Positions 1-64,000 of a DNA stretch of 64,000 nt are shown piece by piece (positions within the stretch are counted from its first letter, which is position 1; every line of letters begins with the position of its first letter). This DNA is from Nothopassalora personata. Taxonomy: Eukaryota; Ascomycota; Dothideomycetes; Mycosphaerellales; Mycosphaerellaceae. The notes beneath the pieces are model-generated. The model was not told the origin of the DNA. It saw only the letters and a list, made by a program, of their open reading frames with translations, and ran no database searches. Made by a program: the position numbers and the translations under genes. The DNA is taken from positions 1,798,001 through 1,862,000 of the forward strand of contig CM066295.1 in the NCBI GenBank assembly GCA_033816765.1, given 5' to 3'.

Positions 1-297
1 GCAGTCACTGCCTCATCGACCCCGAGCACTTCTACCGGCTACCAGAAGCACAACTACAGGCTGTCGGATCACAGCCCCAAAAGCTACGACGACGCGATCC
101 AAAGGGCGGTTGACGAGCAACTCTTCCGGGAACTGAATGGCACCGTCCCGCCCGAATTCCGAGACGACGGCCATAACACTGCCGCCGCGCCAGGTCTGTC
201 GGCCTTGGAGGTTGCTGAGAGCCGAGCTCAACAAGTGCTGGATGAGCAGCTTGCTACATCGACTGCTTCTTGCGTGGTGTCGAGCAAGATTAAGTAA
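1..297 (+). CDS. C-terminal end of an unrecognised protein (truncated by window edge)
   Basis: Frame 1 is open from the first base to a TAA at 295-297, giving 98 residues without an initiator, so this would be the 3' end of a gene that starts outside the window. The peptide begins with a Ser/Thr-rich stretch and continues into a polar, Ala/Glu/Gln-rich segment (ALEVAESRAQQVLDEQLA) that could be helical. No domain is recognised. A minus-strand ORF overlaps at 13-234 but has hydrophobic low-complexity content and no better support. Codon content is GC-rich like the other genes in this half of the window. Whether this is real coding is only moderately supported. Confidence 0.4.
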   Translation, partial: AVTASSTPSTSTGYQKHNYRLSDHSPKSYDDAIQRAVDEQLFRELNGTVPPEFRDDGHNTAAAPGLSALEVAESRAQQVLDEQLATSTASCVVSSKIK

Positions 298-709
298 GGC
301 GGGTCGGACGCAGAAGAAACTCGCTTCCTTAAGGGTGCCGTCAATGGAGAGGATGAGGTCGAGAGAAAGTCGAGCGAGTGAGGCGACTAGTTGGACTGAG
401 GCAGGAGCGCGAAAGTGATCGTTAGCTATCCGGATGATGGTGGAACTACTAGAAACGAAGCACGGCTTTCCGAAGGAGCAGCTTGAGTCTGAAAATGCGT
501 CGCTTAAAAGCCGTACATCAAAGCAGTCTCCGTCTCCAGGCTTTACGTCCTGAACTCACGGATGTGTCAAATAAGTAAGTGTACACAACCGCCGTCAATG
601 CTTGCTCCAAGTCCCCAGTCTCTCCCTCATTCACTCAAGCCCGTCCCTTCCTCCCTTGATGTAATCGCAGCCTAGACTGAATTGATGTCTGCAATCACTG
701 CGATCTTCG
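298..709. other. Intergenic, nothing recognised
   Basis: About 410 bp with only short ORFs in all frames. It separates the plus-strand partial gene from a minus-strand gene remnant, so it would hold both 3' ends. No repeat or RNA gene is seen. Confidence 0.5.
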
Positions 710-1660
710 TCAGTGCACGAAACCGAAGTAGGTGAGAACATCCTCATCCAACTTCAACTTTGGATCGTACTCTGGATTGGCCCGTGGGAGATTGCTGGTC
801 ATAGAGGGTGCGGCTAATGTTGTCGCCATGATGGCAGACGGGAAGAAAATGCCGAGGTGCATAGTGTACACTGATCCGATTCCTGTAGAGACTCAGTAAA
901 AGCAATCTGTACGAAGTATAATGGTTTTAAGCAGGATATATAACTTATCTCTGCGTTGGTGCTTCACTCCAGTAGGCCGGCAACACGCTCGTTTTCTGCC
1001 ACGAATTATAGGAGTGACAGCGCTGAGCGCATGTGGGAGGACTTTGATGTCGCATGTAGAACGGGCTGTAGTAGTAGTGTCACGGCGTACCAGCATCGGG
1101 TAGTGTGTCACCACCTTGGGCGACGCTAATGATTTCCAGATATACACACGCGCACCTTCCATCCTTCGTTTCGGTGGCGGCGCGGTGTCTACGTGCTCTC
1201 ATCTTCGACCGCATGCATCTTCGCCAGATCATGCACCTTGTCCATCGCCTTTGAATGATTCTCCGCCTCCAATCACTTCTCAACCTCTCCATCGGACCCC
1301 CCACCTTCGCCTCCTTCATCCTCCTATTCGCCTTCTCGACATCCCCATCACTCCGCGTGCCGAAGATGAACATCAAAGCATCTAGAGAGCCCGTGTAAAT
1401 GCTGAAGCATATCAGTTCAGACATACCCTTCCTGTGCTTGCCAAAACGAAGCCATCCCGCTACATTGAGGTCCACGACCGCGAGGGCCGCCATCAGGGGA
1501 ATGGTGATGGGTTCGTGGGATTTCGTGTATTCCCTTTGATCCGGCGAACTGTATGGAGCCAAAGACAGAGGAAGATGGCGAGTGCCAGAGAAAAGACTGC
1601 GGGTCCGCCATGGGGGTTGCATTGGCCGGGTCGGTGTCCGATCGGGGATGGGAGGCCCAT
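710..1660 (-). pseudogene. Small multi-span membrane protein, probably decayed
   Basis: On the minus strand an ATG at 1658-1660 opens MGLPSPIGHRPG and runs into a hydrophobic helix (FSLALAIFLCLWL). The reading then has to change frame to continue with PLMAALAVVDLNVAGWL and ELICFSIYTGSLDALMFIF. A last exon beginning after a ctctacag acceptor near 890 gives GIGSVYTMHLGIFFPSAIMA and a soluble tail ending YFGFVH with TGA at 710-712. That makes about four membrane segments, the usual plan of small fungal integral membrane proteins. No GT-AG intron explains the frame change near 1530, so I call it broken. Function is unknown. An unresolved intron could still rescue the frame. Confidence 0.4.
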
Positions 1661-1918
1661 TGCAACGTTTCAGGTTGCGTTGGGGAGTTTTGATGGTGAG
1701 CTGGCTTGGCGTAAGATTGCTGTGATCTTGATGGAGGTACAACTGATGGTCGGCATGGAAAATGCCAGGTTCTGCATCGTGGCCGCCTGGCAGCTATGGA
1801 TAGACATTTCGGAATTGCTGATGCCATGTTGATGTTGTGCTGAGCAGCTATATTGACCGGAGTGGAGTGCGCCCCTTGTTTCGATATCTCTTGTAGACCT
1901 TCGCTCATCTGTCGTTAC

Positions 1919-1968
1919 CTAGGTGACATCCACTTCCCGTTTACAATTCCTTTTTCCTACTCCACTCC

Positions 1969-2000
<32 letters not shown>

Positions 2001-2840
2001 GTAACCCCCAACGTATCTCCCGTCTTCAACCACTCCAGCTCTTCAGCAGTGCTGTCTCGCCCAAGACAATCATTTCTGTGCGGATACTTCCGAACCTCTC
2101 AACATGACTCTGCGCGGCCTTGAAAGCCGCTTTCATGTCGTCCAGCAGCGCCTGTTCTCCCTCCTTCTCGCATTCCTTGTGCAGCTCCTGAAGCAATTCC
2201 TACCCAAGCTCATAAGACTCTCTGTCCTCGGCCTGCATCAACGGCAAGCCGAACCATGGCTTGTGCGCTGTGGCAGTGCGGAACGAGTCGTGGAAAATGG
2301 GGTTGGGAGTCAGGGCGTAGAGGCCTCGGATGAGGGACCAGAAGATGCGGTCGTGGTGGTTGTAGACGAGGCGGAGACTAGCGGGGTCCCGGTAAATGTT
2401 GCGGGACACTTGATTGAGAAGCAGGACAAGGGAAAGGGCGGTATCTGCGCCTTTCTGTGGATCTTGCGATTGTGCGGTCCTGACTTCGTCGATGAATGGC
2501 GCAGCGATCTCGTGCCCGTGGGCGAGGTCGTCGGCGTACGGCTTCCATGGTGCTAAGGCCATCTGATCGGATCCTATGGATTGGAGCGCTGGGCTTTATT
2601 TGGGTTGCTTCTTCTTCTGAGCGACCTGCGCCTCACCATCGCTTCTTCGTGATGTCGTTGCCGCGTTTCTGGCTTGGATTGAGGCGGGACTGCTGAGGCC
2701 ATTGTGCTGTAGCACTTGACGGAGGAGAGGTAGAAGGGTAGAACGCGTGGGAGGAAGGATGTGAAGAGCATCGAGACGATACTTTGATGAAAACTTGATA
2801 CTTTGGCATACTGCTTATGATCTTTCTCCGCGAAGATCTA
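1919..2840 (-). pseudogene. DUF924-family protein, disrupted by a stop and a frameshift
   Basis: The minus strand encodes the DUF924 core: an ALSLVLLLNQVSRNIYRD block at about 2370-2430, then a WFGLPLMQAEDRESYELG block ending at an in-frame TAG at 2200-2202. Downstream of the stop the frame stays recognisable (ELLQELHKECEKEGEQALLD and a HVERF motif). It then shifts by one base near 2090 into KYPHRND and GRDSTAEELEWLKTGD, which match the family C-terminal pattern, and ends in ten CAG-encoded glutamines. The stop is CAG to TAG, a CpA to TpA change as produced by RIP. A 63-bp GT-AG intron fits just before the core (near 2566-2628), but the N-terminal part of the family is not found. DUF924 proteins have no established role. 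Confidence 0.75.
1970..1999. repeat. (CTG)10 trinucleotide repeat
   Basis: Ten uninterrupted CTG units on the plus strand. On the minus strand they read as ten glutamine codons in the frame of the DUF924 remnant, so the repeat lies at or near the former C-terminus. Confidence 0.9.
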
Positions 2841-3200
2841 GCCATCGACGTTCTGTTCACGGCCTTGTCGATCGATAAGACGTCTCGTGCAGTCGTGTTG
2901 TTGGTCAGATAGAACGGTGCTATTGGACATTGTACACTGCAGAGCCAAACCTTTCTCCGATTCCAGACGTCACAGAACCCGATCCGAGCACGACATCTCG
3001 CTCTTTCGGGGTGTTGCATGAATAATCATCACCTCGTTTGCCGCACTGCACAGTAAGCCATACATCGACACGGCGCCGACGGAGCTCATGTTGTTCCCCC
3101 GAGGCAAGTACTACTCTCTCGTCGATTTATAGACACTTCTCCTTGCCTATCCTTCCTCCTCCCATCAACCTATTCTGCCTATCTGGGCTCATCACACACC
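2841..3200. other. Intergenic, upstream region of the flavin monooxygenase
   Basis: About 360 bp between the start of the minus-strand DUF924 remnant and the ATG at 3201. A pyrimidine-rich tract (about 3140-3178) directly precedes the ATG, common near fungal transcription starts, and an ATTTATA lies near 3124. No further gene is seen. Confidence 0.4.
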
Positions 3201-4535
3201 ATGTCAAATCGCAAACCCATCCTCATATCCGGGGGAGGCCTCGCCTCGCTATTGTTTGCAAGATCACTCCTTCGCTCCAAGATCCCATTCATAGTGTTTG
3301 AACGGGACCAGTCTATTTCCTTCCGCGCCCAGGGGTACCGCCTCCGCCTCAGTAAGGAAGGACTCGATGCCATTGAAGAAGTTCTCGGGCCAGAACCTGA
3401 AGGTTAGTATGAACGGCGAAGCTTACATTGTGTACTACTTGATGTTAACACACTCGTTCTCTGCAGGCTTCCCTAAATTTTGGGACCGCTGCGGCAAAAC
3501 CGGAGGCTCAAAAGGCTTCGCTGGAATCGATGCCAAGACAGGCGAAGACATTCCTGAATCTGGCAGACCTGATCCGAACGCTACGAAACCATCTGGGAAA
3601 GAAGTGCTCCAAAGTCGTGATGGCAAGACGATTGGAATCTCTCGGGGCGACATGAGAGCTCTCTTCCTCGAAGGTTGTGAGGAGTACGTGCAATGGGGCC
3701 ACCAAGTGACTGGCTACGAGCTCACTCCATCCGGTGTGAAAGCAGTCTTCCAAGACGGGACGAAATCAGTCGAGGGAGACATGCTAGTCGGCGGCGAGGG
3801 AATCTACTCTCAAGTCGCGAAGCAAGTAAGTCAAGGAAAGATTAAGACCTACGACACAGGAGCCCGCGGAATTCACGGTCAAGCGCCAACCACAGCGTTC
3901 AAAGATCTCGGCGAGGGAGTCTGGCGCGTCGTGGACGATTCTCGCCCTAACGGTCGTGTCTTTGTCATTACCAACGTTCGACCTGGCGATATGGATGATC
4001 CGAACATGCAGTTCGGATGGACGATGGGAGGGCAGCCTGGTGTGATCAAGCCGCCCAATAACGATTTCGCCATCCTCGGCAAGCCGGCTGCAGACATCGC
4101 AAAGGACCTCACGAAGGACTGGCACCCTCGGCTCAAGCCATTGTTTGAAAACATGGACGAGCAGAACGCTGCGTTCTGGAAAATCACCTGCTCCAGCCCT
4201 TCTGGTGTGCCCCAGTGGAAGAATGAGCCGAGAGTCACGGTGATTGGAGATGCTGCGCACAGCATGACTCCCGCAGGTAAGTCAACCGGCTAACCATCAC
4301 TCTGAGTCTCTGACATTCTTTTGCAGGCGGGATCGGTGCGAATACTGCCGTACGAGACTCTGCTTTGCTTGGGCGGCTCTTGGCGGAGGCGGGCGGGTGG
4401 ACGGACGGGATCACGGAGGCGTATGAGAGTGAGATGAGGGTATATGGGAGTGAGGCTGTGAAGACTAGTTATGGGATGGCGACGAGTCAGTTTGGCGTGC
4501 AGATTGAGGAGGGGGTTTCGCCGACCGTGGGATGA
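3201..4535 (+). CDS. FAD-dependent monooxygenase, group A
   Basis: Three exons, 3201-3402, 3467-4276 and 4327-4535, joined by GT-AG introns of 64 and 50 bp, give 406 residues. The N-terminus has the dinucleotide-binding fold (LISGGGLASLLFARSLL, residues about 8-24), followed by FERD, the acidic end of the second strand. The second FAD motif is EGDMLVGGEGIYSQV near residue 178, a variant of the usual D-G pattern with GGEG instead of GADG. The GDAAH motif near residue 327 is followed by GGIGANTAVRDSALLGRLL, which contacts FAD. Such enzymes hydroxylate or epoxidise small aromatic or polyketide substrates using NAD(P)H and O2. The substrate cannot be read here. Intact frame and clean splice sites indicate a live gene. 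An AflR-type regulator remnant 6 kb away suggests a former metabolite cluster. Confidence 0.9.
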
Positions 4536-4683
4536 GTATGTTTAGAGTAAGGTTTGGGTGGAGTAGGGGGGTGGAGGTATTTCGATGCTCTCAGACGTTG
4601 GCGGAATGGTGGATTACGATAGAGGTGACGTGTTCCTGCTCGTGACCCGACAGGAAGACCCACGTATATGCTGGCAAAGGAGA

Positions 4684-4736
4684 GTATACGTGCAGTAGAC
4701 AGCACGTATACGTGCAGTAGACAGCACGTATACGTG
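4684..4736. repeat. 22-bp tandem repeat carrying a palindrome
   Basis: Two full units beginning GTATACGTGCAGTAGACAGC and a partial third unit. At each junction the sequence CACGTATACGTG is a perfect 12-bp palindrome with an ACGT core, as in many bHLH or bZIP binding sites. Confidence 0.85.
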
Positions 4737-5296
4737 TCCCAAAAACCTCCTTCCCAACCTCCTTCTCCCCATGAAAAATACTCAACCCTTTCGAAACACA
4801 CGGAAAGCAAAAAGGAAATTCGGATTTGATAAGTGCCTACGGGATGCAGTGTGTTCCAGAAGACGAGTCCACTCGGGCGGCTCGCTGATGGTTGTTTCAT
4901 TGCGTAAAGATATGTCGCCGATATCGACTGCTGTAGAGACGATTCTTCAGCGCTGCTTACTGCCACGTGGTGGGCGGGGCGGTTGTGGCGCAGCGGGGCC
5001 AGTGTCTTGAATTAAATAGGTGTTCACTCTGTGTTACGGGAGGTGTGCAGCCTCGGACTTGGTGGACAGCAAGGCAGGCAGTATTATCACGTTTGCGATG
5101 TATGTGGAGATTTGTATGACAGATAGACTTTCTGTTCCGTTGCTGTCAAGAGTTCAAAGGTCCAACTTGGGGTTTGACAGGGCCAACGGCTGAGCGCGAT
5201 GCCTGATCCGGGGAAGTACAGTAGATGTGTACTAGACTTACAGCGGCTGTGAACGGGTTTAATTTAGTTGGTTAGAAGTAGTTGGTTAGGGATTAC

Positions 5297-5381
5297 ACAC
5301 TCACTTACTCACTTACTCACTCACTCACTCACTCCCTCACTCCCTCACTCCCTCACTCCCTCACTCCCTCACTCCCTCACC
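5297..5381. repeat. CACT / CCCTCACT microsatellite
   Basis: Pure pyrimidine-adenine tandem array, first CACT-type units with TTACT variants, then six or more CCCTCACT units. It produces overlapping low-complexity ORFs that are not genes. Confidence 0.9.
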
Positions 5382-5649
5382 ACCCCAAACACCCTCTGTC
5401 TCACTACCTACAGTACACTTCACTGTGTTCCCGGAATCTCCTCCCACCTCCGAACGTCGAAACGTTTCGTCCGCTCCTGCCAGGGACCATCGGGAAATTT
5501 GGCACCACGAGGATAAGCCGACTTGGCCGACATTGCGACGTTCATCACAGAACAATTCTTGTCCTCTGTACTCGCACAACAACATTCGTTCTGGCGAGAG
5601 CACGAGGCACATACACACTGCAGTGCGGAGACGGTGGGAAGACGGACAT

Positions 5650-7361
5650 ATGCTTCCCTCATATGTGTCGTCGGCCCAGCAGGGGAAGAAGATGAACCGG
5701 CACGCATACGCGGCCAATGGCCACCAGAAGGGAGGGAGCGGTGCATATCCCATGGGCAGCGACCGCACGGGCAGCTTCAGCATACGTCCGGACAAGTATG
5801 AAAAGTAAGTCTCGTGTCCCGCATGTGCCCATGAGGCGCGGCATCAGATGCACAGCGATGCACAAGCATCAGCTCCTTACATTATTCATCCGTCAGAAGG
5901 TCTGCCTCGACATGACCCACACTGACCCTCATCACCGCAGATACCAACCGCGATCACAACGAACCAGGCTACTCCGGCGGCGGAATATGCTCCTGCGCCT
6001 GTTCGGCGTCATCTTCCTGGTCCTCTTCTCCCTAATGTACTTCTTCGACGCATTGCGACCCTGCGGCCTCCTTACACTCGTCGGCCTCGGCAGTCTCGCA
6101 GGCTGCACCACCGGCGACGAGTTCAACATCGAAACAGTCCGATACTACGATCTCGCCCACGTCGGAGGCACCTCCCGTGGGTGGGAACGAGAAGAGCGCA
6201 TCCTCCTTTGCGCGCCGCTCAGAGATGCCGCACCTCATCTGCCCATGTTCTTCTCGCATCTCCGAAACCTGACATATCCGCACCACCTCATCGACCTGGC
6301 GTTCCTGGTGGGAGACAGCAAGGACGACACCCTGCCCCTCTTATCCGATCTCCTAGCTGGGCTGCAGGCAAGCGTGACGGAGAACCCAAAGATGCCATAC
6401 GGCGAGATCAGTGTGATCGAGAAAGATTTCGGACAGAAGGTCGAACAAGATGTGGAGAGTCGGCACGGGTTTGCCGCCCAGGCATCGAGAAGAAAGAGCA
6501 TGGCGCAAGCAAGAAACTGGCTGCTGACTGCGGCGCTGAGGCCAACACATAGTTGGGTGTATTGGAGGGACGTGGATGTGGAGACGGCGCCATTTACGAT
6601 TTTGGAAGATCTGATGAGGCACAACAAGGACGTGATAGTACCAAGTACGTATGGGGGACACGCTGCAGGACTGTACTTGGGCAAGCGCTAACCACAAGGG
6701 CAGACGTGTGGAGACCTCTACCCGACTGGCTCGGCGGGGAACAACCGTACGATTTGAACAGCTGGCAAGAGTCCGACACTGCTCTGGCTCTGGCCGAAAC
6801 GCTGGACGAGGACGCCGTCATTGTGGAAGGGTACGCAGAGTACGCGACCTGGCGACCGCATTTGGCGTACCTCCGCGACCCATATGGCGACCCGGACATG
6901 GAGATGGAGATCGATGGTGTCGGCGGTGTCAGTATCCTAGCGAAGGCCAAGGTGTTCCGTAGTGGTGTGCACTTCCCAGCTTTCAGCTTCGAGAAGCACG
7001 CCGAGACCGAAGGATTCGGCAAGGTAAGAGAGGTTGCAGTGGAGGATCATCATGCGCTAACATCAACGCCCACCAGATGGCGAAACGAATGAAGTTCTCC
7101 GTTGTCGGACTGCCCCATTACACGGTTTGGCATCTGTACGAACCTAGCGTGGACGATATCCGACGTATGGAAGAAATGGAGCAGGAACGAAGAGACCGCG
7201 AGCAAGAAGATAAGGAGAAGCAAGACCGCAAGAAGAAATTAGAAGACACCTTCGAAGAGCGCGCATCGCAGTGGGAGAAAGACAAGGAGGCGATGAGAGA
7301 CAGCTCCAAGAAAGAAGCAGTCGATAAGCAAAAGGAGCAGAAGAAGGCGGCTGACGTATAA
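5650..7361 (+). CDS. ANP1: ANP1/MNN9-family alpha-mannosyltransferase (GT62)
   Basis: Four exons (5650-5804, 5941-6644, 6704-7023, 7077-7361) with GT-AG introns of 136, 59 and 53 bp encode 487 residues. A short basic cytosolic N-terminus (about 65 residues) precedes one signal-anchor helix (LLRLFGVIFLVLFSLMYFF), giving the type II Golgi topology of the family. The lumenal domain shows EERILLCAPLRDAAPHLP, MAQARNWLL and the divalent-metal motif YWRDVDVE near residue 260, then PNVWRPLPDW across intron 2. Later blocks are DGVGGVSILAKAKVFRSG and HYTVWHLYEP. The last 65 residues are a highly charged Glu/Lys/Gln coiled-coil tail. In yeast Anp1 is part of the M-Pol II complex, which extends the alpha-1,6-mannan backbone of N-glycans. 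The family call is firm. ANP1 rather than the MNN9 or VAN1 paralogue is the best fit. Confidence 0.9.
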
Positions 7362-8874
7362 GTGCATGCATTACCATTGAGGAGCAACAGGACTTGATGT
7401 GCGCATACAGTTGTGTGAAGAGAGGCAGTGTTGACACAAGACCCGTTGGGCGTGAGCAGAGGTAAGCAATTTGCTGACGCGTTCTCGCTGCAATAGCAGT
7501 GATGCGGGCGTAGAGCAGAGCAAAAGCAAAACACGCTTCGTCGACCCATTGGAGGAGATTCCCGAAGTAGGTGCCGACAAGCAACAACCAAAGCAGCAAC
7601 AGAAGCTTGATCATCAAGGCAAGCTCAGACCTGAAGCGGCGGGCAGGCCTCAGTAGCAAGACACCAAAGCGCAATCGAAGAAAGTCAACGAAGCCCAGAA
7701 AGCCAACAATGCCAAAGCGAAAGTCGAAGCTCAAAAGCCGGCACAGCACAAGGCAGGCTAGATATGACAGCTGTCTTGATTTTGACCGTTCCTGTTGCGG
7801 ACACGCCACGACCACGAACCGAGCGGAGGCGACTTTGAGTCGACCTCATAGCCGATGTGTGGATCACCAATCTGCATCACGCGATCCAAAAGCCATCTGC
7901 ATTTGTTCTGACTATTGGGCGTTCCGCTATCTAGGGAAGTGACATCCTGAGAGTCGACAGGCCTTCCACGCCGATGAAGACGCCGCAACAACGAGTCCGA
8001 GAACGCCGCGAACAAGCGGCTGCATGATGAGTTTCTGCAAGCACGACTTTGAGGCACGCAGCTTCGACAAGGTTGCTACGAAGACGAACACGCAGCAAGC
8101 CACCGTCTGCGCGGCGCCCTTCAATGTCCAAGAACACGACGGTACACATTAACACGGGCGAACAAGGCGTTACTGGGCCCATCATGAAGATTGACTGGAG
8201 TTGCAAGGAATTGTACTGGTAACATTGGGCGCATTGTCATCATAGGCGCAAGGACAGTGGCGCCTAAGTCGCGCAGGCATAGAAGGCGCATGAAGGCGGG
8301 AGGGCGTCAACCCTTGAGGCGAAGCATTGGCTGATCAGGCACAGAGCATATCATCAAATGAAACTGCATAGGAACGGATCATTCATCGCAACCCTATAAC
8401 TATCTCGCACTAAAAGATCACAACCCGCCGACTTTTCCAGATCCGATTCACCGCCGATGAGTTTGAGCAAGTGATGAGATGAAGATCGTCCCCTCTCGGC
8501 GCATTGTAGCAGCCTGCGTGCACCGTCTGCTGGTGTAAAAGACGCATTTCAGACTTTTTTTGGTCTCGTCCGCGGACGCGTAGCGTCGGCCTCTCAGCCT
8601 GAAACCCTGCGACGCTGGGTCTTGGCACTCCGAGATGTGCTCCGTCCTCCGGAGGCGCACGGTTGGCGTAGTGAAGCGCAACCCCTTCTATTGTTCATTC
8701 GATGCAGTGCTGCAGAGTTGTTGTACAGTTACATGTTGCCTCCTTGTCATACTGATTCCTCTGCTTCTGCAGTCGGCTTTCATTCCTTGCGGTGGTACTT
8801 GGCAGGCTCGACAGCTGCATCGTTTGACCAGAAGCTACAGCGTACCGCAGCAGAGGCTCGCCATACCTATCAGA
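7362..8874. other. Intergenic with a degenerate Gln/Lys-rich reading frame
   Basis: About 1.5 kb. From about 7468 to 7759 one frame reads a polar peptide (SKSKTRFVDPLEEIPEVGAD, then Gln-rich), is cut by TAG directly after a CAG (Gln) codon at about 7656, and continues in the same frame for 33 more Lys/Gln/Ala-rich residues to a TAG. It looks like a former coding exon, possibly an old tail of the upstream gene, with a CAG to TAG change. The remainder (7800-8870) shows only short ORFs. Confidence 0.35.
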
Positions 8875-10028
8875 ATGACAACATGTCCTCCGCCGTCATC
8901 TCCACCGGCGGCTCAGCCCAGCCGCCTCTCGCAAACGGACCTCCCTATGTTCCTCACAAACGCTACACCAGATCAGCATTGCAATGTTCATCAGGATATT
9001 TCTCCCTCGGCGGTGGTTTTGTTTCTTTATATCCTGAGTGAAGTTTCCCGTCAGTTTTCTGTTTGGGCCAATCGCAGGAGGGGTTCATAAGTTTTTGATG
9101 AATTGGGCTATATTTGGGTGGCGAGGAAGGTGAGTTGTTCCTTAGGGGGAGGAGGAGAGGAGGGTTAGACAGATGAGAGGGGCGAGTGAGGAAGGGAGGG
9201 TGCTGACGCGAGTGCAGGGTGACGTTGGTTCTGACCATTGCGTGGGCTTGTAGGCCGGAAAATCGGAGTGTTGCTTGCGCTGGCGGCGACGATCTTTGTG
9301 TTGCTTGCAGTTCTGACCACTTAAGATCCTATTCTTGGCGCTCGAATGGCAACAAGGAACTAATAGTCGATCACAGCTATATCGTTGTCCTGCTCATGAG
9401 CATTCGGCTCTTCCGCGTTCGTCAACCCCGTCTAGGTTGGAACCCCATTCTCACCAAGATTCTGAATAAAATTAATTACTTCGTCCTCCTCCTGGTGGTC
9501 CTGGTTGTGGTTTCTTCGGCATAGTCTCAGGATAAACCCGCGAACCAACACGTCCAAAAGCCGCTCTATGGAGCAAAACCCCGGAGTCCTCTAGAATTTT
9601 CCTCCTCACCCTGATCGCCGCAGCCTTCTATCTCCTAGCCCTCTTCTCACCCAAACCCACAACCGGCGACGTCCCACCCGAAAACTTCGGCACAGGCTCC
9701 ATGAAAGCGGGACTCATCATCCTTAGCATCGTAATCTTCTTCACAAACTTCATCGCTACATTTCGTTTCTGCTTGGGCTCCAGGACGACTGCTTCCGAAT
9801 CCGGCCTGGTATGATTCTCGGGCGGCGTTGTATATCATGGAGTTGGGGTTTGAGCTTACGATTACTTATATCTTGATATTCGCGAGGCTCAATAGAAGGT
9901 TCTGGGTTCCTAATGGGAGCCGTAGGCTGGGGGATTATTCGGCTATTGATGTTGAGAGTTGTAAGGATAGGTGGCACGTGGAGAAGAGGGAGAGGGAGAG
10001 GGAGAGTATACTTCTCGCTTGCATGTGA
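8875..10028 (+). pseudogene. DUF3112-like integral membrane protein, heavily frameshifted
   Basis: Starting at ATG 8875 (MTTCPPPSSPP) the sequence follows the plan of fungal DUF3112 proteins, but only by changing frame several times. The pieces are SPSAVVLFLYILSEVSRQF..WANRRRG; HKFLMNWAIFGW after a one-base shift near 9087; VTLVLTIAWACRPENRSV; LALAATIFVLLAVL in another frame; RQPRLGWNPILTKILNKIN with a hydrophobic helix; FRRIFLLTLIAAAFYLLALF-type helix; SMKAGLIILSIVIFFTNF; and WYDSRAALYIMELGFEL with NRRFWVPNG near the end. One GT-AG intron fits at 9130-9217. At least four frame changes and an in-frame stop mean it is not functional. The family is a predicted seven-helix membrane protein of unknown role. 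Confidence 0.7.
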
Positions 10029-10089
10029 CACGGCACAGAATCGGAGAGGTACATATGAGGAACGCTGTCTGCAAGCTTGCCGCAATCCC

Positions 10090-10988
10090 TTACTCGTCCA
10101 CTGCGTGGTTGGTGGTGTGGCTCCTTGTTCGGCCGCTCTACAGTGCCGGCTCAGAACTTTCGAGACAACCAGAGCAATGATTATCAGCACTTGTGAGTCT
10201 TGAGCATATTGGCATTGCAAGATCTTTTTGACTGAGCTCGCCATACTCTCTTTCTTGGAGATCAAGAAGGTAACCGGCGACAACAGCTGACTTCCCGACC
10301 CCGAGGTGTTATCAACCGAGCCGTCTGACCTGTCAAGCAGCCCAAGAGCTGTCGAAAGACAAGTGCATTCATTGACTGAGTGGCACTGGGATCTCTCTGG
10401 ATGTTTGTTGGACGCGTCGATATGGTCGAAGGACTCCACCTGTTGCAGGGTCTCCGGCACCAGCGACAGCTGTTCTCTTCTAGGACTGAAGACGAAGGTA
10501 GCAAAGAAGTCATCAAGCTCGCCTTGAACTCACTCAGGAAGAGGGTCAATTGCCAATGACGAGGCTGAATCGAGCTCCAAGTGAGGGGATATTTGTGTTT
10601 GTTGCATAGCATCTGGAAGCATACTATGTTCGACCTGAGGCAAGGTGGTGAAGCAGCTCTGCCCTGGCAATATCTCCGGACCTGCGCCTCCCCGAGACAA
10701 TGGCCTGTCGGTCCCGTCGATGCTACGTCTTGAGCCCTTGCTACCGTTTGATCCTTTGTTCCGACCGGATCGCCTGGTAGCGAAGTACCGGCTTGTCCTT
10801 CGAGCAACGGACCTGAGAATTCCAGCACCAGGAATCGACTACAAAAACAACGTGATTATCGGTCTCGCCTTCGCTGCAGAACATGGTTCACAGCTTTCAC
10901 GAAGCCTCCGGGGTTGTGGTCCTGGCCTGGGCGGACCAGATGTGCCTTGGGAAGGTACAGAGGCACCGAAACCAAAAAGCTCTGCCAT
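10090..10988 (-). pseudogene. AflR-type Zn2Cys6 transcription factor, decayed
   Basis: Minus strand, ATG at 10986-10988. Exon 1 (10869-10988) encodes 40 residues ending RRLRESCEPCSAAK, the start of a Zn2Cys6 cluster. A 56-bp intron (10813-10868) with a GC donor and AG acceptor leads to VRCSKDKP, the middle of the cluster. The remaining cysteines are missing, apparently by a deletion of about 30 bp. The frame resumes with RSGRNKGSNGSKGSRRS and a long Ser/Pro linker, crosses a TGA at 10530-10532, and continues with ELDDFFATFVFSP and CTCLSTALGLLDR. It ends with SVKKILQCQYAQDSQVLIII followed by ALVVSKVLSRH, the signature of the AflR C-terminal domain. Members of this family switch on polyketide-type clusters. 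The lost metal ligands and the stop make it a pseudogene. The 3' end is uncertain. Confidence 0.72.
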
Positions 10989-11972
10989 AGCGGGTGGCGT
11001 TAGGCTGTACCGAATTAAATGAAGCCGGGCCAAAGCAAAGCCCTGCAAACAGACCCTTTCCAGCCATTCTCAAGCGGTGCTCGCGGCTGCATCGCAATCC
11101 ATCTTGTCATGATCGAGCTACGCTTGTTCTGTGCAACGCTCTTTAGGGAGTTTCCGGATTTGAGCTTGAGAGCTTCTGTGACAGATAAGAGCATAAGGAT
11201 CAGTGATCGGTAAAATATCGAGGCAGCTAAGACTGTAGCACAGTGCTGACGTAGACCAGTGTCCACGTTGCTCCAGTTTCGAAACACCTGGAGGTTGTTT
11301 TGCCTGAGGACAAGTTGAAAGGAGATCGATACACTGCGAAAGAAACGACGAATGCTCGTCACTAGATAAGTGAAAGCGTCGGCGGCGGGGTCCAGCATTC
11401 TGTAGACACAGCTCTATGAATGACCAACTATGTCTATCTAAGCATGAACATTCGAGTGGGGTTTTCGCTGTCTTATGTCGTCGTCTTTATGCAATCTCAC
11501 TAAACACAGTGAATATGGCGAAGTCCGCCTATGCTTCTGTCTTCCTTTCTACATACTTCGTCTTCAGTTCTACATACTTCGTGGATAACCTTGATAGAGT
11601 TCAAGCAATGCAGCTAAAATAAACTTCTACATAAGCTTAACGGACCCATTCACTCAAACGAGCCAACTATTTCGGACGCCGCAGTAGTGAGCGGTAAGCC
11701 AATACTACTACGGCTGCCGCAAGTAAGGGTACAATGACGGTTCAGCTTCAGCTTGCTGGCAGGATGTTCGAAGCACGATAGTAGAGCAGGAATCAGGCCA
11801 GCACCGACCGAACAAACTCTCCACTATGAAAAGCATCCATGCGTAGCATTGACATCTCCTCGAGATATCAGGTTGTAGCTTTGTGATAAAGAGTTCGGCT
11901 CCCGATCCTCTACCACAAGATCACTGCTACAGGCAAACACTATCTTCGAGCTTGCAACTCATCTCTCACAAA
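10989..11972. other. Intergenic, nothing recognised
   Basis: About 980 bp. A minus-strand ORF (11015-11398) has no recognisable motif. A 20-bp near-duplication, TTCTACATACTTCGT-type, occurs twice around 11547-11582. No gene, RNA or element is identified. Confidence 0.4.
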
Positions 11973-12760
11973 ATGCACATGTACCCCCATCTTTCAAAAC
12001 CCTTGCACACTGTCAGCCACACGTTCTTCCTCCCAATTAAACTCATCCATCACACCCTCAGGGAAGCCTTCAACATTCAATCCATCTTCTTCTCGCGCCT
12101 ACATATCGCAGAAATCGAAGACCAATCCTGGTGTCCCGAATCTTGCGAACGCGTTCCCACTGCACTCTCGCTAGAGCATGGCAGACCTGAATCTCGAACA
12201 ATGGGTCCCCAGCCAAGCAGGCGAGCAAAATCTGATTAAGAAACTTGGAGGGCTTGAAGAGGCGAGTGAGCACACTTTTGTGCATTCCTGTGCTGATGCA
12301 GTAGGGCCGCCGCCGATTATTGAGTCTTTGGTCAACGGGTTGCTGGAGGGGAGTAGGGACGAGGTGAGTCTGAGAGACTTGAATTGTTCATGGAGCGGGT
12401 CTTCCTAACAAGATGCTTTTGTGTCCCAGAGGGTCCCAGAGAGTTAAGTTCTTATTGACGGATCTTTGGCCGGATCTCAAGGCTTGGGAGCAGGCAGACT
12501 GTTAAAGACATCCAGAGGGAAACATTTCGTACATTAAGACGCTGATTAATGCGTTGAAAGCGCAGCGGATCAGTGGAGACAAGAAGGAATGTCGGCTGTA
12601 CAACCTCTGCTTTCATCATTTTGATGATCCGGCGGCGGCGAAAGTCCTCGAGAGCTGCCTGCCCGTTAGTACTAACACTCGTGCCTCACCACAGTATGCA
12701 GCCTGCCGACAGCGGTCATCTCGATGCCTTGCCACGCCAGCTGTAGTATTGTATGGCTAG
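11973..12760 (+). pseudogene. Conserved fungal 'FHHFDD' protein, fragmentary
   Basis: ATG at 11973 opens MHMYPHLSKPL and reaches RLHIAEIEDQSWCPESCERV, a conserved block of an unnamed fungal family. The frame then shifts by about 12175 to give EQWVPSQAGEQNLIKKLG and CADAVGPPPIIESLVNG. A possible intron (GTGAGT at 12364, CAG at 12430) precedes VKFLLTDLWPDLKAWEQ, a stop interrupts, and the last block CRLYNLCFHHFDDPAAAKVL follows. The glycine/acid pattern (CADAVGPP...LLTDLWPD) resembles a SAM-binding fold, so a methyltransferase-like role is possible but unproven. The C-terminal half of the family, usually with hydrophobic segments, is absent. Two frame breaks and the truncation indicate a pseudogene. 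Confidence 0.6.
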
Positions 12761-13014
12761 CCTGTTCATTGATGGCTCGTAATTGATCTGTTGGTAGCTG
12801 GAGTATGGATGAATGAGGTGAATATAAGAAAGAAGCTGCTGTATGCAAACTATGCATGCTCAACGCGAAACACCACGCGTCGTTGCCATGACGACATCAG
12901 AAGCTTCGACCACCTTCTAAGTGCTTGCAGCACAACCAATACGGACCATAAACATTGGCTGCACTACTACATAACATCCTCACACCAGCATACCAGCTAG
13001 CAGCAACAGCAAGC

Positions 13015-13758
13015 ATGCCTCCGAAACGCCGCACCGCCACACGCCAACCCTCACAACAATCCACACTCTCCTTCCACGGCAAAGATCGCAGCAAGGTCAC
13101 CAAGCCACCCTCACCACGAAATGCGAAAGCTTCGAAGAAGGATCCTGCTCTCTTCGAAGACGTCGCAAAGGCCGATGTGCAAGCAGAGACCGAGTCAGCT
13201 CTCGAGGAGCCCACTACAGCAGAGGAAGTTACCAAGGAGAAAGCAGAAGATGCGCTTGAGGACCCACTATCAACAACTACCGCGATCAAGACCGAAGATA
13301 TACTAGGAGGTCGTGCAGCGAAATCAGAAGTCGGCGCCACGGGCGGCGCCCTAGGGGCAGGCTGGGAGGGCAACGAGGAAGCAGAGGCGCGGAAGATCAC
13401 AGAGACGCAGATCAAGAGGTACTGGAGAGCGAAAGAGCAGGAGCGCAAAGCGCCGAGAGTGCATCAGGAGGACTTGACGGTGCATGAGAAAGTATTGAGG
13501 GAGTGGGATATGAGTGGGCAGTATGGAGTGAGTTCATGTCATGCTATAAATTGCTAGGTCATGGTGGGACACTGACACGTGTTATAGCCATGTATCGGCA
13601 TAGCACGACTGAAGCGGTGGAAGCGTGCGAACATGCTTGGTCTCAAGCCGCCCATGGAGGTTCTGTCGGTTCTGTTGAAGGACATGGATGAGGGCATTGC
13701 ACAGTCGCAGAGAGCGCATGTGGATGAGTTGATGAGCTCACGATTTGTGGAGACATAA
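13015..13758 (+). CDS. cdm1: DNA polymerase delta small subunit (POLD4/Cdm1)
   Basis: Exons 13015-13527 and 13588-13758 flank a 60-bp GT-AG intron (phase 0) and encode 227 residues. The first 25 residues are basic and contain QQSTLSFHG, the position where the family carries a PCNA-binding motif; the match to a canonical PIP box is imperfect. A long acidic, low-complexity linker follows. The conserved C-terminal domain begins at VLREWDMSGQYG and continues across the intron with PCIGIARLKRWKRANMLGLK and PPMEVLSVLLK, the defining signature of the POLD4 family (Pfam DNA_pol_delta_4). The subunit stabilises replicative polymerase delta in the nucleus. Human POLD4 is about half this length; the longer N-terminal linker is usual for filamentous fungi. 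Confidence 0.92.
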
Positions 13759-14394
13759 GGCTGAAGGATGTACGATGCACGTGATGGAGTTTGAGGGCGT
13801 TGAATCGCACTGGCTCAACAGGACGATGGTTGGATGATGGCTTCACGGTTAGTGTTCGTCTTCAAGGGCTCGTGGGATGTCTCCCAGGCAGGATTATGAT
13901 GTGCAGTCCAGACTTGACGTCGGGAAACGAACCCAGATCAAATGTGCTTCGCGAACGCTTCACCATGCTTGAGGAGTATATGGTAGTGTAGTTGATGAAT
14001 GCACTGCCAGCCGCCACGCCGTAGCTCGAAGCCCGGCAAAGGACCCCTGGCTTGGAGCTCACTCGATGAACGATTCGACGCAGTCTCTTCCATGACAACA
14101 CTGGAGCGACAGCTTGCGATGATGGTCGCAATATCAGATTGAAGGTCGCACGCCATGCCTTTGACGTGGTTGTTGTCAGCTCATGTTCGACATGTTTTCA
14201 TCTAGTAGGTGGTGTACCACTTCCCCTGCTCCTTTGCCGGCATTACCATGACGATGATACAACAACACGATATTGTCGAACAATGCAGCACGCCCAAGGA
14301 CCAACTTCAGCTTCCTCAGGTACGAAAACGAAGCTGACATCAAGCAGACTCCTCAGACGCGCAGAGCTGTCAGATTGCACGTAACACGAGTTCA
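13759..14394. other. Intergenic, nothing recognised
   Basis: About 640 bp downstream of the polymerase subunit. Only short overlapping ORFs on both strands; no motif or repeat supports a gene. Confidence 0.4.
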
Positions 14395-15295
14395 GCATCG
14401 CAGAGCTCGACTTTCTCAATGATCACCGAGACGCCTATGAACATCTGCTTCGCAGCGCTGGCACTGCTGGTGAGGGGGAACAAGATGAACGCGGTGCTGC
14501 CATAGTCAACATCGAAGGACAGGGCCAGCCACTACCGGGACATGGTACAAGAGGGAGATTTCGGGCGAGTCAACCCCCTCAAGATACGAAGACACAAAAT
14601 CATCCGACGCAACAGCTGGAATTGATCCGCAGTGCCACTCCCAGTGCAGCTCAGTTAGTGTAGGCTACTGCTATTGAATGACGAACTACGCGAGAGACTG
14701 TGCTAGACGACCCGGCAGACCACATGGCAGCGAGTTTAGGACGTCTTCAGCTCGACTACCCCGCCGTCATGGTAAGCTACCAATCAACGGGATTGCATAA
14801 TTTAGTATAGATGACCGGGCATGGAAACTATACGGATGGGCCCAGTCCCCAGACTGGCGACGAATCTTCGCACCCGACCTGGAGCAAGGCGTTGAATCTA
14901 CAGAACTGCTCTCACGCCTGTCCGAAGATCACGCTCTCGTTGTAACAGCCGCTTTGATCTCTACAAGCCACATCTTGACGATCCGCCCTTCACGCATGTC
15001 GTCCCTTCTCGCATGCTGCATCTGGGAACTATGCAGCTACGTAACACGAGCCATCAACCGAGCGTCCCGAGACCTGAGCACGTTGGCGAGTATTAATTCT
15101 CCGCTCCGTGGTGGCCTTGTCAGTCCGAACAGGCGGCAGAAGTATCTGGAGAGTATGGTCAAGTGGCAGGACGCTGACGTCTCGGCTGTTATGGAAACAG
15201 TATTTTCTCCTAAACACGAGTTTCTCCCCCAGAAAGTAGAATCCACCGGCTTGACGATTAGGACTCGATGCTTCCTGAACATAACTCCTAAATAG
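14395..15295 (+). pseudogene. Unrecognised protein, degenerate reading frame
   Basis: The plus strand carries protein-like stretches that do not join in one frame. These are AELDFLNDHRDAYEHLLRSA (about 14400-14465), DPADHMAASLGRLQLDYPAV (about 14708-14770), then after a short GTAAGC...TATAG interval (39 bp, short for an intron) WKLYGWAQSPDWRRIFAPDL. The last frame stays open to a TAG at 15293-15295 and includes SRLSEDHALVVTAALISTSH and RRQKYLESMVKWQDADVSAV. The amphipathic composition looks like real coding sequence, but stops occur upstream (TAG near 14690). No family is recognised. It may be a pseudogene or a gene whose introns I cannot place. Confidence 0.4.
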
Positions 15296-16793
15296 CTAGC
15301 AGGCGGCTACGTGCCCTGCGGCAACTTGTCGAGACTATAGAGTCTCGTGGCTTGAGACGGTGGCTTTAGATCGTCCGAATGTCGATGAGCTGGCACAGAG
15401 AGTGTGCCGTTCATGTGGACATTGACAAACGTGACGCTGACAATGCACGTCTCCTGGACCGGGGGGAGACCATGTTGTCAAGTCGCGTTCGCTGACGGTT
15501 GGGAGTGACAGTGCCGATGCGACAGTGGAGGCTGAAGCCAGTACTATGCTCTTGAGCGGTGCCATTGTGCGTGGTTGGAACAAGCATCCCGATTGAGGAG
15601 GACTTACCTATAGGTAGTGCACCGTGCGATCGACCTCGAAAGTGTAACTTGGGTATGGAATTGACTTGGCTCGCCTTCTCACCCTTGGACATAACAATCT
15701 CGAAGTATCGAGGCCCTAGAAGCGGCTCTACTGTGATTGCTCGAGGCAGGTGACGGGCAGCATGCTCGGCCAAGGTGAATCCATTTGACTCAGATGCCTG
15801 GTAGTTGCCTCGCAGGGGCCCCAGCATAGCGAGGCCATGACCGTCGTCTGTTGCCATAGTCACCAGGGGTCTGTTATGGAGCAGACCGCCATAATGTCCT
15901 GCGTCTGTCCGTGAAGAGCTGCATATATGGAGAAACCGGAGATAGTCAGGATGGCGTGATGGTATCAGCAAGAGAGCTGGCGAATGCACTCGCCCGCACA
16001 TATATAGCCGTCCTCGCTCTGTTCGTGGCTTGACCTGCCATAATAACACTGCACTCAGTGCTACCCACAGCACACAGTCTTGATATATCTCCACGCATTA
16101 TCTTCAAGAGTACGTACTATCAACCCGGCGTCACTTTACGGAAAGATAGCCTATCCGAGTACAGATGATAGCACATCGATATCTTTCCTTCCTTCCTTGC
16201 ACTGCATTGAGAGTCTCGGTGAAGAAAATGCACCTACTTTGCCGGCGCGGCCGCGCTCGCTTTCGTCTGCACGCCAACATACGGGCCTTTGCCTCAGCCC
16301 GGAAAGTCGCCAGTCCCATCAAATTTGCCAATTCGCACGTTCGACGGCATAAACAAAATATATGAGACAATCTTGGCACAGATCACGACATTGCCGGCAC
16401 CGGGAATTCTGCACTTTCTCTTCGTCCTCCAGCACGCCATGCGGATACGACTGAGCCACCGGTCGAACTTGGGGCCTTGTCCTTTTGCAGCCAAGCTGTG
16501 CCAATGCGACAAGAACAGATTCAACAAATGGTAGGACATCGCTGCCAAGACAATGGCACCTACACATGATCCGGGCTGATCATGTTGCGACTCCAACAAG
16601 GGTTGGCCTTTGTTCGAAATGCTTGGAAGATGGCGTGAGCGAGCAGACGGAGGTGCAATAGGCTTGGAGCGTGTGCATGGCTGCCACATGGCAGGCTGCA
16701 TCTATATAAGTGCTTCCGATGCACCAGTAGAAACCAGGTAGCTGCGTTATACATCATTGTCGATCAATCGCTCCACAGCGCGCTTCAGTCAAC
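15296..16793. other. Intergenic, long; contains the MFS gene promoter
   Basis: About 1.5 kb. The largest ORF is a 227-codon minus-strand frame (15411-16094) with no recognisable motif and biased toward Arg/Ser/His; I do not call it. The last 100 bp include a TATA box (listed separately). Confidence 0.4.
16703..16709 (+). promoter_or_regulatory. TATA box of the MFS permease gene
   Basis: TATATAA lies 85 bp upstream of the ATG at 16794, a usual fungal distance. It is the clearest TATA element in this half of the window. Confidence 0.5.
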
Positions 16794-18549
16794 ATGGCGC
16801 AAAGTCATCTTGACGACCGCAAGGAGTTCCAGAACGTGTCCGAAGGGGCCAGGTCAACCGATCGATCCATCAACTCCGACGAAGGGCTCGTCGTGGGCGA
16901 CTACGGATCAGGTCGGGACCACGTCTTCGCAGATCCAAAGCTGGCCGATCACTGGAGGGGTATCTACGAGAAGGCGCAATATGAAGGTCGACATAGGTTC
17001 GATCCAGACATCACGTGGTCTGCCGAAGAAGAGAAGAAGCTCAAACGAAGGGTAACGCACCCGAGACACCGACTCCGGAGAGCAATGTACTGACCAGCAG
17101 TGTAGATCGACCTGAGAGTCATGTCGTGGTGCTGGGTCATGTTCCTGGCTCTTGATATGAACAGACGCAACATTAATCGAGGTTAGTCGATCGCACAAGG
17201 TCCATGTGCTCTACTGACAACCTGTAGCTATCAGCGACGATATGTTGGAAGAGCTGGGCATGAACACGAACGATTACAACTACGGTCAAACAATCTTTCT
17301 GGTCTCTTTCCTGGCCGCTGAGCTTCCGTCAGGCCTGATCTCGAAGAAACTTGGCCCGGATATCTGGATCCCCTTCATCATCTTTGGATGGTCGGTAACA
17401 TCTGCCGCGCAAGCTGGCTTGACCAACAAAGCTGGATACTATGCTTGCCGATGCATATTAGGCCTCTTGATGGGCGGCTTCATCCCTAATACAGTGTTGT
17501 ACATCACTTACTGGTATAAGAGCAAGGAGCTGCCGATTAGGCTTTCTTGGTTCTGGACAGTCCTTAGTACTTGCAACATCCTTGGATCACTTCTAGCGGC
17601 CGCCATCCTGCAGATGCGTGGACTGCAAGGCTGGTCTGGCTGGCAATGGCTGTTCCTGATCGAAGGATGCATCACCGCGTGCATCGGCCTCGCATCATGG
17701 GGACTGATGCCTGCGAGTATCTGCCAAACCAAAGGCTGGATTCGGGGCAAGGAAGGTTGGTTCACAGAGCGTGAGGAGAAGATTCTGGTTAATCGCCTGC
17801 TCCGCGACGATCCTAGCAAAGGTGACATGAACAACAGACAAGCTGTCGACCTATCACGTCTCTGGGGCGCCATCAAAGACTACGACCTCTGGCCGCTGTA
17901 CATCGTCGGACTCACCAACTATATCCCGCCGTCACCACCGCAGAACTACCTCTCCTACATCCTGCGCCAGATGGGTTTCAGCACGTTCAACGCCAATCTT
18001 TTGACGATCCCATCGCAATTCCTGTTTGGTGTGAACCTCCTCATCATATCCTGGGTATCCGAACGAGCGGGCGAACGCGCACTCGTTTCCAGCACTTCCA
18101 ACATCTGGATCTTCCCATGGCTCGCTGCCCTTGTCGCGCTCGGCAGCAACGCAGGCGACTGGGTCCGGTACGCACTGCTCACCGGACTCCTCTCCTACCC
18201 CTACTGCCACGCCATTGTAGTGGCATGGAACTCGCGCAATTCAAACTCTGTCCGGACGCGTGCAGTGTCCGCGGCGCTGTATAATATGTTCGTCCAGGCT
18301 GGCAACATTATTGGTGTCAACATCTATCGCGACGACGATCGACCATACTACATTCGCGGGAATCGGATCCTGCTGGGGATTTGTTGCTTCAACATTGTGC
18401 TGTTTGTGGCTGTCAAGTATTACTATATCCAGAGGAACGCGAGGAGGGAGAAGAAGTGGGCGGAATTGTCGGGCGAGGAGAAGGTGGATTATGTGCAGAA
18501 TACGACGGATGAAGGTGCGAAGAGGCTGGATTTCAGGTTTGCGCATTGA
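16794..18549 (+). CDS. MFS permease, anion:cation symporter family (Dal5/Tna1 type)
   Basis: Exons 16794-17051, 17106-17181 and 17228-18549, with GT-AG introns of 54 and 46 bp, give 551 residues. A hydrophilic N-terminus of about 80 residues precedes the first helix (VMSWCWVMFLALDMNRRNIN). The family signatures follow: DYNYGQTIFLVSFLAAELPS, GWSVTSAAQAGL, CRCILGLLMGGFIPNTVLYI with TYWYKSKELPIRLSWFW, and a Trp-rich central loop. The second six-helix half includes YLSYILRQMGFSTFNANLLT and ends in a charged cytosolic tail. The family imports vitamins, nicotinate, allantoate or small organic anions with protons across the plasma membrane. The substrate cannot be assigned from sequence alone. The frame and all splice sites are intact. 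Confidence 0.9.
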
Positions 18550-18978
18550 TGCGAATGAACGAATAGACGCATTGCCGCATACCCCAACGTCTGAAGTCTC
18601 CCCTTGGTGGCAACGAAGTGGCTTACTAGCATCGCTTCCAGTAAGGTATTGTTCCAAGACGGACATCCCGGCGCCGGGGCAGCCAATGGCCCAGCGCAAC
18701 CGTGTACCACATTACCGTGTACGCCGGCGCCGAGGCTCTAGTTTAGACTTCTACTTGTCCTGTTCCTGCTTGCCGACCACATCTCGAATTTCATTATCAA
18801 CGTCGTTTCTCCTTGCTTCTCTTCGTCGCCTTCATCAACGAAAATCCGACCGCGCACTCGATCGCAATGGCTTCGGCGCAGCGATAGGGGCTTCGCGGTG
18901 GAATTTTGACCCTGCTCTCGGAACCCCCCCAGCACTTCCAGTGGCGGAACCTGGCTCCCCGGGCCCCCCCCCCCGAAA
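18550..18978. other. Intergenic with a poly-C tract before the next start codon
   Basis: About 430 bp. An 11-base C run (18964-18974) lies five bases upstream of the acyltransferase ATG. Homopolymers of this length are prone to sequencing error, but here the run is outside the reading frame. Confidence 0.5.
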
Positions 18979-20512
18979 ATGGACCTCTCATACAACAGAA
19001 TCGCCCTCTCCCTCCCACACATCTTCTGGAGCATAATCGAATTCCTACGCCCAGAAATTCTTACACGTCGCAAAGCTTGTAGCGATCGTCGTGGCTCGTC
19101 GACTTCATGGCTGGACGGGCTACGTGGCGTTGCCGCGCTGACGGTTTGCTTCACGCATTTGGCCGGCTACGTCCACCCCGGTATGGAACTCTGCTATAAT
19201 GCAGATTTGGGATTCAATAAGCGCAACAACCGCTTTTCGGCCCTGCCGTTCATTAGGATTTCGTTTACGGGTGGGCATTACTCTGTAGGGCTGTTTTTCA
19301 TTGTGAGTGGCTATGTTGTGCCGCGAAGGTTGATAAAACTATTGCATGAGGGGAAGAAGTCGGAGTTTATCGATGCGGTCAATTCGGCGATTTTTCGACG
19401 TCCGGGACGATTGTTCTTGCCGGTCATCTGGAGTACGGGAATTCTCATGGCGAGCTGGCATATTTTTGGGATTGAGATGCCGTGGGGGAGCCAGCAGACG
19501 AATATTGTGTGGGAGACTCTCAATTGGTTTAGGGACATGATGTATTTCATGTTCTTCTTCCGGGAGAAGTTGCTCTTCTCGTGGTATAATTTCCACAGCT
19601 GGACGATTCCCGTGGAGTTGAGGGGGTCGATGTTTATCTTTGTGTGGTTGTTTGCGATGCATCAGGTGGCGAATCGGGGACGGATTCTGTTGACGGTGGC
19701 GATGACATATTATCTGGAGGTTCTGTCGCCTGGGGCGTGGTATGCTTGCTTTTTCGCTGGCATGCTCTTAGCGGAATTCGATCTACTTGCTGAGGCGGGA
19801 GACCCGGTCGATCTGCCATGGAACGGGTTGACCAGGTGGCTCAGAAAGAACAAGAAAGCTACGCAGGTCGGGGCTCACGTTTTGTTGATATGTGGCATGT
19901 ACCTGGGAGGGCAGCCATCTGCGGATTGGCAGAAGCCCGAAGAGGTTATGGGCACCTGTCCTGGATGGATCACACTTTCGAAGATGATACCGAAGGCCTA
20001 CACAGAGATTACAGACATGCCTACCTACAGGTGGTTCTACATCTTCTGGGCGGCGTTCTTCACAGTCGTGGCGATCAACAACATTCCATGGTGCAAGTGG
20101 ATTTTCGAGACGGCGCCTGCACAGTGTGAGTTTTCCCTTGATGACTGCAGAGCTAGTAAACACGAGCTGACACCTCCTAGACCTCGGACGCCACTCTTAT
20201 GCCCTCTACCTTGTCCACGGACCATTGATCGGCATACTTTCAGAGCGCCTGTTCTTCCTGACAGGCGTGAAGGAACCTACAGACCTAGCGTCTTTCGCGC
20301 GCTTCGGCCGTCTGCACAACAAATGGCACGACTTATCCTGGTGGCCTTTACCCGATGCCGGGCCTAGCGGATTGGAGCCGAACTTCTTGTTCTGCGCGGC
20401 GATCAGCATACCTGTCTTCCTGTACGCTGCGGAGATTGGAACGAAGACTTTCGATGCGCCGAGTGTGAAAGTGTCGAGTTGGATGTATAGAAAGGTTAGG
20501 TCGTTATCGTGA
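18979..20512 (+). CDS. Acyltransferase-3 family membrane protein
   Basis: Exon 1 (18979-20125) and exon 2 (20181-20512) are joined across a 55-bp GT-AG intron, giving 492 residues. The N-terminal signature WLDGLRGVAALTVCFTHLAG (residues about 40-60) carries the conserved DGLRG and a His in the first membrane helix. It is followed by GGHYSVGLFFIVSGYVVPRR, RRPGRLFLPVIW and SWTIPVELRGSMFIFVWLFA, all typical of the OafA/NodX-like acyltransferase-3 fold. About ten hydrophobic segments are visible, and exon 2 resumes with YLGRHSYALYLVHGPLIGIL. Such proteins O-acylate glycans or small molecules using acyl-CoA. The acceptor is unknown. Fungal members often sit beside transporters or metabolite genes; here an MFS gene is 430 bp upstream in the same direction. 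Confidence 0.9.
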
Positions 20513-20960
20513 CAGGAGATGTGTAGGTATAGATACAGCGTGAACATATTTGGAAAACACAGAGGACCCCAAAGACTCATAGGCTCTCAGTCTGCTGACC
20601 TGATATCATAGACATGAGTTGCATTGGCTTGTGAGGTGAAGGTTTAAGTCAGTGGACCGAGACGGTCCAACGCCGAAGCACATTTTGCTCGCATTCACTG
20701 TCCGAGCTTCGAACAGCGCCACTTTCGCCCCCAGCGCGCATAATCTTGGACAGCTCTAGCAAACTACAACACGCAATAATGCATCGTTTGAAGGCATTTC
20801 TTCGCAGAAATAGTCAAAGAAAGACCGGGACATCGTCGATACCATAAAAAGTTCCGAGTTGGATTCGCAAGCGCGTACACCCAAGTGGTGTTGGCTTTTG
20901 ACACCGAAGCGCGATCCCTCCAGCACGACCTCAGCCAATCGAAGCCACTCAATACTAGCC
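20513..20960. other. Intergenic, nothing recognised
   Basis: About 450 bp between two plus-strand genes. The frame of the next gene is open upstream to about 20859 but without an ATG, so the start at 20961 is used. Confidence 0.4.
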
Positions 20961-21734
20961 ATGAGTAGCATGCTGGAGATGCTGAAGATATCTTCACCCA
21001 AGCAGCGTGGTCGAGACCGAGCTACCAACACCATCAGTCGCAGCCGCTTGCTAGATCTTGCTCCCGAACTTCGCAACAAAATCTGGGACTACACGTTTAC
21101 TGGCACCACAGTCAACCTCGGCGCGTCCACCACAGCGCCAGCTCTGCTCTTCACCTGCAAGCAAATCAAGTCGGAAGCAGAAGGCGCCTACTGGAGGCTA
21201 TCGGAGTTCAAGAGCTGGAAGATCATCGAGGTCAGAGATTTCCTCGCCCGTGTTGGTTCGACAAGACTGGCCCTCATCACGAACGTCACCTACGACCCTG
21301 CCACCACCGGCAGGCCACCGCTCGCGGCTCGTGGTGCCACAGGGATCGCGCGTTCGGCATTCATGGCACAATGGGACGTATTCTGGGTGGATGAGTGGCT
21401 TCGTGACGCGGGGGTCATGCTGCCGTTGGGCTCCGAAATCAAGGTGCCGTTCGTGGCTGCTCATGGTGATCTGGTGACGAGTGGGAGGCCGTGGCAAGAG
21501 TTTAGGAGGTTGCTTAACGAAGGTGGCGGGTCGTGCACGGGTGGTGGATCTTCTGCGCAGCAGGTTGGGCAGCTGAATGTGGCTTCGCAAACGGCCGACG
21601 AGTTGGTCAAGACTGTGGCCGAGCAGTCGAGGTTCTTCGACTACGAGCATCTGGACCTTCGGAAATGCTGGACTACCGAGTGGTGTGTTGTGCCCGGGTA
21701 TACATGCGGGTGTCCAGCGCGGATTGTCCCCTAG
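20961..21734 (+). CDS. Hypothetical protein with N-terminal 'LAPELRNKIWDYTF' (F-box/2EXR-like) motif
   Basis: Single exon, 257 residues, with first in-frame ATG at 20961. Residues about 28-42 read RLLDLAPELRNKIWDYTF, the motif that opens a very large family of filamentous-fungal proteins, related in pattern to the F-box or 2EXR N-terminus. It is followed by ALLFTCKQIKSEAEGAYWRL, the second conserved block (Leu-x-x-Cys-+-Gln-I). The middle is a variable alpha/beta region and a Gly/Ser-rich loop; the C-terminus is Cys-rich (CVVPGYTCGCPARI). The role is unknown; F-box-type members would be substrate adaptors for ubiquitin ligases, which is only a guess here. A decayed relative lies 270 bp downstream. 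Confidence 0.75.
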   Translation: MSSMLEMLKISSPKQRGRDRATNTISRSRLLDLAPELRNKIWDYTFTGTTVNLGASTTAPALLFTCKQIKSEAEGAYWRLSEFKSWKIIEVRDFLARVGSTRLALITNVTYDPATTGRPPLAARGATGIARSAFMAQWDVFWVDEWLRDAGVMLPLGSEIKVPFVAAHGDLVTSGRPWQEFRRLLNEGGGSCTGGGSSAQQVGQLNVASQTADELVKTVAEQSRFFDYEHLDLRKCWTTEWCVVPGYTCGCPARIVP

Positions 21735-22008
21735 GGTGATGGCCGCAATGATTAGCCAAAGACGGGAGCGGCATGACGGTAACATCCACAGGTAACATCC
21801 ACGGGTAGCTAGACTTTTGCGGAGGCTTTTATTTCGAGCATGACCGCCTCTAATGCGGCGAATCCAAAGTGCAAAGATCCACCGTTTGCTCTTGCTCTGC
21901 TAAAAGCGTCACATGTCAAAGCTCGAAACGCGACCCCTGTCCCACTTCCCGACTCGCCACTCGATCTCAAACAACGCGAACGCAGTGAAGTATCGACACC
22001 CACGCAAG

Positions 22009-22360
22009 ATGACTGCCACTAACAGACGTCACCTCCTGGAGCTTCCTCCCGAACTACGCAATCGGATTCGAGCTCGCGCGTGCCAACACCACAGTATTCT
22101 TCAATTGCAAGAGCCCTGCACTCGGCATTGTGATGGCCCGTGGAAGCCAAACATTCACCGAAATGAAGGTAATGAGCTATCACATGCGCCACGCACCAGT
22201 GCAGAAGCGAGCTGCGTGGGGAATTCACCTTTGCAGTGGTGGCGCGGAGCGCTGTGTTCGAGCTGATAAAGAGACTGACTCCGGCGAAACTTGCGCTGGC
22301 GACCAAAAATACCATCGAAGCTACTTTCTGCGTAGTCAGTCGGTGGGGAAGTCATGAGTA
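22009..22360 (+). pseudogene. Fragment related to the LAPELRNKIW-family gene upstream
   Basis: ATG at 22009 opens MTATNRRHLLELPPELRNRI, the same N-terminal motif as the gene ending at 21734. The frame then loses similarity. A separate frame further on (about 22230-22350) reads FAVVARSAVFELIKRLTPAK and LALATKNTIEATFCVV, protein-like but out of phase. I interpret it as a truncated, frameshifted tandem paralogue. Confidence 0.6.
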
Positions 22361-23760
22361 GCGTAGCGTTACGCCGTGGAAGACGTTCGTACACTCTCCC
22401 ATGAGGCTCACTGTAAGTTGTCCGCCATGTTACCAGGGCCGTCACCTGACAAGTCGTAGCCGCCGAGCCGCAGCCTCGCGAAGAAGAGGAGGCGAAGCGC
22501 GATATACGGCATCAGAATCGTTTTTTTTCCAGCACGATCATCGTGACGACATTTGGTGTTGGCACTTCGAGTGGGTAAAATGAGCCAGATTGGACCGGCG
22601 ATTGTCCCAGGAAGGAGGTGAAGTTAGGCGGATGGCTCAGACGCATATTTTCAGTGACAGCCCCGGAGTCCCGGACATGATACGCTGGTGATTGGGCTTA
22701 AACATGACAGCAGCTCTTCTAGGAGACTCAAGTACAAGAACACCTTCGAGGTTTGAAGTACAAAGCCGGATCTCTTTTGTCACGAGGTTTGAAGTACAAA
22801 GCCGGATCTCTTTTGTCACGACGGGAATCACAACGATAAGTAATGCCGGCCATGGATCTGGCTCCACCGTTCAAGCTGGATTTCTGGTTGTCCCAGGAAA
22901 GAGGCTTAAGTGCTGACGTGAGGTGCTTTCCACTCGTAAAGCAAGGCTGCGTGCAGCTCCAACAAGCTGAGCCGTGCTGAACGCCAGGCTAGGTAATTAA
23001 AGGGGGAGCTAGTGGGGCACCCACAACTGAAGATCCTCCCCAAAGACCACGATAGTGTCTCATTACATCCGCCCCAGCGATCACGCTCCATATCCAGCTT
23101 GTGCAAAATCACTGCACGTGTCGGTACGAATCCCACAGTATCAATTCGGCACGATGCACCACCTTGACCTCTCCCTGGGATCCCTCGTCTCGAAGAATTT
23201 ATTGATGACCACTGCGCCTCCAGCAGCGAAGCCAGGCTGATGACGGCCATGATAATTGTGAGACGTGAAATCCAGTATGAGCTCGGAATGCTAAGCCGCT
23301 GCGCGGACGTCGCGCGCTTCATATTATATGGCGTGCGCCAAAGCATGGGTTTGATTGCGGTAATCAAACCGCGAGACCCAAGATCCTCCAATGGCAGAAA
23401 TCTACGAGTGCTTTGTGACATCGCCTTGAGTCGCATCGGCTGGAGGCAGAGACCGACTCACTCCCAGATGCGAGTTTGCGAAGCCTTCACATTATCTTGG
23501 TGTGGCGCACCTTCTTTGCGTCTTCGATGCCTATAAACGCTGCGCAGAGCGGCTCGATGAATACGGTTCATTGACAGCGGGTTCGTTAGCCAGCCGACTT
23601 CTGCGCGATGTTCCGACGCTCATCTTGGCATTGGATGCCTCAATTGCCTACATGGTGCAGCCTTCTGGTAAGCCCGTCCGTTCGAGACCTTTGGCGACAG
23701 CCTCGACTCATAATCTTGGTAGCGGGTTTGTAGTGTCTGGCTCTTCGACTGAGTGTTAGT
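22361..23760. other. Intergenic, 1.4 kb, one direct repeat
   Basis: Contains a perfect 36-bp tandem duplication at 22749-22820. A 176-codon minus-strand ORF (22906-23436) has no recognisable motif. Otherwise nothing is identified. Confidence 0.45.
22749..22820. repeat. 36-bp perfect tandem duplication
   Basis: Two adjacent identical units (22749-22784 and 22785-22820), each beginning AGGTTTGAAGTACAAAGCCG. Identity of the copies suggests a recent event. Confidence 0.9.
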
Positions 23761-24492
23761 TCACTGAAACTCCCCGAACTCCCCATCATCGAATCCCAAC
23801 TCTTGTGCCGATTTGCCTTCTGCCGACCCCGAATCCTGATGCGCCTTCCCAGCAGGCGGTGGCGGTGCAATCGAGAATAGCGCAGCATTGTCATTCCCAC
23901 TGTTCACTGTCGATGGAGGCTGCCTCCTGCCCTTTCCCGGTAGCTGCACACTAATCGTCTCCCCATCCTTCAGACTAAAGTCCTGCTTCACCTGAATCTC
24001 CTGTTTTAGATTCGTGCTCGTTGCCTTCATAGCATTCGCGGCAGGGCTCTGCTCCATCCCCAGTACCTTCCTCGCATCCGTCAATGCGATACCAAAATCA
24101 AACGCGTCACCCCTCTCCTGAAACCCAATGCCTAGTGTCGCTTTCATGCCTCCTTCGCCCACCACTCTTAATGCAAAGAACCGGGACGAATCATTTGCTT
24201 GCTGCACCACAGCAGTGCTGGTGTAAGGAGCGGCTGCGAAGAGGTCCCCCGTGCTAGGGTCTTCGAGGACTATGTCGACTTTTATGCGACTTTCTATTGA
24301 AGTCTCCAGGATCCGGAGTCGGGCTGTGAAGATCTGCTGGGCGCCGCCTGTGGTCCATGTTCCGGCTGAGAAGCCTTTGGTCGAGGTTATGGGTGGAATG
24401 CCGTAGATGTGGACAGTAGGAGACGTGAAGAGAACGCGCTGGATGGCGGTCTCGGGAAGTGGTGCACCTGTGGCTGGGTCTACGGAGGTCAT
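23761..24492 (-). CDS. NECAP-like adaptin-ear-binding coat-associated protein
   Basis: Minus-strand single exon. The ATG at 24490-24492 gives 243 residues; the frame extends upstream but that part is not family-like. The PHear (DUF1681) domain begins ETAIQRVLFTSPTVHIYGIP and continues with TARLRILETSIESRIKVDIV, LEDPSTGDLFAAAPY, DSSRFFALRV and GIGFQERGDAFDFGIALTDA, all diagnostic positions of NECAP proteins. The C-terminal tail ends FDDGEFGEFQ, matching the family's acidic motif that binds the AP-2 ear. NECAPs act at clathrin-coated pits to regulate AP-2. The gene is divergent from the deoxyhypusine hydroxylase gene with 194 bp between starts. Confidence 0.9.
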   Translation of the reverse strand: MTSVDPATGAPLPETAIQRVLFTSPTVHIYGIPPITSTKGFSAGTWTTGGAQQIFTARLRILETSIESRIKVDIVLEDPSTGDLFAAAPYTSTAVVQQANDSSRFFALRVVGEGGMKATLGIGFQERGDAFDFGIALTDARKVLGMEQSPAANAMKATSTNLKQEIQVKQDFSLKDGETISVQLPGKGRRQPPSTVNSGNDNAALFSIAPPPPAGKAHQDSGSAEGKSAQELGFDDGEFGEFQ

Positions 24493-24686
24493 GGTGGGGG
24501 TCTGGAGGAGCAAGATGCTGAAGTGTATCAATGTTGGAGCTGTTGTGAAACACGATCTGCAGGCCAATGCCAAAGCCGATATCTGCGTCGCAGGGTCCCG
24601 CCAAACCCTTGCATGATCAGATCTGATAACGTGCTTGTCACGGTTTCCTGATTCCTTCCTGCACGACATACACCACTACCGCTCCG
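24493..24686. promoter_or_regulatory. Shared bidirectional promoter region
   Basis: 194 bp separate the two divergent ATGs (NECAP-like on minus, deoxyhypusine hydroxylase on plus), so both promoters and 5' leaders must lie here or overlap the genes. No clear TATA box is seen. Confidence 0.6.
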
Positions 24687-25726
24687 ATGTCTCCTTCCAA
24701 GGTTGAAGCCGACGAAATTGTGCCTCAGCTAAGGAAGGTCGTAACCGATGAGAAAGCCAATCTAGCAGCACGCTTTCGAGCGCTCTTCTCGCTCAAGCAT
24801 CTCGCCGCGCTAGAGCCAGCGACCGAGCAGACGGTTCCCGCGATCGAGGCCATCGCTGCTGCGCTCAGCTCGCCTTCTGCACTACTTAAGCATGAGCTGG
24901 CTTACTGCCTTGGACAGAGTGGAAAGGGAGAGGCGATCCCATTTCTGAGGGCTGTGATCGAGGACAGACAGGAAGATGCTATGGTCAGACATGAGGCAGC
25001 TGAAGCGATCGGAGCACTGGGCGATCAGGGCAGTCTTGCTTTGCTGAAGGAAAGAAGAGACGACAAGAGCGAAGTGGATGTGGTGAAGGAGACATGTGAG
25101 ATTGCGATTGAGAGAATTGAGTGGGAGCACTCAGATGCAAGGAAGGAGGAGAAGCTAAAGCAGAGGTTGGAGCATTGTCGAGCTTCATGCGACTCATGCT
25201 GACTCTATTGAACAGCGACTTCGTCTCAATCGACCCGGCCCCACCTATGGCACAAGCTGCAGACAAGCCATCCATCCCCGAACTCGAACGAACACTCCTC
25301 GACACTACCCTCCCACTGTTCAAGCGTTATCGAGCCATGTTCGCCCTTCGCGACCTCGCCTCACCTCCAGACCTACCCACCGCCGTGCCTGCCGTCCACG
25401 CACTCGCGGCTGGCTTCAAGGACCCCTCGGCACTTTTCCGCCACGAGATCGCCTTCGTCTTCGGACAGCTTGGCCATCCAGCATCGATACCAAGCTTGAC
25501 GGAGTGCCTCAGCGACACGAAGGAAGCCAGTATGGTGCGACACGAGGCCGCGGAAGCGCTTGGAAGTCTCGGCGACGAGGAGGGTGTCGATGACACACTG
25601 AAGAAGTTCCTGAACGATGCAGATCAGGTTGTGCGAGACAGCATTATCGTGGCGCTCGATATGGCTGAGTTCGAGAAGTCTGGCGAGACCGAGTACGCCA
25701 CAGTCCCAGTCCCAGCTGCTGCATAG
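24687..25726 (+). CDS. LIA1: Deoxyhypusine hydroxylase
   Basis: Exons 24687-25165 and 25216-25726 around a 50-bp intron (GT-AG) encode 329 residues, the usual length. The protein is built of HEAT-like repeats in two halves, each with two His-Glu diads that bind the diiron centre: LKHELAYCLGQ and VRHEAAEAIGALGD in the first half, FRHEIAFVFGQLG and VRHEAAEALGSLGD in the second. The linker SIDPAPP at the start of exon 2 is also conserved. The enzyme completes hypusine on translation factor eIF5A by hydroxylating deoxyhypusine, in the cytosol. It ends 101 bp from the convergent RPA12 gene. Confidence 0.95.
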
Positions 25727-25827
25727 AGTATGAAGGCGGCGATAGGCATAGCGATGGCGTTGGGTGGGCACAACAGTAAAAGGAGTTTCATAGATACCAG
25801 ATCCATTTGTAAGGATCGGGAGGCGAT

Positions 25828-26246
25828 TCAGTTGTTAGTATTCCACTTGTGATTGCACTTCAGACATGTATAAAACACAGTGCTTCCTTCATCAGCGGAT
25901 CGTAGTTCCATCGTGTAGAATTTGACTTCGTCGTTGCCACAATTCTCGCAGGTGTGCTTAATGATGACTTCGGTTTGCCGGTCGGCTTCTGAGATGTCTT
26001 GCACGTCTGAGCGAAGGCGTTGTTCGTAGCGCTGAGGGGAATGCTGAGGGGTTGGAGTGGGATGTTACGACTTTGGAAGATGTGTCTAAAGTCTTGTGAG
26101 GAATTGTGTAAGAAGGTAATGCAGATATACACATCTTTGTTCTGAGCGCCGCAGACATCGCAGCTGATATACGCTTTTCTTCCCGTGTTCGACTCGAGGA
26201 GGTTACCACAGTCTGTGCAAAAGACGAGCGAGCCAATGGCTGCCAT
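25828..26246 (-). CDS. RPA12: RNA polymerase I subunit Rpa12 (frame problem in the linker)
   Basis: Minus strand. Exon 1 (26133-26246) encodes 38 residues with the first zinc ribbon (FCTDCG..ISCDVCG) and ends at a GTGTAT donor. The C-terminal frame ends at TGA 25828-25830 and carries the second ribbon (HTCENCG..YTCLKCNHKW) with RSADEGSTVFYTC, the TFIIS-like acidic hairpin that supports RNA cleavage in Pol I. The linker is awkward. After a TCACAAG acceptor one frame reads TSSKVVTSHSNPSAFPSALR, the expected linker, but it must gain one base near 26020 to reach VQDISEADRQTEVIIKH. Using a later CCTCAG acceptor (89-bp intron) keeps a single frame but drops that linker. Either is possible, so the exact CDS is uncertain while the identity is firm. 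Confidence 0.85.
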
Positions 26247-26748
26247 GGTGCATACGATAGACTGGTGCGTGGAAATGTATAGCACATGTGAAGTGGTTTG
26301 CGACAGTGAAGTTGCTATGCTTCAAGAAAAGTTCTGGAGAAGAGGCGCGATTGTGACGCGGCAGGGTCGACCGGGGGATGGTGGTGATCGGCGCAGGGAA
26401 AGTGCGACCGTGCCCGCCACTTCCACACTGCACGCGAGCTCTCCTCGGCAGGATTCTCTACCGACGAAACACACCTTCACGGCTGTCGCATGGTAAGACA
26501 GGAGGATACCAGTGAGGCGGAGGCTTGCTGCACATTGATTGCCGGGATCGAGTGAAAACATCAGCGCAGTTCCACCACGACACGACACGCGACGCGGATC
26601 CTAGAGACTTAGCTCCGCATGCGGCCTTCCAGACGACCGATGCAAACGAAAGGCTGTCACCAAGTGCAGTCGCGGGACATGGAGACGGATCACGACTGAA
26701 GCGGCGCCTACAATCGAATATTGCACTCGATCTTGTACCGCACGCGCG
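26247..26748. promoter_or_regulatory. Divergent intergenic region RPA12 / SCC2
   Basis: 502 bp between two divergent start codons; it must contain both promoters. No gene, TATA box or repeat is recognised in it. Confidence 0.5.
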
Positions 26749-29700
26749 ATGATGGACAACCCATACCAGCGAAACGGCCACGGCCACGGCCACGGCCAGG
26801 CTGCCCAGGCGAACGGGTACCCGCGAGAGACATCGTCCCCATTGGGGAAGCTGCGTGTCCCGACAGTGAATGAGGCTCTCCCGTACAGTCCCTTCAGCAG
26901 CATCGTGCCCTTCAATCCCGGTCAGTGAATCAATCCTCACTATTCCCCCCCCACAACCCGCGTGACGTGCATGTTATCGAACACCTACAACCACAGCTAC
27001 GTCTACAGCCCCTAACATACGCATAACAGACCTTCTTTCAGCACCACTATCCGCGCCTTCAACAACACCAACAGACTTCCACGACTTCGACAAGATCAAG
27101 ACGGCACGACGCGAGCTCGAGTCCCTGAGTGCTGGAGCACAGAACGCCGAGAACGCCTCGAAGCGATGCCAGAAGACACTTGATGACGTGAAGCGACTAT
27201 TAGACGCCGAGACCTTGACGCAGTTCAAGTTCAAAGCTACGAAACGCTTATCGAAAGGCCCATCTGCGCAAAAAGCGCCAGTGCAGCACAAGCTGAGCGC
27301 TTTCGCCAAGATGGTGTACGACACGTCTGAGGTGCAGTATCGATATCTCACGCCCGAGTCGCCTCCCCCAGAGGAGAAACCTGTTGCAAAGAGCAGCCAA
27401 CAGACCAACAAGCACGCCCTGCCACACAACAAGCAGACCACCCACCAGACGCCTTTGCAGCCCAAAGTCGCGAAACCGAAAAACCAAGCACCTTCCGCGC
27501 AGAAGATTGTCCCACCACCTCCACAGCCGAAGCTCGCCCAGTTTGCACCAATACAAGTCATTCCTCGATCATCTCTGGGCCCGTCCGAGTACAATGGCTC
27601 GATCGGCAGTCAGCAAGCTGTTCCTACTCCGTCGCAAGGCACTCTTCAAGCCTATGTGAAAGCCGCGCACTTGACTCCTGCCCAACGAGCAGAGTACCAG
27701 AAAGTTCGCGAGATCTCGCCCTCGAAGACACCAGGCGCTGTGCTGCAGAACCGCGCACTTACTGTCGACCAGCGTCACAAATCTGACGCGGCTGTCAAAG
27801 AGCTTCAGGACTTACTGGCGGACATATTCGAGGAGGAGGATAGGATGCAGCCGGACACCTCTGGAGAGGCATCGAACTATCGGAGTAGGCTGTTCTTACT
27901 TCGCCATGACGATGATCAGTCTGCACCGATACTTCAGAACGAACTTCAAGGGAAACTTGAGGCTGCTGTATCGTCTGTGGTGAGTGCTGGCAGACTTGAT
28001 GACATCGACGTTGAGCATTTGGTCAGAGTCGAGAGACTCTGCGAAAGCTCGCTGAACACACTTCAAACCGTATCCTTGCACATCGGAAGCGACTGGACGG
28101 AGCCAGATGTCCAAGAATGGCTCGGACGGATCACGGCCTCGCAGGGTGGCCTGGTAGCTTCTCGGACTTTAATGCGTATCATGACGGCTGGCTCACATCG
28201 CAAGGAGCTGCAGTCAGAGGACTTCCTACAAGCCGTCCTTGACGGTCTTCGCGCTGTAGTCGAGACAGGTATTCTGCCATTGATCGAGTTGCGACCCAGC
28301 GAGAAAGTGAGAGGCGAGAAGAACGGCGAACGCAACCCGCATTTTGACATTGCGTCAAACAACCGCGCTCCTCTCAAGACGCTCCTCAACGCCACGAGCC
28401 GGTCTTTGAACTTCGTTGGCGATCTCTTCGTCAAGGCAGACGTCGACGAGAGTGAGATTTCCAGCATTGAGTATCTCTGCAAGACTCTTATCTTTGCTGG
28501 TAATGCAGCTGTAGAGAGAGATTCTGCCCTCGGTATCCAAGCTTTTGAGAAAGTGCGACTATCAGCTATGGATGTCATTGCTCGTATCTTCACAAAGTAC
28601 ACCAGCCAGCGTAACTCCATCCTCAACGAGATCCTGCTGTCCCTGGAAAAGCTTCCCGCCACGAAGCAAAGTGCTCGGCAGTTTGCCGTGCCCAACGCGA
28701 AGCCCATTCAACTAGTCTCCGCATTGTTCATGCGGTTGGTTCAGGCAAGTGCGACCATACCCGCTGGCAAGAATGACGTGGGAGACGAAGATGATGAGCA
28801 ATCCGAGGTGGACGATTCTGAAATAGCCGACGCCCATGACTCCGACGATAACATCCGGGTCGCGAGGAAGAAGGAGAAAACTCTTTCGGCCAAGTCGAAG
28901 AAGCACCCTGCCGATCTCAAGTCCCTCTACAAGCCACTCATCGGCAGTGCACGGTCGAACGCTGGTTTCATCGTTCGCAGCCTGGTTGAGCGAGCATTGT
29001 CGACCTCAAAGAACGCCGATGAACCTTTTCGCAGACTGCTCGACATCTTCACCGAGGACTTCCTCAACGTCCTCGGCACGACCGACTATCCTGCGGCTGA
29101 GTTACTCCTGCGTGTACTAGTGTCGCAGCTGCTCGAAATTGCAGATAACCCGAAGAAGCCGGCACCAGCCAGGACACTGTCACTAGAATTGATTGGTGTC
29201 ATTGGCTGCGGCATCTTGGATGTCCAAGCCAGCACCGCCAGAGGTGGAGAAGGACATGATGCCGAAGACGCCATTGCAAGGCGGCTCGCGGGCCTGGCTA
29301 AGCAGAGCGAGAGTGGCAACCTGGACTATACCAGTCTCACAGCTTCTGATGGTCCTTACCGCGTGCTTGTCGAGTACATTGATGCACGCGACACCGATGG
29401 CAGCGACCTTGGGCTTCAAAGTGCCCGCGGCTATCATCTGGTGCAGTGGGCGGAGCTTGTGTGTGAAGCCAGAAGCAGCTCGGCAGATGACGAGAGCAGC
29501 AGCAATCCCAAAGCTGCGAAAGATTTGCAGTCCAATCTTCGACAGATGATTGCAGATGAGCACTGGCTGGAAGAGAACGCTATGTTCAAGAACCTGACGA
29601 CACCGCAAGGCAAGCTCGCAAGCAGAGTCGTGGCTGCTAACTCGAGGTTGTGCAGAGCGTTTGGCCGCATGTTCAACACTGTGCTTACCTCAATGAATAG

Positions 29701-32440
29701 CGAACAACCAACAGTCAGGAGTCGCAGTCTAAAGAGCGTGACCACCTTGCTCGAGAAGGATCCTTCTGTACTGGATCGACACCCGACAATCATCGCCCAG
29801 ATCGTCCGACTCTTCAGCGATCCCTCATCACTGGTACGCGATAGTGCTCTTCTCTTAACCCAGAAATGTGTCACACTTCGCCCTTCTCTCGAGCTCAAGG
29901 TCTATGACAAGATCATTCCCAGGACCAATGACTCGGCCGTCGGGGTTCGCAAGCGGGCCATGGCTTTTCTCAAGGATGTGTACCTGCGACATAACAATAA
30001 CAAGATCCGTGCAGCAATCTCAAATGCCCTCATCACGCGCATTAATGATGCCGACGAAAGTGTTGCTGAGGCAGCGAGGTCCACCATTGAAGAGGTGTGG
30101 TTCCTGGCTTTCAGGAATGTCAAGCCGGAGGGGAACAGCTCCGTGGACGCACTGCTGCAGCTTCGCGCACATGCTGCCCTAATCATTCAGACCGTGGAGC
30201 TTGGTGATAATGTCGCCACAGTTCTTGAGGCCTTGATCAAGAGTCTGCTCACTAAGTCAAAGCAAGCTAGCGAGAATGCCCGCGTCTGCAAGACTTTTAT
30301 CAGTGCACTGTTCGATGGTATTCTTGATGCGAACGATATTCCAGGAGAGCCGCCAAAGGGTTCTGTCCTGCGAGCTCTCAATGTCTTCGCCAAGACCGCT
30401 CCGCGACTCTTCACTGCCACCCAGCTTGAGCATCTTGCCCCTTACGTTCAAATACTCGACGCCAATGACGACGTCGAAGTGTATCACAACGCTCTGACGA
30501 TTTTGCGTCACACTTTACCGGTGGTGTCGGGCATGAATCCTCCCAAACTCCGCGAAATCACAAACTCACTACTCATCAGCTTAGGCAGGGTTCCAAGAAG
30601 CGAACTGGCAGTCGTGGCACCATGTCTATGGACGATTCACACGGTGCTCGGTGCACAACAGGGTCAAAGCCAACTGGTCACCGTGGTCAAGTCAGCGTTG
30701 AAGCAGATGGATGACTTACGTCGAAGCAAGACTATCATTTCGCTGGATCCGGAGAAGAAGGCTGTCAAGAAGTACGGCAAGTTACTGACCATCCTCGGAC
30801 AATTTGGAAAGGCCTGTGACTTCAACCCTGACCTCAATTTCTTCAAAGCAACGTTCACATGGTACACTGGCAATAGTGCTGCCGCGTTACTGCTGGACGT
30901 CGTTTGTCACTTCACAAGCTCAAAGCAGCCGCTTGAAATCCGCGAGGCAGCCGTCGAAAGCATGTGCGGGATCTGTGAGGCACATCCAAAGCACTTCCTT
31001 CGCACGGACGTCATAACTGCGATCGAAGTGGTCTTTAAGGATCGTATACCCTCCCTGGAGCATGCCCTGCTGCAAAGCCTTCAAGACTTCTTCACTAGTG
31101 GTGAAGAAGTCCCAGAGAGTGAAGCACTCGCCGCCGGTGTTGAAAGTGGTACACAGCGCTTGGAAGGGACCTACCACGCAGCTGACTACGAACTTGCGTC
31201 CGCTTCAATGTCACAGCGCTTTCTACCTGATTTCCTGCGAATTGCACTTGCGACCGCCAGCGATGTCGCTTTGACTGCGGCGAGCATCGTTGTTTCGATC
31301 AACAAGCGTGGCATGGCACATCCAGGTGTGAGTGGGCCCAGCCTCATTGCGCTTGAGACTTGCTGGGTCCCTGCCATTGCTAAACTGGCATTCCTGGCTC
31401 ACCGTGAGCAATATGGCAAGAATGAGAGCGTTTTCGAGAAGGGGCTGGTCACAGCAGTGGAGCAAGCTTTCGACTATCAGATGACAGTGGCACAAGACAG
31501 CGACGGTTCTTTTGGCCAGCCTCCAGTGTCAAAGCTCCACTTCTTCTGGGATGTCCTGAAGACCGGCAAAGCGAAGGTCCGCGCCAAGCTCTTCACCCAG
31601 CTGTGTGCTAGACTGGACTTCGAGCCATCCAAGCTCAAGCTCGACGCAAATGGAGTCTCGCCACATCTCCAATTTGCGCGCTTCTGTGCTGAGAACATGG
31701 CATTCTTTGACTATGAGCTGCCTGCGGATCTGACGCATTTACTTTCGTGCTTAGAAAAATTGTTCTCCGGCACGGGCACGTCTTTGGCACAAGCGATCGA
31801 GAGCGAGGTGATGCAACTGCACATCCCTATATCGACATCCCAGACCGTGGAGAACACTTCTGATGGTATTGTACCAGCTATGGATGACTCTGTTCAACTG
31901 AAAACTCTCGAGCCAGCGCGACTACAGCGCCTCGCAGTCTCGGCGCAGATCCTCTCCCTCCTCTGGGAGACCCGCACCTACTTGCGCAAACTGTGGAATG
32001 CGCAGAGATACATGGGCAAGCAAAGGACACCCAAGAAAACCGACAAGGATGACACCAAGAAGGAGCAGAAACTCGCTGGCCGTGCAACCAACGCTCCCGC
32101 TCTCACCGAATCATATCAGAGGGCTGTCAACAGGATCATGGATTTACCAATTGAAGAAGCCGCGTTGCGTGCTAAGTGCATCAGCTTCGTGGAGCTGTTC
32201 TCGGTAGACACTGAGGTCAAGGTCGGCTCCGATAACGATGATGAGGATATCCTCATGGAGGACGATGACGATGCTCGTAGTGAGGGCAGCTCGGCGAAGA
32301 ATCCTTCTGTGGGTCTCCCGCGTGGCAAGAAGAGAAAGTCTGTGGATGGTGGTGCGAACCGGTCGCCGAAGAAGAGAGGTCGCCCGAGGAAGTCGAGTGT
32401 GGCGATGAAGGACAGTGATGGTGAGAATGGATGGGATTGA
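26749..32440 (+). CDS. SCC2: Cohesin loader Scc2/Mis4 (Nipped-B family)
   Basis: Exon 1 (26749-26920) and one very long exon (27030-32440) flank a 109-bp intron and give 1860 residues, normal for the family. A (GH)n-rich N-terminus is followed by VNEALPYSPFSSIVPFNPD, the segment thought to contact the partner Scc4/Ssl3. After a disordered Pro/Gln-rich region the HEAT-repeat body begins. Its best conserved block spans residues about 940-1080 (LEKDPSVLDRHPTIIAQIVR, SDPSSLVRDSALLLTQKCV, VGVRKRAMAFLKDVYLRHNN, DADESVAEAARSTIEEVWF). The C-terminal tail has an acidic stretch and an AT-hook (KKRGRPRK, near residue 1838). With Scc4 it loads cohesin onto chromatin and drives loop formation. The frame is intact for 5.4 kb, which argues against sequencing-quality problems in this region. 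Confidence 0.96.
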
Positions 32441-33419
32441 GACGGGGTCGCAGCTTCGAGCTACGTTGTGGCTAGTGTATTGTTACTCAGCTTTGGTGCT
32501 GATCGGAATGGTAATGAATCTCGAGAAGGAGATGAGTGATTGCTGCAAAGATACCCCAGAAATGCTTGATGTATTTGATGCTGGATGCAAGATTCTACTT
32601 CAGCTCTCCTGCCAAGAGGTCGATGTCTCGCGGTCGCTTTCCAGGATTAAGCATCCGCCCGCGCTTTGCCAACGAAGGCATGGAAAACCACCTGCCCTCA
32701 AGATCTTCGCGAAGGACCGAGTCCTGCCCTGTCCATCATGTATGCAGATTGTCGTGCACACCCTGACCAAGCTGATTTGATGTCAAGAATTCATTCCGCT
32801 TGCGGTCATCTACATCAAATATGCGACAAGATTCACAACCAACAAGATGCGCAATCCAGGGGTGATTTGACCATTGAAGTATGATTCTGCCCGCGGACAA
32901 AATAGGGATGACTAACGTACAAGGCCTATTCTTGGTGCTGACTGACACGACCAGCCTACACGTGGCGTCGTCTCTATCTGTGTCCTCTCGGGGCTCTATA
33001 CGGATCAGCGCTAGAACGATGTAATCTGCCATTGGCCTGAAGAAATACCAAGCCGTGAGACGCCCAGATATGAGGCATGGCGGAGCGGTCACTAGCAAGT
33101 GTAACGCGAGCTGAGAGTCTGCAGCGAGAGACGCGAGGTCTGAACCAGCAGAACAATGCCACGTTGGTTCTATCTTGGGAATGCCAGCCTCAGACTGCAA
33201 AGGCTGGGCACGTCGTGATGATATATGGCAACATGGAATCGGAAGGATGGTATGGCGATATGTTCATGGACACGCGGATGCTATGATACTCGAGCACTAC
33301 ATAAAGGGACACGCCCGTTTCCGAAGATTCAGGCCAGTATCTAACCACTACCCATTCAATAGGAATCCGAAGGGCAATCGCCAAAACATGCTCTCCTGTT
33401 GTTCGATCTTCTGGCACAA
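32441..33419. other. Intergenic, nothing recognised
   Basis: About 980 bp downstream of SCC2. Overlapping short ORFs occur on both strands (for example 32736-33200 minus) without family motifs or plausible splice structure. Confidence 0.45.
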
Positions 33420-34401
33420 ATGCGGTACTCGGCACTCTTCTTGTCTTCCCTGGCAGCGAGGGCCGCTCTCGCCGCTCCAGTGGCTCAAGAAGGGATCAAT
33501 CGCGGCTTGGATACCTCCCTACTCGTCTCTATCGCCAGTGGCGACAAGACAGAACGCTCTTCCAGCCACCGACTTCAGGAATTCGGGCCCTTCACACCGC
33601 GAGGTCACCCTGAACCTTGGCCGGGATGTCGGGAATAGAGACCTGAGGTCCCGAATTTTCGACCAGAACAACATCCAAATCGTTGTCACACGTGGCGAGA
33701 ACATCGACATCACGCTTTCAGAAGGCGATGCAGGACTCTGGGAGTTCCGCGATGAAGAGTGTCAGGTCAGTAGCGTGACCTGTGCTCCAGCGTTCGTCGA
33801 AGGCGAAGCTCCACCATCAGCTGACCTCCCTACGACGGAGTGCGATGCATCAGATGCAAATATCCTGCCCGACCTTACACACACCCATTCGGATCAAATT
33901 GGACTTTGCGGATGGCATCTTCGACTTGTCCATCTCTGGAGCCATTGAACGGCAGACTGTTGCCCACCTTGGGCCAAGGCACTGATGATAACTCTATTTG
34001 CAGTCTCTTAATGGAGATGGTGATATCCGTGCTCGTCGCGGCGGTAACAGCAATATCACCTGCGCAGGTGGCCATCCGTGGACTTTCAGCCAACAGTCGA
34101 ATGTTAGCAGAATCCTTTGCGACCCTGCGTTCGTGGCCGACCCTACTCCAGAGGACGGTGGAGATGACGGTGAAGAGCCTCCAGTAGCTCTGCCGCCAGC
34201 TACCGGTGACCAGTGCTCACCTGGCGAGACTGCAAATTTCATCTTCGCTCTTGCAACCCCAGAAGAAGGTCGACAGATCGGGCCCTTCATGGTCACCAGT
34301 ATGTCTTTATTTGGGAACTCAAGATCCTCCCTGGAAATGTGAATGTTCCCGAGGTTATCCTATACCTTAATTCAGAAGATGCTAAAGTAGGTACTATATA
34401 A
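33420..34401 (+). pseudogene. Secreted protein with a duplicated Cys-containing repeat, frameshifted
   Basis: ATG at 33420 opens a signal peptide (MRYSALFLSSLAARAALA). Downstream, two related modules can be read. Repeat 1 is in a second frame: TRGENIDITLSEGDAGLWEF then VSSVTCAPAFV. Repeat 2 is in a third frame: FADGIFDLSISGAIERQT, a 46-bp GT-AG intron ending TTTGCAG at about 34003, then RARRGGNSNITCAGGHPWTF and VSRILCDPAFV. Both repeats share RG-x-N-x-(D/N)IT, a W-x-F and C-x-PAFV. The frame change between repeats lies in a CACACACCC run near 33880. A third segment (CSPGETANFIFALATPEEGR) follows and then the frame is lost. Unknown function; its short, Cys-containing secreted form is effector-like. 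Two frameshifts indicate a pseudogene. Confidence 0.55.
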
Positions 34402-34420
34402 AGTATAACATAAAGTATGA

Positions 34421-34649
34421 CACGATTTGCTAGAGGCCCCCATCTCTTGTCCATGTTCTCCAGGAGGAATGTAAAGAATCCTTTGTAGACACCTGGATCT
34501 ACACAGACGATGTTACTTGATGTCCACTATGTTAAAGTTAAAGTGAACAGGCACAACATCGTCTGTGTAAATCCAGGTGTTTACAAAGGATTCTTCACAT
34601 TCCCTCCTGGAGAATATGGACAAGAGATAGGGGTCTCTAGCGAACCATG
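34421..34649. repeat. Inverted repeat, arms of about 95 bp
   Basis: The left arm (34421-34514) and right arm (34555-34649) are reverse complements with scattered mismatches, separated by 40 bp. Both arms contain the same coding-like segment: the left arm on plus reads ECKESFVDTWIYTDDV, the right arm on minus reads ECEESFVNTWIYTDDV. Transcribed, it would form a long hairpin. Confidence 0.85.
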
Positions 34650-34744
34650 TTATACTTGAGCCATGCGCGTGAGGAGACGCGCTTCTCGCAGTCGGCGTCG
34701 CGTTCAATGAGTCCAAGCCGTCTGCTGGTATCGACATCAATTTG

Positions 34745-35296
34745 GTACATAAACGCTGCCTTGTCTTACAGTCTCATTACGGTGGGAAGTGATGGTGGGT
34801 GTGTAAGGTACTGACTCTAGCAAAGTCTGTCCGCCTGGCGTATGGCTCAGTAGTTCCAACATGACTTGGTCCTGGAATTCGCTCAATTTGTACTTTCGGC
34901 CGATCGAACCAGCAGTGTGTCAAGAGAAGGCACATGTCATCCATGTTCTGGCAGTCGTTGAGGGTCTTCGAGGAATTCTGCTGGCATACTTCGCTTCACG
35001 AGCCAGCACAGCAAGACCCTGAGAGCGTGTTTGTCACCTTCAAGTCGGAGACTGATCTCTGTAGCATCGTTCTTCTTCTGGACCTTCTTCACGCGGCGGT
35101 AGACCTCTCCAGTGCCTGAACCGGAAGTGCCCATATGCAGGTGATATGGTGTTGTGTCACTGTTGGGTAAGACTTGGACGAGCTGCGGTGACCTCAATTG
35201 TCCTGAAAATGCGGTTAGCATGGAATCAATTATTTGGGGACATATCTGGTGATACCCTGTCACAAAGTCCACGTCGTCGAGCTTCACCTTTGGCAC
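34745..35296 (-). pseudogene. BTB/POZ-like protein 1, disrupted
   Basis: Minus-strand frame 34937-35296 encodes 119 residues including EISLRLEGDKHALRVLLCWL and VKRSMPAEFLEDPQRLPEHG, which fits the last strand and helix of a BTB domain in fungal BTB proteins (a single-wall WL segment followed by D-P-x-R). After a stop, other frames give MDDMCLLLTHCWF and GRKYKLSEFQDQVMLELLSH, the BTB back-helix pattern (LxxCWxLGxKxxxxxFQDxxMxxLL). At least one frameshift and one stop separate them. No known function. The call rests on pattern memory and is moderate. Confidence 0.45.
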
Positions 35297-35597
35297 ATGA
35301 CTGCTGGCTGATGATTGACTCGAATGATGGATTGTGAGGACGCGAATATGGTAGCACTGTGTGGTGGTAATGGTGGTGGTGATTGTATGCTGTTAGTCTG
35401 ATGGGTTTGGGGCATAAGTTGCTGGATGTGAAGGTGCGGTCAATATCGCCAAGCTCAAAACATCTGATATCGAGCCCGTCGCTGCTGCTCACCTCAGCAT
35501 GTGACAGCCGGCTTCACTTCGCTTGGCGCTCATCTGAATCAGCTCTTTCAGAAATACCAGGCCCAATGCTTTCCCGGTCCTTCTTCCGCCACAAACT

Positions 35598-36496
35598 TCA
35601 ACCACTTCTGTGCCCCAGCCTCGGCCCATTGAAATCCTCCACAGTCTCAAGCACCTCGGTGATCAACGGCAGAAAGCCCTGGATACCTCGAAAAGCCTCT
35701 AGCTCTTGATACTGCAATGCTTCTTCGTGCCCGGACCTACCAGACACAATTGCATCAACCATTACCACAGCTTTGTAACAACACGTCGGCAGGTAATCCT
35801 GAAAACAGAGTGATGTACGCATAAAACACCTTCAGCTCGTCGGTGACTTACCTCACCAACTCCTCCGCCATAATCTCACGGATATGGTCTGCTCTTCAGA
35901 AACCTCAAGCGTTCTTGATTACGCGCCGACTAGCAGTCCCGTATCCGAGTGCCTTCAGGAGCTCAATCATGGACTCGTCCTGGAAGGTTGACAATATGAG
36001 TTGGCTTTCGAGGCACCAGAGCTGGCTGAGCAATATAAAAGATTGATCCGTGCTCATCTGCTTGAGATCGTTCCGAGAGAGTGTTTTCTTGACGATGTGG
36101 GTAGAGGAAGAGCTCCACAGCTTCTTTGGGCCCTTTTAGATTCAGATGAGTAGTCACGACCTGCGACTTCAATGTGTCGCTGCCGAAGCGAAGCTCGGTC
36201 CTTCAGTACAGGGTACCAGAGGCTGACCGTAGTGTCTCTTATTCGACTCGGTACTTTCTTGGCTCGTCATTAATGGTGACCTCGACCATGTTGCCGCCAC
36301 TGGGTTCGGGGAAGACACGAGTTGTCTCTTCACCAGTAATGGCGCTGCGTTTGAGATTTCGTATTAGTAAATCAAGTTGTGATCTCGTCGCTGGTGTCGA
36401 AGTGGTTTGTTGATAGTAGTCTGTCGGGCTGTGCACGTCGTGTGAGCGGTGTGCAGACGCAAGAGTCAACGAGAAGCAGCTTCGTGCTGCAGACAC
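35598..36496 (-). pseudogene. BTB/POZ-like protein 2, disrupted
   Basis: Reading the minus strand in the N-to-C direction: GGNMVEVTINDEPRKYRVE, a stop, ETLRSASGTLY, a stop, then LKSQVVTTHLNLKGPKEAVE with LFLY. One base shift leads to IVKKTLSRNDLKQMSTDQSF, ILLSQLWCLESQLILSTFQD and ESMIELLKALGYGTA. After two TGA codons, ADHIREIMAEELVR runs to a GTAAGT donor; the acceptor TTTTCAG near 35812 leads to DYLPTCCYKAVVMVDAI. The order (beta strands, K-EAV-L-LY, then QLWCL...FQDE-M--LL) is that of fungal BTB proteins. Several stops and a frameshift make it a pseudogene. It is in the same direction as the other BTB remnant, so a tandem pair is likely. Confidence 0.5.
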
Positions 36497-36737
36497 ATCT
36501 GAAGGTCTACCTCACTGTCCGAAGCTACAGCAAGTAAGCTCTGCAAAGCATGAGACAAACGGATTTCCGACTCAGTTCAATACAACCCATGAACCCCCAA
36601 CGCCTCGCTAATCCCACACAAGTAACACCCCGTCACGGCGTCGCTTCCACCAACTCCCTCTGCAACTGCGAGCTCGCCGAATCTCTCCTCTTCCTCGGCG
36701 TACACATGGCCACATCAGACGGACTAACAGAGCGCTC

Positions 36738-37340
36738 CTACCCCTCTATCTGCGCCTCGCTCCTCCCCACCACAACCTGCGGCGAAACCGCGCTCGTCTG
36801 TTGTGCCGGTGCAGGCTTCCCCGGCTCATCGTCGACGTCCATCACATCCGCTCCATTCGTCGCCTGCGCCTCTTTCGCTCCCAGATGTCCATCCAACGTT
36901 CCTTGCCCGTTCTGCTGCGCGCCCGGCTCGGGCTTCGCGGTCTGTTTCTGCTTGAACTGTTTGTAGGTCATGGTCCGGGGCACGACGTCGGAGAGGAACT
37001 CGAGGTTCTCGACGCGGGCTACTGCGTTGGCTGCACGTTGCACTCATCAGTCTTCTATGCCACGTCTCGGTCTCCTGGTATGGCTGTGCTTACCAACATC
37101 TCTGTACTGGATATTTCGCCTCGGCTTCTGGGTGCTCTCGGTCCGGACCTGGTGGTAAGAGTGTTCCACGAGATGGCGGAGGAACAGTTCGGTTGCGACG
37201 GTGATGACGAAGGCGGCATTGTTGCTGCACTGGCCGACGTCTGGGTCGGCAGCGATGATTTTCTTGACGCGGGCGAGGGGGAGCGATGCGGTGCCCGTGA
37301 TCTCTTCGGAAGGCGCGATGGGTGTGTTGTTGTATGGCAT
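36738..37340 (-). CDS. Histone-fold protein, Dpb3/CHRAC-type (CBF/NF-Y family)
   Basis: Minus strand, exon 1 (37094-37340) and exon 2 (36738-37030) with a 63-bp GT-AG intron, 179 residues. The histone fold runs from SLPLARVKKIIAADPDVGQC through NNAAFVITVATELFLRHLVE to NIQYRDVANAVARVENLEFL and SDVVPRTMTYKQF. The L-P-x-x-R-V-K-K-I-x-x-x-D-P start and ATELFLRHL helix are typical of the NF-YC-like half of Dpb3/POLE4/CHRAC-15 dimers. The tail is low-complexity and acidic (ADVMDVDDEPGK). Such proteins pair with a Dpb4-like partner in DNA polymerase epsilon or an ISWI chromatin remodeller; which complex cannot be decided here. It is divergent from the ClC gene with 216 bp between start codons. Confidence 0.85.
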
Positions 37341-37556
37341 TTCGACCGGTTGACTTGGATGAGTTATTCTGTTGTTGCTGCAGTGGTGGTTTGGTTCTCA
37401 ACGAGATGATAGACGCGAAGAGGAAGACGCGCTCAGCTACGTCGGCTAAACCGCGGAAGTGGTTCGATAGTCGCTAGGCTCCCACACCACCACCACCGCC
37501 ATCCCTAATAGATCAATGGCCACCCCGATATACATCCACTAAACCCACACAATGCA
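37341..37556. promoter_or_regulatory. Divergent promoter region, histone-fold gene / ClC gene
   Basis: 216 bp between the two start codons. It includes a CACCACCACCACCGCC stretch near 37485-37500. No TATA box is seen. Confidence 0.5.
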
Positions 37557-40124
37557 ATGAACCGCCGCACCTCTGCCCTCTCCCTCCGCACCTCATCCCA
37601 TCCCCGCACCCGCCGCGAAAGCTACGCAACCTCCGTAGCATCCTCACAACGAAACCCATTGCATCGCCGCCAATCCACGCTCTCCGCGAATGAGGCCGGC
37701 GTCGCCGATCATGTATCGCCAGCAGACCAGATCGTCGCGGAGGAGATTGCAGAAATCAAACGCTACGAAGACTTCACAACAATAGACTGGGTTCAGGATG
37801 CCGCACGCGAGAATCAGCGCCGCAAAGTCCGGAGGCAAGAACGCGCCAACTTCTTCGATGCGGAAGGGAAGCTGGGCTGGAGGAGGAAGCTATGGGAGGC
37901 CTACGACGCGGGCCAGGGGTGGATTGTGATTACCTTGGTTGGAGCTACCATTGGCTTGATTGCGGGCATACTGAACATCGTCACCGAGTGGCTGTCAGAT
38001 CTCAAGCTGGGCTATTGCACAACTGCCTTCTATTTGAACGAGAGTTTCTGTTGTTGGGGCGTGGAGGAGGGGTGCGAGGAGTGGCATAGGTGGAGTGGAT
38101 GGACACCGATCAATTATGTGCTTTACATCGCGATCGGCACGGGGTTTGCGTTTACGAGTGCGACGCTCGTGAAGAGCTTCGCGCCGTATGCGGCGGGGAG
38201 TGGGATTAGTGAAATCAAGTGTATCATAGCGGGATTCGTGATGAAGGGGTTCCTCGGGTTCTGGACGCTGTTGATAAAGAGCATTGGGTTGCCGCTGGCC
38301 ATTGCTAGTGGATTGAGTGTGGGCAAGGAGGGACCGAGTGTGCACTATGCTGTGTGCACGGGAAATGTCATCAGCAGGATGTTCGACAAGTATCGACGGA
38401 ATGCGGCGAAGACTAGGGAGATACTGTCAGCTTGCGCAGCTGCTGGTGTTGCCGTGGCTTTTGGTAGTCCGATTGGAGGTGTGCTGTTCAGTCTCGAGGA
38501 GATGAGCAACTACTTCCCGCTGAAGACGATGTGGCGGTCCTACTTCTGCGCTTTGGTCGCGACAGCAGTACTGGCAGGCATGAACCCTTTCCGGACTGGA
38601 CAACTCGTCATGTTCACTGTACGATATGACCGGAGCTGGCACTTCTTCGAGATACCATTTTACATCACCATTGGGGCTTTCGGCGGCATGTACGGTGCCT
38701 TTGTCATGAAGTGGAACCTACGGGCGCAGGCGTTCCGGAAGCGATACCTCACCAACTATGCAATCCTGGAAGCGACGCTTCTTGCTCTTGCAACAGCTAT
38801 CGTCTGCTACCCAAATACGTTTCTTCGCATCGATATGACCGAGAGCATGGAAATTCTGTTCTTGGAGTGCGAAGGCACACACGACTACGACAAGCTATGC
38901 GACAAGTCGAATCGATGGCATATGGTTCTATCCTTGGCGATAGCAACTGTCTTGCGCATCTTCCTGGTCATCATCTCATATGGCTGCAAAGTGCCTGCTG
39001 GTATCTTCGTACCATCGATGGCTATTGGTGCATCCTTTGGTCGAATGGTAGGCATCCTGGTGCAAGCACTTCACGAATCATTCCCGGACGCTGCGTTCTT
39101 CTCAGCTTGTGAATCAGATGTGCCTTGTATCACACCCGGCACGTATGCATTCTTGGGAGCTGGCGCAGCACTTTCAGGCATCATGCATCTAACAGTCTCT
39201 GTCGTGGTCATCATGTTCGAGCTAACTGGAGCCTTAACCTACATCCTTCCCACCATGATCGTGGTCGGCGTGACCAAGGGTGTAAGTGAGATCTTCGGTA
39301 AAGGTGGCATTGCGGACCGGATGATTTGGTTCAACGGGTTTCCGTTCCTTGACAATAAAGAAGAACATACCTTCGGTGTGCCAGTATCGCAGGTCATGAC
39401 GGCTAACCCGACAGTCTTGCCGGCAAGCGGATTGAACTTGAGTCGGGTCGAACGAATCGTTATAGAGACGAAATATCAGGGCTTTCCTATCGTCGAAGAT
39501 ACCGAGTCTAGGATACTCCTTGGATATATTGGACGAACGGAACTCCGCTATGCGATAGATCATGCAAAGCGAGCACAACCTTTGTCTCCCCAGGCGCAAT
39601 GTCAATTCGCGCCACAAGAAGCACTAAGGACAGCAGTGCCGCCTTCAGCCATCACGCCAGCGGTATCTTTCGACGACATGGACGCAACGGCAGGTGCAAT
39701 AAGCGTCGACTTCAGCAAGTTTGTCAATCCAGTACCTTTAGCTATACACCCGCGCCTGCCGCTCGAAACAGTGATGGAATTATTTAAGAAGCTCGGACCG
39801 CGTGTCATCCTTGTCGAGCATCGAGGCCGACTGACCGGTCTGGTCACAGTTAAGGACTGTCTCAAATTCCAATTCCAAGCAGAAGCTCACGAGAATCCAC
39901 GCGATGACAGCAGCCAGAAGGCAACCCAAGAAAAGCTGTGGGATGTCATCAGACGGTCCGCAATTTGGATCGGTAGCAGATGGACGCTAGGTGATCATCA
40001 TAGCCATTCGAGTTTATCCCCAGGAAGCACTAATGTAACACGATCTAATGGTCTAGACGAGGAAGGTAGAGGACCAGCTGCTGGCGGCGTGGAGCTGCAA
40101 GATAGACGAGAAGCACTCTCATAG
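37557..40124 (+). CDS. ClC-family chloride channel/transporter with CBS pair
   Basis: Single exon, 855 residues. A basic N-terminus is followed by the ClC membrane core. The selectivity-filter signatures are GSGISEIKCIIAGF near residue 210 and SGLSVGKEGPSVHYA, in which the Glu of GKEGP is the gating glutamate, then GSPIGGVLFSLEEMSNYFP and GCKVPAGIFVPSMAIGASFG. About 18 hydrophobic helices are visible. The cytosolic C-terminus contains two CBS repeats, one near VSQVMTANPTVLP..GFPIVED and one ending RVILVEHRGRLTGLVTVKDC. The sequence order is close to yeast Gef1, a Golgi/endosomal Cl-/H+ transporter, so an intracellular location is likely but not shown. The frame is intact. Confidence 0.95.
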   Translation: MNRRTSALSLRTSSHPRTRRESYATSVASSQRNPLHRRQSTLSANEAGVADHVSPADQIVAEEIAEIKRYEDFTTIDWVQDAARENQRRKVRRQERANFFDAEGKLGWRRKLWEAYDAGQGWIVITLVGATIGLIAGILNIVTEWLSDLKLGYCTTAFYLNESFCCWGVEEGCEEWHRWSGWTPINYVLYIAIGTGFAFTSATLVKSFAPYAAGSGISEIKCIIAGFVMKGFLGFWTLLIKSIGLPLAIASGLSVGKEGPSVHYAVCTGNVISRMFDKYRRNAAKTREILSACAAAGVAVAFGSPIGGVLFSLEEMSNYFPLKTMWRSYFCALVATAVLAGMNPFRTGQLVMFTVRYDRSWHFFEIPFYITIGAFGGMYGAFVMKWNLRAQAFRKRYLTNYAILEATLLALATAIVCYPNTFLRIDMTESMEILFLECEGTHDYDKLCDKSNRWHMVLSLAIATVLRIFLVIISYGCKVPAGIFVPSMAIGASFGRMVGILVQALHESFPDAAFFSACESDVPCITPGTYAFLGAGAALSGIMHLTVSVVVIMFELTGALTYILPTMIVVGVTKGVSEIFGKGGIADRMIWFNGFPFLDNKEEHTFGVPVSQVMTANPTVLPASGLNLSRVERIVIETKYQGFPIVEDTESRILLGYIGRTELRYAIDHAKRAQPLSPQAQCQFAPQEALRTAVPPSAITPAVSFDDMDATAGAISVDFSKFVNPVPLAIHPRLPLETVMELFKKLGPRVILVEHRGRLTGLVTVKDCLKFQFQAEAHENPRDDSSQKATQEKLWDVIRRSAIWIGSRWTLGDHHSHSSLSPGSTNVTRSNGLDEEGRGPAAGGVELQDRREALS

Positions 40125-40560
40125 CATGACTTGTGTAGACGGAACACAGCACGTTAATGATCTCAGCCGTCTTCCAGGCGAGCATTCATCATATTTGTAC
40201 TGTGCGCTATCTACGTAAGCGTGCTTGCTCTCTTCCATAAGTCTGTGGAGTTGTCACTGTGGTAACGAGATGTGGTCAGGATAAGGCTTATTGTAGAAAA
40301 GGAGAAGACGTACTGTACCACCGGCGCACTACAGGAGGAACAAACCAAAAGCACGAGCCAGGAATACAGCCGAGGCGATATCATCAAGCGTGCCATGTTG
40401 GAAAGGTAGCAGGAGTAATCTGTTGCCCGGCTTAATAGATATGATGCCGTGCGACAACGAACAATTGCCGCCATGGGATGAGACAGTACCACGATATTAG
40501 TAGATTTGAGCGGCGAGGGAAAAAGCAATGCAGAAGATAACGATCTCCTGAAATTCTGTC
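40125..40560. other. Intergenic, nothing recognised
   Basis: About 430 bp downstream of the ClC gene; a minus-strand ORF (40211-40621) has no motif. Confidence 0.4.
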
Positions 40561-41387
40561 GCAGACCTGTACCAACTGCATCGACTATGTTCCTGGCGAT
40601 GATCGAAACCATCTGGAGCATGATAGAGATGTGATTCGGACTCTACAGCAGTGCCTTGTGCTCAGAGTAAGTCCTCCTCGCTTGCACTTATGGTATTATA
40701 TCATGTCCGCCTACCCAATTTGAGCTCTTCACTGCTAGTCACTCCGAGTTTGGACTTGTTGCTGCGTAGGACTGGCTCTCGGTATTATCTGAGAGGCACC
40801 CTTCACCACACTGCATCAATCATTCGCCCGCCTTATAGATGCTCATGACATTGGACTTGGTAAAGAGCAAGTCAGCGTTCGACGGCGAGCCTTTGTTGGC
40901 CGAGCTTTTAGTCCTGCACTCTACAGCTCTCCAACTGAGCATAGCGTGACCGAGAAGCAGCATAGGACGTGTGTCAAGAACTAAAATTCGGAACATATTG
41001 ACAACGACATCCTATAATGAAGCTTGTGTTTCGAATAGCGGAGGGCCGGCCTTTGGTACGTCAGAAGTGCCGCAATCAGCAGCATCGTCGCTGGACACAT
41101 TTCTAGAGTCTGTCGTAGACGGACGCGCTTTCGAATCAATCGCAGATTCTAGCATGCCCGGGGACCGTATGCCTCGACCAGTTGAGGCGCCAGTGTGCAA
41201 GCTCTGTAACGGATCCTGTGTAGTCTGCACGCTCCTAGCTCATTTAGGAGAGCAAGCGAACGAAGAGCTGCTACAATGGGCTCATCACGCGCAGAAGCTG
41301 GAGGCCACAGCACCCGATGATGTATTGCGAAAATGGATTGCACGTATTCAGTTCGCTAGTCGAGATGGCGACGAACCTGGCCGCTAA
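40561..41387 (+). CDS. Hypothetical multi-exon protein beside the transposon block
   Basis: Three coding-like segments with plausible splice sites. Up to 40666 the sequence reads TCTNCIDYVPGDDRNHLEHD and RDVIRTLQQCLVLR followed by GTAAGT. From 40839 after CTTATAG it reads HDIGLGKEQVSVRRRAFVGR. From 41039 after GAATAG it reads GGPAFGTSEVPQSAASSLDT and continues with CKLCNGSCVVCTLLAHLGEQ to a TAA at 41385-41387. Two Cys pairs (CTNC; CKLC..CVVC) hint at a small metal-binding or disulfide-rich unit. The start and the exon phases are not resolved, so the joined model is uncertain, and the frame of exon 2 relative to exon 1 is not proven. It ends about 120 bp from the edge of the RIP-mutated block. 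No family is recognised. Confidence 0.35.
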
Positions 41388-41507
41388 GGTGACCTGTACA
41401 AGCTATCGGCTAAGTGTTGTGAATCAGGTGACTAGTGGCTATGTTAGTTAGGACTTGGCACACACACCCTAAAAGGTAGCTAGTACGTTAGTTAACCTAA
41501 AAGGTAT
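41388..41507. other. Boundary of the RIP-mutated transposon block
   Basis: Base use changes here from mixed GC-rich gene sequence to TpA-rich, CpA/TpG-poor sequence. A short direct repeat, CCTAAAAGGTA, occurs twice (about 41469 and 41497). Confidence 0.6.
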
Positions 41508-42535
41508 AACTAAGTACTCGTAGTAACCGTATCGCGTACGAAACGTAGTCTTCTACTCGTCTCCTCGCTTAATAGGAATACGGTAGTAGGTATCCTATAG
41601 GTTAATTATAGTAAAGAGCCTTATACCCTATAGCCTATCTAAGATCTTACTAATTAGGGGTAGTAGGTATTAGTTCTTTACTATAATCTTATTTAGGCCT
41701 CTATAATCTATATAGAGCCTAAGAGTACTATTCTTCTTTAGTATAAATAGGATAGGCGTACCTACCTCGCTTACGGATCGCCTAATCTACCTCTTCTCTA
41801 TTACTTACGTAAGGTATTCCTTTAAGGCCTCTAGCTTAGTTAGCGACTAGTAGTATAGCGGCTTAAAGGGGGGTTTCTTTCCTTCTATAAGATTAATTGT
41901 ATACTTAACCCCGTCGGGTATCTTACGCTTTACCTACTTATTAGGTACGTATATATCTCGGAAGTCTATAAATTCTTTAGGCTACGAGGGACCCTCTCCT
42001 TTAGATACTACTATAGTAATAACCCAAATACTTATCGTATATACCTACTTTAAGCTCTCGAGATCCTTAAGGAACTCGCGTATATTACGCTACTAAATTA
42101 GAGCCGTCTCGGTACCGTAGTACTACTAGTTATTCTTATCGGCCTTTATAATCCGATTACGATACCGCTAGGGCCTACCTAAGATAACTTACGGCCTACC
42201 TATAAGCGCTATATAGTAGATAGCGTTGCTTACGCGCTCTACTTCTATATCGTTAGCGAGTCGTACGCGAACCGTATAGGCGCTATAGTAATACCCTTAG
42301 TCCTACGCGTACGACTCTAGATTTAGAAGCTTTATACTACTAATAGGCTATATCTAGTATTAGAGTATATACTCGTACGATACTAATCTTAAATCCGTAC
42401 CGTTATCTAGGAGAAACGTAGCCTCGCGAAAGCCTTTACGCGTCTCGACGGCGCCTTATAAGTAACGCGCTAGACTCGTATTAACTTACCTTAAGGGGTA
42501 TATATAGGAACTTGGACTTAGGAGCAACCCTTACT
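41508..42535 (-). mobile_element. Ty3/Gypsy fragment, minus orientation (protease to RT)
   Basis: This stretch is the reverse complement of 43925-44951 with scattered transition differences. Read on the minus strand it contains the protease-to-reverse-transcriptase part of the same element family, including the equivalent of the Q-D-A-Y-Y-R-I and RTRYGHYEYL region of RT near 41510-41600. It ends abruptly on both sides, without LTRs, so it is a truncated copy facing the main element. RIP has introduced many stops. Confidence 0.8.
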
Positions 42536-43039
42536 ATAAGGGTAGCCTATAGCTAACCCTTACATATAATACGGCTATGCCCGGCTTAGCATACCGTACG
42601 TAACGCGCATACGTACACTAGGAGACGCGTATAGCGTCTATAGAAGAAAGTAAGCTTTAGTTTATCTACGATTAGAAGATCGTAGGCGTGCTATACATTA
42701 CGATATCCCCTTATAGTCTTACGGCCCTTACAGTTCTAAAGCTTCCCTTCGTTATAATCTATATACGCTATAGAGCCCGATCGCGACGTACACGACGGCG
42801 AGTTGCCTACGCCGCCCCTAAGCCCTAGAGTATAGTAGTAGGCGCGTCGTGTAGCCTTAGTTACGAGAAGAGAGGCCTTACGGGCTAAGATTAAAGAGTA
42901 AGAGATATAGCGGGAGATCGAGCGGCTAGAGATCTTACGCGCTATAAGCGCACCGCCTCTAGAGCGTATAGGAGGGAGGAGAGAAGATTACCTCCCTACT
43001 ATAACCCCTACCTCTATCTCTATAACTACTAACGATAAT

Positions 43040-43840
43040 ATTATAGTACGAGGCGCGGCCGTAGCGTATGCGACGCGACCGCGCCTAAAAGAGCCGACGC
43101 CTTTTAGAGGGGATTCGATAAGGAAGGTAAGGGTATTCCTTCGGGAGCTCTTACTTATCTTCGCCCTCTTAGGTACTATATACGCGATAGACGAATTAAA
43201 GGTCCTATATAGGGTTATGTACCTTAGCGGAGAGGTAAGCGAGCGATAGTATACTAACTATAGCGCCGTTAACCTTATAGGGTATATATACTAGGACTTT
43301 AAGGAGTTCTACCGAGACGTATACGGCAATCCTATAAATCGCGTACTTAACATTATGTTAGAGTACGAGGTTACGAAATAGAAGGATAACTAGACAGCGC
43401 GGTAGTTCGCGACTAAGCTAGATGTTATAGAGGACTAGTTAGGTAACTACTCGGAAGCGTAACGTATACGGCACCTACTAGCGAAGCTTACGCCTCGCTT
43501 ACGGTCCGCTATCGTTAGCTACTATAATATCCCTACGACTAGAGAAGACCTAGTAGTCCTAGCCTCGCGTATCGAAAGTACCGAGCGCCGAGGTAGTAGC
43601 GGAGGGCACGACCGCGGGCAGTATATACGTCGTAAGCGTAAAGCTAAGGGCGTATATAAGCGGGCCGATCGCCTAAAGTAATAGAAGTAGAGTTAAGTAC
43701 CGGACGCCTCGGGTGCGAGTTAGTAGCGAGACGCCGGTAGCTCGTCTTTAACTAGCTAGAAGTCGAAAGTAGAGTACTACGGCTACGGTAGGAAGGGTTA
43801 CTATAAGACGGAGTGCCGGAATAGATACCTATAGAAAGAC
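43040..43840 (+). pseudogene. Gag of the outer Gypsy element
   Basis: The frame begins RPRLKEPTPFRGDS and reads a capsid-like segment (VFLRELLLIFALLGTIYAID) with RIP stops. It ends with a zinc knuckle at 43775-43819 in which two cysteines and the histidine of C-x2-C-x4-H-x4-C are tyrosine (YYGYGRKGYYKTEC) and only the last Cys is left. These are TGC-to-TAC and CAC-to-TAC changes, exactly the transitions expected from RIP. Confidence 0.8.
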
Positions 43841-43999
43841 CGCGACGCGTAAGCGGTTCGTAGGTTAGAAACTGTCGAGGCTTTAACTAAGAAGGGCGAA
43901 TAGGGAAAAGGTAGAGGACTAGGTAAGGGTCGCTCCTAAGTCCGAGTTTCTATATAGACCCCTTAAGGTAAGTCGATACGAGTCTAGCGCGTTACTTAC

Positions 44000-45613
44000 G
44001 AGGCGCCGTCGAGACGCGTAAGGGCTTTCGCGAGGCTACGTTTCTTCTAGATAACGGTATAGATTTAAGCTTAGTATCGTACGAGTATATACTCCGATAC
44101 TAGATATAGCCTATTAGTAGTATAAAGCTTCTAAATCTAGAGTCGTACGCGTAGGACTAGGGGCATTACTACGGCACCTATACGGTTCGCGTACGACTAG
44201 CTAACGATGTAGGAGTAGAGCGCGTAAGCGACGCTATCTACTATATAGCGCCTATAGGTAGGCCGTTAGTTATTTTAGGTAGACCCTAGCGGCATCGTAA
44301 TCGGATAGTAAAGGCCGATAAGGATAACTAGTAGTACTACGGTATAGAGACGCCTACGATTTAGTAGCGTAACGTACGCGAGTTCCTTAAGGATCTCGAG
44401 AGCTTAAAGTAGGTTTATACGATAAGTGTTCGGGCTATTACTATAGTAGTACCCGAAGGAGAGGGCCCCTCGTAGCCTAAAGAATTTATAGACTTCCAAG
44501 ATGTATACGTACCTAATAAGTAGGCGAAGCGTAAGATGCCCGACGGGGTTAAGTATACGATTAATCTCGTTAAAGGAAAGAAACCCCCTTTTAAGCCGCT
44601 ATACTACTAGTCCTTAACTAAGCTAGAGGCCTTAAAGGAGTACCTTACGTAAGCAATAGAGAAGGGGTGGATTAGGCGATCCGTAAGCGAGGCGGGTGCG
44701 CCTATCCTATTCGTGCTAAAGAAGAATAGTACTCTTAGGCTCTATGTAGATTATAGAGGCCTAAATAAGATTATAGTAAAGAACCGGTACCTACTGCCCC
44801 TAATTAGTAAGACCTTAGATAGGCTATAGGGCGCTAGGCTCTTTACTATAATCGACCTATAGGATGCCTACTACCGTATTCCTATTAAGCGAGGAGACGA
44901 GTAGAAGACTACGTTTCGTACGCGATACGGACACTACGAGTACCTAGTAATGCCGTTCGGGTTAACTAACGCACTAGTAACCTTTTAAGGGTATATTAAT
45001 AAGGCGCTAACCGGCTTAGTTAATAACATTTACGTAGTCTACCTAGATAATATCCTTATCTACAGCGAGACGCGTAAGGCACACGTGCGAGCCGTACGCG
45101 AAGTGCTTACGAGGCTACGGAAGTTTGCTCTATTCGTAAACCCTAAGAAGTGTCACTTCTTCTAGGAGAGCGTAGAGTTCCTTAGGTTTATCGTAAGCGC
45201 CGTAGGCGTGTCGATAGATAGGAGTAGGGTAGCCGCTATCGAGGAATGGCCTACGCCTACGAGTTTTCATAAGGTTCAATCCTTCCTAGGATTCTATAAC
45301 TTCTATAGGCGCTTTTTCGAAGGGTACTCGAGGATTACGAAGCTATTAATAGACCTACTAAAGGGATGTAAGAATAGTAAGAAGCAAGGGTCTCTTATGT
45401 AGTCCGCTTACGAGGAGTAAGCGTTCTAACGGCTAAAAGCTAGGTTCCTCGGAGCACCTATCCTAAGGCACTTCGATCCTTCGTTACGTACGAGGGTTAA
45501 GACGGATGCCTTAGGTTTTGCGATTATAGGCATTATCTCTTAGCTATTTAGGACTAAGTAGCATCTAATTGCCTTCTATTCTCGTAAGATAATACCTACC
45601 GAGTATAATTATA
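44000..45613 (+). pseudogene. Pol of the outer Gypsy element, 5' part (protease, RT, start of RNase H)
   Basis: Protease is marked by LLDNGIDLSLVSYEY near 44040 (the D-S/T-G triad appears as DNG). RT follows with FRTRYGHYEYLVMPFGLTNA and the catalytic box at 45040-45051 reading YLDN instead of YLDD. A longer open stretch (45208-45402) carries the conserved EEWPTPTSFHKVQSFLGFYN thumb region. RNase H starts at about 45480 and is interrupted at 45613 by the Copia insertion. Confidence 0.85.
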
Positions 45614-45618
45614 AGACC

Positions 45619-45865
45619 TGTAAAGTTAAGACCTAATAGGATATGTAGTTAGCAGCGGAGTAGAGTAAGAGATTAATCTTTAACTAGCTAATAGCCACAG
45701 GGCATGCAGTAATATATTAGGAACCAATGCGTTAGTTGTGTTAGATGTCTATCTAAGCTAAAGGGGAGAGAAGGTGTCTTCCGATAAGCTAAGTTATCGT
45801 AGATGCCTTAGGCTATTAGATCATAACCTAACTGTTAGCTCCCCTTAAGATGCTACATCTTAACA
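45619..45865 (-). repeat. Copia 3' LTR (left copy, intact)
   Basis: 247 bp, from TGTAAAGTTAAGACC to CATCTTAACA, terminal TG...CA preserved. It is adjacent to a RIP-altered purine tract on the minus strand (AAGTAGGAG, rc of 45868-45876), the likely polypurine tract. Confidence 0.9.
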
Positions 45866-48800
45866 CTCCTACTTATCTTATATAGGAGGTTATAGTCTGC
45901 TCTTCTCCTATTAGTAGTATTTAGACCTCTATAACAGGTTAAGCTAGCTTATAAACCTCTAGAAGTGTGGACTAGTCTTTAGCTTTATGAACCTATCTGT
46001 AACTATCTTAGATGTTAGGGTGTACTTAATAGTAATAAGCCTTCTCTACTAAAGTTTCCTAATAGCATTGTAGGCAATGTTAATATGCTTTAACTTATTA
46101 TGAACATATGTATCCCTTACTAGGGTAAGGGCAGCTTAGTTATTACCTCTTAATTAGACTAGTCTTAAGCTTAACATAGTCTCCTAGTTTCTAGTGATCC
46201 TTAGTTAATGGGAACAGTCTCCTACTAACTCTAGACAGTCTATCTCCCTTAGTAGTAAAGCTAGGAATTGGGATTGCTTTACACATGCATTTATAGCTAT
46301 GTATTTAGCTTCTATTATAGATGTTGCTATAGACTTTTGCTTCTTGCTTATCTAGGAGACTAGTGCCCTATAGAGGAAGAAGACATACCTAAGGATAGAG
46401 ACTCTATCTACTTTGTCCATTGCATAATTAGAGTTATAGTATCTAACTAGGCATCCTTCTCTATGCCTAGAGAAGACAAGGCTAAGATTAGGATATAACC
46501 TTAGATATCTTATAATCTTCTTTAAAGCCTTTATGTAGTAGGTAGATAGGTCACTTATAAATAAGCTTATCCTTCCTAGGGCAAAAGCAATGTCTAGCCT
46601 TGTAATTGTTACTAGCTACATCTATGTACTATTAATACTCTAGTACTCTGCCTTATTACACCTCTTATCTATGTGGCTTAAAGGTTTAAGAGCCTTATAG
46701 CTGTCCATAGGTAAGTGTGTAGGTGCTACCTTCTTATGGTTTATCCCTATCTTAGTAAGGTTGTCCCTAATAAAGTGTCCCTAGTTAAGTTTTAGGATTC
46801 CTCTCCTCCTGTCCCTTATAACTCTTATGCTAAGGATCTTTTTAGGTTTACTAAGATCTTTAATCTTAAAGACTTTGCTAAGTTCTCTTTTAAACTAGAG
46901 AACATCTGTCAACTTTAGTGCAGTAATTAGAATGTCATCTATATGTGTAAGAATTATAATCTCTTTTTCCTTATAAATGAGTAGGCATAGATCCACCTCT
47001 AACTGTGTAAATCTAATCTCTCTAAGCTTTAATATATAGAGTTGATTCTAATCTCTAGCTACTTACTTAAGTCTATATAAGCTTTTAAGGATCTTAAACA
47101 CTATGTTTAGTAGAAGCTTAACTCCTAGTAGTAGTAATATAAAGATGTCTTTATAGAGGGTACTTTCTATAAACGCATTGTTCACATCCACTTAGTAAAG
47201 ATAGAGATCCTTCTTACACACAATAGCTATAAACACCCTAAGGGTGTCCTATCTAACTGTAGGCGCAAATGTCTCTATAAAGTTAACACTAAACTTCTAT
47301 AAAAAGCCCCTTACAACTAGCCTAGCCTTAAACTTTTCAATGGCTCTACTAATGCTTCTTTTAACATTAAAGACCTATCTTAACGTAACTAAGTTTACTC
47401 CTTTTAGTAGAACAGTATTCTCCTAGGTGTTGTTGCTCTATAGAGCATCTAGCTCCTTCTAGATTGCTTCCTTCTAAAGGTGTCCCTATTTCTTGTTATT
47501 TATAGCATCCTTATAGGACTTTAGAATTAGGATCTCTTACTTGTATACAATGACTTCTATAGTTGCTACAAAGGCTATCTCCTTAACTTCTTCTAGGAAT
47601 TCACTATCCTATAGTACTAAATTATCTAGTAATTGTATAGCTATAAAGAAAGCTTAGTAGTAAGTAGTAAGGTTCTCTAAGAGGTCTATTGCTTCTCCTA
47701 CTTTAGTAGCTAGTTTAGGTATAGGGACTATAGATCTTAGGGCTTTCTGTTTCTATTTATAGCCCTTAACATCATGGTTAGCCCTCCTCTCACTAAGGGA
47801 TAATCTAAGAGTAGTCACTTGTGTCCTAGTGACATTCTTTTCCTAGAGATCTAGTAAGCTTATCTTAATTAGCTTATCGATTTTCTAAAATTCCCCTATA
47901 TTCTTTAGAGGCTAGGGAAGTTGCATAAACAGCTTTCTTAGCTAGGCTATTACTAGGCTGCTCTACTAAATGATTAAATAGTAAATAGGTTACTCTAAGG
48001 ATATGTCCTTCCTTAGCCTCCCTAAGGGTCTCCTAGCTAGTGCATTGCTTAATAGATTCAATTTTGTAACATTAAGATCTATATTACCTCTAGGTTGGTC
48101 CTTAAAGAAGTCTATATATATGTATTGTTTCACAGCTTTTATGTCTAGTTCCTAAAAGAGCTAGGCCTTAGCTATGTTTTTAACGTATCTAATAAACACT
48201 ACTTCTTTGCCTCTATTTATTAGTTTATTACTTCTTGCCTATTAAGGCTAGGATCTTATATATATGTAGATAATAGCTTTGCATCCCTAAACCTTTAAAT
48301 GGTTAATAGTTGGCTTAATACTATTAAAGGCTTTATCTAGTAAAACCTTGAACCTATTATAGTCTAGACTATTTAGTAGTTTATTCCTTATATAGGTTTG
48401 GGCTTCTAGTGCTTTAGGCTAGAATTTAATTCGCATCTTAGCCTCTTTAAGCATTGCCCTTATAGAGTCTTCTAAGGTTTATATTAACCTTTTAACTAGT
48501 CCATTTTAGAGCGAGTTATATGTCTTAGTATACTCTAGCCCAATTCCCAAATCCTTCTCCTACTACTTAACTAATGTAATAAGTTCCCTTACATTATTAA
48601 GCCTAACTGCTTTTAACTGTGCTAATGATTTCCTCTCTGCCTTAATCTTCTAGTTCTAGAGAGCAACTAGAGCATCTTCTCTTTTCTTAAGAGGATAGGT
48701 CTACTTTTTTCTAGAGAAGTTATTAACAATCTTAAGCTAGTATTTAAACCCTAGCCTTAATGTTAGCAGTGAACTACATGTGTTAATAGATATAAGGGCA

Positions 48801-50985
48801 AGTCTTTTAGGTCTTCTCTTAGTAACTTTGCCTTTGTACTTCTTTATCTTTACTATTAAACATACTCTACACTAGTGGAAGCTATCCCTAGGAATAGAAA
48901 TAGGTTCTTTTAAGTCTATTACCTTATAAAGATTCTAGAGCAAGTTCTTCCTAAAGTGTGCAAATCTTCTATGCTAAAGCTCCTACTGTTTTAGGTTAGT
49001 CTCTAATTTAGCAGTTACAAAGGCATTCTCTATTAGTGGTGTATATAATAAGTGATATGCCCTTTCTTATAGTAGAGGAGAAATCTCATTAATAAATGGA
49101 ACCCCCCTAAGAAGCCTTGTCTAGACAACAGTTTAGCTAGAGGGGGATATAAGAGAAAATAAAGGAGGTTAGATACTCAACTGCTTACTAAACTAGTTCT
49201 AAGAAACTAGGTTCACCCCTAGCTTAGGTATAAGTAGAACATCTTCTAAAACAACTTTCCTACTAGATCTCCTACTTATCTCTACAGTCCTAATATAAGT
49301 AGCTAACAAATGCCTACCTCCTACTTTAATCTATTTCTTCTTTATTAAGGGAGTTATGGATCTAAAGAGGCAGTTCTAGTCAGTTATATAGGATGAAGCA
49401 TAAGAATTAAGTAACTACTCTAATAAGGGGAACTTGCCTTAGACTTCTATAGTTAAGTGAGCTACTTTATTATACTTATTATTATTAGACATTGTCTTCT
49501 AGGATAAGTTGCATAAGTTAGGTAGCTCTTAGGTAGAGAAACCTTTCCTAGTCTTCCTTGTTTTAGAGGAAGGAGACTAGGCCTAGTTCTTCTAGAGTGA
49601 TAGTATGTTAGAGCTAAGTTTCTTTACCATTTTCTTAAGTTCCTCTATAGAGGACTTCTCTCTTAGTGTTCTTCTTAAAGATAGTAGTAGAGATCTTCTC
49701 TTCTTAATATGTATTATATTCTAGGAGGATAGTGCTTAGGAATAAGATCTAAGGACCTTCTTTGCCTTAGAGAGACTAGGGCAGTCCTTAATGAGATAGT
49801 CCTTCTTATAGAGAAGGTAGGAAAGTAATCTTACCTAACCTAAGGGCCTAACCTAGGTAGCTACTATACTATACTTAGCCTTAGAGGGATTTAATCTAGC
49901 CTCTTAAGCCTTAAGGATCTTTAAGGTCCTTTTATAATCTATCTTTAGCTAAGCCATAATAGTATCCCTAGCTATATAGTAGTTAGGTAGCAGTAAGCTT
50001 AAAAGCTAGGTTATTCTTACATTAGCTTTCCTATAGTACTAGCCCTCTAGGTCAACATTAGCAATCCTTCTTCTAAGAGACACTAGGTGTGCCTATACAG
50101 ATCTAATAGTAAACTCTTCACTTATCTCAAAGTTCATAAACTGTTTTATAAGCTTATGTGTATAGGTTAGTAACACCTAGCTATACTTATTCTAGAGATG
50201 CACCTATATCTTAGCAGCTTTTCTAGATTCGTAAGAGCCCTTAAGCTTAAATTCATCTTCTTCTATAATCCTACTTAGGATACTAAAGCAGTAAGCTGCA
50301 TTTTGTTTTGTCTATGTTAGTGCATTAAGAATCTCTTTAATCTTAGTCTCTTCCTAGAGTTTTAGGTTCTTGCCCTTAATGTTGTTAAATGACACTTCTA
50401 ACAGGTTATTAATTGTAAAGAATGCTAACTAGCTCTCTATCTTATATCTCTAAAGGTTGAACTATCTCTTCTAGTTGTCTCTCCTAAGAATTGGGATTTT
50501 AGTTCCCTTCTCTTCTCCTTTCTCTTAGTATAAATCTATAATAAATTGAATATAATAAAACAAGGTGTATATGCTTTAAGGTCGTGGCTTAGGTCCTGCT
50601 AAGGCTTTTAGTGTAGAATAGTAAGGTTCGTAGGTGTAGATACTAAGGCCTACTTAGTAGGGTAAAGAAAGAGCGGTGTAGTCTCGGAGCTAGGACACAG
50701 GTCTATCTCTCCTAGTAGAGTTCTAAATGACTTACTTAAAGTCCTTCTTAATAGTATCTCGATGCAGTTCTGCCTATAGAGTGTCTTTAAGGTATTGGCT
50801 TATAGTAAGCCGTATAGAGTCCTTTTCTAGATTACCTATTACTTAGTATTGAACTAAGCTCCTTAATAGGATAGATAGGGTAGACTTCTACTTCCTAGAT
50901 GTTTTCTGCTATAATAGTAAGGGATACAAGTAACCTGTACTAATATAGGTTACTCTTACTCCTATACAAACCCGGGCTTATAACC
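45866..50985 (-). pseudogene. Copia gag-pol, RIP-mutated
   Basis: Minus-strand remnants, from right to left. Gag includes a zinc knuckle at about 49785-49832 in which both leading cysteines read as tyrosine (YLLYKKDYLIKDCPS). Integrase follows at about 48200-48900. RT (about 46850-47420) carries LVVRGF, FIETFAPTVR-DTLRVFIAI, DLYLY-VDVNNAFIESTLYKD and the catalytic HIDDILI at about 46935-46955, where both aspartates are still present. RNase H lies at about 45900-46700. Many TAG and TAA codons occur at former CAG, CAA and TGG positions, so no full-length product is possible. Confidence 0.85.
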
Positions 50986-51119
50986 TATAAAGTTAAGACC
51001 TAATAGGATACGTAGTTAGTAGCGGAGTAGAGTAAGAGATCAATCTTTAACTAGCTAACAGCCATAGGGCATGTAGCAATATATTAGGAACTAATGCGTT
51101 AGTTATGTTAGATGTCTAT
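50986..51119 (-). repeat. Copia 5' LTR, first part (134 bp)
   Basis: Begins TATAAAGTTAAGACC and ends GATGTCTAT, where the nested element is inserted. The rest of the LTR is at 63018-63130. The internal flank 50971-50985 (minus strand GGTTATAAGCCCGGG) is the probable primer-binding site. Confidence 0.9.
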
Positions 51120-51513
51120 TATTGACGACTAATTAGTTGTGTTAACCTTAGGTTTAGTTATGTCGACCTTAGGTTTAGAGGGGAGGGTTCCTTAGGTCTA
51201 ACTTGCCCCTATTTCATTTAGGTTTAATTGGACATTTAGGTGAGCTAGCGGGACTAGTATAGCTATTAAGATATATACTGCGCAGTTAAGCATTGTAAGC
51301 GTAGCATTAAGGCAATAATTCAATTTATACCTCTCGAGTAGAGGGTATAGGGGTTTAGGTCCGCCAATCCTCCTGTTTTATCTAGCTACTACGCTACTCG
51401 TCACGTAACCTAATTTCACGGTCCCGGGACCGGCAAATACCTCTGCTTACATAAGCGCCGCTCCACACTACTACAACTTGGACAGGCCTACATAGGGTAG
51501 TCAGTAGACATTA
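51120..51513 (+). repeat. 5' LTR of the innermost element
   Basis: 394 bp, starts TATTGACGACTAATTAG and ends GTAGACATTA. It differs from the 3' LTR by scattered C/T and G/A transitions, so the LTR pair has been mutated after insertion. Confidence 0.92.
51419..51432. repeat. Palindrome core in the 5' LTR
   Basis: CGGTCCCGGGACCG, a perfect 14-bp palindrome, followed by GCAAAT. It is the core of the 26-bp palindromes at 54809 and 58660. Confidence 0.9.
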
Positions 51514-51575
51514 TTTTAGTGGTTAATAAGGGGGGGTATTAAGTGTACACCCGGTGGCGTATTAGCATCCAGTTT

Positions 51576-51730
51576 ATAAGGTTAAAATCACGGTTTAAGG
51601 TCTAAGGCTCACGGTTAAGGTCATTACTCAAGGTTAAGGTTTAAGGTTAAGGTTCAAGGTTAAGGTTTAAGGTTAAGGTTCACGGTTAAGGTCAACTAAG
51701 GTCGAAAACACTTAAGGTCTAAGGTATTTA
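51576..51730. repeat. GGTTAA-rich short tandem repeat in the element leader
   Basis: Irregular array of AAGGTT, TTAAGGTT and CACGGTT units starting about 60 bp after the 5' LTR, in the untranslated leader before gag. It resembles, but is not, the TTAGGG telomere repeat. Confidence 0.75.
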
Positions 51731-51889
51731 GTAACAATTACGGTCATAAGGTCCTATTAAGTAACAACTAGTATTAGTACATTCTAAAGTAAGCACTACG
51801 TAACAATAGATACGGCTACATTACTAGAAAAACTTAGCACCTTTGCCGACATAGGTAGAGGCTACGAATAGCCTATAAACCCCACGAAA

Positions 51890-54700
51890 ATGGAAGGGGT
51901 CTACAGGGATTCTATCCCTTATAAGGGGATAGAGGAATCGGAGGAAGGGGAAACACCTAAATCTAGTAAGGAAGGGAGAAGCGGAACTAGCGCCGCTAAA
52001 TTAGGTATAGGTGTAGGAACGAACAGCACAATTGGAATAGATACTATAACTGCCCTCTTTAGACGATTAGTAGTAGTAATGGAAAACGCTAGCCCTCGCT
52101 TTCCACCTCTAGGAGGTGCTAAGAATCCGTTCTTTAATAGTACCAATGCTACTAAGTTCTAGGAGCGGTTTAGCGACCTAATGGACTAGTACCCGCCTCG
52201 GGTATCTATTAAGAAGGATGATTTCTAAGGCAGGTTTAAGCGCAATTGCGAAACTACTATCCGGCGCGTGGTTATAAGGCTACCTAGGTGGCTTACTAAT
52301 AAGGCACGTTTTAGGAGGGCGTTCTTATTAGAGTTCTTAAGGTTTAACGCCTACTCGATGTTAGGAAGTCGGGAATATCTTAAGGAGATTATTAGGGCGC
52401 AGTAAGGCAAGAAGCCTAAAGAACAAGATATGAAGGAATTCATCCGCCTATTTGTATCCTTAAGTAACCTAATTGAACCTAAGGATTTAGATAATAGCTC
52501 CCGGAGTCGCCTCCTCCTTTAGGGATTGCTAGAGGGAGTCGCGAAAGCGGTCTATAAGGCTTGCGGGCTTTACCTAAAGTAACCTAAGAAGTTTAGGGAC
52601 TTTTAGAGAATCCTCGATGAAGCTACTAGCATCGTAGATGGTAAGGAGGGATAGAAAGCTATACATATAGATTTCCCTCTTACTTTACCTTAGCTACACC
52701 GCTTAGTCGTAAAGCAAATGCCGCGCCTTAAGCCTAAGATTAATACGCTTAAGAAGGCCACTTCTAGGACTGTTATTAATGATGACCTCATCTAGAAGGT
52801 AGCTGAAATGAGCATACGTGCATACTAGCGCGGTCGCGTCGCGGACGCGGGTGCCTTCTACCCGAGCGAGAATTAACGCTCTATATAACCGGAGAGGTAC
52901 GACCTAGATACTAAACTGTAGGTTTACGCAATGTAGCGTCCCCTATCGTAGAATCGCGAACAGTCCAAAGCGATAGATAGTTATTACTACAACTGTAGCA
53001 GTTCGAAGCACTAGGCTAGTAACTATAGGGCGATAAGGTCCTTAATATCTCGGGGCTACGTACACCTCGCCCCGAATAACTAGTAGTATCTAGGGAAAGA
53101 AGGCGATCCGCGTCCTACTAAGTTCAACTTTCGGAGGGACTATAGTAAACCGAAACTGCTCTATATGCTCCCTCTACTCGAAGAACATTATAGGCCGATC
53201 GAGTTTAATAACTAGTATAAGATTTCTGTACTACGTAAGCAATGGATAGGTAGGGACTACACTAGGGTAACAAAGGTTACGCCTCCTAATCATTCTAAGC
53301 CCCCTCCTAACTTTAGGCATTTAATGGAGTATAGCCCTTAGGACGCACGGTCTAGCTAAATAGAGAAGGCTACTAGTACATATTAGGTCTCATTCGGAGA
53401 AAGTGAAGTAGAGTAGGCAGTTAACTTAGGCGAGCTTAACGAGGTATCTGCCTATCCTATGTAGTCTAACAAAGTGAAAGGGAAGGCATCCGTAGGCATT
53501 CTAAAGAATCCGCACCCGAGGACCCGGTCCTTAGCCTAGGATCTACGAGCCCGAGCTAAGGCTACTAAGAAAGTTCGCCTACAATTAGAATAGGAGATCC
53601 GGTAAGCTAAGATTAACTAGTAGGAGGTTAAAATAATTGATGAAGTTAGTAGTTAAATAAGCGAAACTCAATCATTAGCTAAATCCGGGGTAACCCTAGG
53701 AAGGGGAAATGATGCCTAAGTAAATAGATTAGGGAACGATGCTAATAAAGGACTGCCTAAGGATATGTCTATTAGTCCCGTAAACGCCCCCTTTGCATAA
53801 AGGAAGCGTATATAGAATGCTAAGACTATAAGGATTAATAACTACGTCCGACAATATAGTTTAGCTAGTAATAGCCCGGTTATAAAGGAAGAGGGTATTA
53901 TCTACTAGATTGATTAGATCCTCTAGATAACGTTTCCTAATGTGAACGCCTAAGATTAGTTTCGATATAGTCGCTAGTTCGAAGCTGCCCTCTTCGGTCG
54001 CGTTACTAACACCCCCGCTCTTTAGGAGAAGCTCGCTACAGTGCGACGCCTTATAGGAAAGGACCCTAAGGTCCGCACTAGAAAAGTGGTTACCTGTGAA
54101 GATGAACCTAAGTATAATAAGGAGGTCTTCCGCGAAGATAGTTAGGCCTAGTATGTCGGAGTGTATTTAACTATACTTTACTCTAAAGGAGCGGTCCCTA
54201 CTACTAAGCTCTATAAGGACGTTAAGAAAATCGGGCTCTCTAGTGTCCTTAACAACTTTACTATAGTCCCTAGTCCTTAGGTAGTAGCGGAGTTCGGGAT
54301 AAACAAGAACTAGATTAGGTGCCTAATTGACGAGGGTTCCGAGGTGAATATTATCGGCTAGAGGAACGCTTATAGATTTAGGTTACCGGTAATATTGAGT
54401 ACTTAGCTTACCTTTCGAGGTGCTAGAGGGCGGGCCTAGTTTAAAGGTGTTATAGGCAATTTGGATGTTTAGGTATTTAGGGTTCACTACTAAATGGACA
54501 TGTTTATCTCCTCGGATCTAAACTTACTAATAATCCTAGGACGTCCGTAGGCCCGTAAGGTGCGACTTACTACCCGTAACTGCGATAATAGTTCATAGGA
54601 CGGGACTATTACTAGCCGTAAAGGTAAAAGTGTCATGTTTACTGCCCTAGTTAGCTCGGACAGGTACAAGACCCTTTAAGAACTGTTAAAAGCGTCGGGA
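51890..54700 (+). pseudogene. Gag-protease module of the innermost element
   Basis: ATG at 51890 opens MEGVYRDSIPYKGIEESEEG and stays open for 90 codons before the first RIP stop. The frame then continues with a capsid-like region (RWLTNKARFRRAFLLEFLRF; MKEFIRLFVSLSNLIEPKDL). The zinc knuckle near 52985-53030 has its first and last cysteines changed to tyrosine. The aspartic protease is seen at about 54315-54350 (RCLIDEGSEVNII), with E after the catalytic Asp. No palindrome or LTR feature lies within the module; the first internal palindrome follows its end by about 100 bp. Confidence 0.75.
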
Positions 54701-54808
54701 AATAGAAGGGTAGGTTGAGTTACGGCGCTTAACCTACCGACTTACTAAAGCCGGATTTAATGAAATTAGTAAGGTTCTCGTACTATCTCGGAAAAACCTC
54801 GGACTTTA

Positions 54809-54834
54809 ATTTACCGGTCCCGGGACCGGTAAAT
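54809..54834. repeat. Perfect 26-bp palindrome, internal copy 1
   Basis: Half-site ATTTACCGGTCCC followed directly by its reverse complement, no spacer. Located between the gag-protease and RT-integrase modules. It is identical to the copy at 58660-58685. Confidence 0.95.
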
Positions 54835-54869
54835 AGCTATAGTGAGGAAAACGGATACGACTACGACAC

Positions 54870-57800
54870 GACGCATCTATAGCACGACACGACGCATCTG
54901 TAGGAACCCGGCAAGGCTCTAACGCCTAGTAACCATTTAGCTCACTTATTAGGATTGCTTAGGACTACTAGAGTAAAGGAACGAGTTATAGAAATTGGAA
55001 TAGGCGCGTTTAAGGGAGATTCTATTGCTAACGTTTATTTAGTTTAAGGGGATTAGCCTTCCGAGATCCTAAGGCAATCTACATTAAATGCTTAGGCACG
55101 GAAGTAGTAAGTAGGCTAACATATAGCTAATATTAGGATGCCGTAGGTCTTTACGATGTATAAGCGTAAGGCGGACAAGAAGAAGCTAGTAGACGCGAGC
55201 GTTTACGAACGCCTAGAATCACGAGTTAAGGGAGATATAGAATAGAAGCGTAGGGCACTATACCTAGAATCTAAGATGCCTAAAGGATAAGGACCGTTCG
55301 ATAGGAAGTACTTAACTAAGAAATTCTCAAGTATTAAGCGAGGTAGCCGAATCACTCTAGAACGACTTACCTTAATTAAGGTTAGCATTAAGCTATTACT
55401 AATGGAAAGGGCCTTATTCGATAAGATGCTCTACAACCGGGAGGTAGTCCTCGCTTAGGATTTTAGTTACATAAGGCAAATTAGGCACGACGTCGTGCCA
55501 CCTTAGAAGATTAACACGGTCCCTCATAGGCTATGGTAGGCACGCCCTATCCGGTTGCACCTAAGTCTTAGGGCAATCGTTAAGCGCATAATTAGAGCCC
55601 GGATTAAGAACAACATCCTAGAATACTCACAAGGGGCATACTCTAATAACTGGTTCCTAGTCGTAAAGAAGGTTAATGCCTCTAGAAGCGATGTGCTATA
55701 TCGGTTAATTAACTTAGCTATGCTCCTAAATGAGGTTACTATGCGCGATGCTAACATTCCACCGGATACGGATAGCTTCTTAGAGGATTTTACCGGGTGC
55801 CGAGTCGCTTCACTTATGGACCTGTTTTTAGGTTATGATTAGATTACTTTAGATAAGTCCTACCGGGACTTAATAGCCTTTATGACCCCTCTTAGCCTAG
55901 TACGTAACACGACTCTACCTTAAGGAGCTACTAATTCAGTTACTTAGTTCGTGCGTACGGTAATAAAGATTCTACTTAATTATATCTCGCATTGAGCGAA
56001 GCCGTTCCTCGATAACATCGGTATTAAGGGACTAACTAAGGACTATAGGAATGCCGAAGTAGAGCCTAGGCTAAGGAGATGGGTCGTTAAGCACATCGTC
56101 TCCCTAGATCTAGTTCTTACTAACCTAGAGAGAGCTGGTGCGGTGGTTACTAGAGGCAAATCCTAATAGTTATATAAAAAGCTTAAGATTGTTAGGTACG
56201 TTACTAGCCCGGACGGTCGCTATCCTAACCTAAAGGTTGTAGCTAAGATCCTAGACTAGCCTACGCCTACCTGTATTAAGGAGGTCCGTACCTATGTAGG
56301 GCTATATGTGTACTTCCGGATATAGATTCCCTAGTTCGTTATTATCGCTCGACTAATGTATAAGCTACTAAAGAAGGACGCCGAGTTCACCTAGATAGAA
56401 AATAAGCAGTTCTTAAAAGAAGAGGTTACTAGATACCTTATGTAGGCTCTAGCCTTAGTTACCCTCTACTACTCACCTAGTGCTAGGTCCATCTTTATCT
56501 TAGTTAATGCTAGCGGCACTAGATAGGGATGTATCGTTTCTTAAGAATCAATGGACAGCACTCGACGGCGTTACCCGGTGCGGTATAAGAGTGGAATCTA
56601 GAACGTGTTAGAATCTAGATATAATACTAGCAAGCGGGAATGCCTTAGGGTCCTTAAGGGGCTTAAGAAGATCTAAAGACATATCACTAGCGTTAATTTT
56701 ATCCTTGAGGTTAATGCTAAGACACTTATATAGTAACTTAACCGGCCGGCTTCGGACCTGCCTAACTCGGCAATAGCCCGGTGGGTCGCATAGATTAGGC
56801 TGTTCACGTTCGAGGTGAAGCACGTTACGGGGACTAGGTACACTAGCCTAGATGCCCTGTCTCGTAGGCCCTCTACACCTTAGGAACCTAGGGAAGCTAA
56901 CGAAGACGAAGTCGACTAGATGATTAATAATAAGCTATTCGGGTACCCGGAGCCGGTCGATACCTACCTAGTTAAAATCTAGAAAACACGATATCTCGGG
57001 GACTAATATTCTAAAAGCTCTTAGTAACTTGCTTAGGTTATAGAAACTAGGACCCGGCCCGATAGTGTTACCCGTGCTAAGTACCGGCGACTAGTAAAGA
57101 AGAGTGTCAATTTCTTTATCCGAGACTAATTACTATTCTTCTAGAAGCGCCGAGGAGCACCGTTATAACTTATAATTAACGATAATAAGGCTTAGAAGGA
57201 GATCGTTATAGAATGCTATGAAAGACACGGTCATCGTAGCGCTAAGGTCGTGTATAACCTTATTTCCGATCGGTATTACTAGGACGGGTGCTTCGCCGAT
57301 GTCTCTACGTAGGTTCAAAGTTATGCTCCTTATAGGTTTCGCGAAGGCAACTAGCGCGCTAGTGAGCTTTACTCATCGAGCCCTTAAGTTATTAGTAAGA
57401 AGTAGTACTCGGACCCCGTCTAGGTGTACAAAAATGGATACCTCCTAGTTACGCGCGAAGCACTTAGTAACTAGACCGAGGCTAGAGTAATAAGGGCACC
57501 TCCTAGCTCTAAGACGGTTACTAAGTTTCTATACGAAGATGTCTTCTATAGGCACGGCTACTATGCTAAAATTGTACTTAATAACGCTACGGTTTATGCG
57601 GCTAAGGTTAAGCGGTTGCTCGTAGGGCTTAGTGTTCGAAGGATCCGAATATTACCGTACTATCCGTAGTCTAATACTCCGGTCGAGGCTAGACACCGTC
57701 CGATTCTTACAGCGTTAGTAAAGCTTATAAGGAACACATACCGCGGATAGGAGTAATGGGTACCCGCTATGTTATAGGCTAATAGGACTACGACCTGTCG

Positions 57801-58520
57801 TACTACTAGAATGACGCTAGCTTAGGTCCTATATAGCCATCGCACGATTCTACTAATTGAGGTTAAGCACCCGACGTAGGCGAATTACTAATGGGGATCG
57901 GTAAGAACGACTAAGGACCTACTTACTATACGTGCGCGTCAACTCTAGGCTCGAGACCTTAGTTTAGAAGAGCTACATACTCGAAGGAAGCGACTAAGAG
58001 AACTTAGTAAGGACTACTTTAATTCTTACCGGAATGTTAACTCTATTAATTTCTAGAAAGGTGACCTTATTATAAGATTCGATAAGCTATATAAGGATAA
58101 CTTCTTACGTAAGATCGGTTACCGATAGTAAGTTCCATATCGGGTGTCTAGTGTCTCTAGGGAGTTTAGTACCTATATTCTTAAGGAACTTAATAGCACG
58201 CTAATAAAGGGTGTTTAGGCACGAGAAAACCTTAAGCTAGTTCTAGAGCTTCGCCCGGATAACATAGGAGTACTAGGCCTAGATAATGGGATCGATCTCG
58301 TAATAGGGGAGGGAGAAGTCGCTAATAGCGTCGCTAATAGCGAAGATAGTAGTGATTCGAACGAGATCAAGCCTATCGCCAATAAAGACATACTACCTAT
58401 AGGAGTTAATAAAAGGGGATCGTATCCTAAACCGGAATCTAAGAAGCTATAGATTAGGCCTCATAACCTTTCTATAGCCGAAATTTCACAGTTTAGTAGG
58501 ATCGAGGCTAAGAACTAATT
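54870..58520 (+). pseudogene. RT-RNase H-integrase module of the innermost element
   Basis: RT: HLSLRAIVKRIIRARIKNNI, GAYSNNWFLVVKKVN, LLNEVTMRDANIPPDTDSFL, LFLGYD-ITLDKSYRDLIAFM and GATNSVT-FVR. The catalytic box at 56005-56016 reads FLDN where FLDD is expected (GATGAC to GATAAC, a TpG to TpA change). RNase H follows at about 56400-56750. Integrase: RHGHRSAKVVYNLISDRYY at about 57215, then a core with ATVYAAKVKRLL and a long C-terminal region (LSLEELHTRRKRLRELSKDY, KGDLIIRFDKLYKDNFLRKI). A 95-codon open stretch survives at 55555-55842. Many RIP stops elsewhere. Confidence 0.85.
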
Positions 58521-58659
58521 AGTTAGTAATAGCGTATAGAGTTCACTTTCCTTAGGCATGTGTTGCATATGCCCTTTAGTTTATTAAGCCGATTCGGTTA
58601 TCTAGACTTCACTTTATAGGGTGTTCTTACCTTAGTTAGACCTTAGTTAGTAGAGTTAC

Positions 58660-58685
58660 ATTTACCGGTCCCGGGACCGGTAAAT
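58660..58685. repeat. Perfect 26-bp palindrome, internal copy 2
   Basis: Same sequence and length as the copy at 54809-54834. Located between the integrase module and the third ORF. Confidence 0.95.
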
Positions 58686-59099
58686 CGGATCACGTAATAG
58701 CGTAGTATGCCCCTACCGAATGCTTACCTAGGTAGTCACTAGCACTAGTTTTCGGTCACATGTAGGGTTATCGGACCTTTAGTGTAACCTTAATAGTACT
58801 ACTCTTACTACTTATAAGACCGGTCTCGGCGCTACTGCCTTATAACGGTTATAGGGACATACGCTAAGAGGCATACTTAAGCGTAGCTCTCTACCTACTA
58901 CTTCCTCTCTTTTTCTTTAAACACTAACACTATTACTAGAGCTACTAACACATTAGACGGTTCTTTAGCCTCTCTCTCTTTACGACCTTAACCTTCTTTA
59001 AAGCCCCTACCCTAACACTAAGCTTTTAAAGCTTACTATTACTCTAGAGTAGTACTACGAGATAGCTAGCTCTTACGATCTTACTAATAGCGAATCCCA

Positions 59100-62000
59100 G
59101 TTATTATAGCTTCGGCTAGTCTATCGTTACGCCCGGCTAGCTCGAGCATAGCGCTTACTAGTACTATTACTAGGCTTACCCGCCCACCTTAGACCTTGTT
59201 CGAGTCCCTTCGCCTACCGGATAACGTTAAGCATGTCCTTACTAATACGAACACGCCGAAGTCCGCCGCTAATGTCATGTTCCGAGAGCTCAGTCCTTAG
59301 AAGCGGGTTAAGGTGTTAAAGGACTTCTATAAGGGCTTCGAGAAGGTGTTTAAAGACTGCTCCGTCTAGGTTAACCTGTTTTTTAAGGAAGTTAAGAGCA
59401 GCATAGGTAAGAGCTACTAGGATAAATTCCTTAGTAATAAGAAGCTCGATATCTTGTTTCCTATCGTCGGTAAGATTCGTAAGACCGGTTTAGAGATTCG
59501 TAACCGAGAGAAGACTCTTCGAGCTACGCTTACCCGCTACTAGCTACAGTAGATAGATAATAAGATTCTTAATCGACGCGTTATCTCCGAGCTTTATAGT
59601 ACTAATAGCGGGCGCCGCTAGTTCACGGCCTTTATTAACAAGTACCTAGATTACAGTAGGGCTGTTAGTAGAATTTAGAGGGCACTAATCTAGCGTATAA
59701 GGATCGGCCGCAAGGGCATAGATCGTAAGCGAATTCTAGAGCCTAGTAATCTTACCCGGTGCGATAGGGAGGCTAAAGCACGCAGCATTAATCCGTAGTC
59801 GGCTAAGAGTAGAGAGATTATTAGAAGACACCGCCTAGCCGTCTATAAGGATAGCCTTCTATACTTTATAGAGGGTACTATTACTAAGAAGTCCGCGTCC
59901 CCGGAGGACAGTATAGCTTAACCTAGACTATCTAGCTAACAATAGCCTTAGCTACGTTAGCTACCGGGTAGTAAAGGTAAAGGACGTGTAAAGAGTACTA
60001 CGCTAACTCTACTAGCCTCTACCTAGCCTACAGTCCTATCGAGAGGCGGTCGTAAGTCGAGTCAACTTAAGTAGCTCCGTATAGGCGAGAGCATAGGTAA
60101 GGGTATAACTGCGCCTACTCGATCCTCGCCTAACCGAACGCTAGATAGCGTACCTATACGCGAGGGCAGTTCGCTAGGTACACCGGTTAGTACCCTACGA
60201 TCCACTCCGGTCTTAACTGAGAATAGCAATCCAATACTCACTATATTACCTTCGGCTATAATTAGGGATGTATTAGTCTTTAAGGATTAGATCCTATAAG
60301 AAGACGAGGCCTTCCGGATTAAGCGCGCTAACTGTACCTGTAATAAGCGGTACTGTAGCATTAAGTTTAGAAACTCGATTAATATAGATAGCATTAACTA
60401 GCTACCTAAGCACCGGATAGCGGGCCTTAAGATGCTCGAATATGCTGTCTCGGACGTTCTTAAGAGGGATGGTAAGGTTAGCGCTGTAATGTGCGATTAG
60501 TATGTTCGAGATTTCTACTATAAGGCCCTCTACTTCGTTACGAATCCCGGTATTACCGCTAATACCCTATATAAGCGCGCGCTTAAGGTCTAAGACTAGC
60601 TCTTTAAAGGCAAGAGTTTTTTAGCTATTAAGGTGAAGAATAGGTCGTGGTTTCGCCCTAATAAGCGTAGTTAGAAGACTATTAACCCGCTTAGCTACCT
60701 CCGTGTTCGAGGCAAAGTCGGCACTACGAGTGGCATCGTCACGTATGCTAACTATAACTAGATCCTCGATAAATTCGGTATTAATAAAGCTAACTAAGCC
60801 GATCTTAATAGTACCGGTACCTACATTAATAGTAACATACTATACTAGTACAATAACGCTAAACTGGCACCGCGGGTTAAATTAGTTAGAGAAATAATGA
60901 GTCGAGAATTCGACGTGTACCGATAGTACCTACGAGAATTGAATAAGGTTAGTAACGGCGGCGTCTACTAGAACATGTAGTATTCTCTAAGCTAACAGAT
61001 CATGCGATAAGACCCCGGGCTATAGCTCTTATAAGTGGCGCTATACCCTTAATACTACACTCGGTTCATCTCCTTCCCTAGGCCTACGATTTTTAGCTTT
61101 AATAGGGCTTATTAGGGGGGTAACACGAACACTATAGTATAGCATGCTAGGGTCGACTTAAACCTCGAAATTAAAAACTACTAGACTAGTAACCGGCTTA
61201 ATATGCTATACTCTCTTAACTTAGAGGGCACTAGTAGGCCGGAGTTTTTACACGGTTTTCATAAGAAAGGGAATGCTAGAGAGTTTATCCAGTAGTACTA
61301 GATTAACGACTGTATAGAAGACGGCCGATTTAAGCGTTTCTTCTCGGTTAGGGTCTAGAATTACCTAAGTAAGAACAGCATTAGCTAGTTTAGAGAGGAC
61401 CTAAGCGCTAGGTAAATGTGGGTAACCACTATAGGCGTCCTAATAAGGTAGGCCGTACATAAGAAGACGCTACGTTAGATTAACCCTTACTTTATCGAGA
61501 TCCGCGACGACGACTATCTTAAATTCTAGAGAAGCTGGAGCATGCACTAGGTAATAGACCTCTATCGTGACTTTAAGACGCTAAGTGAGAGCGCTATAGG
61601 ATTTAAGTATCGACGCCTAGTACCCGGCTATCCTTTTCCTACGGCCGTACACCTTAGTAGCATTAGCCCTCTGTCCGATGCCCTAGCGGGTTTAAAGTCT
61701 TGGAACGACAACGAAGTTATCCTTAATGCTAGAAGGTAGCTTAATGCTACGGTCCGCCTAGACTCGGAGCTCTTCTATAAGAAGATACATAATTAGCGCG
61801 TCCGAGCTATGAAATTAATAGACAAGTAGCTTAGCTTAGTTACTACTCTCGAGCAGATGTACTTTATAAGCGAAGGGCGTAATAAGAGCTTCTTCCGTAA
61901 CTACTATAGGAACTTCACTAACTAGCTACTTAGGGACGCGTCTAGTAAGACTAGTGTTAGCTACGACAACGAGTGGGTCTAGATAAAGGAGTTATGTGAG

Positions 62001-62260
62001 ACTAAGTAGAACTGAGTGGTTAGTGTAGGTCTATAGGCTCCTAGTTTCTAGTTGATTTCCGGCTACAGCTATAGCCTATAGGATTCTAGTCCTAATTCTA
62101 GTTCTAATTCTAGTTCTAATTCTAGTTCTAATGCTTCGGGTACAGGTGCTTCTAGTCCTTAGATCTTACTTGTTTCTTATAGTTACTTATCTTCCCTTAA
62201 CTTACCTTCTAGCCACGCGGTAGATTCGTCTTTAGATTTATTAGGTTGCTAGTACTAACG
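59100..62260 (+). pseudogene. Third ORF of the innermost element, unknown function
   Basis: After the integrase module a single frame can be followed for about 1050 codons, interrupted only by TAG/TAA at positions that fit former CAG, CAA or TGG codons. Segments: TLFESLRLPDNVKHVLTNTN, VLKDFYKGFEKVFKDCSV, LDILFPIVGKIRKTGLEIRN, a low-complexity Arg/Ser/Thr region, a Cys cluster CTCNKRYCSIKF (about 60335-60370), MLEYAVSDVLKRDGKVSAVM, KALYFVTNPGITANTLYKRA, REIMSREFDVYR, and a C-terminal Ser/Asn repeat. It has no hydrophobic signal peptide or membrane span that would mark an env gene, and I recognise no domain. It could be a captured host gene or a lineage-specific retroelement protein. Confidence 0.6.
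62087..62158 (+). repeat. 12-bp repeat coding for Ser/Asn near the end of the third ORF
   Basis: Units of AATTCTAGTTCT repeat about four times and read in frame as (N-S-S-S)n, followed by ASGTGASSP. Its in-frame coding supports the third ORF as a real former protein. Confidence 0.8.
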
Positions 62261-62607
62261 CTCACTTGTCTTATGAGTAGCGTTTACGTTATTCGACCAT
62301 CTAGCCCGCTCGATTAATGCTAACATGGCTGTCCATTCTCTCGCTAGTTTCGTAGTATACGTTAGTGTAGTGCGACAGATGCGAGTCGCGGTTATTAACG
62401 TTATTATCACGGTCTCTATTAGAAGGATCCTTTCGATCTTCATAAACTGTCGCTAGTAGGCCCTAGGACTGCCTAACATCTTATATGTTAAGCTAAATGG
62501 TAGGGTGAGCTGCTACGCTACTATAAGACTACCTTAGCTTATAGCGACTAATTAAGCTACCTATAATGCCGGGGCTTACTGCTTTAGAACCTAAGGATAG
62601 GTTCGTA

Positions 62608-62620
62608 ATAGGGGAGGATA
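62608..62620 (+). other. Polypurine tract of the innermost element
   Basis: AATAGGGGAGGAT-type purine run immediately before the 3' LTR at 62621, the expected plus-strand priming site. It confirms the plus orientation. Confidence 0.7.
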
Positions 62621-63013
62621 TATTAACGACTAATTAGTTGTGTTGACCTTAGGTTTAGTTATGTCGACCTTAGGTTTAGAGGGGGGGTTCCTTAGGTCTA
62701 ACTTGCCCCTATTTTATTTAGGTTTAATTGGACATTTAGGTAAGCTAGCGGGACTAGTATAGCTGTTAAGATATATACTACGCAGTTAAGCATTGTAAGC
62801 GTAGCATTAAGGTAACAATTCAATTTATACCTCTCGAGTAGAGGGTATAGGGGTTTAGGTCCGCCAATCCTCCTGTTTTATCTAGCTACTGCGCTGCTCG
62901 TTACGTGACCTAATTTCACGGTCCCGGGACCGGTAAATACCTCTACTTACGTAAGCGCCGCTCTACACCACCATAACTCGGACAGGCCTACATAGGGTAG
63001 TTAGTAGACATTA
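62621..63013 (+). repeat. 3' LTR of the innermost element
   Basis: 393 bp, starts TATTAACGACTAATTAG, ends GTAGACATTA, and is directly followed by the CTAT duplication. Confidence 0.92.
62919..62938. repeat. Palindrome core in the 3' LTR
   Basis: CGGTCCCGGGACCG followed by GTAAAT, so the right half of the 26-bp palindrome is complete here while the left half reads TTTCA in place of TTTAC. Confidence 0.9.
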
Positions 63014-63130
63014 CTATCTAAGCTAAAGGGGAGAGAAGGTGTCTTCCGATAAGCTAAGTCATCGTAGATGCCTTAGGCTATTAGATTATAACCTAACTGT
63101 TAGCTCCCCTTAAGATGCTACATCTTAATA
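63014..63130 (-). repeat. Copia 5' LTR, second part, with duplicated CTAT
   Basis: 63014-63017 repeats the CTAT of 51116-51119. 63018-63130 (113 bp) completes the LTR: 134 + 113 = 247 bp, exactly the intact LTR length. It ends TTAATA where the left LTR has TTAACA. Confidence 0.9.
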
Positions 63131-63135
63131 AGACC

Positions 63136-64000
63136 CATAACTAAGAGCTACTAGTAGTAGTAGAGGCATTTAAGTATTAGCGACTATACCTCGAAGGCGT
63201 ATCGTATACGGTTTAGGTACTAGTCGACTATACGAACCTATAGGGTTTTATAATAGTAAAGTAGCTAAATAGGAGGTAAGCTCGATAGGCGACGTTTCTA
63301 TAATCTTTCGACTTCGTAGTAGAGTATAGGTCGGGGAAGAGTAACCTAGCCGATACGCTATCGCGACGTAGTAACTACGTACGCGTAGCGTAGTAGACGT
63401 CGAACTTACTTCCTACGCTATAAAGTAAGCTATCTTTCTAGAAGAAATCCCTATTAAGAGAGGACGAGCCTATAGTAAGGCGCGTAACCGCTACCTACGA
63501 GAAGATATAGGATAAGGCGACGATAATAGCAGTAGTAGCCTACGAGCCGTAGGGGACCCGATCGCTACTAGTAAGAGTGTGCGCTATAATAATGTAGGGC
63601 GGCCTAGGTAAACTGCTTACACTACTAATAAAAATCGTATAGGGGAGAGACGATAGGTACGTCGTGTACTTATCGTAGGCGCCTAGCGAAGGGGACGCTA
63701 AGGACTAGTATATAAAAGACGGGTTAGTCTATCGCGGGAACGCGATTATAGTACCCGAAGACTATGTAGTAAGAGCATAGCTACTCTATATACATTATAA
63801 CGACCTACTAGTAGGGCACTTTAGTAAGGTAAAGACTAAAGAATTACTACGACGTTATTACTAGTAGGAATCACTAAGTAAGGATATAAGGGAGTATGTT
63901 AGAAACTATAGGGCTTATTAGACCTCGAAGGCGAGGCGCTATTGACCCTACGGCAAGCTATAGCTACTACCTAGGCTAGACGGTCCATAGTAGGAAATTA
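63136..64000 (+). pseudogene. Pol of the outer Gypsy element, 3' part (RNase H, integrase start)
   Basis: Resumes RNase H (ELLVVVEAFKY; ATFL-SFDFVVEYRSGKSNLA; ADTLSRRSNYVRVA). The integrase zinc-binding region follows at about 63800-63960 (GHFSKVKTKELLRRYY, then REYVRNYRAY where cysteines have become tyrosines). The catalytic core lies beyond the window. Confidence 0.8.

Follow-up and report, generated by a model that had tools for sequence, protein, structure and literature searches.

A very abundant Ty3/Gypsy family of a fungal genome carries one and the same palindrome in its LTRs, inside pol and in front of a third open reading frame (ORF3), and in the LTR as well as before ORF3 this palindrome is accompanied by an E-box at a fixed distance. 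The best explanation overall, and in our judgement a fairly probable one, is that palindrome and E-box form a composite site for host factors, which would be an upstream element of the main promoter in the LTR and a promoter or enhancer before ORF3. The family bears on the question of how LTR elements without a spliced env mRNA express an extra gene. It provides a clear and testable case, with two short motifs at fixed spacing common to two unrelated element families and with many little-mutated copies in a single genome, and the composite offers a handle on the host factors that activate fungal retrotransposons.

Extent and classification of the element

The window, i.e. the whole 64-kb stretch of DNA that was analysed, contains one copy of the element at positions 51120–63013. 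These limits, already given in an earlier note on this DNA, are correct: in another locus (L018) both flanks join with a 4-bp overlap, representing the empty site, and the copy in the window is bordered by the target-site duplication CTAT (4 bp; 51116–51119 and 63014–63017). The 5′ LTR of about 393 bp (51120–51512) and the 3′ LTR (62621–63013), both on the plus strand, follow from the sequence and the empty site. The pair of LTRs and the short duplication of the target are typical of Ty3/Gypsy elements, and the same holds for the domain order in pol of the copy L012, where Pfam found reverse transcriptase (RT, 378–517), RNase H (615–716) and H2C2 (846–897), while the integrase core (917–1006) lay below the Pfam cut-off. 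RT, RNase H and the integrase zinc finger all exceed the cut-off in L012; in the window copy RNase H is above it and the other two are below.

The pol protein matches Ty3 Gag-Pol (PDB 7q5b) at 3.4e-42. RT–RNase H–integrase order, LTRs and 4-bp target duplication are shared with Ty3; unlike Ty3, the element has its protease in the gag frame, a predicted −1 frameshift to pol, an additional ORF of 967 aa and internal palindromes. When the pol frame of L012 was compared with Pfam (E up to 1), no chromodomain appeared, so that the hallmark of the chromovirus branch of Gypsy, which lies at the C-terminus of the integrase, is missing there, and the Ty1/copia order of Sireviruses (integrase before RT) does not occur in this element. 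A search of IMG/VR yielded no relatives of pol or ORF3.

Position and conservation of the palindromes

Two perfect 26-bp palindromes are located at 54809–54834 (border 1) and at 58660–58685 (border 2; 141 nt downstream of the pol stop), and copies with three and two mismatches lie in the 5′ LTR (51413–51438) and the 3′ LTR (62913–62938), respectively (all plus strand). Just four perfect palindromes of at least 16 nt exist in the 64-kb window, those of borders 1 and 2 being the longest, and the number of copies expected in shuffled sequence is 0.00. Genome-wide, the exact 26-mer was counted 464 times and the 14-bp core 1208 times, compared to 0 in the reversed control in each case. Shuffling and genome counts thus bear out the earlier description of two perfect palindromes with a core repeated in both LTRs, with the correction that the outer arms are imperfect in the LTRs and that the centre of the LTR palindrome reads CCCAGG in a young subfamily.

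Among the matches listed of the 1208, all 55 distinct cores, compared by eye with flank-specific site lists, belong to this Ty3/Gypsy family and fall into three fixed places; a general host sequence was therefore rejected. The same three places, namely gag/pol junction, pol/ORF3 spacer and LTR, hold every core in 24 loci (L001–L024), which had been picked around exact palindrome matches. Since conservation measures taken from loci mostly chosen in this way are biased, we rely on searches anchored in the flanks that did not require the palindrome, with retention tallied by eye from the listed sites. At border 2, 89 of the 100 sites listed (266 in all) retain the exact inner 18-mer. At border 1 the 14-bp core is still present at 88 of the 100 sites listed from a total of 321, and for the LTR palindrome the figure is 90 of 100 among 646 sites if the CCCAGG variant is regarded as kept. 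Other copies therefore agree with the layout that had been read from a single one, with a retention of about 0.9. In IMG/VR the palindrome occurs on 10 contigs, which by a rough estimate is about the number expected by chance.

Conservation within one genome partly reflects shared descent, and part of the survival is explained by the absence of CpA and TpG from the palindrome. RIP-inert 16-mers are indeed retained above average in old copies (0.53 vs 0.38), as would suit chance copies that outlasted RIP. However, palindrome retention near 0.9 exceeds the 0.55 of GC-rich inert 16-mers, a rough comparison in which the latter value includes the palindromes themselves and refers to other sites and another length than the flank-anchored counts. 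The scars of recombination or assembly proposed in the earlier note fare no better: module exchange is not evident in the 24 loci, the flank of border 1 resembles neither the LTR nor border 2, and a second family carries the same composite (see below). Scars and chance survival together are regarded as highly improbable. Two copies whose pol ends soon after border 1 (L010, L018) were set aside as interrupted ones, broken about 150–250 nt further on by other sequence.

The gag–pol junction and border 1

The gag-protease frame (51806–54718, plus strand) is mutated in the window and open in L027 and L012/L025; an aspartyl protease match near 54290–54559 stays under the curated cut-off. Close to its end the gag frame contains the in-frame −1 slippery heptamer GGGAAAT (54697–54703), of the X XXY YYZ type. 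After 5 nt, within the usual spacer of 5–9 nt, it is followed by a stable stem of 11 bp with an 8-nt loop (54709–54738; one G–U pair in this copy), and the gag stop TGA (54716–54718) is part of the 5′ arm of this stem. The heptamer was found in 30 of 32 places, one of the misses being an unrelated window match and the other a real variant (L030). The pol frame after the shift extends from 54704 to 58518 (plus strand). With a signal as canonical as this, pol is presumably made by −1 ribosomal frameshifting, and being reached in this way it would need no promoter of its own; a separate pol promoter was dropped once the signal had been found.

The border-1 palindrome, 105 nt downstream of the frameshift site, is translated in the pol frame as LPVPGPVN. 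Hence, of the two internal copies that had been placed between gene modules, the one at border 2 does lie between pol and ORF3, whereas the one at border 1 is inside the pol frame and not in a spacer; it does not separate independently expressed modules, and the suggestion that pol is expressed on its own from this site is not supported. Furthermore, the flanks of border 1 share nothing with those of the LTR or border 2 (5000 and 2801 of 5000 shuffles equalled the similarity), which led to the rejection of an LTR-derived duplication, and an E-box is absent beside the palindrome. One of the three places therefore does not fit the composite. Border 1 is perhaps an extra intragenic site, not required for pol expression.

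A composite of palindrome and E-box

The E-box reads TCACGTAAC in the 5′ LTR (51401–51409), TCACGTAAT at border 2 (58690–58698) and TTACGTGAC in the 3′ LTR (62901–62909) of the window copy (all plus strand); the corresponding sequence is TCACGTGAC in the LTR of L012 and L025 and at border 2 of L012. In L012 its offset from the palindrome is identical in LTR and border 2 but in opposite orientation, a coincidence reached by 1 of 5000 flank shuffles, and CACGTG occurs only at these two sites within the 10-kb piece. Spacing that is kept in an inverted arrangement fits DNA binding, which can be independent of orientation.

The same pair is present in an unrelated Gypsy family of this genome (L053), whose 200-bp LTRs show no meaningful similarity to those studied here (best LTR BLAST E 0.11). 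Both of its LTRs contain CGGTCGCGACCG, 12 nt and CACGTGAC, compared to a gap of 11 nt in LTR and border 2 of the family under study. None of 20000 dinucleotide shuffles of the L053 LTR had the composite CGGTC-n-GACCG plus CACGTGAC, a pattern defined after it had been seen. With a dyad spacer of 0–3, 210 composite sites were found genome-wide versus 3 in the reversed control, those listed being all of one sequence type with point differences. A spacer of 5–7 gave one site (L060) versus one in the control and thus no third family. Of the two other families examined (L052, L053), the L052 stretch contains no such dyad, nor were its LTRs found in that stretch.

An alternative is that the palindrome works in the genomic RNA, where a hairpin, or the pairing of two self-complementary copies, could serve dimerisation, packaging or cleavage of the RNA. 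Its predicted fold is a stem of 11 bp closed by a loop of 4 nt (−14.9 kcal/mol, z −2.9 to −3.3), the LTR variant of the young subfamily folds as well (−12.5 kcal/mol, z −3.4), and a position in R or U5 would give several copies per RNA; a TATA-like GATATATAC upstream of the LTR palindrome could place it within the RNA. Such folding is, however, expected of any DNA palindrome, and the fold of the 86-nt segment around border 2 is no more stable than that of shuffled sequence (z −0.73). The inverted E-box at fixed offset and the recurrence of partner and spacing in the unrelated L053 point to an element that host factors bind as DNA, more than to a hairpin in RNA or a scar of recombination, and a function in RNA is considered unlikely.

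For the preferred composite promoter the following picture may be drawn. The palindrome would be a dyad site (CGGTC...GACCG) to which a host protein binds as a dimer, perhaps one of the zinc-cluster proteins that recognise CGG, and together with the adjacent TCACGTGAC it would constitute the upstream element of the main promoter in the LTR. The inverted composite upstream of ORF3 would act as an enhancer or as a promoter within the element, and the same factors would then control both the genomic RNA and a separate ORF3 mRNA.

ORF3 and its leader

ORF3 (59106–62015, plus strand) contains 43 TAG and 10 TAA stops in the window copy; it encodes 967 aa on the sense strand in unmutated copies and is open in L028. 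The protein has no Pfam match above cut-off and no match in PDB or NCBIfam, and an AlphaFold2 model built with no relatives as input was useless (mean pLDDT 35.9). A membrane-spanning segment was not found (largest 19-residue hydropathy mean 0.95), and an env-like nature was therefore rejected.

Upstream of ORF3, a CT-rich stretch and an ATG-free leader (58880–59105, plus strand) form a putative 5′ UTR. The 305 nt directly before the ORF3 ATG of L012 are CT-rich in part and hold no ATG; as 44 of 2000 dinucleotide shuffles match this lack of ATG, the leader appears only moderately unusual. Judged from the motifs shared with the LTR and the ATG-free leader that follows, border 2 is probably part of an internal promoter for ORF3; of the internal promoters suspected in the earlier note, the one at the pol/ORF3 site thus gains computational support and the one at the gag/pol site does not. 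ORF3 might instead be expressed through splicing or from the genomic RNA, border 2 being an enhancer copy or relic with no start site. Two papers report spliced env-like mRNAs for plant Gypsy elements (PMC7264820; PMC2829016), and a branch-like CTGAT and CTAG lie just upstream of the ORF3 ATG; a GTRNGT splice donor, however, is missing from the 601 nt of LTR and leader that were searched. We hold this reading to be quite improbable.

Comparison with known elements

In the full-text open-access literature searched, nothing contradicts the earlier statement that no Gypsy element with this layout has been described, and the layout was found only for Sireviruses, Ty1/copia elements of plants. According to Bousios et al. 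(2010), their RM boxes are CGG–CCG palindromes that lie in the LTR as well as in front of env, with the half-sites CGGTC/GACCG, as here, in Osr10, Osr8 and Vitis; an internal promoter was proposed for these boxes, for which the paper itself still requires experiments (PMC2829016). The likeness to this part of the published description consists in CGG–CCG palindromes in the LTR and again before the third gene. Sireviruses, as characterised there, are plant copia elements that carry a minimum of eight and a maximum of 32 boxes, together with CpG islands and an env-like gene (PMC2829016), whereas the present element is a fungal Gypsy with four boxes instead of eight or more, one of them within pol, an E-box at a constant distance and an ORF3 that lacks a membrane segment. 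The layout is thus a new and apparently convergent variant of the Sirevirus-type arrangement. More tentatively, fungal Gypsy elements may have acquired, by convergence, one and the same host-factor switch of CGGTC dyad and E-box, which one family duplicated in inverted form as promoter of a third gene; this would make it a two-transcript retrotransposon under coordinated control, parallel to the plant Sireviruses, a wider view for which we see a reasonable chance without favouring it.

Among fungal LTR elements, Boty of Botrytis has an additional gene, brtn, between pol and the 3′ LTR (PMC7264820). The passages on Boty in that paper contain no such palindrome, and the likeness they reveal is that of an extra ORF at the same place, in antisense orientation for brtn and in sense orientation for ORF3.

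Limits and mutation of the element

The Ty3/Gypsy element (LTR, gag-protease, pol, a third open reading frame termed ORF3, LTR) extends from 51120 to 63013, and the genome searched for its copies comprised 54.5 Mb in 40 contigs. Its target duplication is CTAT, the two flanks being joined with a 4-bp overlap at the locus L018. Both copies of the duplication are present in two further elements, L012/L025 (CTAT) and L026/L027 (CTAG). Where a single flank was available, in six cases, it carries CTAC (L004, L011), ATAG (L013, L020), GTAG (L018) or CTAG (L024), so that a central TA is usual among the elements listed. Even in unmutated copies the LTRs begin with TATTG and finish with CATTA, their outermost bases thus not being TG...CA. 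ORF3 in the window copy contains 43 TAG, 10 TAA and no TGA stops, the stops of mutated ORF3 copies are nearly all TAG or TAA, and LTR transitions greatly outnumber transversions (0.078 vs 0.009 per base), which together are the mark of RIP and suggest that the host is a filamentous ascomycete. The element itself sits within another repeat (flanks 46456-51119 and 63014 onward), the left flank matching a Copia-type reverse transcriptase on the minus strand (RVT_2, 1e-28). The leader at 51577-51694 is rich in TAAGGT/AAGGTC repeat-like units, by eye fewer in the young copy L025.

Occurrence and retention of the palindromes

A palindrome search confirmed all four places described in the earlier note, i.e. 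palindrome 1 at the gag/pol junction (54809-54834), palindrome 2 between pol and ORF3 (58660-58685) and imperfect copies in the LTRs (51413 and 62913). The 14-bp core occurs 1208 times in the genome, and flank-specific patterns detect 953 LTR or border-1 sites (CCCAGG LTR variant included) and 287 border-2 sites; the 55 distinct cores among the matches listed all belong to these sets. When sites were found by flanks alone, the core was kept in 88 of 100 listed border-1 sites (321 in total) and 90 of 100 listed LTR sites (646 in total, the CCCAGG variant counted as kept), and the inner 18-mer in 89 of 100 listed border-2 sites (266 in total). The observation is real and specific. Since the palindrome lacks CpA and TpG, RIP can reach it only where the outer arms carry G/C instead of A/T, and these positions are variable among copies. 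RIP-inert GC-rich 16-mers have a mean retention of 0.55 in old copies; by this rough comparison, the measures differing in length and sites, inertness seems to account for only part of the retention. Everted half-sites (GGACCCGGTCC) at 53514-53532 in gag are also unusually well retained in old copies and are present in L025 and L027.

The gag/pol junction

Both frames are open in little mutated copies, gag-protease with 976 codons (L027) and pol with 1285 codons from stop to stop (L012). Pol lies in the -1 frame relative to gag-protease with an overlap of 91 nt. Here GGGAAAT in the gag frame is followed after 5 nt by a stem-loop (11 bp, loop of 8 nt), and the gag stop falls within the 5' arm of the stem. 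Heptamers of -1 frameshift signals follow the rule X XXY YYZ, and GGGAAAT was present in 30 of 32 places found; of the two exceptions, one is a window match unrelated to the family and the other is the variant L030. Judged by its sequence the overlap is a textbook -1 frameshift signal, and pol is most likely made by frameshifting. Palindrome 1 starts 105 nt past the heptamer and is translated within the pol frame (LPVPGPVN). The proposal that it separates independently expressed modules must accordingly be given up for this border.

In six young copies (L029, L030, L031-L034), small indels at the slip site or immediately past it bring gag and pol into a common frame, which is open for 2230-2232 codons in five of them and for 1835 in the other. 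Five of the six carry an identical change, as would be expected had a subfamily with fused frames spread. Just past palindrome 1, the pol frame contains a 21-bp unit (54863-54903) that occurs once in L012, twice in the window and about three times in L010 and L018; its varying number probably accounts for the 3851 and 3830 spacing classes.

A motif common to the LTR and the region upstream of ORF3

Palindrome 2 follows the pol stop after 141 nt and precedes ORF3 by 420 nt in the window and 434 nt in L012. In L012 the final 305 nt upstream of the ORF3 ATG are free of ATG (equalled in 44 of 2000 dinucleotide shuffles) and include, about 200-240 nt past the palindrome, a CT-rich stretch, features also seen in fungal 5' leaders. 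No GTRNGT splice donor was found in the LTR and leader (601 nt). L028 carries an intact ORF3 of 967 codons, whereas in L012 a frame change interrupts it; at least 19 copies are full-length and free of internal stops. Searches of Pfam (above cut-off), PDB and NCBIfam gave no match for ORF3, no relatives were found in IMG/VR, the protein has no membrane segment, and structure prediction gave no usable model.

Unmutated copies read GTCACGTGACCTGATTTCCCGGTCCCAGGACCGGCAAAT in the LTR and ATTTACCGGTCCCGGGACCGGTAAATCGGATCACGTGAC at border 2. The 9-mer TCACGTGAC is common to both at the same offset in opposite orientations (1 of 5000 shuffles), and in the same test border 1 has no flank in common with the LTR or border 2 (5000 and 2801 of 5000 shuffles equal). 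CGG dyads suit zinc-cluster factors, and the E-box CACGTG suits bHLH factors. The layout is best explained as one putative promoter element shared by the LTR and the pre-ORF3 site, palindrome 1 then representing an extra copy inside pol.

Comparison with Sireviruses

Sireviruses have been described as carrying palindromic CGG-CCG boxes both in their LTRs and ahead of env, CGGTCTGACCG and CGGTCGACCG being among the consensus forms, and the boxes were regarded as support for an internal env promoter (Bousios et al. 2010; PMC2829016). The half-sites of these forms are those of the fungal element. Sireviruses are plant copia elements, so the fungal Gypsy element repeats their layout in a different superfamily and a different kingdom, and the likeness is most simply convergent. 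The open-access full-text literature searched contained no report of such a layout in Gypsy elements or fungi, and the word 'palindrome' is absent from the portion consulted of a survey of fungal LTR elements (PMC3248453).

The same composite in a second Gypsy family

Two other Gypsy-type loci, L052 and L053, were taken as controls from the genome's RNase H match list. L052 showed no such dyad in a stretch that did not include identified LTRs. L053, by its open frames an ordinary chromodomain-bearing Gypsy element, has 200-bp LTRs otherwise unrelated to those of the first element, both containing CGGTCGCGACCG, 12 nt and CACGTGAC, in an orientation within their own element like that of border 2. 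Shuffling this LTR gave the composite of dyad and E-box in 0 of 20000 cases and the dyad alone in 23, the pattern having been defined after its sighting. Genome-wide, the L053-type composite occurs at 210 sites versus 3 in the reversed control, those among the matches listed all being one sequence type with point differences; with a dyad spacer of 5-7 there was one site and one in the control, hence no third family was found. A half-site, partner and near-equal spacing common to two unrelated families are the strongest evidence that palindrome and E-box form a candidate DNA regulatory element, which would be bound by host factors. Tandem repeats of about 100 bp lie at 5223-5620 of L053, at the beginning of its pol frame.
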